In this document: positions 1 to 64,000 of the stretch, piece by piece | How the letters are laid out: each line of letters opens with the position of its first letter | How positions within the stretch are numbered: the first letter of the stretch is position 1 | Source: Bradyrhizobiaceae bacterium | GTDB taxonomy: Bacteria; Pseudomonadota; Alphaproteobacteria; Rhizobiales; Xanthobacteraceae | Direction of reading: 5' to 3' | NCBI GenBank assembly: GCA_947481685.1 | Contig: CANKHA010000001.1 | Coordinates: 62,001-126,000 of the forward strand | DNA length: 64,000 nucleotides | Made by a program: the position numbers and the translations under genes | Notes under the pieces: model-generated | Databases searched by the model: none | Told to the model about the DNA's origin: nothing | Seen by the model: the letters and a program-made list of their open reading frames with translations, nothing else

Positions 1-1
1 G

Positions 2-940
2 CGGCGCAAACTGACCTACTGGCGCATCTTCGCTGTCGTGCTTTTGGCGCTCGCTGTCGTGGGTGCGGCATGGGCGATCCGTTCGCCGACCGGGTTTGCC
101 TCCGGCCCCGGTCCTTACATCGCGCGGATCACCATCGATGGCCTGATCCGCAGCGACCGCGATCGGGTGGAAGCGCTTGAGCGGCTCGGACGCTCTTCCA
201 CTGCCCGTGCGGTTATCGTCCATATCAACAGCCCGGGCGGTACCACCGGCGGCTCCGAGGAATTGTTCGACGCGCTCAAGGCGCTGAAGGACAAGAAGCC
301 GATGGTCGTGGTGATCGATGGATTGGCCGCTTCCGGCGGCTACATCGCCGCCATGTCATCGGATTACATCATCGCGCAAAGCTCGTCGCTGGTCGGCTCG
401 ATCGGCGTGTTGTTCCAATATCCTGACTTCTCGACGTTGCTGAAAACCGTCGGAGTTAAGGTCGAAGAGGTCAAATCGACGCCCCTGAAAGCCGCGCCGA
501 GCGTATTCGAGCCAACCACCCCGGAAGCCCGCGCGGCGATTGAAGCCATCGTGATGGATTCCTATGACTGGTTCAAAGGTCTGGTCCGCGACAATCGCAA
601 GCTAGAAGGCGAGGGTCTGGCGCGTGTCGTTGACGGCCGTGTCTTCACCGGCCGCCAGGCCATCGGTTTGAAGCTGATCGACGAGATTGGCGACGAAAAA
701 CAGGCGATCGCCTGGCTGGCCAAGGAAAAGAACGTCGATCCCAAGCTCCGGGTGCGCAAGTATGACCTGGAACCCCGCTTCAGCGACCTGCCGTTTCTCC
801 ATGTGGCAACGGCTACCGTGCTCGATGCGGTGGGCCTGAGTGCCTGGGCCAAGCGGATTGAGACCTTGGGTGCAGTGCGGGCGATCGACAGACTCAATCT
901 TGACGGTCTCTTGGCGCTTTGGCGCCCTTCAATCAATTGA
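2..940 (+). CDS. sppA: Signal peptide peptidase SppA, S49 family (5' end cut by window)
   Basis: Membrane-anchored serine protease that degrades cleaved signal peptides. The reading frame is open back to base 2 (RRKLTYWRIFAVV precedes the first internal GTG at 38), so the true start lies outside the window. A hydrophobic N-terminal segment is followed by the S49 fold: INSPGG, then ASGGYIAA holding the likely catalytic serine (codon about 332), and a lysine-bearing stretch VKSTPLKAAP (about 473-502) that should supply the Ser/Lys dyad. The size fits the short single-domain SppA form. It is followed on the same strand by ihfB, as in many Hyphomicrobiales. Identification is firm; only the start is missing. 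Confidence 0.93.
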   Translation, partial: RRKLTYWRIFAVVLLALAVVGAAWAIRSPTGFASGPGPYIARITIDGLIRSDRDRVEALERLGRSSTARAVIVHINSPGGTTGGSEELFDALKALKDKKPMVVVIDGLAASGGYIAAMSSDYIIAQSSSLVGSIGVLFQYPDFSTLLKTVGVKVEEVKSTPLKAAPSVFEPTTPEARAAIEAIVMDSYDWFKGLVRDNRKLEGEGLARVVDGRVFTGRQAIGLKLIDEIGDEKQAIAWLAKEKNVDPKLRVRKYDLEPRFSDLPFLHVATATVLDAVGLSAWAKRIETLGAVRAIDRLNLDGLLALWRPSIN

Positions 941-956
941 GTGGCACGAACATGCG

Positions 957-980
957 TAGCTGCTATCATTATGGCAGCTA
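957..980. other. Small inverted repeat upstream of ihfB
   Basis: TAGCTGC at 957-963 is mirrored by GCAGCTA at 974-980 around a 10-base AT-rich loop, in the 86-base gap between sppA and ihfB. No T-tract follows, so a terminator is unlikely. It may be a protein-binding dyad or an RNA hairpin in the ihfB leader. The function is unknown. Confidence 0.35.
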
Positions 981-1026
981 TCTGTTGGGATAGTGTCATC
1001 CTTGAAGCTGGTGGGCGATATTTCAG

Positions 1027-1317
1027 ATGATCAAATCGGAACTCGTGCAACGGATCGCGTCGCAAAATCCGCACCTCTATCAGCGCGACGTGGAAAACAT
1101 CGTCAACGCTATCCTCGGTGAAATCATCGGCGCCATGGCAAAGGGAGACCGCGTTGAGTTGCGCGGCTTCGGCGCCTTCTCGGTGAAAAACCGCCCCGCA
1201 CGCACGGGCCGCAACCCGCGCACCGGCGCGCATGTGTCGGTCGAGAAGAAGAGCGTTCCGTTCTTCAAAACCGGCAAGGAAATGCGCGAGCGGCTCAACC
1301 GGGACGACGCTGGCTAA
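1027..1317 (+). CDS. ihfB: Integration host factor subunit beta
   Basis: DNA-bending nucleoid protein of the HU/IHF family that pairs with IhfA and supports recombination, replication and transcription. The 96-residue length and the start [11 protein letters not shown] are typical of IHF-beta. The beta-arm carries the RNPRTG motif (residues about 62-67) whose proline intercalates DNA. The order sppA-ihfB-lapA-trpF matches many alphaproteobacteria. The ATG start at 1027 follows a short leader; I see no strong alternative. Confidence 0.95.
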
Positions 1318-1383
1318 ACGCGTTCTCGCTCCTTATCTCAGTCACGGCTGGTCCGCAGCGGATCGCCCCTAGGAGCTTTTCCG

Positions 1384-1758
1384 ATGATCCGCAAGGTAGT
1401 CACGGCCATCGTTCTTGTGCCGCTTGCCGCCATCATCATCGCCTTCGCGGTTGCCAACCGGCAAACGGTCACGGTGTCCTTCGACCCGTTTGACGCCGTC
1501 CAGCCGGCCTATGCGGCGACGCTGCCGCTGTTCGTGCTGATCTTCATCCTGGTTATTCTTGGCGTGGCGATGGGCGGGTTCGCCACATGGCTGAGGCAGG
1601 CCCGCTGGGCCTGGGCCGCGCGGCGGGCGGAAAAAGAAAATCACGAACTGCGGCTGGAACTCGACAAGGTCCGGCACGACGTCGCAACCACCCAGCTCCC
1701 CCGCCTGTCGGCGCCTTATGTCGGCGCGCCTTCCCAGCTGCGCTCGCCCGCCGAATAG
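1384..1758 (+). CDS. LapA-domain (DUF1049) inner-membrane protein
   Basis: A small membrane protein of 124 residues. Two hydrophobic segments (about residues 7-25 and 42-65) are separated by a short periplasmic stretch containing NRQTVTVSFDPF, a hallmark of LapA/DUF1049 proteins; the second segment leads into a charged, coiled-coil-like tail (EKENHELRLELDKVRHD). In E. coli the homologue LapA works with LapB in lipopolysaccharide assembly control, but that role is not shown here. The start at 1384 is preceded by AGGAG. It sits between ihfB and trpF in a conserved order. Confidence 0.8.
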   Translation: MIRKVVTAIVLVPLAAIIIAFAVANRQTVTVSFDPFDAVQPAYAATLPLFVLIFILVILGVAMGGFATWLRQARWAWAARRAEKENHELRLELDKVRHDVATTQLPRLSAPYVGAPSQLRSPAE

Positions 1759-1843
1759 GCCGGTTTCGCGCAGGCCCTGCGGGACAAGACAAAACGCCCC
1801 AACCGGGTTAGAACCCCGATCTGTCAGGACGAATGTGGAAAAT

Positions 1844-2518
1844 ATGCCTTTGCTGGTGAAAATATGCGGCCTGAAGACCCCGGAAGCGCTCGATGTGGCG
1901 CTGGATGCGGGCGCGGATCAGGTCGGCTTCGTGTTCTTTGGGCCGTCGCCGCGGAACCTCGGTCACGGGGCCGCGCGGGCGTTCGGTGAGCGGGTCAAGG
2001 GCCGCGCCGCAAAGGTGGCCCTGACGGTCGATGCCACCGACGACATGCTGAGTGAGATTGTCGATGTGCTGCGCCCCGACATGCTGCAGTTGCACGGCAC
2101 CGAAACGCCTGAGCGCGTTGTGACGGTGCGCACGCGGTTCGGTATTCCCGTGATGAAGGCGATCCCGATTGAGGATCGCAATTCGCTATCGCCGATCCGC
2201 CTCTACGCCAATGTGGCAGACAAGATTTTGTTCGACGCGCGCGCGCCGCGCGAAGCGACCCGGCCGGGCGGCCTCGGCAAGCCGTTCGACTGGAGGCTGC
2301 TGCAGAATGTCGATGCCGGCGTTCCCTTCATGCTCTCGGGCGGTCTCGATGTTGGCAATGTCGCCGATGCGCTTTCGATCACCCGCGCGCCGGGCGTTGA
2401 CGTGTCGTCTGGCGTCGAAAGTTCTCCCGGTGTGAAGGATGCCGACAAGATTCGCGCCTTTGTGCGCGCCGCGCGCCAGGCCGATGCCGCGCTCAACCGT
2501 GTGGCGAGCCGCGCATGA
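1844..2518 (+). CDS. trpF: Phosphoribosylanthranilate isomerase
   Basis: Catalyses the Amadori rearrangement of phosphoribosylanthranilate to CdRP, the third step of tryptophan synthesis. The protein opens with [11 protein letters not shown], the family signature containing the catalytic cysteine, and ends with the [13 protein letters not shown] and [15 protein letters not shown] phosphate-binding loops. The frame stays open upstream to 1718, but ATG 1844 gives the expected N-terminus MPLLVKICG and a normal length of 224 residues. It overlaps trpB by four bases (ATGA), indicating translational coupling within trpFBA. Confidence 0.95.
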
Positions 2519-3756
2519 GTGCACCGTCGAAACCCAATTCTTTCCGCACCGGTCCTGACGAGCGCGGGCACTTCGGCAATTTCGGCGGACGTTTTGTCGC
2601 CGAAACATTGATGCCGCTGGTGCTGGAGCTGGAGCAGGCCTACGCCAAGGCGAAGGCGGATCCGGCGTTCCAAAAGGAAATGGACGGCTATCTCAAGCAT
2701 TATGTCGGCCGCCCTTCGCCGCTATATTTCGCCGAGCGCCTGACCGAGCATCTCAGACATAAGACGGCCTCCGGCCTTATGGGCGCGAAAATCTACTTCA
2801 AGCGCGAGGAACTCAACCACACCGGCGCGCATAAAGTGAACAACGTGCTCGGCCAGATCATGGTCGCGCGCCGCATGGGCAAGAAGCGCATCATCGCGGA
2901 AACCGGCGCCGGCATGCATGGCGTAGCGACCGCGACGCTGTGCGCGCGTTTCGGCCTCGAATGCATCGTCTATATGGGCGCTGTCGATGTCGAGCGGCAG
3001 AAGCCCAACGTCTTCCGCATGAAGATGTTAGGGGCGGAAGTGCGTCCGGTGCAATCGGGAACCAAGACGCTGAAGGACGCCATGAACGAGGCGTTGCGCG
3101 ACTGGGTCACCAACGTGTCCGACACCTTCTATTGCATCGGCACAGTCGCAGGCCCGCATCCCTATCCGATGATGGTGCGCGACTTCCAGTGCATCATCGG
3201 CAAGGAAACCCGCGAACAGATGCAGGAGGCCGAGGGCCGTCTGCCGGATTCGCTCGTCGCCTGTATCGGCGGCGGCTCGAATGCGATGGGCCTGTTCCAC
3301 CCGTTCCTCGATGATCCCTCGGTCGAAATCTATGGCGTGGAAGCTGCAGGCCACGGCCTCACCCATTTACATGCGGCTTCCATCGCGGGCGGTCGTCCCG
3401 GCGTGCTGCACGGCAATCGCACCTATCTGCTGATGGACGACGACGGGCAGATCAAGGATGCGCATTCGATTTCCGCCGGTCTCGACTATCCGGGTATCGG
3501 ACCGGAGCACTCATGGCTCCATGACATGGGCCGGGTGAAATTCCTCTCCGCGACCGACGATGAGGCTGTCGATGCGCTGCAACTCTGCAGCCGTCTGGAG
3601 GGCATCATTCCCGCCCTTGAGCCCGCTCATGCGCTCGCCAAAGTGATCGATCTCGCGCCGAACAAGCCGAAGGATCATCTCATGGTGATCAACGTCTCGG
3701 GCCGCGGCGACAAGGATCTCGACTCGGTCTCTCAATATCTTGAAGGCAAGCGATGA
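2515..3756 (+). CDS. trpB: Tryptophan synthase beta chain
   Basis: PLP enzyme that condenses indole with L-serine to make tryptophan in an alpha2-beta2 complex with TrpA. The PLP lysine lies in HTGAHKVNN (Lys107) and the phosphate-binding loop is GGGSNAMG. The N-terminal [14 protein letters not shown] is typical. At 413 residues it is a full-length TrpB1. It overlaps both trpF and trpA by four bases, so the three genes are very probably co-translated. Confidence 0.97.
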
Positions 3757-4592
3757 CGACGCGTATCGAGCGCCGCTTCGCCACGCTGAAAGCAGAAGGT
3801 CGCGCAGGCCTCGTGACATTCACAATGTCGGGCGATCCCGACTATGAGACGTCGCTTGATATCCTCAACGCCTTGCCGAAAGCCGGCGCCGATCTGCTGG
3901 AGATTGGCATGCCCTTCACCGATCCGATGGCGGATGGCCCTGCGATTCAGGCCTCCGGCCTGCGCGCATTGAAGGCGGGACAGACGCTGAAAAAAACCCT
4001 CGCGATGGTGCGGGAGTTCCGCAAGGGCAACGACGACACGCCGATCGTGCTGATGGGTTATTATAACCCGGTCTACATCTACGGCGTCGATCGCTTTCTC
4101 GTGGATGCGAAGGCAGCGGGTGTCGATGGTCTGATCATCGTCGATCTGCCGCCGGAAGAAGACAATGAGTTGTGCATTCCTGCTTTGAAGGCCGGGCTCA
4201 ACTTCATTCGTCTGGCGACGCCCACGACCGACGACAAGCGGTTGCCGATGGTGCTCACGAATACCTCGGGCTTCGTCTATTACGTTTCCATCACCGGCAT
4301 CACCGGCTCGGCAACGCCCGACCCCAATCGGGTGGCGGATGCGGTCGCGCGCATCAAGCGGCATTGCACGCTTCCGGTCGCCGTCGGGTTTGGCGTCAAG
4401 AATGCGGCCCAAGCCAGCTCCATCGGCCGGCATGCGGATGCGGTGGTGGTGGGCTCGGCGCTGGTCGATGCGTTGCGGGCATCGCTCGGTCCGAACGATA
4501 AGGCGACCCCGGGCACGATAAAGGCGGTCACCGATCTGGCCGCGGAAATTGCCGCAGGCGTCCGGTCGGCGAAGCGCGTCGCCGCGGAATAG
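3753..4592 (+). CDS. trpA: Tryptophan synthase alpha chain
   Basis: Cleaves indole-3-glycerol phosphate to indole and glyceraldehyde-3-phosphate and passes indole to TrpB. The two catalytic acids are visible: Glu50 in [11 protein letters not shown] and Asp61 in MADGPAIQ, equivalent to Glu49 and Asp60 of the Salmonella enzyme. The 279-residue length is normal. It starts inside the trpB stop. About 180 bases separate it from accD, and most of that gap is a dispersed palindrome (4637-4686). Confidence 0.97.
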
Positions 4593-4636
4593 TTAATCAT
4601 TTCAAGGGTTATTGCCGGCGCAGACTTGTTAATTAT

Positions 4637-4686
4637 GCGCATGGTCTTTATCTGCGAACCGGTGGCCACTTCGCAGGATCATGCGC
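4637..4686. repeat. Dispersed palindromic repeat, copy A
   Basis: GCGCAT at 4637-4642 is mirrored by ATGCGC at 4681-4686. Between them lies the family core, here TGCGAACCGGTGGCCACTTC. Related copies occur at 42293-42403, 46331-46403, 47983-48092 and 60641-60689. This copy lies 44 bases after trpA and before accD, where it could end or attenuate trp operon transcription, although it has no T-tract. Confidence 0.8.
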
Positions 4687-4771
4687 TACCGGCCAACCAT
4701 CTATGAGATGTGCTAGGGTGAAGGCAGAGAGATAATCCGGTTCCGGCCGGGCATGAGGGAACAAAAGAGCA

Positions 4772-5698
4772 GTGTCGATGAACTGGATTTCCAATGTCGT
4801 GCGGCCAAAGATCCGCAACATCCTCAAGCGCGAGGTGCCGGAAAATCTTTGGATCAAATGTCCAGACACCGGTCAGCTTGTTTTTTACAAGGACGTGGAA
4901 GCAAACCAGTTCGTCATCCCGGAATCCGGTTACCACATGCGCATGAGCGCGGCGGCGCGCCTGAAGTCCATGTTCGACGGCGAGACCTGGTACGACATCG
5001 CGGTGCCGGAGGTTTCCATCGATCCGCTGAAATTCCGCGACACGGAGCGTTACATCGACCGGCTGAAGAAAGCCCGCACCAAGACCGGACTCAACGATGC
5101 GGTGAAGGTTGGTTACGGCAAGCTGGAAGGCCAGCCGGTCGTGATCGCGGTGCAGGATTTCGATTTCATGGGCGGCTCGCTCGGCATGGCTGCGGGCGAG
5201 GCGGTCATCAAGGGATTTGAGAAGGCGGTCGAGAAGGGTACGCCGTTCGTCCTGTTCGCCGCTTCCGGCGGCGCGCGCATGCAGGAAGGCATCATGTCGC
5301 TGATGCAATTGCCGCGCACGACCGTCGCGGTGCAAATGCTGCGCGAGGCCAAGAAGCCCTATATCGTGGTTCTCACCAATCCGACCACCGGCGGCGTCAC
5401 CGCGTCCTACGCCATGCTGGGCGACGTGCAGATTGCAGAGCCCGGCGCGCTCATTGGCTTCGCCGGCCCACGCGTGATCGAACAGACCATTCGCGAGAAA
5501 TTGCCCGAAGGTTTCCAGCGCGCCGAATATCTGCGTGACCACGGCATGGTCGACATGGTTGTACACCGTCATCGGCTGCGTTCGACTGTCGCGGAGCTTT
5601 GCCGCCTTCTGACCAAGGCGCCGCCGCGGCAACCGGAAATGTCAGTGCCGGTTGAGCGGCCTGTGATGGTGGCGGCTGCGCCGCCCGCGACCGCGTAA
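4772..5698 (+). CDS. accD: Acetyl-CoA carboxylase carboxyltransferase subunit beta
   Basis: Beta half of the carboxyltransferase that moves the carboxyl group from biotin to acetyl-CoA, the first committed step of fatty acid synthesis. The crotonase-like core is clear ([53 protein letters not shown]). The N-terminal region where E. coli AccD has a four-cysteine zinc ribbon retains only one cysteine ([14 protein letters not shown]), which I recall as usual in Hyphomicrobiales. Start is GTG 4772 or ATG 4778, giving MNWISNVV. folC begins two bases after the stop. Confidence 0.95.
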
Positions 5699-5700
5699 CG

Positions 5701-7008
5701 TTGGCCTCCATCGACGACATCGTCATCCGGCTGCAGACACTGCATCCGAAGCTGATCGATCTGACACTCGATCGCATGACGCGCATCCTGGCGCAGCTAG
5801 GCCATCCTGAACGCAAGCTTCCGCCGGTGATCCATGTCGCCGGCACCAACGGCAAAGGCTCCGTGACGGCCTTCATGCGGGCGATGCTGGAGGCTGACGG
5901 CAAGCGCGTCCACGTTTACACCTCGCCGCATCTCGTGCGCTTCAACGAGCGTTTCCGTCTTGCCGGAAAGCTGGTGTCGGACGAGGAGCTGATAGAGGTT
6001 TTGGCGGAATGCGAGCGCATCAACGATGGCGCGCCGCTGACGCTGTTCGAGATCACCACGGCTGCGGGGATGTTGCTGTTTGCCCGCCGTCCTGCCGACG
6101 TCCTGCTGCTCGAAGTCGGGCTTGGCGGCAGGCTCGACGCCACCAATGTGATCGACCAGCCGGCGGCGAGTGTGATCACACCGGTGTCACTCGATCACGC
6201 CGAATATCTCGGCGAAAGCCTCGACCAGATCGCGACGGAAAAGGCAGGCATCATCAAGGAGCGTGTGCCGGTCATCGTTGGGCTGCAGCAGCGCGACGCG
6301 CTGTCGGTCATTGAACGCCGTGCGGCCCGGCTTAACGCCCCCTTGCGCATCGCCGGCGAGGATTGGACAGCCGGCGAGGAACGCGGCCGTCTGGTTTTTC
6401 AGGATGAGGAACGGCTGTTTGATCTCCCGGCGCCGAAGCTGCATGGCCGCCACCAATTCGATAACGCCGGGCTCGCCATCGCTGCCTTGCGTGCCGTGCC
6501 TTCGCTGACACCGGGCACTGCGGCTTTTGAAGCCGGCGTCGTGAATGCCGACTGGCCGGCGCGTATGCAGCGCATCACCGCGGGAACGTTGTTCTTGCGC
6601 GCGCCTCAAGGCAGCGAGCTTTGGCTCGACGGAGGACACAATCCCGACGGCGGCCGCGCCATCGCCGCGGCGCTGGCCGATCTGGAAGAGCGCGTGTCGC
6701 GACCGCTGGTACTGATTGTCGGCATGCTGGCGAGCAAGGACTGCGCGGGCTTCCTGCGCAACTTCTCCGGCTTGACGCGGCGCATCATCACCGTGCCGAT
6801 CGAGGGTCAAAAAAATGCGCTGTCGCCTGACCAAATCGCGGATGCTGCTCGGAGCGTCGGTATTACGGCCATGACCCGCGGCAGCATCAAGGCGGCACTG
6901 GATGCCACCGAGATGCTCGAACTCGATCCGCAGCCGCGCGTCCTGATTTGCGGCTCGCTCTATCTGGCGGGTGAAGTGCTGAAGCAAAACGGCACGCCGC
7001 CGGAATAG
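5701..7008 (+). CDS. folC: Bifunctional folylpolyglutamate synthase/dihydrofolate synthase
   Basis: ATP-dependent ligase that adds glutamate to dihydropteroate and to folates. The Mur-ligase-type P-loop GTNGKGSV spans residues 48-55. Downstream motifs include VGLGGRLDATNV, SLDHAEYLG, KAGIIK and WLDGGHNPDGGRA. At 435 residues it is full length. The best start is TTG 5701, two bases after the accD stop; no ATG gives a better N-terminus, and the next one (about 5776) would remove conserved residues. It is the last gene of this plus-strand block and converges on trxA. Confidence 0.93.
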   Translation: MASIDDIVIRLQTLHPKLIDLTLDRMTRILAQLGHPERKLPPVIHVAGTNGKGSVTAFMRAMLEADGKRVHVYTSPHLVRFNERFRLAGKLVSDEELIEVLAECERINDGAPLTLFEITTAAGMLLFARRPADVLLLEVGLGGRLDATNVIDQPAASVITPVSLDHAEYLGESLDQIATEKAGIIKERVPVIVGLQQRDALSVIERRAARLNAPLRIAGEDWTAGEERGRLVFQDEERLFDLPAPKLHGRHQFDNAGLAIAALRAVPSLTPGTAAFEAGVVNADWPARMQRITAGTLFLRAPQGSELWLDGGHNPDGGRAIAAALADLEERVSRPLVLIVGMLASKDCAGFLRNFSGLTRRIITVPIEGQKNALSPDQIADAARSVGITAMTRGSIKAALDATEMLELDPQPRVLICGSLYLAGEVLKQNGTPPE

Positions 7009-7022
7009 CTTCTCAAACGCAA

Positions 7023-7045
7023 ACGGCCGGCATTTCGCCGGCCGT
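7023..7045. terminator. Hairpin terminator between folC and trxA
   Basis: A nine-base stem ACGGCCGGC (7023-7031) and GCCGGCCGT (7037-7045) with a five-base loop lies in the 65 bases between the convergent folC and trxA stops. The plus side runs into AAAACAGTTTTT and the minus side into TTGCGTTT, so T-tracts are weak but present. A bidirectional terminator is the simplest reading. Confidence 0.7.
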
Positions 7046-7073
7046 CAAAACAGTTTTTATTGAGTGGCGCGCT

Positions 7074-7394
7074 CTAGACGGCGGCGGTGATCCACTGTTC
7101 CAGCTTGGCCTTCGGCGCGGCGCCGACCTGGCGCGAGGCCAATTCGCCATTCTTGAACATCATCAGGGTCGGGATCGACATGATGCCGTATTTTGCGGCC
7201 GTCTGCGGATTTTCGTCCACGTTCAGCTTCACGATCGTCACCTTGGCGCCGAGCGTGGTGGAAATCTCTTCCAGCGCCGGAGCGATCTGCCGGCAAGGCC
7301 CGCACCATTCCGCCCAGAAATCGACGACCACGGGGCCGGTTGCCTTTAAAACATCGGCTTCAAACGTGGAATCGGAAACCTTGCCAACGGCCAT
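7074..7394 (-). CDS. trxA: Thioredoxin 1
   Basis: Cytoplasmic dithiol oxidoreductase that reduces ribonucleotide reductase, PAPS reductase and other targets. It is 106 residues long with the active site WCGPC at residues 30-34 and the cis-proline loop in SIPTLMMF. The start at 7394 has a purine-rich GAGGTATT site just upstream on the minus strand. It lies 78 bases downstream of addA in the same direction, a common alphaproteobacterial arrangement, and may also have its own promoter. Confidence 0.96.
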
Positions 7395-7472
7395 GGGGAA
7401 TACCTCGAATCAGGGAGCGAATCTGACGCCGCTCATTAGGGACAGGGAACGTATGAACGCGGACGCGGAGCG

Positions 7473-10400
7473 TCAAGGCACCCTTTCGGCTGTGACCAAA
7501 GCAAGGGCCGAATCCAGCGATGCCGCTGGAATTTCCATGATTTCAGGGATTTCAGTCCAAATCAGTGCGGCGCGGATCGGGTGGTCGGGATAAAGCCTCG
7601 CCAGCACTGCACGGTAGAGTGCGAGCTGGGTGACATAGCCGGGCGGCACATCCTCGAGGCGGCGCGGGGCCGGGCGGTTGGTCTTGTAGTCCCCGATCAG
7701 CACTGCCTTGGCCGTCACCACAAGACGGTCGATCTGCCCCGACAGGGGACGGCCGTTGATACGACCGACAATCGGTACTTCCGCACGGCTGCCCGGCGCG
7801 AACAATTCGGCAAAGCGTGCATCGTTCAGCACAGTCAGGACTTGCGCGGCGATGGCATCCTGCTCCGCAGTTGAAAAATTTCTGGCATTGCGCGCGAGAT
7901 AACGGCTGGCTGCCTCGCTGCGACGGTCATTGGGCACGTCGGGCAGCGATTGCATCAAGCGGTGAACGAGATTGCCGCGCGCCAGGGCCCGTTGCCGCGC
8001 TTCGCCCGGCTGGAAGCGCTCTGTCGTTTTCGGATCGTTGATAAAGCCTGACGGCTTGATCGCGCCGCCCCGCGCCGCTGCGCCTTCGACCGTCTTGTAA
8101 AGCCAGTCGTGGATTGTGACTGCCGCCAGAGGCGCGCTGTCGGATGGCGCCGCAGCGGTAATCGCCTCCGGCACCTTGCGATAACGCATCACCTCAGTTG
8201 TGCCGTCGTCGGCCAGCTCCGTCACGCAGTATTCCTGGAGCGCATCGGCGACCAGGTCGTACCAGCATCCTTCGGGCCGCTTACGCCCGCCATCGACACC
8301 GCAGACGATCAATCGCTCGATCGCGCGGGTCATCGCCACGTAAAGAAGCCGCTGATATTCGTTCCGCGATTCGTCCAGCGCCACTTCGCGCGCCGCACCC
8401 ATCGGCCCGATGTCGTTGGCCTTCGAGCTTGCCCAGACCAGCTGATCGGCCGTGCCAGGCACCGCATGTTGCGGCGAAAGGGTCAGAAGCCGTGGCGGAT
8501 GCCAGCCCTGCGGGGGCGTCGTGGTGTCGGCGAGGATGACGATCGGCGCTTCCAGTCCCTTGGCGCCGTGTACGGTCATCACCCGCACTTCGTCGCGCGC
8601 CATTTCCATGTCGCGCTTTACTTCTACTTCGGCCGAACGCAGCCAGGCCACGAAGCCTTGCAGCGACGGCGTCTGCATTCGTTCATAGTCGAGCGCGAGA
8701 TTGAGAAATTCGTCCAGCGCGTCGCTGGCCTCGTGGCCGAGCCGGCTCAATATTTTCTTCCGCCCCTGACCGGCGCGCAGCAGGTCGGCATAGAAGGCAA
8801 ACGGCGTGAGTGTACGCGCCGCGACACTCATCGCATCAAGCTGCGCTGCGAGGTCCGGTCGTTGCGCTTGCAGCGAAGCCCGCAGGCTGCCCTTGCGGTC
8901 GAATGCGAGCTTGAACAATTCGTCTTCTTCAATTCCAAACAGCGTGCTCTTGAGCACCGTCGCTAGCGCCAGATCGTCTTCCGGCAAAAGCAGCACGTCG
9001 GCGAGCACCATCAGGTCCATCACCGCGATATGCTCGGTCAGCACCAGCCGGTCGGCGCCGGCGACCGGAACACCCTGGTTCTTCAGTTCGCGAATGATCG
9101 CCTCAAACAACACGCCGCGCCGCCGCACCAGGATCAGCACGTCTTTGGCAAGCCGCCCCTGACGCCGCCAGATGGAGATTGTACCGGCGATCTGACGGGC
9201 GAGCTTCACCACACCGCTGGTCACGCTCTGGGTGTCGAACGGCGCATTCCACGGTTCGACGGGTTCCCGCTCGTCGGATGCCAAAAGCTTCCATATCTCG
9301 ACGAGGCCGGGCGCGGCTTCCGGAAGAGCTTCGTGAAGGGGCGGAGCCTTGTCTTCGCTCAGCCCGGCGCGCGCTTGTTCGCGGGCGAATACCGTGTCCA
9401 CCGCGCCCAGCACGTTCACGCCTGACCGGAACGAGTGCTTGAACTCGATCCCGGCGAAAGCAAGCTCGGCGCTGGCATGCGCCTGTTCAAAATAGCGGCG
9501 CATCGTGGCGAATTCCCGCGGCGCCGCGCCCTGGAACGAAAAGATCGATTGTTTCTCGTCCCCAACGCCGAAGATCGTGCGTGGCCGTTCATGCGCGCCA
9601 AGGCCCGCGAAGAATTCGTTCACCAGCGCCTTCACGATCGCCCACTGCTTGGGACTTGTGTCCTGCGCTTCATCGATCAGCACATGGTGGATGCCTCGGT
9701 CGAGCTTGAAGTGAACCCAGGCGGCGGAAACGTTGTTGAGCAGCGCCAGCGTCTTGTCGATCAGATCGTCATAGTCGAGCAGGCCGCGCCGGTTCTTCTC
9801 GGCACGGAAGCGCGTGATCACCGCATAGGCAATCGTGAACAGCGCGATGCTGCGGTCGCGTGCTTCAATCGCGCGCTTGCGCTGCACCAAGTCCCAGACG
9901 CGGTCGCGTTCGTCATGGAGCTTCTTGCAAAGGTCGGGATCGGTTTTCTGAATCGCACTTGTCGCAATGCGCTCTTTGGTTTTATCGAGTTTGCTGGTGC
10001 AGAAGATGCTCAGATACGTATCCAACAGTTTTGTGCCGGTCAGTGCCGCCAGAGCATGAAATCGCGCACCTTGCTCCTTGTCTGTCTTCAATCCGCCGGT
10101 CATCACCGCGCCAACAGCCGACCATTCTGAATTTTTTATCAGGCTGTTCTGAAATATCGCTGCGTCGACCTGTTGCGCCGTCTCATCCAGCTCGACACCG
10201 AGGGTTCGCGACAGCTGAGCCATTGCCTGTGTCACGCCGCCGGCGGCTTCGACCCATTGCGCGAGCGTGTCGCGCTCGCGAATGGTCTCGCGCACCATGT
10301 CTCGGAACGTAACATCGGCGGCGGCAAGGACAGCCTTTTCCAGCGCCTTGCCAAGCGGCGTTTCCGGCGCTTCCGCGGCCTTGAGCATCACGTCCAGACT

Positions 10401-10889
10401 TATCTGCTCAAGGAGTTGCCGCTCGGTGGCTTCGTCAAGCACCTCGAAGCGTGCCGCGACATTGGCTTCGAATGGAAATAGGTGCAGCAATTGCGTGCAG
10501 AAGGCGTGGATGGTGTGCACCTTCAATCCACCCGGGGTGTCCAGCGCCAGCGCGAAGAGCTGCCGCGCGCGTTGCCGGTGCCTGGCATCGATCCGTTTGA
10601 CGCCCGTCTTGTGCATGGCCTCGTCGAGCGCGTCGTCGTCCAGCGCGGTCCATTTTCGCAAATCCTCGAACACGCGGTTCGCCATATTGGCCGCTGCGGC
10701 CTTGGTGAAGGTGATGCAGAGGATGCGCGCCGGCTCAATGCCGGACAGCAACAGCCGGATCACGCGCTGCGCCAGCACATGGGTTTTGCCGGAACCCGCA
10801 TTGGCCGATACCCAGGCCGAACGATCCGGGTCGGACGCATCCGTTTGCCGTTCGATGACCTGAGCGGGAATGATCCGTGGCTTGCTCAT
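7473..10889 (-). CDS. addA: Double-strand break repair helicase-nuclease AddA
   Basis: UvrD/Rep-type helicase with a C-terminal RecB-like nuclease; with AddB it resects double-strand ends for RecA loading. Visible motifs are Walker A NAGSGKTH (about residue 30), Walker B LIDEAQDTSPKQW, RVMTVHGAKGLEAP (motif V region) and YVAMTRAIERL (motif VI). The nuclease motif near the C-terminus is GQIDRLVV followed by GDYKTN. The 1138-residue length is normal for alphaproteobacterial AddA. The start overlaps the addB stop by four bases. Confidence 0.96.
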   Translation of the reverse strand: MSKPRIIPAQVIERQTDASDPDRSAWVSANAGSGKTHVLAQRVIRLLLSGIEPARILCITFTKAAAANMANRVFEDLRKWTALDDDALDEAMHKTGVKRIDARHRQRARQLFALALDTPGGLKVHTIHAFCTQLLHLFPFEANVAARFEVLDEATERQLLEQISLDVMLKAAEAPETPLGKALEKAVLAAADVTFRDMVRETIRERDTLAQWVEAAGGVTQAMAQLSRTLGVELDETAQQVDAAIFQNSLIKNSEWSAVGAVMTGGLKTDKEQGARFHALAALTGTKLLDTYLSIFCTSKLDKTKERIATSAIQKTDPDLCKKLHDERDRVWDLVQRKRAIEARDRSIALFTIAYAVITRFRAEKNRRGLLDYDDLIDKTLALLNNVSAAWVHFKLDRGIHHVLIDEAQDTSPKQWAIVKALVNEFFAGLGAHERPRTIFGVGDEKQSIFSFQGAAPREFATMRRYFEQAHASAELAFAGIEFKHSFRSGVNVLGAVDTVFAREQARAGLSEDKAPPLHEALPEAAPGLVEIWKLLASDEREPVEPWNAPFDTQSVTSGVVKLARQIAGTISIWRRQGRLAKDVLILVRRRGVLFEAIIRELKNQGVPVAGADRLVLTEHIAVMDLMVLADVLLLPEDDLALATVLKSTLFGIEEDELFKLAFDRKGSLRASLQAQRPDLAAQLDAMSVAARTLTPFAFYADLLRAGQGRKKILSRLGHEASDALDEFLNLALDYERMQTPSLQGFVAWLRSAEVEVKRDMEMARDEVRVMTVHGAKGLEAPIVILADTTTPPQGWHPPRLLTLSPQHAVPGTADQLVWASSKANDIGPMGAAREVALDESRNEYQRLLYVAMTRAIERLIVCGVDGGRKRPEGCWYDLVADALQEYCVTELADDGTTEVMRYRKVPEAITAAAPSDSAPLAAVTIHDWLYKTVEGAAARGGAIKPSGFINDPKTTERFQPGEARQRALARGNLVHRLMQSLPDVPNDRRSEAASRYLARNARNFSTAEQDAIAAQVLTVLNDARFAELFAPGSRAEVPIVGRINGRPLSGQIDRLVVTAKAVLIGDYKTNRPAPRRLEDVPPGYVTQLALYRAVLARLYPDHPIRAALIWTEIPEIMEIPAASLDSALALVTAERVP

Positions 10890-13800
10890 TCGCCGCCTCC
10901 GTTCTCAGCGGAACCGCCAGTCAGCGACCATTCCTGCACCCGCGCGAGGTGATCGTAGGTCCCGTAATGCGTCGTCCACATCGGGTGCAGCAGTGAATAA
11001 TAAGGGGTCTTCGGATCGGCGAACTCGTTCACCAGCTGGGTCAACCGTTTGAGGGCATACTCGGCATGGTCATCGGCAGTGCCGCTCTCAAACGCGACCG
11101 GATTTTCCTCGCCGGGCGTTACACCGCCGCGCAGTTGCACATAGACCAGTTCCGCAACCGACCCGCCCGCCGCGATATCCTTGAACCCGCCTTTGCGGAG
11201 CATCGCAGCTTCCAGCGTAAGCTGCGGCGACATTCCTGAGGTAACCTGCTTGTCAGTTGGCGGCATTCCGGTCTTGTAGTCGATGATGGCGTAGCGTCCG
11301 TCCGAAAGAAGCTCGATGCGGTCGGCCCGACCGGTTAGCCTGAATTTCCCGCCCCCGAAGGGAATCTCGATTCCGCCTCCGATCTCGGCATAGAAAGCAG
11401 ACAGTCCGGCACGCCGCACGGTTTCAAATCCCGCGAACCATTCTGCGATGCGCAGGAAGCGCGGCCACCAGAAAGCGCGTGCTTCGGGATAATCCGCCAG
11501 AGGTGCGAAATGTCGGGTGCCAATCGCTGTCATGGCGCGCACTGGATCGGCTGGCATCTCACGTGGATATGTCTTGGCGAATTCGCCGATCGAATCGTGG
11601 ATGACCGTGCCGCGATCGGACGCGCCCGGCGGTGTGTCAATGTTTTCGAGCGGCGTGAGCTTGAGGACGCGCTTGGCGTAGATCGTGTAGGGGTCGCGCA
11701 GCCAATGCTCGATTTCAGTGACGCTGAGTTGCTGAGGTCTTGCGGCGAGCGGTGGTCTGGGTTCCGGGCGTTGCGCGGGTTTTGCCGCTGGGGTCTCATC
11801 GAGTTTTCGCGCGAGTGCGGCGTATTCCATGCCGCGTGCCAACACCGCTTTCCAGCGGCTTTCACCCGCGACCGCGGCGAGGCGCTGCACGAAACGTGAG
11901 GCAACCGTCGGCGCGCCGCCGAGCTTGGCGGCGCGAGAGAGGATCACTTCGGGCGCGCCGAGCAACTGCGCGAAATCGTGGGCGGAAAGACCGATGCGGC
12001 GTTCCGGCAGGTCGAGGCCGAGCTCATGACGCATGGGGCGGCTAAGCCAAGGGTCGCTGCGCGTTTCGGGGGGCCAGACACCTTCCACCAGCCCGCCCAG
12101 CACGACGCGATCGACCGGTTGCAGGCGCGCTTCGAGTGGCCCGTAGATGTGGATCCTTACGTCGGCTTCGTGACGGCGTGCCGGGCGGTCGGCGATGGAG
12201 TCGTGGAACAGCTCGGCATAATCGCGGGGCTCGATTTGCAGCGCGCCCACTTTGGTAATGTCGTCGAACGCTTTTGTCAGATCGTCACTGACACAGCCGA
12301 GCAACTCCAAAGCCTTGGCATGACAAGCAGCAATGGTGGCAAAGGACTGCGGACTGGTTGGAAGCAACTCCAGTGGCGTCAGCGCGGTCTTGAGCCTTGC
12401 GATGAGATCGGCCGCTGCATCAAGCTCGGCGTCGGTGATTGCGACCCGCGGGTCCAAATTGTGCAGCGACGATGATTCCTTGTTTTGGGCCTTCCTGTGT
12501 TCCGCGCGGAACGTCTGAAACGCATGTTCTAGTCCCGCCGTGCTGTGTTTCGGCCGTGGGCCGCGCAAGGTTGTCCGTTCCAGCGTCGAAACGGCTTGCT
12601 GATCGAGCGTGCACAATGGGTGCTTGAGCAGCGCGAGCAGCATCACCGGAGGCAATCCTTCCAGTGCAGCCTCGGCTATGAGCCGTGCAAACACGCCGAC
12701 GGGCGTATCGGAAAGCGTAACACCACGGGAATCGTCCACAGGCACGTTCCAGCGCGCCAGAGCAGCGATCACACGCTGTCCCAGTCCGGTATCGAGCGTC
12801 ACCAGTGCGGCGGTTTTGCGCGGATCTTCCGCCGTCTCTCTAAGCGCCACCGCGATCGCCAGCGCTTCTTCCTCGGCGTTGGCGGCTTCAATCATGGCGA
12901 CATTTTTCAATGCAGCGTCGGCGTGTTCGGCGAAATCTGCCAACGAGAGCCGCTGTTGCCAAAGCTCGCTTGTGGCGGCCGGCCGAAGCGCTTCCGACGC
13001 GATCCGTTCACGGCCATGGGGCGCGGGCTTGCCGAGGACGCGGACTGCATCGCGGGCGATACCGATTTTCTGCAGCAACGCCTGCATGGCGAATTGTGGA
13101 TGGCCGTGGACCGCTTCGCTCCCGCCTTCCTGGCTTCCGACCATTTTCCAGGTTGCGTCATCAAGGTCAGTGTCGAGCCCGGGCAGAACCAGCGCGCCGT
13201 TTGGCAAGGTGGCAATTGTCGCCAGCAGCGTTGCGGTTGCGGGGATTGAGCCGGTGGAGCCGGCGGCGATGATGGGACCGGTGCTGTTCGCGAGACGTTT
13301 CGCTTCCGCGGCGATCAACCTGTCGCGGCGATCGGCGGCCTCGATGCAACCCTGTTCCCGCAAATGCGCGGGCCAGTGCTCGCGAATGAATTTCAGGAAA
13401 TTGAGGGTGTGTTTCCAATAGTCGTCCAGATCGCCGGTAACGAGGCCGTCGAGCCGACCCCAGCTCACCTGCCGCGTCGTCATGTCGTCCATCAGGCGTG
13501 CGAGGTCCTGCGCGAGCGAGAGCGCTGCGACCGGACTATTGGCGATGAGTGGCGCATGCTCACTGTCGCGGGGCGCGATCGTGTCGGCCCATTTCAAAAT
13601 GATCTGAGCCAGCGGCACGCTGCGCGAAAGCCCCGACAGCGCCTCCGGCACGTCGAGCGCCGTTTCACCGACGTCGCTGCGTGCAGCTTCGTCGAAGGCG
13701 ATCTCGTCTTCATCGACATCGCCGATGGCGACGATGCGTGGAAGGATCGCGGCGTCGGTGCCGAGCACGTCGAGGAAGACATCGCGCGCCAGCCGCGCCG

Positions 13801-13960
13801 ACCGGCGGGTCGGCAGGTAAAGCGTCGCGGTGGCGAGTGCGAGCGGGTCTGCGCCCGGCGCAAAGCCTTCCACCAGCCGGCCGTCGATCAGAGCCTTGAC
13901 CAGCGTCGGCAGGAAGGGGGCGGAAGCCGGAATGGTGAAGACATGGGAGGGATTCGCCAT
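10886..13960 (-). CDS. addB: Double-strand break repair protein AddB
   Basis: Partner of AddA: a degenerate helicase-like subunit with its own C-terminal nuclease. The C-terminal region carries GRADRIELL and IIDYKTGMPP, the RecB-family nuclease acids and lysine. The Cys positions that hold an iron-sulphur cluster in Bacillus AddB are not visible (here IEHWLRDPYTIYAKRVL), in keeping with the alphaproteobacterial type. The frame is open to 14017, but ATG 13960 gives MANPSHVFTIP and ends the overlap with upstream sequence. The length is then 1024 residues. It is coupled to addA by a four-base overlap. Confidence 0.93.
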   Translation of the reverse strand: MANPSHVFTIPASAPFLPTLVKALIDGRLVEGFAPGADPLALATATLYLPTRRSARLARDVFLDVLGTDAAILPRIVAIGDVDEDEIAFDEAARSDVGETALDVPEALSGLSRSVPLAQIILKWADTIAPRDSEHAPLIANSPVAALSLAQDLARLMDDMTTRQVSWGRLDGLVTGDLDDYWKHTLNFLKFIREHWPAHLREQGCIEAADRRDRLIAAEAKRLANSTGPIIAAGSTGSIPATATLLATIATLPNGALVLPGLDTDLDDATWKMVGSQEGGSEAVHGHPQFAMQALLQKIGIARDAVRVLGKPAPHGRERIASEALRPAATSELWQQRLSLADFAEHADAALKNVAMIEAANAEEEALAIAVALRETAEDPRKTAALVTLDTGLGQRVIAALARWNVPVDDSRGVTLSDTPVGVFARLIAEAALEGLPPVMLLALLKHPLCTLDQQAVSTLERTTLRGPRPKHSTAGLEHAFQTFRAEHRKAQNKESSSLHNLDPRVAITDAELDAAADLIARLKTALTPLELLPTSPQSFATIAACHAKALELLGCVSDDLTKAFDDITKVGALQIEPRDYAELFHDSIADRPARRHEADVRIHIYGPLEARLQPVDRVVLGGLVEGVWPPETRSDPWLSRPMRHELGLDLPERRIGLSAHDFAQLLGAPEVILSRAAKLGGAPTVASRFVQRLAAVAGESRWKAVLARGMEYAALARKLDETPAAKPAQRPEPRPPLAARPQQLSVTEIEHWLRDPYTIYAKRVLKLTPLENIDTPPGASDRGTVIHDSIGEFAKTYPREMPADPVRAMTAIGTRHFAPLADYPEARAFWWPRFLRIAEWFAGFETVRRAGLSAFYAEIGGGIEIPFGGGKFRLTGRADRIELLSDGRYAIIDYKTGMPPTDKQVTSGMSPQLTLEAAMLRKGGFKDIAAGGSVAELVYVQLRGGVTPGEENPVAFESGTADDHAEYALKRLTQLVNEFADPKTPYYSLLHPMWTTHYGTYDHLARVQEWSLTGGSAENGGGE

Positions 13961-14000
13961 GCCGGAACCATATACGGCAGACCGCTCCGAAACATCAGAA

Positions 14001-14735
14001 TCAGGCAGCGCTGGCAATCATTGCGGCTTCGGCCTCTGCCACCGCCTCGGGCGTGCCGACATGCATCCAGATGCCGTCGATCCGCAGCCCATGCAACCGG
14101 CCCTGCTCGGCGGCGCGGTCGAACAGCACCGTCAGCGGAAACACGCCTTTGGGGGTGTCCTTGAACAACGCAGGCGAGAGAATGGCCGCGCTGGCATAGG
14201 CAAAGGGCACCACTTCGCGTTCCGGGCGGCGGCGCAGGCGGCCGTCGGTGCTCATGGAAAAGTCGCCCCGTGCGTCGTAGCCGATGCTTGAGGTGGTTGG
14301 CGCGAGCAGCAGAAGCGCGTCCATCTCCGCCGGGTCGAAAGCCTCGGCCAGCCGTAGCAGGTTCGGCTTTACGCCTTCGATCCAGAGCGTGTCTGAATTC
14401 ATGTAGAAGAACGGTGCATCGCCGAGGTGGCCCAGCGCCTTCACCACGCCGCCGCCGGTGCCCATCAACTCTTTGCGTTCGTCGGAAAGGATCACACGCG
14501 GGCGTTTGCGTTTGCTGATGTGGCCTTCGAGCGCGTCGGCCATGTAGTGCACATTGACCACGGCCTGCTCGACGCCGACGTCGTCGAGACGATCGAGCGC
14601 GTAGTCGATCAGCGCCTTGCCCGACACCTTGACCAGCGGCTTCGGCACCTGATCGCTGTAGGGGCGCATGCGGGTGCCGAGACCTGCGGCCAGGACGATG
14701 GCGCGTTTCGGCATGGCGATCTTTAAGGCAGTCAT
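14001..14735 (-). CDS. MurU-like nucleotidyltransferase (sugar-1-phosphate)
   Basis: Nucleotidyltransferase with the N-terminal signature AIVLAAGLGTRMRPYSDQVPKP typical of sugar-1-phosphate transferases; SGKALIDYALDRL, MNSDTLW (metal-binding Asp) and the C-terminal MHVGTPEAVAEAEAA are also present. The gene order directly after a TsaE/phosphotransferase fusion suggests MurU, which makes UDP-MurNAc from MurNAc-1-phosphate in peptidoglycan recycling; this role is inferred. The longer frame to 15224 lies inside the upstream gene. ATG 14735 is two bases after that gene's stop, giving 244 residues; ATG 14714 is an alternative. Confidence 0.85.
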   Translation of the reverse strand: MTALKIAMPKRAIVLAAGLGTRMRPYSDQVPKPLVKVSGKALIDYALDRLDDVGVEQAVVNVHYMADALEGHISKRKRPRVILSDERKELMGTGGGVVKALGHLGDAPFFYMNSDTLWIEGVKPNLLRLAEAFDPAEMDALLLLAPTTSSIGYDARGDFSMSTDGRLRRRPEREVVPFAYASAAILSPALFKDTPKGVFPLTVLFDRAAEQGRLHGLRIDGIWMHVGTPEAVAEAEAAMIASAA

Positions 14736-14737
14736 TC

Positions 14738-16264
14738 TCAAATCTTCTTCAGTGTCGGAACGTGAGTCGCATACCACGCGCGCAAGGGCGCGAGCGAGGG
14801 GTGCGCCAGCGAGCGCTGCAGATAGCCCCATATGCGCGGCATGTGACGTAGATATTGCGGCTTGCCGTCGCGCATATCGAGTCGGGCAAAAATGCCCAGG
14901 ATTTTGGTGGCGCGTTGTGCGGCAACAGTGGAATAAACCTGCACAAAGGCGGCGGTGTCGAAATCCGGCGTCACCTCGCGCCGCAGCCGCGCATAGCGGC
15001 CCAGCAACTGGACTTCCAGGCTTTCCGGCGCATCGACGCGGGCGTCCTGCAACAGCGACGCGAGATCGTAAGCGGCCGGGCCCATCACCGCATCCTGAAA
15101 ATCGAGTAGGCCGACGCGCTCCACGCCGTAACGTTCGGGCAGCCACAGCAAGTTCGGCGAATGGAAGTCGCGCAGTACCCACGTCTTGGGCGCGTTGAGC
15201 GCCGGCTGCAATGCATCGCGCCACAGCGTGATGAAAGCGTCGCGGGCGTCAGACGGAAGCGTTGCTTTCATCCGTGGCAGATACCAGTCGAGCAGCAGCT
15301 CGATCTCGATCAGGAATGCATCGAGGTCGTATTCCGGCAAGTGATAGTCCACCCGTGGTGCAATCTGCAGCATCGGCGGAAGTGTTTGCCTGTGAAGTGC
15401 CGCGAGCACATCGACGGCTGCGCCATAGCGCTCCATCATCGGTTCGGGCGGCTCGCCTCGCACGACCTTCTCGTCGCCGAGGTCTTCGAGGATCAACAGA
15501 CCCCTGTCGTTGTCGGCGTAATAGATCGCGGGCGCCGATAGGCCGGCATCGCGCAATCCTTTCGACATGGCGATGAAAGCGCTGACGTCCTCTGCCAGAT
15601 GGGCGATCGCGCTGTAAGGCTTGCCGTCGCGCACCGGCGGTCCGTCCGGGCGGCGCGGCGAATTCATCAGGATGTAGCCCAGGCCGTTAAGCACCAGGCG
15701 TTCGTAGGAGCGGGTGGAAGCATCGCCCTGAATGCGGATGCGTTCGGCAGCACTGAAGCCGCTCTGATCGAGGAAAGCGCGGACTGCGCCCATCCGCTCG
15801 ACCCGCGGGATCGCGCTGCCGAAGCCGGTTACCTCGACATTGCGGAATGTCTCGCCGCGCTTCGGGGATATCGTGAAGGCGATGTCGATGCGGTTTGCCG
15901 GGAGAGAGCCTTCGGCACGGTCCGGCCATTCCATCAGCACCAGCGCATTGTCCGGCAGGTCGTCGAAGCCAAGCTCGGTCAGCTCCGATGCATTGCCGAT
16001 GCGGTAGAGGTCGGCGTGGACGACGGAGAGCTTTTCGAAGTCGTAGGTCTGGATCAGCGTGAAGGTCGGGCTTGGCACCTCGATCGTCTCGTCCCCCGCG
16101 AGGTGCCGGATGAGGGCGCGGGCGAAGGTGGTCTTGCCGGCGCCGAGGTCGCCCGACAGGGTGATCAGGTCGCCGGGCTCCAGCCCGAGCGCAATATCGC
16201 GCATGAAGCGGTGGGTTGCCGCCTCATCCGCCAATTGCATCGAGAAGCTTGAGCCGCCTGCCAT
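14738..16264 (-). CDS. Fusion: TsaE (t6A synthesis ATPase) and AmgK-like phosphotransferase
   Basis: Two domains are joined in a 508-residue chain. Residues about 10-140 are TsaE: P-loop GDLGAGKTTFARAL, PSPTFTLIQTY, HADLYRIG and MEWPDRAEG; TsaE helps TsaB/TsaD make N6-threonylcarbamoyladenosine in tRNAs. Residues about 160-500 are an aminoglycoside-phosphotransferase-like kinase with RIQGDASTRSYERL, VLRDFHSPNLLW (catalytic loop) and LLDFQDAVMGPAAYDLASL. The kinase resembles AmgK, which phosphorylates MurNAc at the anomeric position, and is followed two bases later by a MurU-like gene. The fusion is known from Hyphomicrobiales; substrates are inferred. Confidence 0.88.
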   Translation of the reverse strand: MAGGSSFSMQLADEAATHRFMRDIALGLEPGDLITLSGDLGAGKTTFARALIRHLAGDETIEVPSPTFTLIQTYDFEKLSVVHADLYRIGNASELTELGFDDLPDNALVLMEWPDRAEGSLPANRIDIAFTISPKRGETFRNVEVTGFGSAIPRVERMGAVRAFLDQSGFSAAERIRIQGDASTRSYERLVLNGLGYILMNSPRRPDGPPVRDGKPYSAIAHLAEDVSAFIAMSKGLRDAGLSAPAIYYADNDRGLLILEDLGDEKVVRGEPPEPMMERYGAAVDVLAALHRQTLPPMLQIAPRVDYHLPEYDLDAFLIEIELLLDWYLPRMKATLPSDARDAFITLWRDALQPALNAPKTWVLRDFHSPNLLWLPERYGVERVGLLDFQDAVMGPAAYDLASLLQDARVDAPESLEVQLLGRYARLRREVTPDFDTAAFVQVYSTVAAQRATKILGIFARLDMRDGKPQYLRHMPRIWGYLQRSLAHPSLAPLRAWYATHVPTLKKI

Positions 16265-16335
16265 GGCCGGATGTTACCTGCTGTTTATTGACAGCCAGTA
16301 TCCAACGCCGTCGCGCAGAAGCACAGGGCTTGAGC

Positions 16336-18837
16336 CTAGGCTGCGGTGCGCTCGGCGCTGTGTTCGAGCGGGAAAACGCAGGTGACGGTCGTGCCAAGGC
16401 CGATGTCGGAATCGAGCGCGACGGTGCCGCCGTGCAATTCCACGAAGGACCGCACCAGCGAAAGTCCGAGGCCGGTGCCACGATGGTGCGAGCCGAGCGA
16501 ATCGGTCTCGAACCAGTCGAACACGCGATCCTGCACTTCCGCCGGGATGCCGGGGCCACGATCGGTCACCGAAAACACCACCGCGTCCGGGCGGCGGTGG
16601 GCGGCGAGCGTGATGGTCCCGCCGGGCGGCGAGAAGCTCACGGCATTGGCCAGCAGGTTGAACAGCACCTGCCGCACGCGCTTTTCGTCGGCGACAAAAC
16701 TGCCGGCATCAGGCAGCACGCGCATGTCGAGCACGAGCTCATTCTTCTGCAGCCGATCCTGCACCCCTTCGACCGCGCCCAGCATGGTGCTGCGAATATC
16801 GACCGGGCCGAGGCTCAGCGTCATGGCGCCGGCATCGATGGTGGCGAGATCGAGAATGTTGTTGATGATCGCCAGCAGCGCGTTGGTGGAGGTAGTGAGA
16901 TAGCCGAGATATTCGCGCTGCTTGTCGTTGAGCGGACCGGTCGACGGCTCGTCGAGAAAATGCGCAAAGCCGATAATGTTGGTCAGCGGCGAACGCAACT
17001 CGTAGGACACGTGCTGGACGAAATCGATTTTGATCTCGTCGGCGGTTTCCAGCGCCTCGTTCTTTTCGCGCAATGCACGTTCGACATTCACGGTGTCGGT
17101 GACGTCGTGGAAGGCGACGAGCGTTGCGCCGTCAGGCAAAGGCACGGTCGAGCAATCGACCACATTGCCGTCGCGCCGTTCGCGCCGGAAGATGAGCGGT
17201 TCGCGGCTGTCGATGGCCGTGACCGCGGCGTGGAGCGTGTGCCACGTCGCGTCGTCATCATGGAGCGGGTTGCACAGACCGATGACCGCTTCGATATGCG
17301 GACGTTCCGCAAGCGTTTCCGCTGAAAGCCGCCACATCTGCGCGAAGGCCGGATTGTGCAGGCGCAACCGTCCGTCGCTGCCGAACACCGCAACGCCTTC
17401 GGTGAGATTTTCGAGCGTTTCGCCTTGCACGCGGATCAGCGCATCGAAACGACGCTCGAGGTCGAGCCGCTCCGTCACGTCATCGAACAGATAGGTCACG
17501 CCGCCTTCGGGATTTTGCGTGGTCACCACACGCAGGGTGCGGCGGTTAGGCAGATACCACACGGTTTCGGACGGCTCGGTCGCGCGATAGGCCTCGTGCA
17601 GCTCGGCTTTCCATTGCCGGAAGTCCTGCTCTTCCGGCAGCTTGCGGGCGGCGCGCAGCAGGTCGAGCACGGAGGAATCGGTCGGGTTCTGATCGAGGAA
17701 ACTCGGCTCCAGGTCCCACAGTGCGCGATAGGCCGTATTGTAGAATGTGAGCCGCTGCTTGCCGTCGAAGATCGCCACGCCGGTTGCGAGCTGATCGAGC
17801 GTGCGGCGATGGGCTTCGCTGGCGCGCTTGATCTCCGCGCGCATGGTTGCGACTTCTGTCGAGTCAATGCCGATGCCGGCGCTGCCATGCGGCGTCGGCA
17901 CGCTGCGGATGTCGAATGCGCGGCGGTTGCCGGCGACCACCGCATGGACGCGGCCGGTGTAGCATTCGTGTGCGGCACAGGCGCGCGACAGCTCCTCGCG
18001 CACCGGCTGGTCGAGCAGTTCGAGGCCGCGTGCAACGGCGTCGGCGGGGTCTTTGGCTTCGACGGCGCATGCATAGGCGTGATTGACGAACGTCAGCGCA
18101 CCATTTTCGTCGCGCGCCCAGATCGGTGAGGGCAGCGCTGCAACGAGTGTGTGAAGCGACTCCACTTCGCCGAGCAGTTTCCGGTGCCGGGTCGAGATCT
18201 CAGCGAAGTCACGTCGCACGCCGCCGACGTCACGCAACCGCACGACGGCACGGCCGCCGATCGCGCGACCCTCGGCTTCCATCGGACGCCCCGACAAGGT
18301 GGTGAGAGACGTCGAGAAGCTTTCGCCTTCCTCGCGCAACGAGGCGACGAATCGCTCCATGGTGCGCGCCTGCGCCGGATCGAGCCAAGTGCCGAAAGCT
18401 AGAACGCGATGCGGCGCCGAGGCGGGCGTCACCAGGGTCACGTCGCCGAAAATCTTGGGATCGTTATCGCCGGCTACCCAGGCGACGATGATCTGCGGTT
18501 CCGCCAGCAGCAAGGCATGGACGCGATCGACATCCGCCTTCAGCGCGACGATCTCTTCGCGCGCGGCGATTTCCGCTTGCGCTGCCTTGCCGCGCGTGCG
18601 GACCAGCAAACCGGCGGTCACCACTGCAAACAGCGAAATGCCGAGCGTCATCGCGAGCCCGGTAATGTCGAGATGATTCAGTCCGGTGAAGTCGGCGATG
18701 GTGGAATCGAGCGGGGCGAACAGGGCGGCGCGCGCGGGGGCTGCTGTGAAGAAAGCTGTAGCGTTGACGGCGAGGAATCCTCCTAGCCGCGGATGAGCCT
18801 TCCAGCTCCCGCCCGTCGTCCGGATTGTCTCCGGCAT
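16336..18837 (-). CDS. divL: DivL-like PAS sensor kinase homologue with Tyr in place of the phospho-acceptor His
   Basis: An 833-residue protein with an N-terminal hydrophobic region (membrane segment about 59-79), a coiled coil, several PAS-type domains (for example LDQLATGVAIFDGKQRLTFY and LENLTEGVAVFGSDGRLRLH), a HisKA-like helix pair and a HATPase_c domain (LFNLLANAVSFSPPGG, DRGPGIP, GTGLGLSLVRSFVE). The H-box reads HVSYELRSPLTN: Tyr612 (bases 17002-17004) replaces the usual His. This is the hallmark of Caulobacter DivL, an allosteric controller of the CckA-CtrA cell-cycle relay. ATG 18837 (MPETIRTTGG) is preferred over the longer frame to 18933. tsaE follows 71 bases downstream. Confidence 0.85.
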   Translation of the reverse strand: MPETIRTTGGSWKAHPRLGGFLAVNATAFFTAAPARAALFAPLDSTIADFTGLNHLDITGLAMTLGISLFAVVTAGLLVRTRGKAAQAEIAAREEIVALKADVDRVHALLLAEPQIIVAWVAGDNDPKIFGDVTLVTPASAPHRVLAFGTWLDPAQARTMERFVASLREEGESFSTSLTTLSGRPMEAEGRAIGGRAVVRLRDVGGVRRDFAEISTRHRKLLGEVESLHTLVAALPSPIWARDENGALTFVNHAYACAVEAKDPADAVARGLELLDQPVREELSRACAAHECYTGRVHAVVAGNRRAFDIRSVPTPHGSAGIGIDSTEVATMRAEIKRASEAHRRTLDQLATGVAIFDGKQRLTFYNTAYRALWDLEPSFLDQNPTDSSVLDLLRAARKLPEEQDFRQWKAELHEAYRATEPSETVWYLPNRRTLRVVTTQNPEGGVTYLFDDVTERLDLERRFDALIRVQGETLENLTEGVAVFGSDGRLRLHNPAFAQMWRLSAETLAERPHIEAVIGLCNPLHDDDATWHTLHAAVTAIDSREPLIFRRERRDGNVVDCSTVPLPDGATLVAFHDVTDTVNVERALREKNEALETADEIKIDFVQHVSYELRSPLTNIIGFAHFLDEPSTGPLNDKQREYLGYLTTSTNALLAIINNILDLATIDAGAMTLSLGPVDIRSTMLGAVEGVQDRLQKNELVLDMRVLPDAGSFVADEKRVRQVLFNLLANAVSFSPPGGTITLAAHRRPDAVVFSVTDRGPGIPAEVQDRVFDWFETDSLGSHHRGTGLGLSLVRSFVELHGGTVALDSDIGLGTTVTCVFPLEHSAERTAA

Positions 18838-18979
18838 GTCGCTTAGCCCCACCCTTCGTCCCGTTCTGTTGGTGAAACAGAATCGGGGCGCGCAGCCTCC
18901 GCCAGGCCGCGAATCGTTCGACTTTACCCCCAAGGGGAATCGCGCCGAAAGAGTCCAGATCGTGAACGACTCTGAGAGG

Positions 18980-19933
<954 letters not shown>

Positions 19934-19967
19934 TTCTCTCTCCTGAGGCTGCAAGCGTTTTATCGTT

Positions 19968-20420
19968 TTAGTCGGTGCCGGTCGAGCCGAATCCGGACCC
20001 GCCCCGGCTGGTGTCGTCCAGCGTTTGCGCTTCCGACAGGGCGGCGTGCGTCACGGGCGCGACGATCATCTGCGCGATGCGCTCGCCGCGTTTCACCACA
20101 AACGGCGCGTTGCCGAGATTGATCAGGATCACCTGGATCTCGCCGCGATAATCCGCATCGATGGTACCCGGCGAATTCAGCACGGTGACGCCGTGCTTTG
20201 CTGCGAGTCCCGATCGTGGCCTCACCTGCGCCTCGGTGCCTGCCGAGAGTGCGATCGCAATGCCGGTCGGAACCAGCGCGCGTTTGCCCGGCGCAATCAT
20301 GACGTCCGTGCTGACGGCTGCGAGCAGATCGAGGCCTGCGGCCTGCGCGCTTTGATACGCCGGGAGCGGCAAATCGGCGCCGTGCGGCAGCCGCATCACT
20401 TTCACTTCGACCAAGCTCAT
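19968..20420 (-). CDS. dut: Deoxyuridine 5'-triphosphate nucleotidohydrolase
   Basis: Trimeric dUTPase that hydrolyses dUTP to dUMP and pyrophosphate, keeping uracil out of DNA. All five family motifs are visible in 150 residues: [46 protein letters not shown] and the C-terminal arm [10 protein letters not shown]. It overlaps the coaBC stop by four bases; the dut-coaBC pairing is common in proteobacteria. Confidence 0.97.
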
Positions 20421-21820
20421 TTTTTCTTTTCCAGCGCCTGCACCACCCGCGCGATCAGGCTTTTCGCGACCTGATCCTTACTCTGCGGCGGCCAGGATTC
20501 TACACCGGAAGCGGTGACGAGGTGCACGGTATTACGGTCGCCGCCGAACACGCCGCTTTCCGGCGACACGTCGTTGGCGACAATCCAGTCGCAGCCTTTT
20601 TTTGCCAGCTTTTCCTTCGCATGTTGAATGACCTGCTCGGTCTCCGCGGCGAAGCCGATCACAAGAGCAGGGCGCTTGCTGGCGCTCTTTGCTACTGTAG
20701 CGAGGATGTCGGGATTCTCCGTGAGCGCAAGCGGCGGTGCCTGCCCGCTGCCTTTCTTGATCTTCTGGTTCTGCGTTTCGACAACGCGCCAGTCCGCAAC
20801 CGCGGCGGCAAAGATCGCGATATCGGCGGGTAACGCCTTCTCTACGGCGGCCAGCATTTCCCGTGCACTCTCGATCCGGATCACGCTGACGCCGGATGGA
20901 TCGGGCAGCGCCACCGGGCCTGTCACCAGCACGACTTCTGCGCCTTGCGCCGCCGCCGCCGCCGCAATCGCGTGGCCCTGCTTGCCCGACGAGCGGTTGC
21001 CGATGAAACGCACCGGATCGATGGGTTCGTAGGTGGGTCCGGAGGTCACGATCACGCGCTTGCCCGCCAGCGGGCGCTGCGCTTTCGGCTTCGCCAGCAG
21101 GCCTTCCAGCGCCGCAACAATCTCCAGCGGCTCCGCCATGCGGCCGACGCCATGCTCGCCGCGCTCGGCCATCTCGCCCTGATTGGGGCCGATAAAGGCG
21201 ATGCCGTCGCTGCGAAGCTGCGTGAGATTGCGCTGGGTGGCGGCGTTGCTCCACATGCGTGGGTTCATCGCCGGTGCGAGCAGCACTCTCTTGTCGGTCG
21301 CCAGCAGCACAGCCGTGGCGAGATCGTCAGCGTGCCCGTTGGCGATCTTGGCCATCAGGTCGGCGGTGGCGGGGGCGACCACGATCAGATTGGCCTCGCG
21401 GGACAGGCGGATGTGTCCGACGTCGAATTCGCTGTCAGAGTCGAACAGGTCGGTGAAAACCTTGTCCCCGGAGATCGCGCCGGCCGCGAGCGGCGTTACG
21501 AATTGCTGCGCAGCATTTGTCATCACCACCCGTACCCCAAAGCCGCGCTCGCGCAGGCGGCGGATCAGGTCGAGGGATTTATAGGCTGCGATGCCACCGC
21601 CGATGATCAGCAGGATGCGGCGGGTGGCGGTCTCGGTGCGGGGCGGGGCACCTGGCAATCCGGCGCTTTCCGGTGGGGAAGCGGGAGCATCGACGTCGGA
21701 TGCGGCGCTCCTCAGGATCGCCCGAACCTCCTCCTCCATGGAGCGGCGGTTTCGGGCGGCACGCCGCCGAAGCTGCTCCTTGAGGGCGTCGTCTAGCTGG
21801 CGGACGGTGAGGCTGGCCAT
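20417..21820 (-). CDS. coaBC: CoaBC (PPC decarboxylase/PPC synthetase) with an N-terminal ribbon-helix-helix domain
   Basis: Makes 4'-phosphopantetheine from phosphopantothenate in two steps for coenzyme A. Residues about 68-245 are the flavin decarboxylase ([14 protein letters not shown], His136 in VGHIRLS, Asn186 in APAMNPRMW) and the rest is the synthetase ([25 protein letters not shown]). The cysteine expected near position 219-220 (E. coli Cys158) is Glu-Arg. Residues 1-40 form an added FitA/Arc-like ribbon-helix-helix segment, [14 protein letters not shown] to EEEVRAILR, the DNA-binding fold of antitoxins. ATG 21820 is preferred; ATG 21832 is in frame four codons earlier. No clear ribosome site decides between them. 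Confidence 0.92.
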
Positions 21821-21829
21821 GTTGCGCAG

Positions 21830-21870
21830 CATAATGCAGGCGTTGATATCAATGCAATCATAATGCTGGG
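21830..21870. promoter_or_regulatory. Candidate operator: paired CATAATGC repeats around a TTGATATCAA palindrome
   Basis: CATAATGCAGG (21830-21840) is repeated as CATAATGCTGG (21859-21869), 29 bases apart, and the perfect palindrome TTGATATCAA (21843-21852) lies between them. The block sits directly at the 5' end of coaBC, whose product starts with a ribbon-helix-helix DNA-binding segment; such proteins often bind short paired sites at their own promoter. That link is an inference. Confidence 0.4.
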
Positions 21871-21891
21871 CAACATTGTAATTTAGACGGC

Positions 21892-23463
21892 TTAAAATGC
21901 CTTCAGAACCACCCAAAGGAGCAGAACTGCAATCACCCAGATACCCCGGGTGATCCACCGATTGCGGTGGGCTTCAGCCTCGCCGATGGCGGCCACGGTT
22001 TCCGGATCGAGCTTGAGCCCGTCGCGTGTGGCGTCGTCGAGCTGGTCGAGCACAGTGCCTGCGCGTGTCAGCAGAGTGGGCACCCTGCCGATAAAGCGAC
22101 CGATTTCGCCGGCGCCTTCCGCCGCACCCTCGATCCGGCCAAGCGGACCGAGATTGCGCTCGATCCATTCCCGCACGACTGGCTCGGCCGTTTTCCACAT
22201 GTCGAGCTTGGGATCGAGCGAACGGCCGACGCCTTCCACCACCACCATGGTCTTCTGCAGCAGCAGCAACTCCGGCCGTGTCCGCATGTCGAACAGCGCG
22301 GTGACCTCAAACAGCAGCGTCAGCAGGCGCGCCATGGAAATGTCTTCAGCGGCGCGGTTGTGGATCGGCTCGCCGATGGCGCGGATCGCCTGGGCGAAAT
22401 CCTCCACCGAATGATGCCGCGGTACATAGCCCGCCTCGAAATGCACTTCCGCCGTGCGGTAGTAATCGCGGGTGATGAAGCCGTACAGAATCTCGGCCAG
22501 GAAACGTCGCTCCTTCGGGCCGAGACGCCCCATGATGCCGAAGTCCACGGCCACCAGGCGCGCCTCGTCATCGACGAACAGATTTCCCGGATGCATGTCG
22601 GCATGGAAGAAGCCGTCGCGCAGCGCGTGGCGCAGGAAACTCTGGATCACCGTGCGCCCGAGCAGCGGCAAGTCGAAACCCTTGGCCTCGAGCATGGCCC
22701 GGTCGTTGAGCGGCGTGCCGTCGATCCATTCCAGCGTCAGCACTTCGCGCGCGGTACGGTCCCAATCCACTGTCGGCACGCGGAAACCCGGATCGTCTTT
22801 GGTGTTCTCGGTCAGCTCCGACAGCGCGGCGGCCTCCAGCCGCAGATCCATTTCGAGCCGCACCGAGCGCGCGAGGATATCGACCACTTCGATCAGCCTC
22901 AGACGGCGGCCTTCGGAAGACATTCCCTCGCCCTTGCGGGCGGCAAAGTAGAACGCATCGAGGTCGGCCTTGAAGCGCCGCTCGATTCCGGGCCGCAACA
23001 CTTTCACCGCCACCGCGCGCGGACCGCTCTCGGTCATGACTTCGGCGCGATGCACCTGCGCGATTGAGGCCGCCGCCACCGGCGGGCCGAAGCTGGTGAA
23101 GGCTGCTTTGACGGGCTTGTCCAGCGCCGCCGCAACGGTTGCTTCCGCCTCGCTCTGCGAGAACGGCGGCATGCGGTCCTGCAGGCTTTCCAGTTCGCGC
23201 GCGACCCGGGCCCCAACGACATCAGGCCGCGTTGCAAGGAATTGGCCGAGCTTCACATAGGTCGGACCGAGTTCGGTCAGCGCGGTGGCAAGCCGTCCGT
23301 CGCTGCTCGCGGTCCGCGGCCGCTCGATCAGCCGCGCCAACCGAAGTCCCAAACGAGCGGGCGCCGGCAGCATCAAAGGATCGACCATCGCGAACACGCC
23401 TTCGCGCGCGAACACGAAGCCCGCGCGGGCGAGGCGAACGAGGTGAGAAACCGAAGAGATCAC
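21892..23463 (-). CDS. ubiB: UbiB, ABC1/ADCK-family atypical kinase for ubiquinone synthesis
   Basis: Membrane-associated ATPase of the UbiB family needed for ubiquinone biosynthesis. The family motifs are [11 protein letters not shown] (KxGQ), an Ala-rich loop AASIAQVH, the lysine in [19 protein letters not shown] and VDFGIMG. A C-terminal hydrophobic stretch ([14 protein letters not shown]) is a membrane anchor. The 523-residue length is normal. It overlaps the ubiE stop by four bases, so the pair is probably co-translated. Confidence 0.94.
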
Positions 23464-24221
23464 AATCGCCAGCCGGAATGCAGCGCGACGATGCCGCCGG
23501 TCATGATGGAAAAAGCGACGCGACGCAGGCCGGCGGCCTCGAGCATCTGCGCAAAGGCCTTCGGCTTCGGAAACTGCCGGATGGATTCGACGAGATAGCG
23601 ATAAGCCTCGGCGTCGCCGGTCACCGCGCGTCCCATCGCCGGGATCACGTTGAAGGAATAGAGGTCGTAGAGCTTGTCGAGGCCGGGCACATCGACACTG
23701 GAGAATTCCAGGCAGGCGAAACGGCCGCCGATTTTCAGCACGCGATGCGCTTCATTCAGCGCTTGCTGAATGCGCGGCACATTGCGGATGCCGAATGCGA
23801 TGGTGACGGCGTCGAAGCTGCGATCCGGAAACGGCAAGGCTTCGGCATTGCCTTCGACAAAAATGACGCTGTCGCCACGGCCCTGTTTCTCGGCGCGCTC
23901 GCGCCCGGCTTTCAGCATCTCGCCATTGATGTCCATCACGGTGGCGCGCGTACCGGCGCCGCCGGCATCGACCATGCGGAACGAGATATCGCCGGTGCCG
24001 CCTGCAACGTCGAGCAGCGCGAACGGCGCGTCGCTCTTCGGTGGATTAATGAGTGTGACGAGCGCGTCTTTCCAGGCGCGATGCAGCCCGGCCGACATCA
24101 GGTCGTTCATCAGGTCATAGCGGCTGGCGACGGACGCGAAGACGTTATCGACCATCCCCTGCTTGTCAGCCAAGGGGACTTCGCGGAAACCGAACGACGT
24201 GTGATTTTCGCCTGCACTCAT
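23460..24221 (-). CDS. ubiE: Bifunctional demethylmenaquinone/2-methoxy-benzoquinol methyltransferase UbiE
   Basis: SAM-dependent C-methyltransferase of ubiquinone synthesis. Motifs include the N-terminal [17 protein letters not shown], the SAM-binding [26 protein letters not shown] and LEFSS. From ATG 24221 ([12 protein letters not shown]) the protein has 253 residues; the frame is open ten codons further upstream but the shorter start is the usual one. It leads the minus-strand run ubiE-ubiB-coaBC-dut-cysK and diverges from mutM across 79 bases. Confidence 0.94.
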
Positions 24222-24300
24222 GCGCGTTTTATCCTGTCTGGAGAGGACCATAGCGCGGAGCTGTGCCAGAGGCTATGTCTCAGGCGGAGAGCAGTTAACC

Positions 24301-25182
24301 ATGCCCGAGCTACCTGAAGTCGAAACGGTGCGTCGCGGCCTCGAGCCGGCGATGGACGGCGCGCGCTTTACGAAAGTGGAGGCGCGGAGGCCAGATCTGC
24401 GTTGGCCGCTGCCGCAGGGTTTTGCCGGTCATCTTGAAGGCAAAACAGTGCGCGGCCTTGGACGTCGCGGCAAATACCTGCTGCTCGATCTGTCGTCCGG
24501 CGACGTGCTGATCATGCATCTCGGCATGTCGGGCTCGTTCCATGTGTTCGAGGGCGGCAAGGAAAAGAACACCACACGCTATCATCACGAGCGCGAAAAA
24601 CACGCGACGCACGACCATGTGGTGTTTCACATGTCGGGTGGCGCCATCGTCACCTACAACGATCCGCGCCGCTTCGGATTCATGAAGCTGACGCCGCGCG
24701 ACAAGCTCGACGAACATCCGCTGATGAAGGCGATGGGGCCGGAGCCGCTCGGCAACGCTTTCGATGCCGCAGCTTTGGCGATGGCCTGCAAGGGCAAGAA
24801 GACCTCGCTGAAGGCCGCGTTGCTCGACCAGAAAATCGTCGCGGGCCTCGGCAACATCTATGTCTGCGAGGCGCTGCACCGGTCGCATCTGTCGCCGAAG
24901 CGCATGGCCTCGACCATCGCCAGCAAGTCTGGCGCGCCTAACGAGCACACCGAAAAACTGGTGGAAGCGATCCGGGCGGTGCTGAAGGATGCGATCGAGG
25001 CGGGTGGCTCCTCGTTGCGCGATCACAAGCGCACCGACGGCGAACTCGGCATGTTCCAGCACAATTTCCGGGTCTACGACCAAGAGGGCAAACCCTGCGT
25101 CACCCGGGGTTGCAAAGGCACGGTGAAGCGCATCGTGCAGACCGGCCGCTCAACCTTTTATTGCCCGACGTGTCAGAAATAA
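24301..25182 (+). CDS. mutM: Formamidopyrimidine-DNA glycosylase
   Basis: Base-excision repair glycosylase/AP lyase removing 8-oxoguanine and ring-opened purines. The mature N-terminus [13 protein letters not shown] provides the catalytic Pro1 and Glu2 after Met removal, which fixes the start at 24301 even though the frame is open to 24220. [13 protein letters not shown] is the helix-two-turn-helix region, and a C-terminal zinc finger is formed by CVTRGCKG and CPTC. The length is 293 residues. Confidence 0.97.
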
Positions 25183-25282
25183 GAATCACCGGCCTTCTCC
25201 CCCATCCTTTTGGACCATCCAGAAGGCCTTGGCGGACCAACAATAAGATGACACGGTTGGTTCGGGGTTGGGAGAATCAGCA

Positions 25283-25744
25283 ATGCATAAATGGGGCTTT
25301 ACGGCCAGCGCACTGGCTTTGGCCAGTATGCTGGGGGGATGCGCGTCGGTTACGCGCGGATGGAATGAAGAAATAGCAATTGCTTCGAAGCCGTCGGGCG
25401 CGCTGGCCGAGGTGAGGGGAGCCGAGGGTTCGAAGAAATGCGTGACCCCGCGCGTGGTCCAGGTTCGCCGGCAGGATGACCTGAGCGTCCGCTTCACCTT
25501 GGCAGGTCACCAATCCCAGGTGGTCAAGCTGAATAAGGAGATCGCCGCAGGGGGCGCGGTCGGCTTCGCCGGCAACATTCTCATCGGCGGCGCGGTGGGA
25601 ATGGTCGTGGATGGTGTGTCCGGGGCGACGCTCGATCACAAGCCGAATCCGGTTACGGTGGTTCTGAGACCCGCCAAGCGGACACCGACGCCCCCGAAAC
25701 AGCGCCCCGACGTCGTCAGCAGCGTGGCGAGACCGGAAAGCTGA
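25283..25744 (+). CDS. Putative lipoprotein of unknown function
   Basis: A 153-residue protein with a lipoprotein signal peptide: MHKWGF, a hydrophobic stretch and the lipobox LGGC, so it should be lipidated on the cysteine at about residue 20. After it comes a beta-rich segment (EIAIASKPSGALAEV, DDLSVRFTLAGHQSQVVKL) reminiscent of PEGA-type repeats, then a Gly-rich hydrophobic stretch (FAGNILIGGAVGMVVDGVSGA) and a Pro-rich tail. Similar short lipoproteins are common in Hyphomicrobiales. The frame is open to 25268 but ATG 25283 fits the signal peptide. No function can be assigned. Confidence 0.75.
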   Translation: MHKWGFTASALALASMLGGCASVTRGWNEEIAIASKPSGALAEVRGAEGSKKCVTPRVVQVRRQDDLSVRFTLAGHQSQVVKLNKEIAAGGAVGFAGNILIGGAVGMVVDGVSGATLDHKPNPVTVVLRPAKRTPTPPKQRPDVVSSVARPES

Positions 25745-26005
25745 TACTGAAACGACAGGCCTGCCCTCTTGTGCCTCTTGTCCCCGCGCAGGCGGGACCA
25801 GAGCGAGGTGGCGAATACATGCATTATGGATTCCCGCTTGCGTGCTCATTAGCGCCGATCTCCGGGTAACCCGGGGTTGGTAGGCGGTGTCGTTGCCCAT
25901 CCTTCGAGACGACGCTTCGCGTCTCCTCAGGATGAGGCGGAATTGGTGCGGCGTTCAATTCTCAAACCCCCGATTCGTACCGGTTCAGCCCTTCAGGTTT
26001 CCACC
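25745..26005. other. Intergenic region with dispersed hairpins
   Basis: The 366 bases between the lipoprotein and tetR hold no credible gene. A hairpin lies at about 25780-25797 (GTCCCCGC, loop, GCGGGAC), and the sequence around it resembles an intergenic element I recall from Hyphomicrobiales. A second palindrome at 25898-25934 is listed separately. The last 100 bases hold the efflux operon promoter and operator. Confidence 0.6.
25898..25934. repeat. Dispersed CTTCGAGRC/CCTCAGGRTGA palindrome, copy 1
   Basis: CATCCT (25898-25903) pairs with AGGATG (25929-25934) and GAGAC (25906-25910) with GTCTC (25921-25925) around GACGCTTCGC. A divergent copy lies at 58335-58383 (CCTTCGAGGC and CCTCAGGGTGA). 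Elements of this form are scattered in many Hyphomicrobiales genomes. Confidence 0.7.
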
Positions 26006-26034
26006 TTGACTCTTTCGCCAAAACCGGGTTAGAG
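26006..26034 (+). promoter_or_regulatory. Predicted sigma-70-type promoter of the tetR-RND operon
   Basis: TTGACT at 26006-26011 matches the -35 consensus at five of six bases, and TTAGAG at 26029-26034 is a moderate -10 at 17-base spacing. The operator palindrome begins inside the -10 element, consistent with repression by the first gene product. Confidence 0.55.
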
Positions 26035-26047
26035 TGAACGTTCATTC
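26032..26047. promoter_or_regulatory. TetR-type operator palindrome
   Basis: GAGTGAAC (26032-26039) and GTTCATTC (26040-26047) form a 16-base inverted repeat with one mismatch, with a perfect core TGAACGTTCA. Sites of this form are typical of TetR-family repressors. It overlaps the predicted -10 and lies 64 bases before the tetR start, supporting autoregulation. Confidence 0.7.
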
Positions 26048-26110
26048 TCTATTGTTGCGGCGCACAATATGATCAGAGCTTGCGTCGGACCGCGCTTTTC
26101 GGGGGAGCCA

Positions 26111-26737
26111 ATGCCGCGCGTCAGTACCGCCTTCAAGGATGACCGGCGGGCGGAAATTCTCGACGCCGCGCGCCGCTGCGTCGCCCGTTCCGGCTTTCAC
26201 CAGACCTCGATGCAGGAGATATGCGCCGAGGCCGGGATGAGCCCCGGTAACCTCTATCGCTACTTCCCCTCCAAGGTGGCGATCATCGCCGCCATCGCCG
26301 AGCGCGATCGCGCCGAGGTCGGCCAGGAGCTCGGGGCCGCGCAATTCACCGACGACTTTTTCGCGACGTTCGAAGCGCTGGCGCGGCATCATCTGGTCGA
26401 GCGCAATGCCGATGACGTGGGCCTGTGCACCGAAATGGTCGCAGAGAGCCGGCGCAATCCAGCGATCGGGCGCATCATGCAGGAATTCGATCGCGAAGTG
26501 CATGCGCGGCTCGTCGCCATGATGCAGGCGGCAGCGCAACGCGGCGACATTCCATCCGGCACCGATTTCGACATCGCTGTCTCTACGCTGATGGTGATGG
26601 CCGACGGGGTCTGGTGGCGTCGCGCGGTGGATCCCACCTTCGACCCCGAAAAATTTCTGCCGCAGTTCATGTTGATGACGCGCCGCCTGCTCGGCGCACC
26701 GGAAGAAAAAGAGAAGAAAGAGGGAGACCGGTCGTGA
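26111..26737 (+). CDS. TetR/AcrR-family transcriptional regulator
   Basis: A 208-residue repressor. The N-terminal helix-turn-helix is RRAEILDAARRCVARSGF followed by TSMQEICAEAGMSPGNLYRYF, a textbook TetR DNA-binding domain; the rest is a helical ligand-binding domain. ATG 26111 (MPRVSTAFKDD) is chosen because the upstream in-frame part would run over the leader. Its stop overlaps the GTG start of the fusion-protein gene (GTGA), so it is the first gene of a tetR-MFP-RND operon and presumably senses an effluxed compound. The ligand is unknown. Confidence 0.9.
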   Translation: MPRVSTAFKDDRRAEILDAARRCVARSGFHQTSMQEICAEAGMSPGNLYRYFPSKVAIIAAIAERDRAEVGQELGAAQFTDDFFATFEALARHHLVERNADDVGLCTEMVAESRRNPAIGRIMQEFDREVHARLVAMMQAAAQRGDIPSGTDFDIAVSTLMVMADGVWWRRAVDPTFDPEKFLPQFMLMTRRLLGAPEEKEKKEGDRS

Positions 26738-27849
26738 GATTTCCGATCAAGCTCAATATGAGCCGTACTGTCGCGATTGCGCTTGTCGCAGTGGCCAGCC
26801 TCTGGATCTTGTCCGGCTATCTGCTTCCGCATGAAACGCCGGAGAGCAAGGCGGCCATCCGTCCCAATGAACAGGCGCCGAAGCTGTTCCGCGTTGCCGT
26901 GATCGATGCGAAGACCGAGCAGCATAGCCGCAAACTCATACTGTCGGGGCGCACCGAAGCCGATCACAAGGTCATGGCCGTTGCGCGCACTGGCGGCATC
27001 CTGACCGAGTTGCGCGTCAAGCGCGGGCAGTATGTGCAGAAGGATGAAGTTATCGCTGTCCTTTCCGACGAGTCGCGTGAAGCGCAGGTCGCGCAGGCCA
27101 GGGCATTGGTCGTGCAGCGGAAGGCCGAACTCGAAGCACGCCGCAAGCTGGTGATGACGGGCGCATTGCCCAAGCTCGATCTGGTGAACCTCGAGTCGCA
27201 ACAAAGCGCGGCGGAAGCTGCACTCTCTGCCGCCGAAGCCGAACGCGACCGCGGCACCGTGCGCGCGCCGTGGGCCGGCGTCGTGACCGATGTGCCGGTG
27301 CAGGTCGGCACCTCCGCCTTCTCGATGGCCGGCAAGGAGATCGCGCAGATTATCGCGCTCGACCCGATGCTGGCGATCGTCGAAGCCGCGGAACGCAATC
27401 TCGGCGGCATCAAAGTCAATGAACCCGCGGAAATCCGTCTCGTCACAGGCCAGAAAGTCACCGGCCGCGTGCGCTTCGTTTCGAAGTCGGCGGCGGCGGC
27501 GACGCGCACTTATCGCGTCGAAGTCGAGATCCCGAATGCCGACGGCGCCATTCCGGATGGCATCACCGCAGAGGTTGCTCTCCGCATGGATCCGCAGCCG
27601 GCGACGCGCATTCCGCGCTCGGCGCTCACCTTTGCTTCAAACGGGGCGCTGGGCGTGCGCGCGGTCGATAAGAGCGACATCGTGCAATTCGTCCCTATCG
27701 CGGTGGTCGAAGACGATCAGGCCGACATGTGGGTCGCCGGCATTGCCGACGGCGCGCGCGTGATCGTGCAGGGGCAGGACTTCGTGCGCGAAGGCCAGAA
27801 GGTGCAGCCGATGGCTGCCAATGCCGACAAAGTCTCCGAAGCGCAGTGA
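26734..27849 (+). CDS. Efflux RND transporter periplasmic adaptor (membrane fusion protein)
   Basis: Periplasmic adaptor of 371 residues linking an RND pump to an outer-membrane channel. After an N-terminal membrane anchor (TVAIALVAVASLWILSGY) come the lipoyl half-motifs (GILTELRVKRGQYVQKDEVIAVL and RGTVRAPWAGVVTDVPVQVG), a helical hairpin (QARALVVQRKAELEARRKLV) and a beta-barrel domain. GTG 26734 overlaps the tetR stop by four bases and follows AGGGAGACC; ATG 26758 is an alternative. The RND gene starts seven bases after its stop. No outer-membrane factor gene is nearby. Confidence 0.92.
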   Translation: MRFPIKLNMSRTVAIALVAVASLWILSGYLLPHETPESKAAIRPNEQAPKLFRVAVIDAKTEQHSRKLILSGRTEADHKVMAVARTGGILTELRVKRGQYVQKDEVIAVLSDESREAQVAQARALVVQRKAELEARRKLVMTGALPKLDLVNLESQQSAAEAALSAAEAERDRGTVRAPWAGVVTDVPVQVGTSAFSMAGKEIAQIIALDPMLAIVEAAERNLGGIKVNEPAEIRLVTGQKVTGRVRFVSKSAAAATRTYRVEVEIPNADGAIPDGITAEVALRMDPQPATRIPRSALTFASNGALGVRAVDKSDIVQFVPIAVVEDDQADMWVAGIADGARVIVQGQDFVREGQKVQPMAANADKVSEAQ

Positions 27850-27855
27850 GCTGAG

Positions 27856-30800
27856 ATGTCGAAATTCATCGATTACGCGATCGGCCATGCGCGGCTCACG
27901 ATTGCCCTGCTGATCTTCCTGCTGCTGGCGGGGTTCGTCGCTTATGAGACGATCCCGAAAGAGGCGGAGCCGGACGTCAAGATTCCGATCATCTATGTGC
28001 AGCTCGCCCAGCGCGGCATCAGCCCCGAAGATTCCGAGCGCCTGCTGTTGCGCCCGGTCGAGACCCAGTTGAAGTCCGTCTCTAACGTCAAGGAAATGCG
28101 CTCCACCGCATTCGAGGGCGGAGGCTATGTGCTGCTCGAATTCGAAGCGGGCTTCGATTCCAAATCCGCGCTGGCGGATGTCCGCGCCAAGGTCGACGAC
28201 GCCAAGAGTGACCTGCCGCGCGACGTCGACGAGCCGATCGTCCAGGAAGTGAATCTCTCGCTCTATCCGGTGCTTGTCGTGGCGCTGTCGGGCGATGTGC
28301 CGGAGCGCAGCATGTTGCGCATCGCACGCGCGGCAAAGAATGCGCTGGAACAGGTGCCGGGCGTGCTGGCGGCAGAATTGCGCGGCGCACGCGACGAGGT
28401 GGTGGAGATCATCGCCGAGCCGATGCTGATGAAGAGCTACGGCGTGTCGCTCGATCAGCTTACGCAGGTTGCGCAGGCCTCCAACAGCCTCGTTGCCGCT
28501 GGCGTGCAGGAAGGCGCAACCGGCCGCTTCGCCGTTAAGGTGCCGTCGCTGATCGAGACGCCGAAGGACGTGTTGTCGATCCCGGTAGTGTCATCGCAGG
28601 GCGCGACGGTCACGCTCGGCGACATCTCGCAGGTGCGGCCGACTTTTAAGGACGCGACGACTGTGACGCGCGTCAACGGCCGTCCGGCCATGACCATCGA
28701 AATTTCCAAGCGCACCGGCGCCAACCTGATCGAGACTGTCGATGGCGTGAAGAAGGTTGTCGAGCAGCTGAAACAGACCTGGCCCGCCGCGGTGCAGGTG
28801 TCGTTCAGTCAGGACAAATCCAAAGTCATCCGCCAGATGCTGGGCGACCTGCAGAATTCCGTCGCAACCGGTGTGCTGCTGGTGGTCGTGATCATCCTGT
28901 TCGCGCTCGGCTCCCGCGCTTCGCTTTTTATCGGCATAGCAATTCCCGCCTCGTTCCTCGCGGGCGTGCTCGGGCTGCAGATGGCGGGCCTCACCGTCAA
29001 CATTGTTGTGCTGTTCTCGCTCATTCTCGCGGTCGGCATGCTGGTGGACGACGCCATCATCGTGTCCGAATTCGCCGAACGCCGGCTGGCCGAAGGCATG
29101 GCGCCTCGCGAGGCCTATTCCCTCGCGGCCAAACGCATGGCGGGTCCGGTGATCGCCGCGACCGCGACACGCGTGGCGGCCTTCTCGCCGCTGCTGTTCT
29201 GGCCCGGCGTCGTCGGCCAGTTCATGAAATACCTGCCGATCACGTTGATCGCGACGCTGTCGGCCTCGCTTGCGGTCGCGCTGTTCTTTACCCCGACGCT
29301 CGGCGCGCTGCTCGGCAAGGCCAATCCGCATCCACAAGACGACCAGATGAAAGACACCGGTCTCTACATGCGGACCGTGAAGCTGGCGCTGCGCCATCCC
29401 GGCATGACGCTGTCGCTGGTTGCTTTTCTGCTCGTGGCGGTGCCGGTGGCTTACGGCAAGCTCGGCAAGGGCGTGGAATTTTTCCCCGACGTCGAACCGG
29501 ACTATGGTCAGGTCGTCGTGCATGGCCGCGGCAACCTTTCGATCGACGAGAAGGATAAATTCGTCCGCGCGGTGGAAGAGCGCGTTTTGAAGATGAAGGG
29601 GTTGGCGACGGTCTATACCCGCTCCGGCGAACAGCCGCGCGGCATGGATGCGATCAGCGAAGACACCATCGGCATCATCCAGTTCGAATTCGCCGACTGG
29701 AAAACGCGCCCGCCTGCGCACGTCATCATGGATGGCATCCGCGATGCGACTGCCGACATCCCTGGCATTCTGGTGGAGGTCACGGCGCCGAGCGGCGGCC
29801 CGCCGACCGGCAAGCCGGTGCAGGTGCAGCTTTCCGCGATCGATCCTGCGGCACTGCCGGGTGCGGCGCGCAAGGTCGCCGACATGCTGGCGAAGCGTTC
29901 CGACATCCGCGATCTCGATGACGGCCAGCCACTGCCGGGCATCGACTGGAAGATCAACGTCGACAAGGCGGAAGCCGCGAAATACGGCGCGGGTGTCGGG
30001 ACGGTCGGCACCGCTGTGCAGCTCGTCACCAACGGCGTGAAGGTCACCGAATATCGCCCGGCGGAAAGCGACAAGTCGGTCGATATCATCGTCCGCTTCG
30101 CACAGGACCGGCGCAATCTCGACGAGATCGATTCGCTGCGCGTCCAGATGCCGACAGGCAACGTGCCGGTGGGCAATTTCGTCGAGCGCCAGCCAACCCC
30201 GCGCGTCGGTTACATCAACCGCGTCGCCGGCAACCGCATCATGAATGTGCAGTCGAACCTGCCGGAAGGCGTGCAGAGCGCGCAGGTCCAGCAGGAAGTC
30301 GCGGCCGAGTTGCGGACGATGGATCTCGGCCCGGGCGTCACCTGGAAGCTGAAGGGCGAGGACGAAGAACGCGAGAAAGCCGGAGCCTTCCTGATGAAAG
30401 CTTTTGGAACTGCGATGTTCATGATCTTTGCGATCCTGCTGGCGCAGTTCAACAAGCTCACGTCTGTCTTCCTGGTGCTCTCGGCGGTGGTGCTCTCGAC
30501 CATCGGCGTCTTGCTCGGCCTGATGGTGATGGGCCAAGCCTTCGGCGTGGTGATGACCGGCATCGGGGTCATCGCAAACGCAGGCGTGATCGTGAACAAC
30601 AATATTGTGCTGATCGATACCTACGATCGTCTGCGGCGCGAGGGTCAAAACGCCTACGACGCGATTCTGGAAACCTGCCGCGAACGCGCGCGGCCGGTGG
30701 TGCTGACCGCTGTGACCGCCATTCTCGGCGTGCTCCCGATTGCCTTCGGCGTGAATATCGAATTCCTGTCGCGCGAGGTGACGATCGGTGCACCGTCGAC

Positions 30801-30969
30801 CCAGTGGTGGATCAATCTCTCCACCGCGATCGTGTTCGGCCTCGGCTTTGCAACGGTGCTGACACTGATCGTCACGCCGGCAGCACTGATCGCGATCGAG
30901 CAACTGGCAGACCGCCGCCGCCGCTGGGGCGTTGCTTTCCGAAGGCGCTTCCTTACCCTCAGCCGGTGA
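27856..30969 (+). CDS. Efflux RND transporter permease subunit (AcrB family)
   Basis: Inner-membrane proton-driven pump of 1037 residues with the two-fold RND layout: a short N-terminal helix (FIDYAIGHARLTIALLIFLLLAGF), large periplasmic loops and two blocks of membrane helices. The TM4 proton-relay pair is present in GMLVDDAIIVSEFAERRL. In the second half the equivalent helix reads VIVNNNIVLIDTYDRLR rather than the AcrB-type KNAILIVEF, so the relay lysine is replaced. This feature is shared by many non-AcrB members. Substrate is unknown; the TetR gene upstream suggests induction by a toxic compound. Confidence 0.93.
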   Translation: MSKFIDYAIGHARLTIALLIFLLLAGFVAYETIPKEAEPDVKIPIIYVQLAQRGISPEDSERLLLRPVETQLKSVSNVKEMRSTAFEGGGYVLLEFEAGFDSKSALADVRAKVDDAKSDLPRDVDEPIVQEVNLSLYPVLVVALSGDVPERSMLRIARAAKNALEQVPGVLAAELRGARDEVVEIIAEPMLMKSYGVSLDQLTQVAQASNSLVAAGVQEGATGRFAVKVPSLIETPKDVLSIPVVSSQGATVTLGDISQVRPTFKDATTVTRVNGRPAMTIEISKRTGANLIETVDGVKKVVEQLKQTWPAAVQVSFSQDKSKVIRQMLGDLQNSVATGVLLVVVIILFALGSRASLFIGIAIPASFLAGVLGLQMAGLTVNIVVLFSLILAVGMLVDDAIIVSEFAERRLAEGMAPREAYSLAAKRMAGPVIAATATRVAAFSPLLFWPGVVGQFMKYLPITLIATLSASLAVALFFTPTLGALLGKANPHPQDDQMKDTGLYMRTVKLALRHPGMTLSLVAFLLVAVPVAYGKLGKGVEFFPDVEPDYGQVVVHGRGNLSIDEKDKFVRAVEERVLKMKGLATVYTRSGEQPRGMDAISEDTIGIIQFEFADWKTRPPAHVIMDGIRDATADIPGILVEVTAPSGGPPTGKPVQVQLSAIDPAALPGAARKVADMLAKRSDIRDLDDGQPLPGIDWKINVDKAEAAKYGAGVGTVGTAVQLVTNGVKVTEYRPAESDKSVDIIVRFAQDRRNLDEIDSLRVQMPTGNVPVGNFVERQPTPRVGYINRVAGNRIMNVQSNLPEGVQSAQVQQEVAAELRTMDLGPGVTWKLKGEDEEREKAGAFLMKAFGTAMFMIFAILLAQFNKLTSVFLVLSAVVLSTIGVLLGLMVMGQAFGVVMTGIGVIANAGVIVNNNIVLIDTYDRLRREGQNAYDAILETCRERARPVVLTAVTAILGVLPIAFGVNIEFLSREVTIGAPSTQWWINLSTAIVFGLGFATVLTLIVTPAALIAIEQLADRRRRWGVAFRRRFLTLSR

Positions 30970-31014
30970 CAGGAATCGGCGTACGGCTGCATTTGATCTG
31001 TTATAGTGCGAGCC

Positions 31015-31998
31015 ATGCGCGAAATTGATTCAGGCATCACATTACAGAAACTTGAAATCTTCTGCTGCGTTGCGGAACTCAGAAGCGTTACCAGGGCGGC
31101 TGAACGCATCGGAATTGCTCAGCCGGTGGTGACCGCCCACATTCGCAGCCTTGAAGCCAAGCTCGGGGTCAGGCTGGTAGGGCGCACCGGTCGCAACATC
31201 AGCCTCACCGAAGCAGGTCAGCGCGTGTTCTCCTGGGCTGCGGAAGTGATGGCAAGCAAGCGGCAGCTTGAGCGTGAACTCGGAAGCTTGCGTGGGGGGA
31301 CAGGCGCCAATGTCTCTGTCGCAGCGTCGATCACCGCCGGATCATACATTCTTCCTGATATCGTCATCGCGTTTCACAGCTCGCACCCGGAAGCGATCAT
31401 TTCAACGCATGTTTCCAACTCGCCATCGGCCTGCGAGGCCGTGCGCACCGGCGAGTGTGATTTTGGACTTATGACCCTCGAAGGCGAGGTTTCGGACAAT
31501 CTGGTTGTCGAGACTATTCGGAACGAACCGCTCGTTCTGGTTGCGTCACCCCTGAACAGGCTTGTGGGCCGGAGTGTATGCGTCGACGATCTCGGGAAGT
31601 TACCGTTCGTCACAGGTCCAAAGTCGATTGTGCGTCGCGCCATTGAAGACAAAAGTCTGTCTGATCTGGGCGTGGAGCGGAAGAATATCGTGTTGGAACT
31701 GAGCCATACCGAATCGATCAAGCGGGCGGTGCGCTCTGATGTGGGGTTGAGCTTTCTCTTTCAGGCCGCCTTGAAGGATGAGCTTGCAACCGGAATGCTG
31801 CAGCGTATCGACGTTCCGGGCCTGCAGATGTTCGTTCCGATTGTGCTGGTGTATCGGAGGGACCGCAGTTTCACGGCGCTTCAACAGGCATTGATGGACC
31901 GCATACGCGCATTCGCTTCCACGCCCGTTGCGGACGAGACGATGATTTCGAAACCGTCGCCGCTCAATCTGACCGTGGTTAGGGGCGAACGCAGCTAA
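31015..31998 (+). CDS. LysR-family transcriptional regulator
   Basis: A 327-residue regulator. The N-terminal winged helix-turn-helix is LQKLEIFCCVAELRSVTRAAERIGIAQPVVTAHIRSLEAKLG followed in the usual place by a wing (VRLVGRTGRNISLTEAG). The C-terminal two-lobed effector domain is complete. ATG 31015 is used; GTG 31006 is three codons upstream. It starts 45 bases after the RND stop but faces the same way as the transporter operon 250 bases downstream, which it probably controls; LysR genes next to tct operons usually sense the imported acid. Confidence 0.9.
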   Translation: MREIDSGITLQKLEIFCCVAELRSVTRAAERIGIAQPVVTAHIRSLEAKLGVRLVGRTGRNISLTEAGQRVFSWAAEVMASKRQLERELGSLRGGTGANVSVAASITAGSYILPDIVIAFHSSHPEAIISTHVSNSPSACEAVRTGECDFGLMTLEGEVSDNLVVETIRNEPLVLVASPLNRLVGRSVCVDDLGKLPFVTGPKSIVRRAIEDKSLSDLGVERKNIVLELSHTESIKRAVRSDVGLSFLFQAALKDELATGMLQRIDVPGLQMFVPIVLVYRRDRSFTALQQALMDRIRAFASTPVADETMISKPSPLNLTVVRGERS

Positions 31999-32103
31999 TC
32001 TCTCGCTTATTTTTTCCATAGGCATGCGATCATAGTCCGTCACCCGGACGACGATGAATGCAGCGACATCTCGGCTCTGCGATCTTCCCCGCCACAATCT
32101 CCA

Positions 32104-32119
32104 ATAGCCACTGAGCTAT
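32104..32119. promoter_or_regulatory. Dyad between lysR and tctC, possible regulator site
   Basis: ATAGC (32104-32108) and GCTAT (32115-32119) are separated by six bases, roughly 95 bases upstream of the predicted tctC transcription start. The spacing gives T-N12-A rather than the classical T-N11-A of LysR sites, so assignment to the LysR protein is tentative. Confidence 0.3.
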
Positions 32120-32170
32120 GGAAGCGTCTTGAAACCGGCGCTGCGGCAACCTTCAGCCGATCCCGGACCG

Positions 32171-32201
32171 TTGACAACCAAGCCAATTCTCCAACTATAC
32201 G
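32171..32201 (+). promoter_or_regulatory. Predicted sigma-70-type promoter of the tct operon
   Basis: TTGACA at 32171-32176 is a perfect -35 box; CTATAC/TATACG at 32195-32201 is the best -10 candidate with an 18-19 base spacer, slightly long, as is common for activator-dependent promoters. It lies about 48 bases before the chosen tctC start. This suggests transcription separate from lysR. Confidence 0.5.
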
Positions 32202-32248
32202 GTCAGCAACAAAGCCTCGCGCAAGTCGAGGTGTCGGGGAGGATGAAA

Positions 32249-33220
32249 ATGTTCAAAACGTTCGGTCGTAGTTCGCTTTTGGCGCTCGGTCTTGTGATTT
32301 CTGCTTCCGCTCCTGGCTTTGCGCAGTTGAGCAAGCTGGAATTTATCGTTCCGGGCGGACCGGGAAGCGGGCTCGATCAGGCCGCGCGTGCCTTTGAGGA
32401 AGCACTCAAGGCAGAGAAACTCGTGACGAGCACGCAGGTTACGCACGTCGCCGGTGGCGGCGGGATGACCGCGATCTCGCAGTTTGCCACATCCAAAGTG
32501 GGAAACGCGAATGCCGTACTGACGAATGGCGCCGGCAGCCTTGTGTTTCCATTAGCCAACAAGAGCCCAGTGTCACTGCGCACTGTTGCGCCGCTCGCCC
32601 GCATTGCCGGCGAGTATGAGATCATGGTTGTGCGCAGCGATTCCGAATTCAAGACGATCGATGATCTGATTGCGAAGTACAAAGCCAATCCGCCGGCGAT
32701 CCTCTGGGCCGCGGGCGCTCGCGGATCCACAGACCACATTTTCTACGCGATGGTGTCGAAGGCTGTTGGCGTCGATCCGAAGAAGTTGAATTTCATCCCC
32801 AACACCAATACGGGCGAGATTGTCGCAGCTGTTCTCGGCGGTCATGTTGCGGTCGGTGCCGGAGGCTATCAGGATTTCGCGCCACAGGTCGAAGCCGGAA
32901 AGATGCGAGTGCTCGTGGTTGCATCGGCTGAACGTCTCAAGGGCATCGACGCTCCAACGCTTAAGGAAAAAGGCATCGATGTTGTGGTGACCAACTGGAG
33001 AGGTGTGTCCGCACACCCTTCGGTTAGCGAGCCTGATCTCGATAAGCTGTCAGAGGCGTTTGACAAGATGGTCAAGAGCGCCACGTGGAAAAAGATGCTG
33101 GCCGACCGTGGTTGGAACGATATGGATCTCAACCGCAAAGACTATGCGGCCTTCCAGCGTGCCGAAGAAGCCCGCCTGACGCCAATCCTGCAGGATCTTG
33201 GAATGTTGGCCCAGCAGTAA
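32249..33220 (+). CDS. Tripartite tricarboxylate transporter substrate-binding protein (TctC family)
   Basis: Periplasmic solute receptor of 323 residues. A cleavable signal peptide (MFKTFGRSSLLALGLVIS to GFAQ) is followed by the TctC fold: FIVPGGPGSGLDQAARAF, GGGGMTAISQF, LWAAGARGSTDHI and TNWRGVSAHP. GGGGAGG-like purines (32236-32242) stand six bases before ATG 32249, better spaced than for ATG 32243, so 32249 is chosen. The substrate of these receptors cannot be read from sequence; known ones bind citrate, other di- and tricarboxylates or aromatic acids. Confidence 0.9.
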   Translation: MFKTFGRSSLLALGLVISASAPGFAQLSKLEFIVPGGPGSGLDQAARAFEEALKAEKLVTSTQVTHVAGGGGMTAISQFATSKVGNANAVLTNGAGSLVFPLANKSPVSLRTVAPLARIAGEYEIMVVRSDSEFKTIDDLIAKYKANPPAILWAAGARGSTDHIFYAMVSKAVGVDPKKLNFIPNTNTGEIVAAVLGGHVAVGAGGYQDFAPQVEAGKMRVLVVASAERLKGIDAPTLKEKGIDVVVTNWRGVSAHPSVSEPDLDKLSEAFDKMVKSATWKKMLADRGWNDMDLNRKDYAAFQRAEEARLTPILQDLGMLAQQ

Positions 33221-33253
33221 CGCCGGTATTTGAAACGCTGGGCGGATGTTTGT

Positions 33254-33757
33254 ATGGCGGTGCAAGGCAAGACGGCAAAATATTCTCTGAGCAATGTCCG
33301 CTTTTCCGAGGCGGCTCTTGGCACCCTTGCGATCTTGCTGGGTGTGTACGTGGCCGTCGAAGCCACCGGATATAACGACGAGAGTACTTACGATACTCTC
33401 GGTCCGAGTCTCTTGCCGTATATCATCGCCGCCGGGTTGATCCTGACCGGACTGCCCATTCTCGCCGGTGCTTTTACCGCTCGCATGGATGTCGCGCCGG
33501 CTGAGGAGATTGACTGGCGGCCTGTCGCGTTCGTCGTCGCCGGGTTAATCGTGCCGATTTTCTTCATCGTCACCGTTGGCTGGATTCCCGTTATCACCAT
33601 CGTGTTTGTCCTCGGCGCGCGCGCCTTTGGCAGCAGGAGAACGCTGCTGGATGCCGCTATCGGTCTTGCGTTTGGTATCGTGACCTTTGTGCTCTTTAAC
33701 TTCGGACTTGGCCTCCATCTCCCGGGCGGATGGCTATACACCCGATTTTTTGGTTGA
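33254..33757 (+). CDS. Tripartite tricarboxylate transporter small membrane subunit (TctB family)
   Basis: A 167-residue membrane protein with four hydrophobic segments (about residues 18-36, 57-75, 93-125 and 136-155), the TctB layout. The conserved early motif YDTLGPSLLPYIIAAGLIL is visible. ATG 33254 is used; an in-frame TTG at 33230 would add eight residues without support. It lies between tctC and tctA as in all TTT operons and pairs with TctA in the membrane. Confidence 0.88.
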   Translation: MAVQGKTAKYSLSNVRFSEAALGTLAILLGVYVAVEATGYNDESTYDTLGPSLLPYIIAAGLILTGLPILAGAFTARMDVAPAEEIDWRPVAFVVAGLIVPIFFIVTVGWIPVITIVFVLGARAFGSRRTLLDAAIGLAFGIVTFVLFNFGLGLHLPGGWLYTRFFG

Positions 33758-33772
33758 GCGTCGCGAACCCAT

Positions 33773-35275
33773 ATGGAAACGCTCACCCTTCTGGCCCACG
33801 GTTTCTCTGTAGCGCTCACGCCCTATAATCTGATGTGGGCGGCGATCGGCGTTACGCTCGGTACCGCAATCGGCGTGCTGCCGGGCATCGGACCTTCCAC
33901 GACGGTTGCGCTTCTGCTGCCGATGACTTTCGGACTCGATCCCACGTCCGCCTTCATCATGTTCGCCGGCATTTACTACGGCGCGCAGTACGGTGGCTCC
34001 ACAGCTGCGATTTTGCTCAATACGCCGGGCGAAGCCGGCGCGATGATGACAACGCTCGACGGCAATGCCATGGCGCGCAAGGGAAGGGGGGCACAAGCCC
34101 TCGCCACCGCCGCCATTGGTTCGTTTATTGCCGGAACGATCGGAACGATCGGTCTCACCTTTGTCGCGAAGCCGATGGCGGATATAGCGCTGCTGCTTGG
34201 GCCCCCGGAGTATTTTGCGCTGATGGTGCTGGCCTTCACCTGCGTGTCGGCGTTGTTCGGCGATTCCGTCACGCGCGGTCTGCTGTCATTATTTTTTGGT
34301 CTTTTCCTGGGCTCGGTCGGTCTTGAGCCGCTATCGGGTGTTCCGAGGTTCGCTTTCGGTGTCCTGGAATTGCTTGACGGCATCGACACAGTGATCGTTG
34401 CGGTGGCGCTGTTCGCGGTCGGGGAGACTCTCTACTGCGCCGCGCGTTTCCGTTTCACCAAAGAGGAAATTCACGCTCTCAAGGGGTCGCTCTGGATGAG
34501 CAAGGCCGACTGGCTCAGGTCGTGGAAGCCATGGCTGCGCGGCACGGGTATTGGCTTTGCCATCGGAACGCTTCCGGCAGGCGGGAGTGAGGTTCCGACG
34601 GTTCTGTCCTACGTGACGGAAAAGAAGCTGTCGAAACATCCCGAGGAATTCGGTCAAGGCGCGATTGAGGGGGTCGCCGGGCCGGAAGCCGCTAACAATG
34701 CATCTGCCGCGGCGGCGCTTGGTCCGCTGCTGGCGATTGGATTGCCGACTTCCGCGACCGCGGCCATCATGCTGGCTGCCTTTCAGCAATACGGAATCCG
34801 GCCGGGACCACTGCTGTTTCAATCCAAGCCCGATCTCGTCTGGGGGATGATCGCGAGCCTCTACGTCGGCAACGCGATGCTGCTGATCCTCAATCTCCCG
34901 CTGATCGGAATTTGGGTTCGCCTTCTGAAAATTCCGCGGCACTGGCTTTATGCCGGCATTCTCTGTTTCTCGGTCCTTGGCGGTTACACCCTCAACACCA
35001 ACGCCGTAGATCTGGCCATTCTTCTTGTTATAGGTCTCGCGGGTTTTGCAATGCGCTTGCTTAAGGTGCCAATCGTGCCCTGTCTGCTTGGTCTCATTCT
35101 CGGGCCCATGCTGGAAACGCAACTGCGCCGTTCGCTGATGGCGAGTTTGGGTGATCCGACCATTTTCGTGACGCGACCGATTTCGCTAAGTTTTCTTGCT
35201 ATCGCCGCGACCGTCGTACTCGTACCGCTGCTGATGCGGGTTATGCGCCGGAGAGCGGTTGCTGCCCTCCCATAA
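33773..35275 (+). CDS. Tripartite tricarboxylate transporter large permease (TctA family)
   Basis: Main membrane subunit, 500 residues, about a dozen hydrophobic helices. The family signatures are [20 protein letters not shown] near the N-terminus, [20 protein letters not shown], and the duplicated glycine-rich loop [16 protein letters not shown] with [20 protein letters not shown] in the second half. It drives secondary uptake of the ligand brought by TctC. The gene follows tctB by 15 bases and precedes the aldolase gene by 69 bases. Confidence 0.93.
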
Positions 35276-35344
35276 TTTTCCATTTCTCAGGCGCGTGTGT
35301 TCGAAGAGCCCGTCGGATCATCTGCCTGCAATTCGGAGTTATCA

Positions 35345-36151
35345 ATGTCCCACGATGCCCAACAAGGATTGAAGTCGAAGATCAGATCGGGAAGGGCGCT
35401 GATCGGCTCTTACGTAACCTTCGCGTCGCCGGAAGTCGTCGAACTGTTTGCGCATGCGGGGATGGACTACGTTATTATAGACCTGCAGCACTCCTCGCCG
35501 GACTGGCAGACGCTGGCGCATATGCTGCGGGCGGCGGACGCGGGCGGAACATCGCCAATCGTGCGCGTTCACACCCATGAGCCGAGTTTCATTCTGAAAG
35601 TTCTGGAAATGGGCGCGGAGGGAATTTCGTTGCCCGGCGTGCAGAACGCAGCAGACATTCGCGCCGCTGTCGATGCCATGTATTACCAACCGGTCGGCAA
35701 TCGTGGAGCTTGCGGCCACACGCGGGTTGGCGGCTACAATTCGCGCCGGTCCGATTTCCCGGAACATGTGCGACGCCAGAACGAACGGGTATGCATCTGG
35801 GCGATTGTTGAGGATACCGCTTCCATCGGCCGCGTAGGCGAGATTGCTGCCGTGCGTCCGGGCGCGGATGTGATCGGCGTTGGGCGCGGCGATCTGTCGG
35901 TTGCTTTGGGACTTGGCGGGCAGGTCAATCATCCGGACGTCATCGCAGCGAACGAGCGCGTCATTAAAGACGTCCAGGCTAATTCCGGCGGCCAGTGTGC
36001 TTCCTCGACAATGATCCAGCGGGTAGAGGACATCGCGCCATGGTACGATCGCGGCTGCCGTCTGTTCACCTACGCAGCCGATGCTATTCTGCTGATGGAT
36101 GCAGCGCGCGGCGCTGTCGATGCGTTTCGTTCGGCTCTCCCGGCGAAATAG
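35345..36151 (+). CDS. HpcH/HpaI aldolase/citrate lyase family protein
   Basis: Class II, metal-dependent pyruvate-type aldolase fold of 268 residues. The catalytic set looks intact: His49 in DLQHSSPDW, Arg74 in IVRVHTHEP, metal ligands Glu156 in AIVEDTAS and Asp183 in GVGRGDLS. Relatives cleave 4-hydroxy-2-oxo-heptanedioate, 2-keto-3-deoxyrhamnonate or macrophomate-type compounds to pyruvate and an aldehyde. The exact substrate is unknown. ATG 35345 follows a GGAG site six bases upstream. Position directly behind tctCBA suggests it cleaves a derivative of the imported acid. Confidence 0.87.
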   Translation: MSHDAQQGLKSKIRSGRALIGSYVTFASPEVVELFAHAGMDYVIIDLQHSSPDWQTLAHMLRAADAGGTSPIVRVHTHEPSFILKVLEMGAEGISLPGVQNAADIRAAVDAMYYQPVGNRGACGHTRVGGYNSRRSDFPEHVRRQNERVCIWAIVEDTASIGRVGEIAAVRPGADVIGVGRGDLSVALGLGGQVNHPDVIAANERVIKDVQANSGGQCASSTMIQRVEDIAPWYDRGCRLFTYAADAILLMDAARGAVDAFRSALPAK

Positions 36152-36204
36152 TTACCGTCGCCCGGCTCTTATCAGGCTTGCTAAGAGACTGCAGGAAGGA
36201 TCGC

Positions 36205-37287
36205 ATGCTGATTTTGACGAATGAGGACGCGGCGCAGGTGCTGACCATGGGAGCCACCATTGGCGCGCTGGAGAAACTTTATGGCGATCTCGGGCGTGGC
36301 AGTGCGGTTTATCGTGGGCGTACCGATCTGTTCATTCCGACGACGGGCTCCAAGGAGGATGCGCCGTCAGCCTACCAGCTCAAAACCCTCGATGGCGCGG
36401 TGCCGCGCTGGAACGTCGGCTCGATCAGGCTGACGTCGGATGTCGTTGCCTTTCCGCGGATCGGCGGCCAGCGCCGGCGCGTCAAAATCGCCACCGCCCC
36501 CGGCAACCGGTATACCGGGCTGGTCCTGCTTTTCGACAGTGCGACGGGCGTGCTCAAATCCATCTTGCAGGATGGCATGCTGCAGCAATTCTCGGTTGGC
36601 GCGATCAATGCGATCGGCGCGAAGTATCTTGCGCGGGAGAATGCCGAAATTGTCGCGCTGTTCGGCGCTGGCGGTCAGTCCGTGGCCCAGCTTCGTGGGT
36701 TGGCAGAAGTGCGGCCGATCCGGCGTGTGCAGGTTTACACGCCGTCTGCAGGCGAGGCCGAGAAATTTGCGAGAGCGAATGCCGAGGCACTCGGCCTGGA
36801 GATTGTAGCCGCGGCCGATCCCAAGGCCGCGCTCGCGGGTGCGGACATTGTGGTGACGGCGACAAACAGCAGGGTGCCTTTCTTTCCGGCCGAATGGCTT
36901 CAGCCCGGTATGCATCTGAGTTCGCTTCAGCGCGACGAAGCCATGGAAAGCTGTTTTCGGGAGCTCGATATCGTCGTGTTTCATACGCGTGCGAAGGAAA
37001 TCGAACATGCTTCGACGGATTTTGCGGAAATGGAAAAGAAGCACGACTTTGAAATGCACGATCATCCTCCGAGCGACATCGACTGGAACGATTTCCCCGA
37101 TCTGGGCGAACTGGTGAACGGCAATGTGGCCAAACGTTCAAATGCGGCCCAACGCACTTTCTTTCTGAACAGCACGGGCTGCGGCGCGCAATATTCCGCG
37201 GTTGGCGAGTTGATCTATGCCGCAGCGCGGGCGCGTGGTCTGGGACACGAAGTGCCGGACGCGTTATTTACAGAGTCCATCGGCTGA
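36205..37287 (+). CDS. Ornithine cyclodeaminase/mu-crystallin family protein, atypical
   Basis: NAD(P)-binding protein of 360 residues with the OCD/mu-crystallin layout: VKIATAPGN (Lys94), LVLLFDSATGVLKSI and Rossmann loop ALFGAGGQSV (GAGGQ at 154-158), later GADIVVTATNS and ELVNGNVAKRS. Family enzymes reduce or deaminate imino/amino acids. The segment normally reading LTxLRTAAVSA is here LQQFSVGAINA, so the substrate-carboxylate Arg appears to be Ser130. A different substrate or a regulatory role is possible. ATG 36205 follows AGGAAGGA; the open frame to 35995 overlaps the aldolase gene and is discarded. Confidence 0.82.
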   Translation: MLILTNEDAAQVLTMGATIGALEKLYGDLGRGSAVYRGRTDLFIPTTGSKEDAPSAYQLKTLDGAVPRWNVGSIRLTSDVVAFPRIGGQRRRVKIATAPGNRYTGLVLLFDSATGVLKSILQDGMLQQFSVGAINAIGAKYLARENAEIVALFGAGGQSVAQLRGLAEVRPIRRVQVYTPSAGEAEKFARANAEALGLEIVAAADPKAALAGADIVVTATNSRVPFFPAEWLQPGMHLSSLQRDEAMESCFRELDIVVFHTRAKEIEHASTDFAEMEKKHDFEMHDHPPSDIDWNDFPDLGELVNGNVAKRSNAAQRTFFLNSTGCGAQYSAVGELIYAAARARGLGHEVPDALFTESIG

Positions 37288-37312
37288 CGGTTTCGGAGCG
37301 AGATTCTGACTC

Positions 37313-38227
37313 ATGCCAAATGCGAAGCCATATCATACCGAATCCGGACGCCTCGTGCTTGAGACCGCGGTCGGAAAATATCCAAACACGCAGGCGCTAC
37401 ACGCCGGTCGTGTAGCATCCAGCCTCGTCACATTGGATCTGGTTGACGTCCCCGTCATCATCCGGGCGTTTACGGCGATGTTGCGAGAGTTGCGCTATGC
37501 GATGAGCGAAATGGCCCTCGCGACCTTTCTGCAGGCAAAGGCCTATGACAAGCAGCTCGTGCTGTTGCCCGTTGTTATCGCGGCGCGTTTCCAGCAACAC
37601 GCGTTTTTGTGTCGGGTAGATAGCGATATCCGCGGGCCGAAAGACCTTGTCGGCCGCCGTGTCGGCGTGCGCGCCTATAGCCAGACGACCGGCATGTGGC
37701 TGCGCGGCATTCTGGTGGACGATTATGGTGTGCGACCGGAGAAGGTGAACTGGCTCACGTTCGAGGACGCGCATGTCGCCGAATACCGCGATCCGCCCTG
37801 GGCCGAACGGGCACAGCCCGGCCAGGAATTGGTCGCGATGCTGCGTAGCGGCGAACTGGATGCGATCATCGTCGGCAACGAAGTGCCGGATGATCCTGTG
37901 TTCAGAACCGTCTTTCCCGACCCGAATGCTGCCGCAGACATGTTCTGGCGCAAGCACGGGTTCGTGCCGGTCAATCACATGCTGACGGTTCGTCGCGACC
38001 TGGCTCAGGACCATCCGGATATTTTTCCTGAAGTGGTCCGTCTTTTCCGCGAGTCCAAAGATGCCGTTGCGGCATCGAATCCTGACGGCCGCGACCCATT
38101 GGTTTTCGGCCGCGCAGCGCTGGATCCCGCGATCCGTCTCGCTTTGCGTTACTCAACGGAACAAGGGCTGCTTCCGCGCAAGATGGATATAGAGGACATC
38201 TGGGAGGGATTGCCGGCCGGCGTTTGA
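37313..38227 (+). CDS. 4,5-dihydroxyphthalate decarboxylase (Pht5)-family / substrate-binding-like protein
   Basis: A 304-residue protein related to 4,5-dihydroxyphthalate decarboxylase and to NMT1/SsuA-like binding proteins. The recognisable core is EMALATFLQAK, GPKDLVGRRVGVRAYSQTTGMWLRG, LRSGELDAIIVGNEVPDD and FVPVNHMLTVRRDL. It has no signal peptide, so it should be cytoplasmic, favouring an enzyme over a transport receptor. Substrate cannot be inferred; aromatic dicarboxylates are only one option. The gene follows the OCD-like gene by 25 bases and is the last plus-strand gene of the module. Confidence 0.78.
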   Translation: MPNAKPYHTESGRLVLETAVGKYPNTQALHAGRVASSLVTLDLVDVPVIIRAFTAMLRELRYAMSEMALATFLQAKAYDKQLVLLPVVIAARFQQHAFLCRVDSDIRGPKDLVGRRVGVRAYSQTTGMWLRGILVDDYGVRPEKVNWLTFEDAHVAEYRDPPWAERAQPGQELVAMLRSGELDAIIVGNEVPDDPVFRTVFPDPNAAADMFWRKHGFVPVNHMLTVRRDLAQDHPDIFPEVVRLFRESKDAVAASNPDGRDPLVFGRAALDPAIRLALRYSTEQGLLPRKMDIEDIWEGLPAGV

Positions 38228-38242
38228 GCAACGATTGTTCTG

Positions 38243-39154
38243 CTACGCGGTTTTCTTCCGCGCGGTCTTGGCAGCGAGGCTGCGTGCCGCGGCCTCGTAA
38301 CCCTCTTGCCGCGCCAGCAGCTCTTTGAGGCCGGTCAGCTCGAAATAGTCATCAAGCGGGAACAGGCTTGCTGCAACAGCGGCGAGCGAGTTTTCGCGTT
38401 TCAGCGTCGCCAGATTGTTTCTCACGGCGGTCATCGCGGAAAACAGCGTGATCGATGGCAGCGTGACGGCAGCCACGCCGAGTGCGCCAAGCTCCTTGAT
38501 ATCGTGTTTGTGCTTGCCCGCCGCCTGCGACAGCGTCGTGATGTGCGGGCTCGGCACTTCGCGCACAACGCGCGCGATATCTTCGGGGCGGTCCACGCAT
38601 TGCGGTTTGGAAATATCGGCACCCGCCTCAAGGAACAGGCAGGACCGCTCAATCGCATCGTCCAGCCCTGTCACGAGCGCTGCGTCGGTGCGGGTGCCGA
38701 TCACCATGCTTTCATCGGTACGCGCATCGACTGCCGCCTTGATCTTCGAGAGCATCTCCTCGACCGGAACGACCTGCTTGCCGGGAAGGTACCCACAACG
38801 TTGCGGGAAAACCTGGTCGTTGATGAACAGGCTCGCGACGCCGGCCGCCTCAAAGGCGCGGACCATGTGACGGACGTTGTTGACGTCGCCGAAACCTGTG
38901 TCGCCATCGACTGTGACGGGAATATCCACCGCACCGCACACGCGCGCGTAATGCTCGGCGTAGTCGCGCATGTTGCTCTGCCCGATGTCGGGCTCGGCCA
39001 GCATGCTGGCAATACCCGCCAGCCCGCCGGCGCTCATCGCGTTGAAGCCTGCCGCTTCGATCATGCGGGCCGAGAGGGCGTCGTAAGCGCCGGGAAGGAT
39101 CAGGACTTCAGGTGCTGCGAGGAGCTCGCGAAATCTTTTTCTTACGTCGGTCAT
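38243..39154 (-). CDS. Isocitrate lyase/PEP mutase superfamily protein with altered active-site residues
   Basis: A 303-residue TIM-barrel protein of the ICL/PEP-mutase superfamily, closest in form to oxaloacetate decarboxylase, methylisocitrate lyase and dimethylmalate lyase types. PGAYDALSARMIEAAGF and VDGDTGFGDVNNV (metal-binding Asp) are typical. The catalytic loop reads QRCGYLPGK: Cys120 is kept but the usual following His is Tyr122, and the usual Glu-Asp pair is Asn112-Asp113 (INDQV). It faces the Pht5-like gene, 15 bases between stops, so it is transcribed apart from it. A C-C lyase role on a 2-hydroxy acid is a reasonable guess only. Confidence 0.85.
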   Translation of the reverse strand: MTDVRKRFRELLAAPEVLILPGAYDALSARMIEAAGFNAMSAGGLAGIASMLAEPDIGQSNMRDYAEHYARVCGAVDIPVTVDGDTGFGDVNNVRHMVRAFEAAGVASLFINDQVFPQRCGYLPGKQVVPVEEMLSKIKAAVDARTDESMVIGTRTDAALVTGLDDAIERSCLFLEAGADISKPQCVDRPEDIARVVREVPSPHITTLSQAAGKHKHDIKELGALGVAAVTLPSITLFSAMTAVRNNLATLKRENSLAAVAASLFPLDDYFELTGLKELLARQEGYEAAARSLAAKTARKKTA

Positions 39155-39220
39155 GGGCGATCCTCGATTGATGAGCGCGTGGACTTTCCAGCATCGCGGT
39201 CAACCTGGCAAGACGCTCGA

Positions 39221-40498
39221 TCAGCCCTTGTCTTGCGGTGCCGGATTTTTGTCTGCCGAAAATTCCGTGATCAGCCGCGCGCCGCGGCTGAAAGTGATGA
39301 AGTCCCAGAACCAGGTGAATGCGACAATGAATCGGTTTTTCAGGCCGATCAGGAAATAAATGTGCGCGGCGCCCCAGAACAGCCAGGCGATAAAGCCTTT
39401 AAGTTTGAAGCCGTGCAGGCTGACGATGGCGGCACGCCGTCCAATGGTGGCGAGATCGCCCATGTGCCGGTAGCGAAACGGCTTGGATGACGATCCGGCG
39501 ATGCGCGCTGCGATGAGTTTGCCGGCGTAACGGCCCATTTGCTTGGCTGCCGGCGCGATGCCCGGGATTGGGCGGCCTTTATCGTCCTGCAACGCCGCCG
39601 TATCGCCGACGACGAAAATCTCGGGATGACCGGACACGGACAGGTCGTTCTCGACTTGAACCCGGCCCGCGCGGTCGCGGGTTGCGTCGAGCCAGACCGC
39701 AGCGGGCGACGCAACGACACCCGCCGCCCAGATGAGGGTGTGGGAATCGATGCGACCGTGTTCGAGATCGACACCATTGGCGTCGCATTTGGTCACGCGT
39801 GTCGAGGTCATCACTTCAACGCCCATGCGCATCAGCGTCTGTTTCGCATAGTCAGACAGGTCTTCCGGCATTGCCGGCAGAATGCGGGGCCCGGCTTCGA
39901 CAAGAATGATGCGCGCGGTGGAGGGATCGATCCGGCGAAAATCCTTCACCAATGTGTGGCGCGCAATCTCCGCGATGGCTCCGGCCATTTCGACGCCGGT
40001 CGGACCGCCGCCAATAATAACAAAGGTAAGGAGCTGCCGGCGTTCTGCGGCGTCCTTCGCAAGTTCGGCTTGCTCGAAAGCAATCAGCACCTCGCGCCGG
40101 ATGTGCAGTCCATCCTCAATGCGCTTCAGGCCGGGTGCAAAAGGCGCCCAGTCGTCATGACCGAAATAGGAATGTGTCGCGCCGGTCGCGAGCAGCAGGT
40201 AGTCGTAAGGTGCCGCTCCGGAGGTGGTCAGTATCCGGCGCGCGCCGGTATCGACGCCGGTGACTTCCGTCATCAGCACCGTTGCGTTCTTCTGTCTGCG
40301 CAGGATATGGCGGATGGGCCAGGCTACCTCCGCCGGCGACAGCGCCGCTGTTGCGACTTGATAGAGAAGGGGCTGGAAGCAGTGATGGTTCTGCCGGTCG
40401 ATAACGGTGATATCGACGGGCGCGCGGCGCAGCGCCTTGGTGGCTTCGAGCCCACCAAAGCCGGCGCCGACGATGACTACCTGGGGACGTTGCACCAT
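39221..40498 (-). CDS. ndh: Type II NADH dehydrogenase (NAD(P)/FAD-dependent oxidoreductase)
   Basis: Single-subunit, non-proton-pumping NADH:quinone oxidoreductase of 425 residues. FAD-binding GAGFGGLEATKALRR is at the N-terminus, the NADH site IIGGGPTGVEMAGAI about residue 165, and GDTAALQDDKGRPIPGIAPAAKQMG near residue 300. A hydrophobic C-terminal segment (FIAWLFWGAAHIYFLIG) and an amphipathic tail fit membrane attachment. ATG 40498 (MVQRPQVVIVG) is the natural start; the frame to 40591 adds an unrelated basic stretch. It diverges from leuB. Confidence 0.88.
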   Translation of the reverse strand: MVQRPQVVIVGAGFGGLEATKALRRAPVDITVIDRQNHHCFQPLLYQVATAALSPAEVAWPIRHILRRQKNATVLMTEVTGVDTGARRILTTSGAAPYDYLLLATGATHSYFGHDDWAPFAPGLKRIEDGLHIRREVLIAFEQAELAKDAAERRQLLTFVIIGGGPTGVEMAGAIAEIARHTLVKDFRRIDPSTARIILVEAGPRILPAMPEDLSDYAKQTLMRMGVEVMTSTRVTKCDANGVDLEHGRIDSHTLIWAAGVVASPAAVWLDATRDRAGRVQVENDLSVSGHPEIFVVGDTAALQDDKGRPIPGIAPAAKQMGRYAGKLIAARIAGSSSKPFRYRHMGDLATIGRRAAIVSLHGFKLKGFIAWLFWGAAHIYFLIGLKNRFIVAFTWFWDFITFSRGARLITEFSADKNPAPQDKG

Positions 40499-40633
40499 GG
40501 TTGTCTCCAAGGCCCAATATAAGCGCTGCACGGGGGGCGCTGGAACCCGCACTTTCGTCGCCTTGCCAAGGGCCGCCGCGCCCTTTAGCAATCCGCGCAG
40601 TTTTAGCGCATTTCACGATGAGGCAAGGTAATC

Positions 40634-41746
40634 ATGGCGACCCACAAGCTCCTGCTCCTGGCCGGCGACGGCATCGGCCCCGAAGTGATGGCGGAGGTAA
40701 AGCGCCTCATCGACCTGATGAACAAGAAGGGCATCGGCCGGTTCGAGATCGAGGAAGCTTTGGTGGGCGGTTGCGCCTACGACAAGGATCAGGTGGCGAT
40801 CACCGACGCGACCATGGCCAAGGCGAGTGAATGCGACGCGGTGATCTTCGGCGCGGTCGGCGGGCCCAAGTGGGACAAAGTGCCTTTTGATGTGCGGCCA
40901 GAGGCCGGGCTTTTGCGCCTGCGCAAGGATCTCGCGCTGTTCGCCAATATCCGCCCCGCAGTGGTCTATCCGGCGCTCGCCGATGCTTCGAGCCTGAAGC
41001 GCGAACTGGTCGAAGGCCTCGACATCGTTATCCTGCGTGAGCTGACCGGCGGCGTTTATTTCGGCGAGCCGAAAACCATCACCGATCTCGGCAATGGCCA
41101 GAAGCGCGCCGTCGATACGCAGGTCTATGACACCTACGAGATCGAGCGCATCTCGCGGGTTGCCTTTGAGCTGGCGCGCAAGCGCCGCAACAAGGTCACC
41201 TCGATGGAAAAGCGCAACGTGATGAAGAGCGGCGTGCTCTGGAACGAGGTCGTTACGCAAATTCATCAGCGCGAGTTCAAGGACGTGCAGCTCGAGCACA
41301 TGCTGGCGGATGCCGGCGGAATGCAGCTGGTGCGCGCGCCCAAGCAGTTCGACGTCATCGTCACCGACAACCTGTTCGGCGATATGCTTTCGGACGTTGC
41401 CGCCATGCTGACCGGCTCGCTGGGCATGCTGGCCTCCGCTTCGCTTGGCGAAGTCGATCCCAAGACCAAGAAGCGCAAGGCGATGTATGAGCCGGTCCAC
41501 GGCTCCGCGCCGGATATCGCGGGCAAGGGCATCGCCAACCCGATCGCCATGCTGGCGTCGTTCGGGATGGCGCTGCGCTACTCGTTCAACATGATCAAGG
41601 AAGCCGACCTCGTGGATCAGGCCATCGCGGCGGCGCTTGCCAGGGGTCTGCGCACTGCGGACATCAATGCGGTCGGTGGCAAGTCTGTCAGCACCATGGA
41701 AATGGGTACGGCGATTATCGAAGAGTTTGAGAAACTTGCCAGCTGA
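40634..41746 (+). CDS. leuB: 3-isopropylmalate dehydrogenase
   Basis: NAD-dependent oxidative decarboxylase of leucine synthesis, 370 residues. It begins [15 protein letters not shown] and contains [12 protein letters not shown], the substrate-binding [26 protein letters not shown] with the catalytic Tyr/Lys neighbourhood (VLWNEV), [22 protein letters not shown] and [21 protein letters not shown] 40634 is preceded by AGGCAAGG. A strong hairpin terminator follows 22 bases after the stop. leuD and leuC lie 5-9 kb away on the other strand. Confidence 0.96.
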
Positions 41747-41768
41747 TCAAGAATAGCGGCACTCAAAT

Positions 41769-41800
41769 AAAAAAGGCCGGACATGTGTCCGGCCTTTTTT
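41769..41800. terminator. Bidirectional Rho-independent terminator after leuB
   Basis: Nine-base stem GGCCGGACA (41775-41783) and TGTCCGGCC (41786-41794), with a two-base loop apex, is flanked by six A on the left and six T on the right. It serves leuB on the plus strand and the convergent small gene on the minus strand. Confidence 0.92.
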
Positions 41801-41816
41801 ACGATCCGATTTCAGA

Positions 41817-42158
41817 TCACCAAATAGGATTGTTTTTGCCCGCCAAGTCGAGGGGGCCAGGCAACGGAAAGCGGATGCCGCCTCGGTTTGTATTCTCAAT
41901 CACGGCCATCGGCGAATAGCCGAACGGCATCGCGTTGGTGGTGGTGAGCTTCGTGCCAGGCAGCACTTCCGTGCCGCCGTCGAGGAACGAGCGCTTCTGA
42001 ATGATGACGGTCGTGCGCCGACGCCCGTCTTCGCCCGTCACCGTGTAGGCGGTGCCATCCGCGGTCACCCGCTGGCGCGTCTGCGCAGAGGCAGGCACGG
42101 CCATCAGGCCGGAAAGGGTAAGCCCGAGACAAAGGGCGGCGGCGGACTTGAAGGGCAT
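41817..42158 (-). CDS. Small exported protein of unknown function
   Basis: A 113-residue protein with a clear signal peptide (MPFKSAAALCLGLTLSGLM ending AVPASA, cleaved before QTRQRV). The mature part is about 90 residues with RRRTTVIIQKRSFLDGGTEVLPG and a terminal LAGKNNPIW, which look like a short secreted beta-rich protein found in Hyphomicrobiales. The start at 42158 has GAGGAAA upstream on the minus strand, so the longer frame to 42218 is not needed. No function can be assigned. Confidence 0.72.
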   Translation of the reverse strand: MPFKSAAALCLGLTLSGLMAVPASAQTRQRVTADGTAYTVTGEDGRRRTTVIIQKRSFLDGGTEVLPGTKLTTTNAMPFGYSPMAVIENTNRGGIRFPLPGPLDLAGKNNPIW

Positions 42159-42292
42159 GATTTCCTCGTCGAACCAATTCGATAACGCAGTGTAGCCGTC
42201 TTTGGTTCGGCTCAACAAGCCGTGGCCGGTACGATTTACGAGATCAGTGGCCGGTGAGCCGCCCGCGCTTCAAGTCTGACGGGGGTGCGCTG

Positions 42293-42403
42293 GCGCGTGA
42301 TCAGCAAAAGTGGGCACCGGTTTTGCGTCCGATCACGCGCCTACCATTAAGTGGGGCATAGTCTTTATCGGCGAACCGGTTCCCACTTCGCCGGACCATG
42401 CCC
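42293..42403. repeat. Dispersed palindromic repeat, composite copy B
   Basis: Two palindromes stand in tandem. Unit 2 has perfect 10-base arms GCGCGTGATC (42293-42302) and GATCACGCGC (42331-42340) around AGCAAAAGTGGGCACCGG. Unit 1 has arms GGGCAT (42354-42359) and ATGCCC (42398-42403) around CGGCGAACCGGTTCCCACTT. The same pair occurs reversed at 47983-48092. The right half overlaps the 3' end of the neighbouring coding frame. Confidence 0.85.
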
Positions 42404-43417
42404 GCCTAACTTGGGCAAAGGCGTCATCAGATGGCTGCGTTGCCCGCAGAATGTCCGCTTCAACTCGGCGCGGGCGAACAATTCCCGCACTTTCGGCTCA
42501 CTTCCCGCCGCCAGCAGGGTCAGACGGTCCAGCGCACAGGCCGCAAGGTCGCGGCTTGGCGGGGCGGAGCCGCTGACGCAATGCCAGCCCAGGATCTGCA
42601 GCTGCGGATCGATATAGGCGCGCACGAAGCCGAGGCACTGGCGCGCGGGCCCCATGGTGAAGGCCACCAGCGCCATTTCCCCGAACTTGGTGTCGATCAT
42701 GCCCGCGGGCTTCATGGTTGCAGCCCCGCCATTTTTCAATCGTGCGGCGATTTCGAGCGCTGCACTGTCGAAACCCGCAGCCTCGCCGGCCGGGCGATAG
42801 ACTTCGATCATGACATGCGGGGAAAGCCCGTTCATCTCACCCCAGCTCAGGATGTCCTGTCGTCCGCCGCCGGCAACATTCCGCCGCATCGCATAGCCTG
42901 GGTTGCTGTCCGCCAGTTCCGGCAGCGAGAGCGAAAACGCCGGGAACGGCTTTGCTACCGTCACCCATTCTGCGGCTGGCGCAGCGGGTCCGCTCTCAAA
43001 GGCCGTCGAGGTCAAACGGGCGACGTGCACCGCAATCAACCCCAGCAGGCCCAGGGCGGCCATATAGGCCGCAATCCGGAGCAGGGCCGTGCTGGCGACT
43101 GAGCGCAGAAGGGCCCGGAATACGGCTTTCCATGACCAGTTCGCGACGGCCGTGGAGCCCCGAGGAAGGGCTTTTGCCGCCTGCCTGGCGTGCAATCTGG
43201 CCTGGGCGACAAACTCCTGAAGGGAAGGCGAAAGCCGCCGCCACAATTCCAGCAGCCGTTCGGGAAGTCCGGACAGGGAGGGCCAATGCGGTCTCCAGGC
43301 GATCGATCTGCCCGGTGCTGACGGGGGTCTCGGCAACGGGGGCGGTACGCGGCGGTTCCCGAAGCTGCGGACGGGCGCCTGCGTTATTCGTCCTGCTGTC
43401 ATGTCCGTGATAGACAT
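42365..43417 (-). CDS. Putative membrane-anchored protein of unknown function
   Basis: A 350-residue protein with an N-terminal Pro/Arg-rich cytoplasmic part (about 1-110), one membrane segment near residues 115-140 (IAAYMAALGLLGLIAVHVA), and a C-terminal domain of about 200 residues that is probably periplasmic (EWVTVAKPFPAFSLSLPEL, LGFVRAYIDPQLQILGWHCVSG). ATG 43417 (MSITDMTAGR) is used in place of the frame to 43444. The last eleven codons and the stop come from dispersed repeat copy B, so the C-terminus HGPAKWEPVRR is repeat-encoded. No family is recognised. Confidence 0.7.
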   Translation of the reverse strand: MSITDMTAGRITQAPVRSFGNRRVPPPLPRPPSAPGRSIAWRPHWPSLSGLPERLLELWRRLSPSLQEFVAQARLHARQAAKALPRGSTAVANWSWKAVFRALLRSVASTALLRIAAYMAALGLLGLIAVHVARLTSTAFESGPAAPAAEWVTVAKPFPAFSLSLPELADSNPGYAMRRNVAGGGRQDILSWGEMNGLSPHVMIEVYRPAGEAAGFDSAALEIAARLKNGGAATMKPAGMIDTKFGEMALVAFTMGPARQCLGFVRAYIDPQLQILGWHCVSGSAPPSRDLAACALDRLTLLAAGSEPKVRELFARAELKRTFCGQRSHLMTPLPKLGGHGPAKWEPVRR

Positions 43418-43546
43418 ACGGAATCCGGGTGGATGACCCCACATGAGGTCAGGTTCAGCGTTGTCTTTGCAGGTGTTCTCGCCTAGAAGCGCTTCCTCCC
43501 CGATTATCGCCAGCGTGCGGCCAGGGGATTTTTCGCCGGAGAGTCA

Positions 43547-44584
43547 ATGATGGGTTACAAAGTCGCGGTTGTGGGCGCCACGGGCAACGTGGGCCGGGAA
43601 ATGCTCAACATTCTTGCCGAGCGGGCTTTTCCCGCCGACGAAGTGGTCGCGCTTGCGTCGCGCCGCTCGATGGGCACGGAGATTTCCTACGGCGACAAAA
43701 CCCTGAAAGTGAAGTCGCTCGACGAGTACAATTTCTCGGACGTCGATATCTGCCTGATGTCGGCCGGTGGCGAGATCTCCAAGGAGCATTCGCCGAAGAT
43801 CGTCGCGCAGGGCGCGGTGGTGATCGACAACTCGTCGGTGTGGCGCATGGATCCCGACGTGCCGCTGGTGGTGCCGGAAGTGAATGCGGATGCCATCGCG
43901 GGTTTCCGCAAGAAGGGCATCATCGCCAATCCGAATTGCTCGACCGCGCAGCTCGTCGTCGCGCTGAAGCCGCTGCACGATCATGCCAAGATCAAGCGCG
44001 TGGTCGTCTCGACCTATCAATCGGTCTCCGGCGCCGGCAAGGATGCGATGGACGAACTGTTCTCGCAGACCAAGGCCGTGTTCACGCTCGGCGACATGGC
44101 GAACAAGAAATTTTCCAAGCGCATCGCCTTCAACGTCATTCCGCACATCGACGTCTTCATGGAAGACGGCTTCACCAAGGAAGAGTGGAAGATGGTCGCG
44201 GAGACCAAGAAGATCCTCGATCCGAAGATCAAGCTGGTCGCCACTTGCGTGCGCGTGCCGGTGTTCATCGGTCATGCGGAGGCGGTGAGCATCGAGTTCG
44301 ATCAGCCGATCACCGATGAGGAAGCACGCGAGATCCTGCGCAATGCGCCGGGCTGTATCGTTATCGACAAGCGCGAGGCGGGCGGTTACGTCACGCCGCA
44401 CGAATCCGCAGGCGAGGACGCCACCTATATCAGCCGTATCCGCACCGATCCGACGGTCGACAACGGCCTGGTGATGTGGATCGTCGCCGACAATCTCCGC
44501 AAGGGCGCGGCCCTCAATGCCGTGCAGATCGCGGAAAGCCTGATCAATCGCAAGTTGATCCAGGCCAAGAAGAAGGCGGCTTAG
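43547..44584 (+). CDS. asd: Aspartate-semialdehyde dehydrogenase
   Basis: NADPH-dependent reductive dephosphorylation of aspartyl phosphate, feeding lysine/DAP, threonine and methionine synthesis. 345 residues with KVAVVGATGNVGREML (NADP loop), SRRSMG, NPNCSTAQ (catalytic Cys) and VPVFIGHAEAV (His). The start is ATG 43547 or the adjacent ATG 43550; GGAGAG lies just upstream. A structured intergenic region follows. dapF, a later step of the same pathway, is at 56.2 kb. Confidence 0.96.
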   Translation: MMGYKVAVVGATGNVGREMLNILAERAFPADEVVALASRRSMGTEISYGDKTLKVKSLDEYNFSDVDICLMSAGGEISKEHSPKIVAQGAVVIDNSSVWRMDPDVPLVVPEVNADAIAGFRKKGIIANPNCSTAQLVVALKPLHDHAKIKRVVVSTYQSVSGAGKDAMDELFSQTKAVFTLGDMANKKFSKRIAFNVIPHIDVFMEDGFTKEEWKMVAETKKILDPKIKLVATCVRVPVFIGHAEAVSIEFDQPITDEEAREILRNAPGCIVIDKREAGGYVTPHESAGEDATYISRIRTDPTVDNGLVMWIVADNLRKGAALNAVQIAESLINRKLIQAKKKAA

Positions 44585-44607
44585 CGCGCTAATTTAGATT
44601 ATGCGCT

Positions 44608-44681
44608 GTCGTCCCGGAGGGGGAAAATCTCCGGTCTTACTGCAGCGGGGGACGACCAGGCGGCGCCGTAATGCGCCGCCT
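44608..44681. other. Nested hairpins downstream of asd
   Basis: An outer stem GTCGTCCC (44608-44615) and GGGACGAC (44649-44656) encloses CCGGAG (44614-44619) and CTCCGG (44629-44634). A second nine-base stem AGGCGGCGC (44658-44666) and GCGCCGCCT (44673-44681) follows. No T-tract is present. The block fills most of the 114-base gap before the next gene and may be a dispersed element or a transcript-stabilising structure. Confidence 0.5.
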
Positions 44682-44698
44682 CAGCAAAGATCGCTTCG

Positions 44699-46282
44699 AT
44701 GAATATAGAGTTGAAGTCTCAGCAGCGCCCCGTCGTGTCGGAGTTTCCCGGCTGGCAGGTGCTTGTCATGTTCTTCCTGTTCCTGCTGCTGATCTCGATT
44801 CCGGTCTGGACGCATCTCCTTCCGCCGCTGTCGGACTACGTCAATCATCTGGCGCGCATGAAGGTGATCGCGACGATCGACAAGGATCCCAATCTTTCCA
44901 AGTTCTATCAGATCGATTGGGCGATCATTCCGAACCTGACCATGGATCTGGTCGTTCCGTGGTTCACGCGCTTTGTGAATGTTTACGTCGCCGGCAAGAT
45001 CTTCACCGTGACGATGTTCGCTGTCATCAGCTCGGGCGTGCTGATGTTGAATCGCGTCCTCACCAAGCGCTGGTCACTGGTGCCGCTGCTGGTTTTTCCG
45101 CTGCTCTACAACTTCGTCTTCCTCACCGGCCTGATCAATTACCTGTTCGGCGTCGGCATCGCGTTCTGGGCACTTGCGGGATGGATTGCGCTCCGTGACC
45201 GGCCGTGGCCTTTCCGTTTTGTGCTGTCTGCGCTGTCGGTCGGGATGTTGTTCTTCTGCCATTTTTCCGCGCTCGGCGTTTACGGCATGGGCGTGATGGC
45301 GTTCGAGATGATGCGGCTTTGGGACAACCGCAACACACGGCCATGGGGGCCGGCGATTGCCGAGTTTGTCGCGGGCGGCCTGCCTTTTCTCGCGGCCGCT
45401 CCGTTGCTCGCGGCCAGCCCCACGATGCGTCTCGTCGCACGCTATGAATGGGAACCGCTCGGCAAGATCGACGGCTTCATCAACGTCTTCACGGTTTATT
45501 CCGATATCGTCGCCATCGGCATGATCGCCGTTATCGTTGCCGCCGGCAGCTGGGCCGTGCGCCACCGCTTGCTCAGCTTTCATCCGTTCGGATGGTGGAT
45601 CGCCGGTGTCGGCACGGTGGTTTATCTGGCGCTGCCGCGGGTGCTGTTCGACAGCTATATGGCCGATACGCGTATTGCCGTGCCGCTGGTCTATCTCATG
45701 ATCGCCTGCATCAATGTCGATCTCACGGTGCAGATCATACGCCGCGGCTTCGTTGTGATGCTGCTTGTGCTCCTGGCGGTCCGCATGACCGAAGTCGATG
45801 TGTCATGGAGCGACCTGACCGAAGGACAGAATGAACTGCGTGCGTCGGTGCGCCAGTATATTCCGCGGGGATCGAAAGTCTTTGTTGCCTATGCAGACCG
45901 GGCATCAGGCAGCGACGTGCGCGATCTCGGCCTTGTTCACGCGCCATGCATTGCCATGATCGACAAGTCTGCGCTCGTGACCACGGCCTTTACCGTGCTG
46001 GGCAAGCAGGTCATGCATGTGCGGCCCGAGTATCACGACATGGTCGATACCGAGGACGGCACGCCGCCGTCCGCCGCGCAGCTGGTCCTGTCGGCCGTCC
46101 GCCCGAGCGAAGACGAGCCTGCGTTCTGGCAGCGTTGGACTGAATTCGATTATGTCTTCGTGCTCTTCACCGAAGAGGAAGCGGACAATCCCGATCCGGA
46201 CAAGCTCACGATGCTTTACGAGGGCGATCGCTTCCAGCTCTACAAGGTCATCAAGTCCGCGCCGGCAACCGGCGCGCGCTAG
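44699..46282 (+). CDS. Polytopic membrane protein of unknown function
   Basis: A 527-residue protein with about ten hydrophobic helices spread from residue 20 to about 380 (for example VLVMFFLFLLLISIPVW, FVFLTGLINYLFGVGIAFW, FVVMLLVLLAVRM) and a soluble C-terminal domain of about 140 residues. The layout, with a DYVNHLARM motif in the first loop, recalls GT-C-type membrane glycosyltransferases or their uncharacterised relatives, but I see no decisive motif. It stands alone between asd and leuD and ends at a strong hairpin. Confidence 0.75.
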   Translation: MNIELKSQQRPVVSEFPGWQVLVMFFLFLLLISIPVWTHLLPPLSDYVNHLARMKVIATIDKDPNLSKFYQIDWAIIPNLTMDLVVPWFTRFVNVYVAGKIFTVTMFAVISSGVLMLNRVLTKRWSLVPLLVFPLLYNFVFLTGLINYLFGVGIAFWALAGWIALRDRPWPFRFVLSALSVGMLFFCHFSALGVYGMGVMAFEMMRLWDNRNTRPWGPAIAEFVAGGLPFLAAAPLLAASPTMRLVARYEWEPLGKIDGFINVFTVYSDIVAIGMIAVIVAAGSWAVRHRLLSFHPFGWWIAGVGTVVYLALPRVLFDSYMADTRIAVPLVYLMIACINVDLTVQIIRRGFVVMLLVLLAVRMTEVDVSWSDLTEGQNELRASVRQYIPRGSKVFVAYADRASGSDVRDLGLVHAPCIAMIDKSALVTTAFTVLGKQVMHVRPEYHDMVDTEDGTPPSAAQLVLSAVRPSEDEPAFWQRWTEFDYVFVLFTEEEADNPDPDKLTMLYEGDRFQLYKVIKSAPATGAR

Positions 46283-46312
46283 AGTCTGATTCAACAGGGT
46301 TGAACCAGACTC
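46282..46312. terminator. Long hairpin at the stop codon of the membrane protein gene
   Basis: GAGTCTGATTCAAC (46282-46295) pairs with GTTGAACCAGACTC (46299-46312) over 13 of 14 positions with a three-base loop. Pyrimidines including TTTT follow on the plus strand (46317-46320), so it can terminate transcription. I recall near-identical hairpins scattered in Bradyrhizobium-type genomes, so it may also be a dispersed element. Confidence 0.7.
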
Positions 46313-46330
46313 GCCGCTTTTCTCTTAGTT

Positions 46331-46403
46331 GGGCATGATCTTGTCCGAAAACCGGTTCCCATCCCGGATCAAGTCCGGGACAGGCTTTTTCGGGATCATG
46401 CCC
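46331..46403. repeat. Dispersed palindromic repeat, copy C
   Basis: Perfect 10-base arms GGGCATGATC (46331-46340) and GATCATGCCC (46394-46403) enclose the core GAAAACCGGTTCCCAT and a second small hairpin CCCGGATCAAGTCCGGG. It lies between the convergent membrane-protein and leuD genes, reaching the leuD stop. Confidence 0.85.
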
Positions 46404-47008
46404 TAGACCCAGGGACGCGTGGCCTTCAGCTGCGACTCGTAGGCGTCGATCGACGGCTTCTTCTGCATCGTGAGACCGATATCGTCGAGGCCGTTGAGCA
46501 GGCAATGCTTGCGGAAGGCGTCGATCTCGAACTTGATCACGCCGCCGTCCGGCCCGCGGATTTCCTGGCTCTCCAGATCGATCGACAGCGTCGCATTCGC
46601 ACCGCGCTCGGCGTCGTCGAACAGCTTCTCCAGTTGCTCGGGCGTGACGCGGATCGGCAGTATCCCGTTCTTGAATGAGTTGTTGTAGAAAATATCGCCG
46701 AACGACGTCGAGATCACGCAACGGATGCCGTAGTCGAGCAATGCCCAGGGTGCATGCTCGCGCGAGGAGCCGCAGCCGAAGTTGTCGTCCACCACGAGAA
46801 TTTTGGCCTTGCGATAGGCTGGCTTGTTGAGCACGAAATCCGGGTTCTCGCTGCCGTCGTCCTTGTACCGCAGCTCGGAGAACAGGCCGATGCCGAGACC
46901 GGTGCGCTTGATCGTCTTCAGATACTGCTTCGGGATGATCATGTCGGTATCGACATTGATGATCTTCAGCGGCGCAGCCACGCCTTCGAGTTTTGTGAAC
47001 TTGTCCAT
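46403..47008 (-). CDS. leuD: 3-isopropylmalate dehydratase small subunit
   Basis: Small subunit of isopropylmalate isomerase, pairing with LeuC. 201 residues with [36 protein letters not shown] (substrate-binding swivel domain) and [10 protein letters not shown]. The frame is open to 47284, but ATG 47008 ([10 protein letters not shown]) is the standard N-terminus and the extension overlaps the GFA-family gene. leuC is 1.5 kb upstream on the same strand, so the two subunits are not in one tight operon. Confidence 0.95.
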
Positions 47009-47078
47009 TGCCGTCTCACTATGTGTCGGGTTGGGATGGGGTTTAGCCCAAACGATCCGGTTCCGAAAGTCCCGATAT

Positions 47079-47492
47079 TTACGACTGTTTCTCGATCTTC
47101 GGCTCAACCGCGTCCAGCGCCATGGTCCAAGGCTGTGCCGAGCGGAACCAGACCTGACGCCTGGGTGTGAGGTCGCTGCGTTGGCGCAAAATGCCGACCC
47201 GCACCATGTAGATCGGCTGAGGTCCTTCACCCGGCGTCGTCGCGTAGATCGGTGAAGCGCAGGTCTGGCAGAAGGCTTGCGCACGCGGATTGCCGCTGTC
47301 GGCGGTTTTCTTGATGTAGATCGTCGGCTTGCCCGACATCTTGAACGTCGTGCCCGATACAGGAATCGAAACCCGAAATGCCGAACCGGTGGCTGTCTGG
47401 CAATCCGTGCAGTGGCAGACCGTCACCGTTGCCGGGTCGGCCTCGCCTTCAACAGTGATCGCTCCGCAATGACATGCGCCGTCGATTTTCAT
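47079..47492 (-). CDS. GFA (Gfa/CENP-V) family zinc protein
   Basis: A 137-residue protein of the Gfa-like family. The zinc-binding cysteines are visible in order: [16 protein letters not shown] and [11 protein letters not shown]. One founding member was reported as glutathione-dependent formaldehyde-activating enzyme, but most members have no known role, so no reaction is assigned. Its start overlaps the stop of the metallopeptidase gene by four bases. Confidence 0.88.
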
Positions 47493-47920
47493 GCATCCTC
47501 CTCGTCAGTAGTTTTCTCGATCTCTTCCATGTCGTCGTCGGACAGGCCGAAATGATGGCCGATCTCATGCACCAGAACATGGGTGATGATGGAGCCGAGC
47601 ATTTCGTCATGCTCGGCCCAGTAATCCAAAATCGGGCGGCGATAGAGCCAGACCATGTTGGGCATCGCTGTGGCAACGCTCACCGATTGAAACGGCAGGC
47701 CAACCCCCTGGAACAGCCCGAGCAGATCAAACTCGGTTTCGCATTCCATGTCCTTCAGGACGTCGTCGCTGGGGAAGTCATCGACATGAATCACCAGCCC
47801 CTCGCACAGCGCCTGAAAGGTTGGGGGCAGGCGGGCATAGGCTTCCTCGGCGATCGCCTCCATCTCGGCGAGCGAAGGCGCGGTGGCGGGGCGCCAGTCG
47901 ATGGGTGGGGCTTTATCCAT
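47489..47920 (-). CDS. Metallopeptidase family protein (short zincin)
   Basis: A 143-residue zincin-like protein with HVLVHEIGHHFGLSDDDMEEIE near the C-terminus: HEIGHHFG supplies the HExxH zinc site and catalytic Glu. Small proteins of this family are widespread in Actinobacteria and Alphaproteobacteria; targets are unknown. ATG 47920 (MDKAPPIDWRP) is chosen: the frame to 48034 runs through dispersed repeat copy D and would only translate repeat sequence. It is followed by the GFA gene with a four-base overlap. Confidence 0.87.
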   Translation of the reverse strand: MDKAPPIDWRPATAPSLAEMEAIAEEAYARLPPTFQALCEGLVIHVDDFPSDDVLKDMECETEFDLLGLFQGVGLPFQSVSVATAMPNMVWLYRRPILDYWAEHDEMLGSIITHVLVHEIGHHFGLSDDDMEEIEKTTDEEDA

Positions 47921-47982
47921 ACTGCTGGTTCTAGGCGAGAGGGGCGTTGACGCCAAGGCGGCAATAGGGGAGTTTTGCCGCA

Positions 47983-48092
47983 GCGCATGATCCGGCGAAG
48001 TGGGTACCGGTTCGCTGAAAAGATCATGCGCCACTTATTAATTTGCGCGCGGTCGGACGCAAAACCGGTAAGCACTTTTGCTGACCGTGCGC
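47983..48092. repeat. Dispersed palindromic repeat, composite copy D
   Basis: Unit 1 has perfect arms GCGCATGATC (47983-47992) and GATCATGCGC (48022-48031) around CGGCGAAGTGGGTACCGGTT. Unit 2 has arms GCGCGCGGTC (48045-48054) and GACCGTGCGC (48083-48092), nine of ten paired, around GGACGCAAAACCGG. It is the reverse of copy B at 42293-42403 and of nearly the same length. It fills most of the 190 bases between two divergent genes. Confidence 0.87.
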
Positions 48093-48110
48093 TGAATGGG
48101 AGGCTTTGTT

Positions 48111-48407
48111 ATGCGTGCCTTGGCGTTGATGCTGGCGGCGGCAACAGTTGCGATGCTTGGGATTTTCGCGGGCTCGCACGCAGCCATGGCCCAGACGACG
48201 CAGGCCGATCCGCCACGCCGCGCGCCGCCGCAGATCATCGTGACGCCGCGCCGTTCTTATGCGGTGCCCGATCGCGGGAACAGCGTCGCCTATCCCGGCC
48301 GTGGCTATGTCCGCAGCTGCACGTCCTGGCTGGAGCCGGACGCGCGTCCAAGCGGCACGGTGATCGTGCCCCGCCAGCACTGCGGGTGGGTGCGCGGGCA
48401 GTCGTGA
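48111..48407 (+). CDS. Small exported protein of unknown function
   Basis: A 98-residue protein with a signal peptide (MRALALMLAAATVAMLGIF ending GSHAAMA before QTTQADPP). The mature part is basic and Pro-rich (PPRRAPPQIIVTPRRSY) with two cysteines (YVRSCTSW and RQHCGW) that could form a disulphide. GGGAGG at 48098-48103, seven bases before ATG 48111, supports the start. It begins 19 bases after repeat copy D and ends before a strong terminator. Unknown family. Confidence 0.72.
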   Translation: MRALALMLAAATVAMLGIFAGSHAAMAQTTQADPPRRAPPQIIVTPRRSYAVPDRGNSVAYPGRGYVRSCTSWLEPDARPSGTVIVPRQHCGWVRGQS

Positions 48408-48439
48408 CGGAATAGTGACGCGGCAAACAGTTGCCCAAC

Positions 48440-48468
48440 AAAAAGCCCGCCGGTGAGGCGGGCTTTTT
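48440..48468. terminator. Bidirectional Rho-independent terminator between the small gene and leuC
   Basis: GCCCGCC (48445-48451) and GGCGGGC (48457-48463), loop GGTGA, flanked by five A on the left and five T on the right. It serves the plus-strand exported-protein gene and the convergent leuC. Confidence 0.92.
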
Positions 48469-48488
48469 CATTCAGCGCTGTGCTTACT

Positions 48489-49895
48489 CTAGTGCCAGTC
48501 GCGCACATCGACGAAGTGTCCGGCGATGGCTGCCGCTGCCGCCATCTCCGGCGACACCAGATGGGTGCGGCCCTTGTAGCCCTGACGGCCTTCGAAATTG
48601 CGGTTCGAGGTTGAAGCGCAACGCTCCCCCGGCGCGAGCTTGTCCGGATTCATCGCGAGACACATCGAGCAGCCTGGCTCGCGCCACTCGAAGCCGGCCT
48701 TGACGAAGATCTTGTCGAGGCCTTCGGCTTCGGCCTGTTCCTTCACAAGACCCGAGCCCGGCACGATCATCGCATTGACGTTGGCATTGACGTTCTTGCC
48801 GTTCACGACGCGCGCAACTTCGCGCAGGTCTTCGATGCGGCCGTTGGTGCAGGAGCCGATGAAGATGCGGTCGAGCTTGATATCGGTGACCTTCTCGCCG
48901 CCCTTCAGGCCCATGTATTCGAGCGAACGCTCCGCCGCGCGGCGCTTGTGCTCGTCGATGATTTCGGCCGGCACAGGAACGCGTCCGGCGACGGAGATCA
49001 CCTGCTCGGGGCTGGTGCCCCAGGTAACGAGCGGCGGCAGCTTGGCGGCATCGAGCCGGATCTCGTGGTCGAAATGCGCTCCGTCGTCGGAGCGCAGCGT
49101 GTCCCAGTAACGTTGCGCAACTTCCCAGGCGGCGCCTTTCGGCGATTTCGGACGGCCCTTCAGGAATTCGTAGGTCTTCTCGTCGGGCGCGATCATGCCG
49201 GCCTTGGCGCCGCCTTCGATCGACATGTTGCAGACCGTCATGCGGCCTTCCATCGACAGCGCGCGGATTGCCTCGCCGGCATATTCCAGCGCATAGCCGG
49301 TGCCGCCCGCGGTGCCGATCTCGCCGATGATCGCGAGGATGATGTCTTTCGCGGTGACATGCGGCGGCAGCTTGCCATCGACGATGGCGCGCATGTTCTT
49401 CGACTTCGACTGGATCAGCGTTTGTGTCGCGAGGACATGCTCCACTTCCGACGTGCCGATGCCGTAAGCCAGCGCGCCGAATGCGCCATGGGTCGCGGTA
49501 TGGCTGTCGCCGCACACGATCGTGGTGCCGGGCAGGGTGAAGCCCTGCTCAGGCCCGATGATGTGAACGATGCCCTGACGCTTGTCGTGTTCGTTGTAAT
49601 ATTCGAGGCCGAAATTCCGGGCGTTCTCTGCGAGAGTCGCGATCTGCTCCGCGCTTTCCGGGTCGGGATTAGGCTGCGAGCGATCCGTGGTCGGCACGTT
49701 GTGATCGACCACCAGCAGCGTCTTCTCCGGCGAATGCACCTTGCGGCCGCTCATGCGCAGGCCTTCGAACGCCTGCGGCGACGTCACCTCATGGACAAGA
49801 TGTCGGTCGATGTAGAGCAGCCCGGTGCCGTCCGGCTGCATGTCAACCAGATGGTCGTCCCAGATCTTGTCGTAGAGGGTGCGCGCTTTTGCCAT
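48489..49895 (-). CDS. leuC: 3-isopropylmalate dehydratase large subunit
   Basis: Iron-sulphur subunit of isopropylmalate isomerase, 468 residues. It begins with [14 protein letters not shown] and has [16 protein letters not shown] and the three [4Fe-4S] cysteines in IGSCTNGRI and [11 protein letters not shown]. It is the last gene of the ffh-rpsP-rimM-trmD-rplS-leuC row but is separated from rplS by a strong terminator, so it probably has its own promoter in 49896-50011. Confidence 0.96.
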
Positions 49896-50011
49896 TACCG
49901 AGACGCTCCAAGAAGCTTCATTGGAATTGATATAGGGACTGACGGATGATTTAGCCTCTGGTGCGGGTAGGGGAAAGCCCTTTTGTTTGTTCGCCTGCCA
50001 TGCGCCAAAAA

Positions 50012-50042
50012 CAAAAGGCGCGGGGAGTGCCCGCGCCTTTTG
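50012..50042 (-). terminator. Rho-independent terminator downstream of rplS
   Basis: A perfect 13-base stem CAAAAGGCGCGGG (50012-50024) and CCCGCGCCTTTTG (50030-50042) with a five-base loop; on the minus strand it runs into TTTTGTTTTT. It lies 21 bases after the rplS stop and separates the ribosomal operon from leuC. Confidence 0.93.
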
Positions 50043-50063
50043 CCTCGAAACTGAAAGCCGAAA

Positions 50064-50459
50064 TTATTCGGCGGCGCTCTTGGTACCGGGTTCCTCGCGC
50101 GCATCCTGGCGCTCGGTAATACGGGCTGCCTTACCGCGCAGGCCACGCAGGTAGTAGAGCTTGGCGCGGCGCACCGTGCCACGGCGCACGACCTTGATGG
50201 ACTCGACGGTCGGCGAGTAGAGCGGGAATACGCGCTCGACGCCTTCGCCGTAGGAAATCTTCCGCACCGTGAAATTCTCGTTCAGGCCTGCGCCGGCGCG
50301 GCCGATGCAAACGCCTTCATAGGCCTGCACGCGGGTGCGCTCGCCTTCCGTGACCTTCACGTTGACCAGAACGGTATCGCCCGGGGCGAAATCCGGAATT
50401 TCCTTGTTGGCGGAAAGCTTCGCCATCTGCTCTTTTTCGAGCGTCTGAATGATGTTCAT
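50064..50459 (-). CDS. rplS: Large ribosomal subunit protein bL19
   Basis: Ribosomal protein at the 30S/50S interface, 131 residues. [44 protein letters not shown] and [15 protein letters not shown] are diagnostic. A short charged C-terminal tail follows. It is the last gene of the ffh-rpsP-rimM-trmD-rplS operon, 89 bases after trmD. Confidence 0.97.
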
Positions 50460-50548
50460 GGAAATCTCCGTCTGCAGCGCCAGGGGCGCGCGTTTTCAAA
50501 GCGATCCTGTATGGGTCGCGCAGCTTCTAATGCATATGAGCGGATTTG

Positions 50549-51268
50549 TCACCCTTTTGGAGGCTTTTTTAGGCCCCCGGGGGTGCGTTTTTGATGGGCC
50601 GCCCAGAGGTCGGGACGGCGTTCCCGGGTCAGCTTTTCGGCTTGATCCTGCCGCCAGGCGTCGATTTTACCATGGTCCCCGGAAGTCAGGATTTCCGGAA
50701 TCGGCCGGCCCTCCCAGACCGCTGGCCGGGTGTAGTGCGGATATTCCAGCAATCCGGCGCTGAAGCTCTCGTCCAGGCCCGAGGCCTCCTTGCCCATGAC
50801 CCCCGGCCGGAGCCGGACGCAGGCATCGATCAGGGCCATGGCGGCCAGTTCCCCGCCGGAAAGCACATAATCGCCGACCGAGATTTCCTCGAGCGCGCGG
50901 CCTTCGATCAGCCGCTGGTCGATGCCCTCGAACCGCCCGCAGAGCACGAGCACGCCGGGACCGGCGGCTAGCGCCTCGACCCGGCTCTGGGTGAGCGGCG
51001 CGCCGCGGGGGCTCATCAGCAGGCGGGGGCGGGACCCGGCATCGGCGGCATCGACTGCGCGCGCCAGCACGTCGGCCTTCATCACCATGCCGGCGCCGCC
51101 ACCGGCGGGCGTGTCATCGACGCTGCGATGCTTGTCGGTGGCATGGTCGCGGATGTCGGTGACGTCGAGCGACCACAGGCCGGAAGCCATCGCCTTGCCG
51201 GCGAGGCTCAGCCCCAGAGGCCCGGGAAACATCTCCGGGAAAATGGTCAGCACGCTGGCGCGCCACAT
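50549..51268 (-). CDS. trmD: tRNA (guanine(37)-N1)-methyltransferase
   Basis: SPOUT-class methyltransferase that makes m1G37 in tRNAs reading CNN and GGG codons, preventing frameshifts. 239 residues with [39 protein letters not shown] and the trefoil-knot [15 protein letters not shown]. It follows rimM by 17 bases within the ribosomal operon. Confidence 0.96.
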
Positions 51269-51285
51269 GCGCTCGCTCCCTGTGC

Positions 51286-51786
51286 TTACTCTTGCAGTTC
51301 CGGCAGCACGACCACGAGCCGTCCGCCCTTGATATCGACTTCCGGCACGGCGGTCTCGGTGAACGGCAGCATCATCGCGCCACCGGATGGCGGCTGAATT
51401 TCCAGGATGTCGCCGGCGCCGAAATTATGCACGGCGATCACCGCACCGATTGCGTTGCCGTTCTCATCTTCGGCGCGGAGCCCGATCAGGTCGGTGTGAT
51501 AAAACTCTCCGTCGTCGGCTTCGGGTAAACGCGCGCGCGGCACGAACAGCTTGATGTTGGTCAGCCGTTCGGCCGCATCGCGATCTTCAACACCGCGCAG
51601 TCTGGCGACAAGGTGGTCCTTGGCCTGACGCGCCGTGTCGATCTCGAAGCTGCGCTTGCCGTCTTCGGTCTCGAGTGGGCCGTATTGCGTGATGGCCATC
51701 GGCTCCGCGGTGAAGGTCCATAGCCGGACCTCCCCGCGTACACCGTGCGGCGCGCCGATCTGCGCCACGCAAATCCGATCGACCAT
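51286..51786 (-). CDS. rimM: Ribosome maturation factor RimM
   Basis: Assembles the 30S head around uS19. 166 residues with the N-terminal barrel ([21 protein letters not shown]) and the PRC-barrel region ([32 protein letters not shown]). It follows rpsP by 12 bases in the standard order. Confidence 0.95.
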
Positions 51787-51798
51787 TGCGTGAAAGCC

Positions 51799-52248
51799 TT
51801 AGCTCGCAGCTGCCTCGGCAGCCGCCTTGGCTGCTTTTGCTTCTTCAGCTTTTGCGGCCTTGGCTTCTTCAGCCTTTGCGGCCTTAGCAGCCTTGGCGGC
51901 GGCGTCGGCGGCTTCCTTGTCCTTGGTCTTGGCTTCTGCGGTGGCCTTGCGTTCCTTGCGCGGGATTGCCCGTTCCGGATTGTTGTGCTTCTCGCGCTTC
52001 GCAACGCCGGCGGCGTCGAGGAAGCGCATCACGCGGTCGGTCGGCTGCGCGCCCTTGACCATCCAGGCCTTGACCTTCTCGAGATCGAGCTTCAGGCGCT
52101 CGGCATTGTCCTTCTTCAGCAGCGGATTGAAGAAGCCGAGACGCTCGATGAAACGGCCGTCGCGCGGGAAGCGCGAGTCGGCAACGACGATGTGATAGAA
52201 CGGGCGCTTCTTGGTGCCCGCGCGGGACAGGCGAATAACAACAGACAT
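51799..52248 (-). CDS. rpsP: Small ribosomal subunit protein bS16 with a long Ala/Lys/Glu tail
   Basis: The first 80 residues are a normal bS16 ([38 protein letters not shown]). The remaining about 65 residues form a low-complexity Ala/Lys/Glu tail with a repeated AKAEEAKA unit, probably helical. Extended bS16 tails occur in Hyphomicrobiales. It lies 48 bases after the ffh stop and 12 before rimM. Confidence 0.96.
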
Positions 52249-52296
52249 TGGTTTTCCTTTCGGGTGGTGTTCAGTTGAATGCGTGAGATTGGTTGG

Positions 52297-53835
52297 TCAC
52301 TTCTTTTTCCCTAATCCGGGAAATCCGCCGAGGCCCGGCTTCGCGCCAGATCCTCCAAGCCCGGGAATGCCGCGGGGCATTCCGGGAAAATTCGGGGGCA
52401 GTTGCGGCATGCCAGAGGGAAGTCCGCCCGCGCCGCCCGGCATCTTCTTGGCCAATTCCGCCATCTGCTCAGGGCTCGGGGCACCGCCGCCCATGCCGAG
52501 CATGTTGGCGAGGCCGGCCATCGGGCCGCGCTTGGCGCCGCCAACCATGGACTTCATCATGTCGGCCATGCCGCGATGCATTTTCAAAAGCTTGTTGAGT
52601 TCTTCGACCTTGGTGCCGGAGCCGGCGACGATGCGCTTCTTGCGGCTGTTCTTCAGCAGATCCGGATTGCGCCGCTCTTTCGGCGTCATGGAATCGATCA
52701 TCGCCGTCTGACGCTTGAGCAGGCCGTCATCGAGCCCGGCATTGGCGATCTGGTTCTTCATCTTGGCGACGCCGGGCATCATGCCCATCAGGCCGCCGAG
52801 GCCGCCCATCTTCGCCATCTGGTCGAGCTGGTCGCGCAGATCGTTGAGATCGAACGCGCCCTTGCGCATGCGCTCGGCGCTGCGCATTGCCTTTTCGGCA
52901 TCGATATTCGCCGCGGCTTTTTCGACCAGCGATACGATATCGCCCATGCCAAGGATGCGGCCGGCGATACGCGCCGGATCGAAATCCTCGAGCGCATCCA
53001 TCTTTTCGCCGGTGCCGATCAGCTTGATCGGCTTGCCGGTGACCGCGCGCATGGAGAGCGCAGCACCGCCGCGGCCATCGCCGTCGATACGTGTCAGCAC
53101 GATGCCGGTGAGACCGACGCGCTCGTTGAAGGCGCGCGCGAGATTGACGGCGTCCTGACCGGTCAGCGAATCCGCAACCAGCAGAACTTCATGCGGATTG
53201 ACGGCCTTTTTGACTTCGGCGGCTTCCGCCATCATCGCTTCGTCGAGCGTGGTACGGCCGGCGGTGTCGAGCAGCACCACGTCGTAACCGCCAAGCCGTC
53301 CGGCTTCGATGGCGCGGCGCGCGATCTGCGGCGGCTGCTGGCCTTCAACAATAGGGAGCGTATCGACGCCGATGTCGCGGCCGAGCACCGCAAGCTGTTC
53401 CATCGCCGCGGGGCGACGCACGTCAAGCGACGCCATCAGCGTCTTGCGGTTCAAACGATCGCCGAGGCGCTTGGCGAGTTTCGCGGTGGTGGTGGTTTTG
53501 CCGGAGCCCTGCAGGCCGACCATCATGATGGCGATGGGAGCGGCGGCATTGAGATCGATGCCCTGGCTTTGCGCGCCGAGCGTCGCGACCAGTTCGTCGT
53601 GCACGATCTTCACGACCATCTGGCCGGGTGTCACCGACTTGATGACGTCCACGCCCACGGCGCGCACGCGCACCTTGTCGACGAAGTCCCGCGTCACATC
53701 CAGCGCAACGTCGGCTTCCAGCAGCGCGCGCCGCACTTCGCGCAGCGCCGCATCCACGTCGGCTTCCGACAGCGCGCCGCGCTTTGTGAGCCGATCGAGA
53801 ATTCCGCCAAGCTTGTCGGACAGGCTTTCGAACAT
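52297..53835 (-). CDS. ffh: Signal recognition particle protein Ffh
   Basis: GTPase that binds 4.5S RNA and signal sequences and docks on FtsY. 512 residues in N-G-M order: N-domain to about 95, G-domain with GLQGSGKTTTTAKLA, DTAGRTTLDEAMM and TRIDGDGRGGAALS, then the M-domain with SGTKVEELNKLLKMH and a Met/Gly/Pro-rich tail. ATG 53835 (MFESLSDKLGG) is the usual start; the frame to 53862 adds nine residues. ftsY lies at 59.1 kb. No 4.5S RNA gene was found in the window. Confidence 0.97.
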   Translation of the reverse strand: MFESLSDKLGGILDRLTKRGALSEADVDAALREVRRALLEADVALDVTRDFVDKVRVRAVGVDVIKSVTPGQMVVKIVHDELVATLGAQSQGIDLNAAAPIAIMMVGLQGSGKTTTTAKLAKRLGDRLNRKTLMASLDVRRPAAMEQLAVLGRDIGVDTLPIVEGQQPPQIARRAIEAGRLGGYDVVLLDTAGRTTLDEAMMAEAAEVKKAVNPHEVLLVADSLTGQDAVNLARAFNERVGLTGIVLTRIDGDGRGGAALSMRAVTGKPIKLIGTGEKMDALEDFDPARIAGRILGMGDIVSLVEKAAANIDAEKAMRSAERMRKGAFDLNDLRDQLDQMAKMGGLGGLMGMMPGVAKMKNQIANAGLDDGLLKRQTAMIDSMTPKERRNPDLLKNSRKKRIVAGSGTKVEELNKLLKMHRGMADMMKSMVGGAKRGPMAGLANMLGMGGGAPSPEQMAELAKKMPGGAGGLPSGMPQLPPNFPGMPRGIPGLGGSGAKPGLGGFPGLGKKK

Positions 53836-54053
53836 CGAACTTCCGGTTCCTTCACGCGCCAAAACGACTTAACGCCCGAGGGCGCATCGCGCTGTCGGGC
53901 GGGGGCCTCCGGTCTCTCGGACCGGTCGGCGGATCGGTAATCTCATCTCTTACGAGAACGGCCGGAAACTAGACGGCGGCCCTGATATGAGTCAACCAAA
54001 AGCTCGTAAATTGGGACGTTTATGGGGCGATTCGGTCCCGGGAGAGCCAGATT

Positions 54054-54791
54054 TTGACCGTTTCGCAATGGAATGCCCGGGTCTGGGTCCTGCTGGGCGT
54101 CACGGCAGCTTCGCTGGCAGCCCTGCTGTTCTTGCCGCCCATCCCGCAGGATCAGGCCTACCATCACTATGCCGACCAACGGGCCTGGCTCGGAATCCCC
54201 AATTTCTGGAATGTCGTCTCCAACATCCCGTTCCTCCTCGTTGGTGCGGCGGGGCTGCGGCTGTCCGGCCCGCCCAGCATGCGGATTATTTTCCTTGGCA
54301 TCTTTCTCGTCGGTTTCAGTCCGGCCTACTACCACTGGACTCCCAGCGACGCGACGCTGATCTGGGACCGGCTGCCGATGACGCTCGGTTTCATGGCGAT
54401 CCTTGCCAACATCATCGAGGAACGCGTGAGCGAGAAGGCGGGCGCGCTGCTGTTGTGGCCACTGCTGGTGCTCGGCATTGCGAGCCTGATCGTGTGGCGC
54501 TTCACGGACGATCTCCGGCTCTACGGCTGGGTGCAATTCTTTCCGATGATGGCGCTGCTGCTCATATTCGTGCTGTTCCCGGCGAAACATACCGGCACCG
54601 TGAACTGGCTTATCGCGGCAGCGCTCTATGCCGCTGCCAAGCTGCCCGAACTTTACGATGCGTCGATCTTCTCAGCCGTTCACGCCGTGAGCGGACACAC
54701 GATCAAGCATCTGCTCGCCGCCGTGGCGTGTTTCTTCATCTTGCGGAATTTTCAGACGCGGCAGCCAGTCAGCGCTGCAACTCATAACTGA
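54054..54791 (+). CDS. Ceramidase-family (CREST superfamily) membrane protein
   Basis: A 245-residue protein with about seven hydrophobic segments. YHHYADQRAWLGIPNFWNV, followed by SNIPFLLVGAAGL, FSPAYYHWTPSDATLIWDRLPM and HTIKHLLAAVACF, matches the alkaline ceramidase/CREST pattern, in which scattered His and Asp residues bind zinc within the membrane. The bacterial substrate is unknown. The start is TTG 54054 after GGGAGAG; no ATG in frame gives the full first helix. The 3' end overlaps the convergent SIMPL gene by 23 bases. Confidence 0.83.
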   Translation: MTVSQWNARVWVLLGVTAASLAALLFLPPIPQDQAYHHYADQRAWLGIPNFWNVVSNIPFLLVGAAGLRLSGPPSMRIIFLGIFLVGFSPAYYHWTPSDATLIWDRLPMTLGFMAILANIIEERVSEKAGALLLWPLLVLGIASLIVWRFTDDLRLYGWVQFFPMMALLLIFVLFPAKHTGTVNWLIAAALYAAAKLPELYDASIFSAVHAVSGHTIKHLLAAVACFFILRNFQTRQPVSAATHN

Positions 54792-55467
54792 CGGAAACCG
54801 ATATCCGCTGGGTCTGCTCGCCGACGGAGACCGGTGTGGCATCGCCACCTCTGGCCGCGCGCATCATCACCGACCCGGGCATCGACGTGCCTGCTTCGGA
54901 AATGCTGAAGGCTGCGCCGAGCTTTACATTTGCGGCCTTGGCATAAATCTCCGCCTTGCGGTGGGCATCGGCGATCGCCGCTTCGCGCGCCTGATCGAGC
55001 GGCTTCGATGGTGACGAGACCACGAACTGAATGCCGGAAATATCGTTGGCGCCGGCCGCGACCAGGCGGTCGATGACGTCGGCAATCTTGCTGACATCGC
55101 GGATCTTGATGCTGACCTGGTTGGTCGCCTCAAAGCCAGTGATACGCAGCCCGCCGCCGCTTACTTTGGATGGAAGATCGCGGACGGGAGTAAGTGAGAG
55201 CCGCGAGGTCTGCACGTCCTGTTCGGCGATACCAGCCGCTTTCAGCGCCGCCATCACCGCCGTCATCATCTTCGCGTTGGCTTCGCTCGCGTCGCGGGCA
55301 GTCTTGCCGATCGTGGTGACGCCGCCGCCCATGATGGCGAGGTCAGGCACGACCGCAACTTCGCCTTCGCCCGTCACGGTGATGAGGCTCGGCACCCGCT
55401 CCTGCGCGGCGGCGTTGCCGAGCGCGGCGGCGATGACAACGAAGGCGAGTGCGAAGCGGTTCATCAT
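54769..55467 (-). CDS. SIMPL (DUF541) domain exported protein
   Basis: A 232-residue protein with a signal peptide ([19 protein letters not shown] to AQERVP). The mature part is a SIMPL domain: ITVTGEGEVAVVPDLAIMGGGV at the start, VQTSRLSLTPVRD and GFEATNQVSIKIRDVSKIADVIDRLVAAGAN in the middle, and QRISVSVSYEL at the end. Members are periplasmic or outer-membrane linked with poorly known roles. It overlaps the GyrI-like gene by four bases, so the two exported proteins are co-translated. Confidence 0.9.
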   Translation of the reverse strand: MMNRFALAFVVIAAALGNAAAQERVPSLITVTGEGEVAVVPDLAIMGGGVTTIGKTARDASEANAKMMTAVMAALKAAGIAEQDVQTSRLSLTPVRDLPSKVSGGGLRITGFEATNQVSIKIRDVSKIADVIDRLVAAGANDISGIQFVVSSPSKPLDQAREAAIADAHRKAEIYAKAANVKLGAAFSISEAGTSMPGSVMMRAARGGDATPVSVGEQTQRISVSVSYELQR

Positions 55468-56069
55468 TTCAGTGGAACATAAACATTCACGACGAGCTTG
55501 TCCTCCGGCATCTTCACCGGGTCGGTGACATATTCCTCGATGAACATGTCTTCCGACTCGAGACGCTTCTCGTCGAGATAATTGGTGATGGCTTCATAGG
55601 TCGTGTCCATCGCGTCGTAAGAGCCGCGATGCACGAATTGCAGCATCTTGCCACCGGGCGATTTGGCGACGGCGAGATCGCCTTTCGGCGGATTCTTCGG
55701 CGCCTCGGCCACCGGAATCCCGACCTGATACTGGAAGCCGGTTTCGTCGGTCTGGGTATAGATCGCCAGCGGTTTGTCGGACGCCGTGAGCTTCTGCTTG
55801 TCCATGTAGTCGGTGATGGTCTTGAACGCGTCGACGATGGTCTCGAAGGCGGTTTCCCAGGTCGCGGTGCCCTTCATGTAGATGAAGGTCCTGGGCTCCA
55901 GCGTCACTTCCGCACCGAACGGATCTGCCGGGGTGACCGGAGCGGGCTCGGCGGAAACCGGGGGCTTCGGGTCAGGGGTGCTCTTTTCGAGCGGCGTCTG
56001 GGCGGAAGCAGCGGCGGAAAATACAGCGATCAGGGCGGCGGCGCTGACCGTGAAAAGCAGGCGGGGCAT
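55464..56069 (-). CDS. Exported GyrI-like/effector-binding domain protein
   Basis: A 201-residue protein with a signal peptide ([22 protein letters not shown]) and a Pro-rich linker to about residue 50. The rest resembles the GyrI/AraC effector-binding fold with two similar halves ([20 protein letters not shown] and [20 protein letters not shown]) and ends [11 protein letters not shown]. Exported members may bind small hydrophobic ligands; none is known here. It heads a two-gene unit with the SIMPL gene. Confidence 0.78.
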
Positions 56070-56229
56070 GGGACGTCCTCATCGGCGCAGGCGAATAACA
56101 CGCCATAATTGCGATATTACCATGGCGCGCCGGGGCTGGGTCGCTGAAATGCGCCGCAGCCTGCCGAAACAAAGGGCCACTGGTTTATCGGGCACAATTG
56201 GCCATATAAGTTTCGCTGGAAATAGAACG

Positions 56230-57108
56230 ATGACAGCGCTCGCAAACCATCCTTTCACCCGCATGAACGGCCTCGGCAACGAGATCGTGGTGGTGGATCT
56301 GCGCGCCTCGAAGGCGACCGTCAGCGCCGCGGAAGCGCGCGCGGCGGCGCAGCCTCCGGCGGCTTCCTACGACCAGTTGATGACACTGCATGCGCCGCGC
56401 ACGCCGGGCACCGATGCCTATGTCCGCATCTACAACAATGACGGCTCGGAAGTGGGCGCTTGCGGCAACGGGACGCGCTGCATCGCTTCGTTGTTGTTCA
56501 AGGAGACCGGCAAGAAGGCGCTGACTTTCGAAACCACGGAAGGCTTGCTGAATTGCTGGCAGGCCGACGCGTCGGGGCTCGTCACCGTCGATATGGGCAA
56601 GCCGCGTTTTGCCTGGAACGAGATTCCGCTCGCCAAGAAATTCCGCGACACCCGAGGCATCGAGTTGCAGATCGGGCCGATCGACAAGCCGATCCTGCAC
56701 ACGCCGTCGGTCGTCAGCATGGGCAATCCGCACGCGATCTTCTGGGTCGATGACGTGCAAGCCTATGACCTCGCCAAGTTTGGGCCGCTGCTGGAAAACC
56801 ACCCGATTTTCCCTGAGCGCGCCAACATCACGCTCGCGCATATCGTGTCGCGCGAACACATCGTCATGCGGACCTGGGAGCGCGGTGCGGGTCTGACGCA
56901 AGCCTGCGGTTCGGCAGCCTGCGCCACCGCGGTGGCGGCGGCGCGTCTGAAGCGGACCGACCGGAAGGTGCGGATGACAGTGCCCGGCGGCGATCTCTTC
57001 ATCGAGTGGCGCGAAAGCGACGACCATGTGCTGATGACCGGGCCGGTGGAACTGGAAATGACCGGCACGTTCGATCCCGCGCTGTTCTCACAGGTCGGCG
57101 TGGACTGA
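56230..57108 (+). CDS. dapF: Diaminopimelate epimerase
   Basis: Converts LL- to meso-diaminopimelate for lysine and peptidoglycan, without PLP, using two cysteines. Both are present: GACGNGTRC and [12 protein letters not shown]. 292 residues beginning [17 protein letters not shown]. The frame is open to 55882 but ATG 56230 (MTALANHPF) is the normal start and the extension overlaps the divergent GyrI-like gene. mtaB starts two bases after the stop. Confidence 0.96.
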
Positions 57109-57110
57109 CC

Positions 57111-58328
57111 ATGGGCGTCGATGTCCTCACCTTCGGCTGCCGGCTCAACATCCACGAATCCGAAGTGATCCGCCGCGATGCGGCCGGGCTCGCAGACACC
57201 ACGGTGGTCAATACCTGCGCGGTGACCGGCGAAGCCGTGCGCCAGGCGCGGCAAGCCATCCGCAAGCTTCGCCGCGAACAACCCGGTACGCGCATCGTCG
57301 TCACCGGCTGCGCAGCGCAGGCCGATCCGCAAAGTTTCGCCGCGATGCCGGAAGTCGATCGCGTCATTGGCAACGAAGAGAAGCTCACGCCGCAAAGCTG
57401 GGCGCACATCGAGCGCGTTGCGGTCGGTGACATCATGGCGGCCAAACAGATCGCGCTGCCTGTGATCGACGGCATCGAAGGCCATACCCGGGCTTTCGTG
57501 CAGGTGCAGAACGGCTGCGACCACCGCTGCACCTTCTGCATCATTCCTTATGGCCGCGGAAACTCCCGTTCATTGCCTGCGAGCGATGTGGTCGATCAGG
57601 TGCGTAAGCTCGTGGCCAACGATTACCGCGAAGTGGTGCTGACCGGCGTCGATATCACCAGCTACCAATCGTCCGATGCACCGAAGCTTGGTCGATTGGT
57701 GAAGGATATTCTCAAAGCCGTTCCGGAACTGGAGCGGTTGCGGCTGTCATCGATCGACTCCGTGGAGGCCGATGCCGATCTGCTCGATGCGCTGGCCACC
57801 GAGGCGCGGCTGATGCCGCATCTGCATCTGTCGTTGCAGGCAGGCGACGATCTCATTCTCAAACGCATGAAGCGCCGCCATCTGCGTGCCGATGCCATCG
57901 CCTTCTGCAATGACGTGCGGCGGCTGCGGCCCGACGTGGTGTTCGGCGGCGATATCATCACAGGCTTCCCGACCGAGACCGAGGAGATGTTCACCCGCTC
58001 GCTCGACCTTGTCGATGAATGTGGGCTGACGCATCTGCATGTGTTTCCGTTTTCCGCGCGGCCCGGTACGCCCGCGGCCCGGATGCCGCAGCTCGACGGC
58101 GCGATCGTCAAAGCGCGGGCGAAGCGGCTGCGCGAAAAGGGCGACGCCGCGTTGCGCCGTCATCTCGATGGCGAAGTGGGCAGGCAGCGGCGCGTGCTGA
58201 CCGAAGCGGGTGGTGTCGGCCGCACCGAGCAGTTTACGCAGGTGAAGCTGTCATCGCCGGTGGCGCGCGGGAAGATGCTGGACCTCACCATCGCCGGTCA
58301 CGACGGCCGCCAGCTCATTGCGGCTTAG
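57111..58328 (+). CDS. mtaB: tRNA t6A37 methylthiotransferase MtaB
   Basis: Radical-SAM enzyme that adds a methylthio group to t6A37, giving ms2t6A. 405 residues: the N-terminal auxiliary-cluster cysteines (FGCRLN, NTCAV, TGCAAQ), the radical-SAM motif GCDHRCTFCIIPYGRG, and a C-terminal TRAM-like segment. It acts on the same nucleoside that TsaE (14.7-16.3 kb) helps make. ATG 57111 is two bases after the dapF stop, consistent with an operon. Confidence 0.95.
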   Translation: MGVDVLTFGCRLNIHESEVIRRDAAGLADTTVVNTCAVTGEAVRQARQAIRKLRREQPGTRIVVTGCAAQADPQSFAAMPEVDRVIGNEEKLTPQSWAHIERVAVGDIMAAKQIALPVIDGIEGHTRAFVQVQNGCDHRCTFCIIPYGRGNSRSLPASDVVDQVRKLVANDYREVVLTGVDITSYQSSDAPKLGRLVKDILKAVPELERLRLSSIDSVEADADLLDALATEARLMPHLHLSLQAGDDLILKRMKRRHLRADAIAFCNDVRRLRPDVVFGGDIITGFPTETEEMFTRSLDLVDECGLTHLHVFPFSARPGTPAARMPQLDGAIVKARAKRLREKGDAALRRHLDGEVGRQRRVLTEAGGVGRTEQFTQVKLSSPVARGKMLDLTIAGHDGRQLIAA

Positions 58329-58334
58329 CGATCC

Positions 58335-58383
58335 GTCGCCCTTCGAGGCTCGGCTACTTTGTAGCCTCGCACCTCAGGGTGAC
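58335..58383. repeat. Dispersed CTTCGAGGC/CCTCAGGGTGA palindrome, copy 2
   Basis: Outer arms GTCGCCCT (58335-58342) and AGGGTGAC (58376-58383) pair with one G-U, and inner CGAGGCT (58344-58350) and AGCCTCG (58363-58369) or GGCTAC (58352-58357) and GTAGCC (58361-58366) form the stem. It is a divergent relative of 25898-25934. It lies between the convergent mtaB and RluA-family genes, where it may act as a transcript end. Confidence 0.7.
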
Positions 58384-59084
58384 GGAGATGAAAAGCGCGG
58401 ATCAATTTCTTGCCATCCGCAGGCCATCAATCTCTCACGCATATGCTGTGGCACCAGGGCTGTCGTTACGACCGGCGGCTTGTTCTTGGAAATCGGCACC
58501 ACGATCTCGCGCGAGTGGAGGTGCAGCGTCACACTGCCGTCGCGCGCCGCGCCGCCATAAATATTGTCGCCGACAATCGGCCACCCGCTCTCGGCGGCAT
58601 GGACGCGCAACTGATGCGTGCGGCCGGTGACAGGCCCCATCGCGAGCCAGGTAATCCCGTCGCCGCGCCCCATCACTTTCCAGTTCGTCACCGCAGGCTG
58701 GCCTTCCGGGTCGGGCTTCATCCACCAGCCGCGCGTTTCGTCGCGCTTGCCGAGCGGAATGTCGATGCTGCCCTCGTCATCGGCGGGCCCGCCCTGCACA
58801 ACAGCCCAGTAGGTTTTGCCGACCTTGCCGTTCTTGAACATCTTGCCCAGCGCCGCCAGCGCCTTGCGGTGGCGGCCGAGCACCAGACAACCGGAGGTAT
58901 CGCGGTCGAGCCGGTGGGCGAGCGAGGGCGCGCGCGGCAACCCAAAGCGCAGCGCGTCGAAATGATCTTCCAGGCTTTCGCCGCCCTTCGGCCCGCGATG
59001 CACCGCCATGCCGGCCGGCTTATCGATCACCAGCATCAGCCCGTCGCGGTAGAGGAGCCGCGCTACCATCTCTTCCGGTGTCAT
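58374..59084 (-). CDS. RluA-family pseudouridine synthase
   Basis: RNA pseudouridine synthase of 236 residues without an S4 domain. The catalytic motif HRLDRDTSGCLVLGR (Asp) is intact; MVIDKPAGMAVHRG precedes it and GRTHQLRVH and VGDNIYGG follow. The exact RNA target (tRNA position 32 or 23S rRNA) cannot be decided. ATG 59084 (MTPEEMVARLL) is used; a TTG nine codons upstream abuts the divergent ftsY start. Confidence 0.9.
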   Translation of the reverse strand: MTPEEMVARLLYRDGLMLVIDKPAGMAVHRGPKGGESLEDHFDALRFGLPRAPSLAHRLDRDTSGCLVLGRHRKALAALGKMFKNGKVGKTYWAVVQGGPADDEGSIDIPLGKRDETRGWWMKPDPEGQPAVTNWKVMGRGDGITWLAMGPVTGRTHQLRVHAAESGWPIVGDNIYGGAARDGSVTLHLHSREIVVPISKNKPPVVTTALVPQHMRERLMACGWQEIDPRFSSPSP

Positions 59085-59110
59085 GCGGAAACCGCTATCA
59101 TGGGCGCCCA

Positions 59111-60043
59111 ATGAGTGACAGCACGCAGAAACAATCCTGGTGGCAGCGCCTGAGCGGCGGGCTCAAGCGTACCTCGTCGTCCATCGGCACGGCGATCTCA
59201 GATCTCGTCACCAAGCGCAAGCTCGACGCCGCGATGGTCGAGGAGCTGGAAGAGGCGCTGATCCGGGCCGACCTCGGCGTCGATGTGGCGGCGAAGATTG
59301 CGGCGGCGATTGGCGTGGGGCGTTACGACAAGACAATCTCTGCGGACGAAGTGAAGAGCATCGTCGCTGCGGAAGTCGAAAAGGTCATGGCGCCGGTGGC
59401 CAAACCACTCGCCATCGAAGGCGCCAGGCCGTTCGTCGTTCTCGTCTCCGGCGTGAACGGCTCCGGCAAGACCACGACCATCGGCAAGATGGCGGCCCTA
59501 TTCAAAGCCGATGGCCACAAGGTGATGCTGGCGGCGGGTGACACCTTCCGCGCGGCAGCCATCGATCAGCTCAAGATCTGGGGCCAGCGCACCGGTGCGC
59601 CGGTGATCGCCAGCACGTCCGGCTCCGACGCGGCGAGTCTTGCGTTTGAAGCGCTGACGGCTGCGAAGGCGCAGGACATGGATGTCCTGCTGGTCGATAC
59701 CGCCGGCCGGTTGCAGAACAAGACTGGCCTGATGGAAGAGCTCGAGAAGATCGTTCGCGTGATGAAGAAGGTCGATCCCACGGCGCCCCATGCGGTGCTG
59801 CTCGTGCTCGATGCCACCGTCGGTCAGAACGCATTGTCGCAGGTGGAGATTTTCCAGAAGGTCGCGGGCGTCACAGGCCTGGTCATGACAAAGCTCGATG
59901 GCACCGCGCGCGGCGGCATTCTGGTTGCGATTGCCGCGCGGTTCGGCTTGCCCGTGCATTTCATCGGCATAGGAGAGGGCGTGGACGATCTTGCACCCTT
60001 CACTGCCCGGGATTTTGCGCGCGCTATTGCCGGGATGGAATGA
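59111..60043 (+). CDS. ftsY: Signal recognition particle receptor FtsY
   Basis: Membrane-associated GTPase that receives the Ffh-ribosome complex. 310 residues: N-domain, then GVNGSGKTTTIGKMA (P-loop), DTAGRLQNKTGLMEEL and TKLDGTARGG. The N-terminal acidic A-domain of E. coli FtsY is absent, leaving a short MSDSTQKQSWWQRL amphipathic start, as usual in alphaproteobacteria. ATG 59111 is chosen by that start. yciB follows by 31 bases. Confidence 0.96.
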   Translation: MSDSTQKQSWWQRLSGGLKRTSSSIGTAISDLVTKRKLDAAMVEELEEALIRADLGVDVAAKIAAAIGVGRYDKTISADEVKSIVAAEVEKVMAPVAKPLAIEGARPFVVLVSGVNGSGKTTTIGKMAALFKADGHKVMLAAGDTFRAAAIDQLKIWGQRTGAPVIASTSGSDAASLAFEALTAAKAQDMDVLLVDTAGRLQNKTGLMEELEKIVRVMKKVDPTAPHAVLLVLDATVGQNALSQVEIFQKVAGVTGLVMTKLDGTARGGILVAIAARFGLPVHFIGIGEGVDDLAPFTARDFARAIAGME

Positions 60044-60074
60044 CAATCGCCATCGCGCGCGTTGGACAGGACCC

Positions 60075-60641
60075 ATGACCGAAAAAGCCCATCTCAATCC
60101 GATGCTCAAGCTTGTGCTCGATCTCGGGCCGCTGGTTTTGTTTTTCCTGGCGAATGCCAAATTCGGGATTTTCTACGCCACCGGCATTTTCATGGCGGCC
60201 GTGCTGGTCGCGCTGGTGGTGTCTTACATCCTGATCCGTCGCCTGCCGGTGATGACAGTCGTCACCGCGGTGATTGTCGGGGTTTTCGGCGGGCTCACAA
60301 TCTGGCTGGCCGATGAGACCTTCATCAAGCTAAAGCCGACGATCATCTATGTGTTGTTCTCTGTGCTGCTGTTCGGCGGGCTTGCGCTACGCAAGCCTCT
60401 GCTGGAGATCGTGTTCGACCAGATGTTTCATCTGACCGAAGAAGGCTGGCGCAAGCTGACAATCCGCTGGGCGATATTTTTTCTGGTGCTTGCGGTGCTG
60501 AACGAGATCGTCTGGCGCAATTTCTCCACCGACACCTGGGTTTCGTTCAAGGTGTTCGGCGCGTTGCCGCTCACCTTCCTGTTCGCGATGGCGCAAGTGC
60601 CGCTGCTGAACAAATACGCGCCGCCGGAAACCAAGGACTAG
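60075..60641 (+). CDS. yciB: Septation protein A (YciB/IspZ family)
   Basis: Inner-membrane protein of 188 residues with five to six hydrophobic helices. LDLGPLVLFFLANAKFGIFYATG, LADETFIKLKPTIIYVLF, WAIFFLVLAVLNEIVWRNF and DTWVSFKVFGALPLTFLFA are diagnostic for YciB. It is linked to cell envelope and septum function. ATG 60075 follows the ftsY stop by 31 bases, and a dispersed repeat starts at its stop. Confidence 0.94.
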   Translation: MTEKAHLNPMLKLVLDLGPLVLFFLANAKFGIFYATGIFMAAVLVALVVSYILIRRLPVMTVVTAVIVGVFGGLTIWLADETFIKLKPTIIYVLFSVLLFGGLALRKPLLEIVFDQMFHLTEEGWRKLTIRWAIFFLVLAVLNEIVWRNFSTDTWVSFKVFGALPLTFLFAMAQVPLLNKYAPPETKD

Positions 60642-60689
60642 CGCTTGATCGGGCGAAGTGGGAACCGGTTCGCCGACAAGATCATGCGC
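60641..60689. repeat. Dispersed palindromic repeat, copy E
   Basis: GCGCTTGATC (60641-60650) and GATCATGCGC (60680-60689) pair at nine of ten positions around GGCGAAGTGGGAACCGGTTC. It starts at the yciB stop and ends six bases before the convergent ccmG stop, filling the gap between the two genes. Confidence 0.85.
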
Positions 60690-60694
60690 CACGT

Positions 60695-61276
60695 CTAGCG
60701 CGCCAAGGCCTTCTCGATCGCGGGCTTCAGTTCGGTCTCGATATTTTCCGGTGCGATCGGTCCGATCAGTTTGTAAGCGATCTTGCCGTCGCGACCGACG
60801 ATGAACGTCTCCGGCACGCCATAGACACCCCATTCGATCGAAGCGCGGCCATTGGTGTCGGCTCCGGCAGCGACGAACGGGTTGCCGTAACGGCCGAGGA
60901 AGCGGCGTGCGTTTTCCGGCTGGTCCTTGTAATCGATGCCGACAATCTGGATGCGCTTGTCCTGCGCGAGTCGATGCAGCAGCGGCGCTTCGTCATGGCA
61001 GGGCACGCACCAGGAGGCCCAGACATTCACCAGTGTGACCTGTCCGGAAAAAAGCGCGGGCGCGATACCGGGCAGCGGCTTGCCGTCGCGCTCCAGTCCT
61101 TCCACCGGCGGCAACACAGTTTCCGGCGCGGGGCGTCCGATCAAAACCGACGGCACGCGGGATTTATCGCCGCCCAGCTGCATATAAAACAGCATGGCCA
61201 GCGCAAGAAACAGCGCGAGCGGCAGGAAAACGATCAGCCTTCGCCGCGGACGTTCATTCTTTTCGAGAGAGCTCAT
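60695..61276 (-). CDS. ccmG: Cytochrome c biogenesis thiol-disulphide oxidoreductase (CcmG/DsbE)
   Basis: Periplasmic, membrane-anchored thioredoxin that keeps apocytochrome c haem-site cysteines reduced. 193 residues: an N-terminal anchor (LIVFLPLALFLALAMLFYM), then the active site WASWCVPCHDEAP and GVYGVPETFIV (cis-Pro). It is the last gene of ccmABCDG, overlapping ccmD by four bases. Confidence 0.94.
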   Translation of the reverse strand: MSSLEKNERPRRRLIVFLPLALFLALAMLFYMQLGGDKSRVPSVLIGRPAPETVLPPVEGLERDGKPLPGIAPALFSGQVTLVNVWASWCVPCHDEAPLLHRLAQDKRIQIVGIDYKDQPENARRFLGRYGNPFVAAGADTNGRASIEWGVYGVPETFIVGRDGKIAYKLIGPIAPENIETELKPAIEKALAR

Positions 61277-61455
61277 GGAGATGCGGGCGCCGGCCGGTCG
61301 GACGAGCGCCGCTTGATGCCAAGCGCCTCCAGCTCTGCGAGCTTGTGCGTCTGCGCGCGATAATCGAACGCCACCCAGGCAATCAATCCGCCAAGCACGA
61401 CAAGCGCTGCTGCGTAAGCCGTAACGATGAAAGCGGCGTGCGGTCCGAGGTCCAT
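61273..61455 (-). CDS. ccmD: Haem exporter protein CcmD
   Basis: A 60-residue single-span membrane protein of the CcmABCD haem-handling complex. MDLGPHAAFIVTAYAAALVV starts the helix and RAQTHKLAELEALGIKRRS is the typical basic C-terminus. It lies four bases after ccmC and overlaps ccmG by four bases. Confidence 0.9.
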   Translation of the reverse strand: MDLGPHAAFIVTAYAAALVVLGGLIAWVAFDYRAQTHKLAELEALGIKRRSSDRPAPASP

Positions 61456-61459
61456 GACG

Positions 61460-62251
61460 CTACTCCCCCGCCTTTTGCGCTTGCATCAGTTGCAGCGTGC
61501 GCACGCGCCTGCGCAAAATTTCGTTGCGCATGGCGGCGAGATGCAATGTGAGAAACAGAAGTGTGAATGCTAGGGCGACCACGGCAAGCGGCACGAGAAT
61601 GGCCGGATGAATGCTTGGGCCACCGAGCCGGAACACCGAAGCCGGTTGGTGCAGCGTGTTCCACCAATCGACAGAGAATTTGATGATCGGGATGTTGATC
61701 GCGCCGACAAGTGTCAGGATTGCCGCCGCGCGCGCGGCGCGCGAGGGATCCTCAACCGTGCGCCACAGCGCGATCACGCCGAGATAGAGCAGAAACAGGA
61801 TCAGCACGGACGTGAGGCGTGCGTCCCAGACCCAATAGGTGCCCCACATCGGGCGGCCCCAGAGCGATCCGGTGACAAGACAGAGAAAAGTGAAAGCCGT
61901 GCCAATTGGGGCCGCGGTTTTGCCCGCAACGTCCGCAAGCGGATGCCGCCAGATCAGCGTGCCGAGCGCAGCGATGCTCATCAGACCCCAGCAGAACATG
62001 CCAAGCCATGCCGACGGCACATGCAGGAACATGATTTTGACCGTAGCGCCTTGCTGATAGTCGTCCGGCGCGACGAAGATTGCCTGGTTGATCCCAAGCG
62101 CGAACGTGAGCGCCGTCGCCGCGGCGAGCCACGGCAGAATCGGGTTCACAAGGGCGAGAAAGCGCGACGGATTGGCGAGGTTGGTGATGGCCATCGACCG
62201 TTTTTTAGGGCCGGGCGCTTCCGGGCGCAATGCGGTGTCTTTCATCGTCAT
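61460..62251 (-). CDS. ccmC: Haem exporter protein CcmC
   Basis: Membrane protein that attaches haem to the chaperone CcmE. 263 residues with six hydrophobic helices and the tryptophan-rich WWD region (LWGRPMWGTYWVWDARLTS) plus HVPSAWLG. ATG 62251 is used; two further Met codons lie within the first twenty residues. It starts 14 bases after the ccmB stop. ccmE, ccmF and ccmH are not in the window. Confidence 0.95.
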   Translation of the reverse strand: MTMKDTALRPEAPGPKKRSMAITNLANPSRFLALVNPILPWLAAATALTFALGINQAIFVAPDDYQQGATVKIMFLHVPSAWLGMFCWGLMSIAALGTLIWRHPLADVAGKTAAPIGTAFTFLCLVTGSLWGRPMWGTYWVWDARLTSVLILFLLYLGVIALWRTVEDPSRAARAAAILTLVGAINIPIIKFSVDWWNTLHQPASVFRLGGPSIHPAILVPLAVVALAFTLLFLTLHLAAMRNEILRRRVRTLQLMQAQKAGE

Positions 62252-62265
62252 GGATTGAGCCGATC

Positions 62266-62931
62266 CTAGTCCGCATTTTTCAAGGCCGCCGCCGCTGCGA
62301 CAGGCCCCACGACCAGACTCATCAGCGACAGCGCGCAGAGGATCGTGAATGGAGTTCCAAAAGGCACGGGCCCGGCGAGCGCAGCATGCGTTGCCGCCAC
62401 GCCGAAGATGAGCACGGGAATGGTCAGTGGCAAGATCAGCACCGGCACCAGCAATCCTCCGCGCCGCAATGCCGCGGCAAGTGCGGCCCCAATCAATCCG
62501 AGAAAGGTCAGAGCCGGTGTTCCCACCAGGAGAGTGAGCGCTACGGCGCCCATCGATGACAAGTCGATGTTGAAGAAAATGCCCAACAATGGCGCGGCTA
62601 TGACCAGCGGCAATCCGGCCGTGAGCCAGTGCGCCAGCGCCTTGGCGACGATCGCCAGTTGCAGCGGCGTGCGTCCTATCAGGATAAGGTCGAGCGAGCC
62701 ATCTTCGCGGTCATCGGCGAACAGCTGATCGAGCGTGAGCAAGCTTGCCAGCAGCGCACCGAGCCACAGGATTGCAGGGCCGATCCGCTGCAGCAATCCA
62801 CTGTCCGGACCGACAGCGAAGGGAACCAGCGCCACCACGATGAGAAAGAACAGGACGCCCATCCAGGCGCCGCCGCCGACGCGGATCGCGAGGCGCACAT
62901 CCCGCAGAAAAATGGCAGCGAGCGCGTTCAT
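62266..62931 (-). CDS. ccmB: Haem exporter protein CcmB
   Basis: Membrane subunit of the CcmAB transporter that releases holo-CcmE. 221 residues, six hydrophobic helices, with [22 protein letters not shown] and [20 protein letters not shown] typical of CcmB. It overlaps the ccmA stop by four bases. Confidence 0.94.
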
Positions 62932-63536
62932 GGCGCCGCTCCGAGATTCAATTCCTGCGCGCTGGGAAGCCCGATCGGGCCATGCACGGCCGCGAGAATC
63001 AAACCTCCGCGCGCGAGATGGGCGTGCATGACGTCGGCGAGGCGGCCCTGGCCTTCGGCGTCAAGCGCCGCAGTGGGTTCATCCAGCAGCCACAGCGGAC
63101 GATGCACGGTGAGGAGGCGGGCCAGCGACAATCGGCGTCTTTGTCCTGCGGAAAGATAGGCTGCGGGCAGGTCGGCGAGATCCTGCAGTCCGACCCGTTC
63201 GAGGGCGAGCGCCGGCGGGTTTTCAGTGGGCCCAAGATAGGCGCTCCAGAACCGGAGATTTTCGCCCACCGTCAGGGAAGGCTTCAGCGCATCCTGATGG
63301 CCGAGATAATGCGCTTGCTCTCCGACGGGCAGGTCCATGTCGCCGCCTTCGAGGGCGATCCGCCCGGTTTCGGGGCTCAAAAGCCCTGCGATCATCCGCA
63401 ACAGGGACGATTTTCCGCTGCCGTTGCGGCCCGTGACCGTCATGGCCTCGCCTCCGGCCAAGGAAAAGCTGAGGCCGGAGAACAGCTCCCGGCCGCCCCG
63501 CCGGCAGGTCAGATCAGCCGCGGCAAGCCGCATCAT
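62928..63536 (-). CDS. ccmA: Haem exporter ATP-binding protein CcmA
   Basis: ABC ATPase of 202 residues. Walker A is [17 protein letters not shown], the signature [15 protein letters not shown], and Walker [13 protein letters not shown]. It leads the ccmABCDG operon, whose promoter should lie in 63537-63700. It diverges from acnA. Confidence 0.95.
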
Positions 63537-63724
63537 TCAGCGCCTGTTTTCAAGGGGTTGAGCCACACGACCCGGCCATTCGGGCCTCATGGAAACGGCG
63601 AGGACAGCCTGCATCTTTGTGATGAACAGCCTTGCAGTGGCGGAACATTCGAAAAGTTCTTATAAGCCGCAAATCATGCGACAGTGGGCTGAAATTCTAC
63701 GCCAAACGCCCCAAAGTGGGTTGT

Positions 63725-63740
63725 TGGTATCTTAATACCA
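63725..63740. promoter_or_regulatory. Inverted repeat upstream of acnA
   Basis: TGGTAT (63725-63730) and ATACCA (63735-63740) are separated by CTTA, 47 bases before the acnA start, in the 250-base gap between the divergent ccmA and acnA genes. It could be an operator or overlap the acnA promoter. It does not match the Irr or RirA consensus as I recall them. The rest of the gap holds no gene. Confidence 0.4.
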
Positions 63741-63786
63741 TGACTTTTTCCTGCCGTTCAGGCCGATAGGGATGGGAATAGCCGTT

Positions 63787-64000
63787 ATGACATCGCTCGA
63801 CAGTTTTAAGTGCCTCAAGACTTTGAAGGTCGGCTCCAAGACCTATGCCTATTACAGCCTTCCCGCAGCCGAGAAGAATGGCCTGAAGGGAATTTCCCGC
63901 CTGCCTTACTCGATGAAAGTTCTGCTGGAGAATTTGCTCCGCAACGAGGACGGCCGCACGGTCAAGAAGGAAGACATCCAGGCCATCGCGCACTGGCTGA
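63787..64000 (+). CDS. acnA: Aconitate hydratase, 5' end only
   Basis: The first 71 residues of an aconitase A-type enzyme that isomerises citrate to isocitrate. MTSLDSFKCLKTLKVGSKTY, YYSLPAAEKNGL, SRLPYSMKVLLENLLRNEDG and VKKEDIQAIAHWL are the standard N-terminus of alphaproteobacterial AcnA. The window ends before the iron-sulphur and active-site residues. ATG 63787 is the start. Confidence 0.92.
   Translation, partial: MTSLDSFKCLKTLKVGSKTYAYYSLPAAEKNGLKGISRLPYSMKVLLENLLRNEDGRTVKKEDIQAIAHWL

Follow-up and report, generated by a model that had tools for sequence, protein, structure and literature searches.

The window (the whole 64,000-nucleotide stretch analysed, from Bradyrhizobiaceae bacterium assembly GCA_947481685.1) contains a coaBC gene on the minus strand at 20417..21820. 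It encodes 467 amino acids followed by a stop codon, in the frame read from the ATG at 21820. This is the sole coaBC match in its genome, and the fused enzyme is therefore presumably active, as judged from sequence. A gene which we take to be ubiB lies upstream on the same strand (21892..23463), its stop falling 71 nt before the coaBC start. The next gene, also on the minus strand (19968..20420), is dut by look, with dUTPase motifs recognisable by eye. Its start overlaps the coaBC stop in the letters ATGA (20417-20420), and because of the overlap of its ATG with that stop the dut-like gene may share the control of coaBC, so that any autoregulation may extend to dut. A predicted operator is found between the presumed ubiB and coaBC, at 21844..21860.

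A ribbon-helix-helix domain at the N-terminus of CoaBC

The original prediction placed a FitA-type ribbon-helix-helix (RHH) head before a full CoaBC, and the Pfam domains bear this out. Residues 2-40 (21701..21817, minus strand) belong to the FitA-like RHH family (PF22513); the match covers positions 1-39 of the 39 in the profile and scores 59.8 bits, above the curated cut-off of 27. It is followed by a variable linker, predicted to be disordered, at about residues 41-67 (21620..21700, minus). The CoaC part (Flavoprotein, PF02441, 110 bits) spans residues 68-237 (21110..21619, minus) and the CoaB part (DFP, PF04127, 244 bits) residues 251-435 (20516..21070, minus). Both Pfam and alignment to the Mycobacterium smegmatis CoaBC structure 6tgv place the two catalytic domains on one chain. 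The latter is the closest solved structure for the catalytic part (E-value 1.4e-79); gonococcal FitA (2h1o) was reached by the RHH part only at an E-value of 0.86, in a single-sequence search.

The AlphaFold monomer of the fused protein has a mean pLDDT of 78.9, with helices at residues 11-23 and 28-40; the linker comes out disordered, its pLDDT falling below 50 at residues 43-64. Residues 2-7 are helical in this model, where a strand is expected in an RHH dimer; the model is thus uninformative on dimerisation. The CoaC clamp (window positions 21140-21178) contains no cysteine, and the same is true of 23 aligned fused proteins. A cysteine is present at the corresponding place in Escherichia coli Dfp; mycobacterial CoaBC also lacks the clamp cysteine.

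The RHH domain is under purifying selection. In 152 close pairs drawn from 40 loci, the RHH has a dN/dS of 0.121, the catalytic core one of 0.092 and the linker one of 0.373. The pairs were restricted to 86-97.5% identity and are not mutually independent; they include no very close relative of the window, for which the nearest fused protein found has an identity of about 72%. Nine RHH residues are invariant in 33 sequences: M1, T5, R7, L9, A22, R26, S27, E29 and R33. A true coaBC start downstream of the RHH segment is disfavoured by this conservation and by the codon constraint. An ATG at 21832, four codons earlier, is a possible alternative start; the relatives, in contrast, align from MASLT.

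The predicted operator and its boxes in relatives

The predicted operator, TGATTGCATTGATATCA (21844..21860, minus strand), is a conserved sequence element of two TGNNNNCA boxes 9 bp apart, TGATTGCA at 21853-21860 and TGATATCA at 21844-21851, which end 23 nt before the start codon. We take the half-site of gonococcal FitA to resemble the TGNNNNCA boxes. A 17-bp matrix built from 70 of 76 loci, with the window excluded from training, gives this site 28.4 bits, the top score in the 64 kb; the next separate site scores 12.9. The same matrix gives at most 3.0 bits in the upstream regions of coaBC genes that have no RHH.

An operator at the start of coaBC had been suggested from another feature, a pair of CATAATGC repeats 29 bases apart around TTGATATCAA. 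The pair exists (one match, 0 in 100 shuffles) and reads on the strand of the gene as a direct repeat of GCATTATG (21830..21866, minus). It is not conserved: of 101 other fused genes, none has GCATTATG in the 130 nt that precede it, and we rejected the pair as the operator. What survives of the suggestion is the place, since boxes specific to RHH-bearing genes lie just before the start, together with the conservation of the RHH itself. The predicted operator overlaps TTGATATCAA, and its TGATTGCA box had not been named. A sigma-70 scan of 21780-22000 found no promoter-like site, and there is no more than a hint of a layout common to relatives; a claim for a coaBC promoter was dropped.

In fused genes the half-sites TGATTGCA, TGATAGCA and TGATATCA occur in the short gap after the presumed ubiB. 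Of 77 RHH-bearing coaBC loci, 68 have at least one of five half-sites in the 90 nt upstream; of 48 RHH-less loci, none has. The first set is de-duplicated, obtained by excluding L108 (truncated) and L028, L033 and L055 (separate RHH), and then near-copies. The second counts L133, whose RHH is in another frame, and L147, whose RHH is a separate gene, and becomes 0 of 46 when both are removed. Nine RHH-bearing loci are without the five half-sites. Other TGNNNNCA boxes are present in three of them (L008, L009 and L124), four have sites farther upstream than 90 nt (L005, L010, L019 and L097) and in L027 a site precedes the start by 55 nt. In L095, 420 nt of upstream sequence contain no exact half-site. 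L005, L019, L095 and L097 have longer gaps between boxes and start (180-293 nt from the ubiB stop), in which inverted repeats such as GGCCGGG...CCCGGCC can be seen by eye; the leader looks as though it had been invaded by a repeat element.

The pattern TGN4CANTGN4CA occurs at 105 sites in 10,010 bp of RHH-bearing upstream sequence. Background sequence has 17 such sites in 898,995 bp, and the 48 RHH-less upstream regions have none. Three phylogenetically independent pairs on starred branches agree with the association between boxes and RHH, too few for significance. We rejected a strict 17-bp palindrome as a description of the site. The two arms of the 17-mer show no covariation beyond shuffles (129 of 264 inner pairs complementary, against a mean of 122) and TGNNNNCA boxes repeat at a spacing of 9 nt (103 pairs), and we therefore call the element an array of TGNNNNCA boxes.

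The strict pattern TGATNNCAWTGNNATCA has a single match in the genome (3.26 Mb), at the predicted coaBC operator. A search of 49 genomes gave 12 sites within the window's family, spread over 11 genomes, nine of the sites at coaBC and two before standalone RHH/PIN loci, and the reversed control has none in the 49 genomes searched; outside the family at least 9 sites were found in 7 of 19 genomes searched. These counts bear on the reading that the RHH controls other genes as well as, or instead of, coaBC. The looser TGN4CANTGN4CA points that way, with 41 matches in this genome against 26 for its reversed control. However, the strict pattern is unique and lies at coaBC, and four of the better loose matches, inspected out of 40 elsewhere in the genome, all fall inside open reading frames (269-692 codons). 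We regard a wider regulator as very unlikely.

Distribution of the fusion and traces of a toxin-antitoxin module

Of the 81 genomes searched for coaBC, 49 belong to the window's family. The 46 readable loci in this family comprise 28 with the fusion, three with a separate RHH gene just upstream and 15 without RHH; one genome (G034) gave no coaBC match and two (G004 and G047) gave fragments only. No RHH was found at coaBC in the 24 loci read from the 32 genomes of other families. Among 80 named loci 71 are fused, one of these truncated, a proportion that is no frequency as the loci were picked for likeness to fused proteins; they include Bradyrhizobium, Rhodopseudomonas, Nitrobacter, Afipia, Pseudolabrys, Phyllobacterium, Mesorhizobium, Zhengella and Brucella haematophila.

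In an order-wide search of 219 genomes, among the matches listed, residue 1 or 2 was reached in eight of nine genomes of the window's family and in two genomes of a second family (f24), of which six loci were read, four fused and two not. A class-wide search of 144 genomes, a set that holds of this order just the window's own genome and one other, gave a match that begins at residue 1 and spans both RHH and CoaC in the own genome only. The fusion is present in two Hyphomicrobiales lineages, Xanthobacteraceae-type and Rhizobiaceae-type. Within one genus (g107; genomes G238, G172 and G114) coaBC carries two different RHH heads (L155, and L156 from G238) or none (L151), and because of this the head may have been swapped or regained there.

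It is unlikely, in our judgement, that the RHH has no function now and is tolerated as an N-terminal remnant of an inserted module. The variable linker is consistent with such a remnant, and so are the 15 of 46 readable family loci that do without the domain. Against it, dN/dS in the RHH lies near that of the catalytic core, and the boxes have been retained before RHH-bearing genes in both lineages.

Several relatives carry toxin-antitoxin genes in the gap between the presumed ubiB and coaBC. The pair is complete in L055, with RHH antitoxin and PIN toxin (PF01850, 44.1 bits), and so is the RHH and PIN pair (47.5 bits) of L147, which belongs to the Rhizobiaceae-type lineage. In L028 and L033 a separate RHH is followed by an apparent shortened toxin; the remnant in L028 matches the L055 toxin weakly (E-value 0.003), and that in L033 is weak and was recognised by eye. 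The Rhizobiaceae-type fusion L156 aligns to L147, with an L147-like antitoxin head and tail-like sequence in its linker. Such sequence was found only in L156; elsewhere the antitoxin-tail region is the variable linker, with its dN/dS of 0.373. The gap in L029 contains frames that resemble, by eye, a fragment of a RelE/HigB-type toxin and its antitoxin. The modules complete in L055 and L147 and decayed in L028 and L033, together with the frames of L029, make the gap look like a site of entry for toxin-antitoxin modules. In L018, which has no RHH, an upstream frame contains IEEIVPPW, faintly like the FitB end (GLDIIDPW in L055), and this is perhaps a locus that lost its module.

Boxes accompany only some of the unfused antitoxins, which speaks against the proposed operator. 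Tandem boxes lie within 110 nt of only three of 11 standalone fitAB-like loci of relatives, one of which (L162) has the exact 17-mer of the window. Among separate RHH genes beside coaBC they are present in L033 and L147, and there are none in L028 and L055. The intermediate loci suggest that an RHH/PIN module of the FitAB type formerly stood between ubiB and coaBC, that the toxin gene was lost, and that coaBC would then have gained the DNA-binding domain of the antitoxin by in-frame fusion, along with the operator of the module. In a tree of the CoaBC core, in which many branches are weak, the Rhizobiaceae-type fusions fall in a starred clade separate from the fusions of Xanthobacteraceae type, and the fused state requires 10 changes. 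The antitoxin domain was probably captured two or more times; a single early capture followed by many losses is possible, if less likely.

Descent from an antitoxin family, and the full module at the same place in relatives, could also mean that RHH-CoaBC still works as an antitoxin, or that it tethers a toxin complex to DNA. However, the window's own genome, 97% complete, has no PIN match (PF01850) at an E-value of 0.01 or below, and there is no conservation in the linker, the expected place of a toxin-binding tail. No FitA-like RHH besides that of CoaBC was found in this genome either. A continuing antitoxin role is very unlikely.

Proposed autorepression and known systems

We favour autorepression, and think it likely that a captured FitA-type antitoxin domain and its operator make CoaBC repress its own transcription. 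CoaBC would bind the TGNNNNCA boxes before its own start through RHH dimers, a DNA-binding activity predicted from the domain and the sites. The bound protein would repress coaBC, with 21844-21860 as its only predicted target, and perhaps also dut, in the manner of PutA, and a signal, putatively one related to CoA, would release it from DNA.

Mycobacterial CoaBC is described in PMC7794376 as a dodecamer inhibited by CoA thioesters, properties which could supply both a release signal and several RHH dimers per particle. A more elaborate form of the proposal, which we put forward as doubtful, is that CoaBC is a trigger enzyme that arose by repeated domestication of antitoxins, separately in the two lineages. 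The RHH dimers of the oligomer would grip the array of boxes, and CoA thioesters or the state of assembly would set the strength of the grip.

A full-text search of open papers yielded none joining CoaBC or phosphopantothenoylcysteine decarboxylase with ribbon-helix-helix, and none joining Bradyrhizobium, phosphopantothenate and antitoxin. The main text of a 2009 toxin-antitoxin survey (PMC2701414) contains neither 'flavoprotein' nor 'pantothen'. The fused architecture may already be listed in automatic domain databases.

If the autorepression is real, CoaBC would join PutA as a second flavoenzyme whose fused RHH represses the gene that encodes it, and would do so in an essential cofactor pathway. 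The relatives display the likely stages, from complete module through toxin loss to fusion, by which a selfish toxin-antitoxin pair would become a housekeeping regulator. Should the trigger-enzyme form also hold, a transcriptional feedback loop for CoA synthesis would have been built from the remains of a selfish module. The prediction is concrete, with one 17-bp site and one protein, and covers cultured Bradyrhizobium, Rhodopseudomonas, Mesorhizobium and Phyllobacterium.

Three known systems invite comparison. PutA is a trifunctional proline utilisation flavoenzyme whose N-terminal RHH represses its own regulon (PMC5293562). CoaBC resembles it as a flavoenzyme with an RHH at its N-terminus and, at the level of sequence, in the specific sites before its own gene. 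It differs in its other catalytic domains and pathway, and in having an RHH of the FitA type with antitoxin ancestry; any switching of CoaBC by a ligand is putative. FitA binds its own operator through its RHH, as PMC3920265 and PMC3384007 describe. The RHH of CoaBC is of the same family, and box-type sites precede 3 of 11 standalone fitAB loci, one of them identical to that of the window. Unlike FitA, CoaBC has no toxin, and its RHH is part of a housekeeping enzyme. Ordinary CoaBC (Dfp), represented by the M. smegmatis structure 6tgv, shares the CoaC and CoaB domains with the fused protein, but the match begins at residue 64 and the mycobacterial chain has no RHH.
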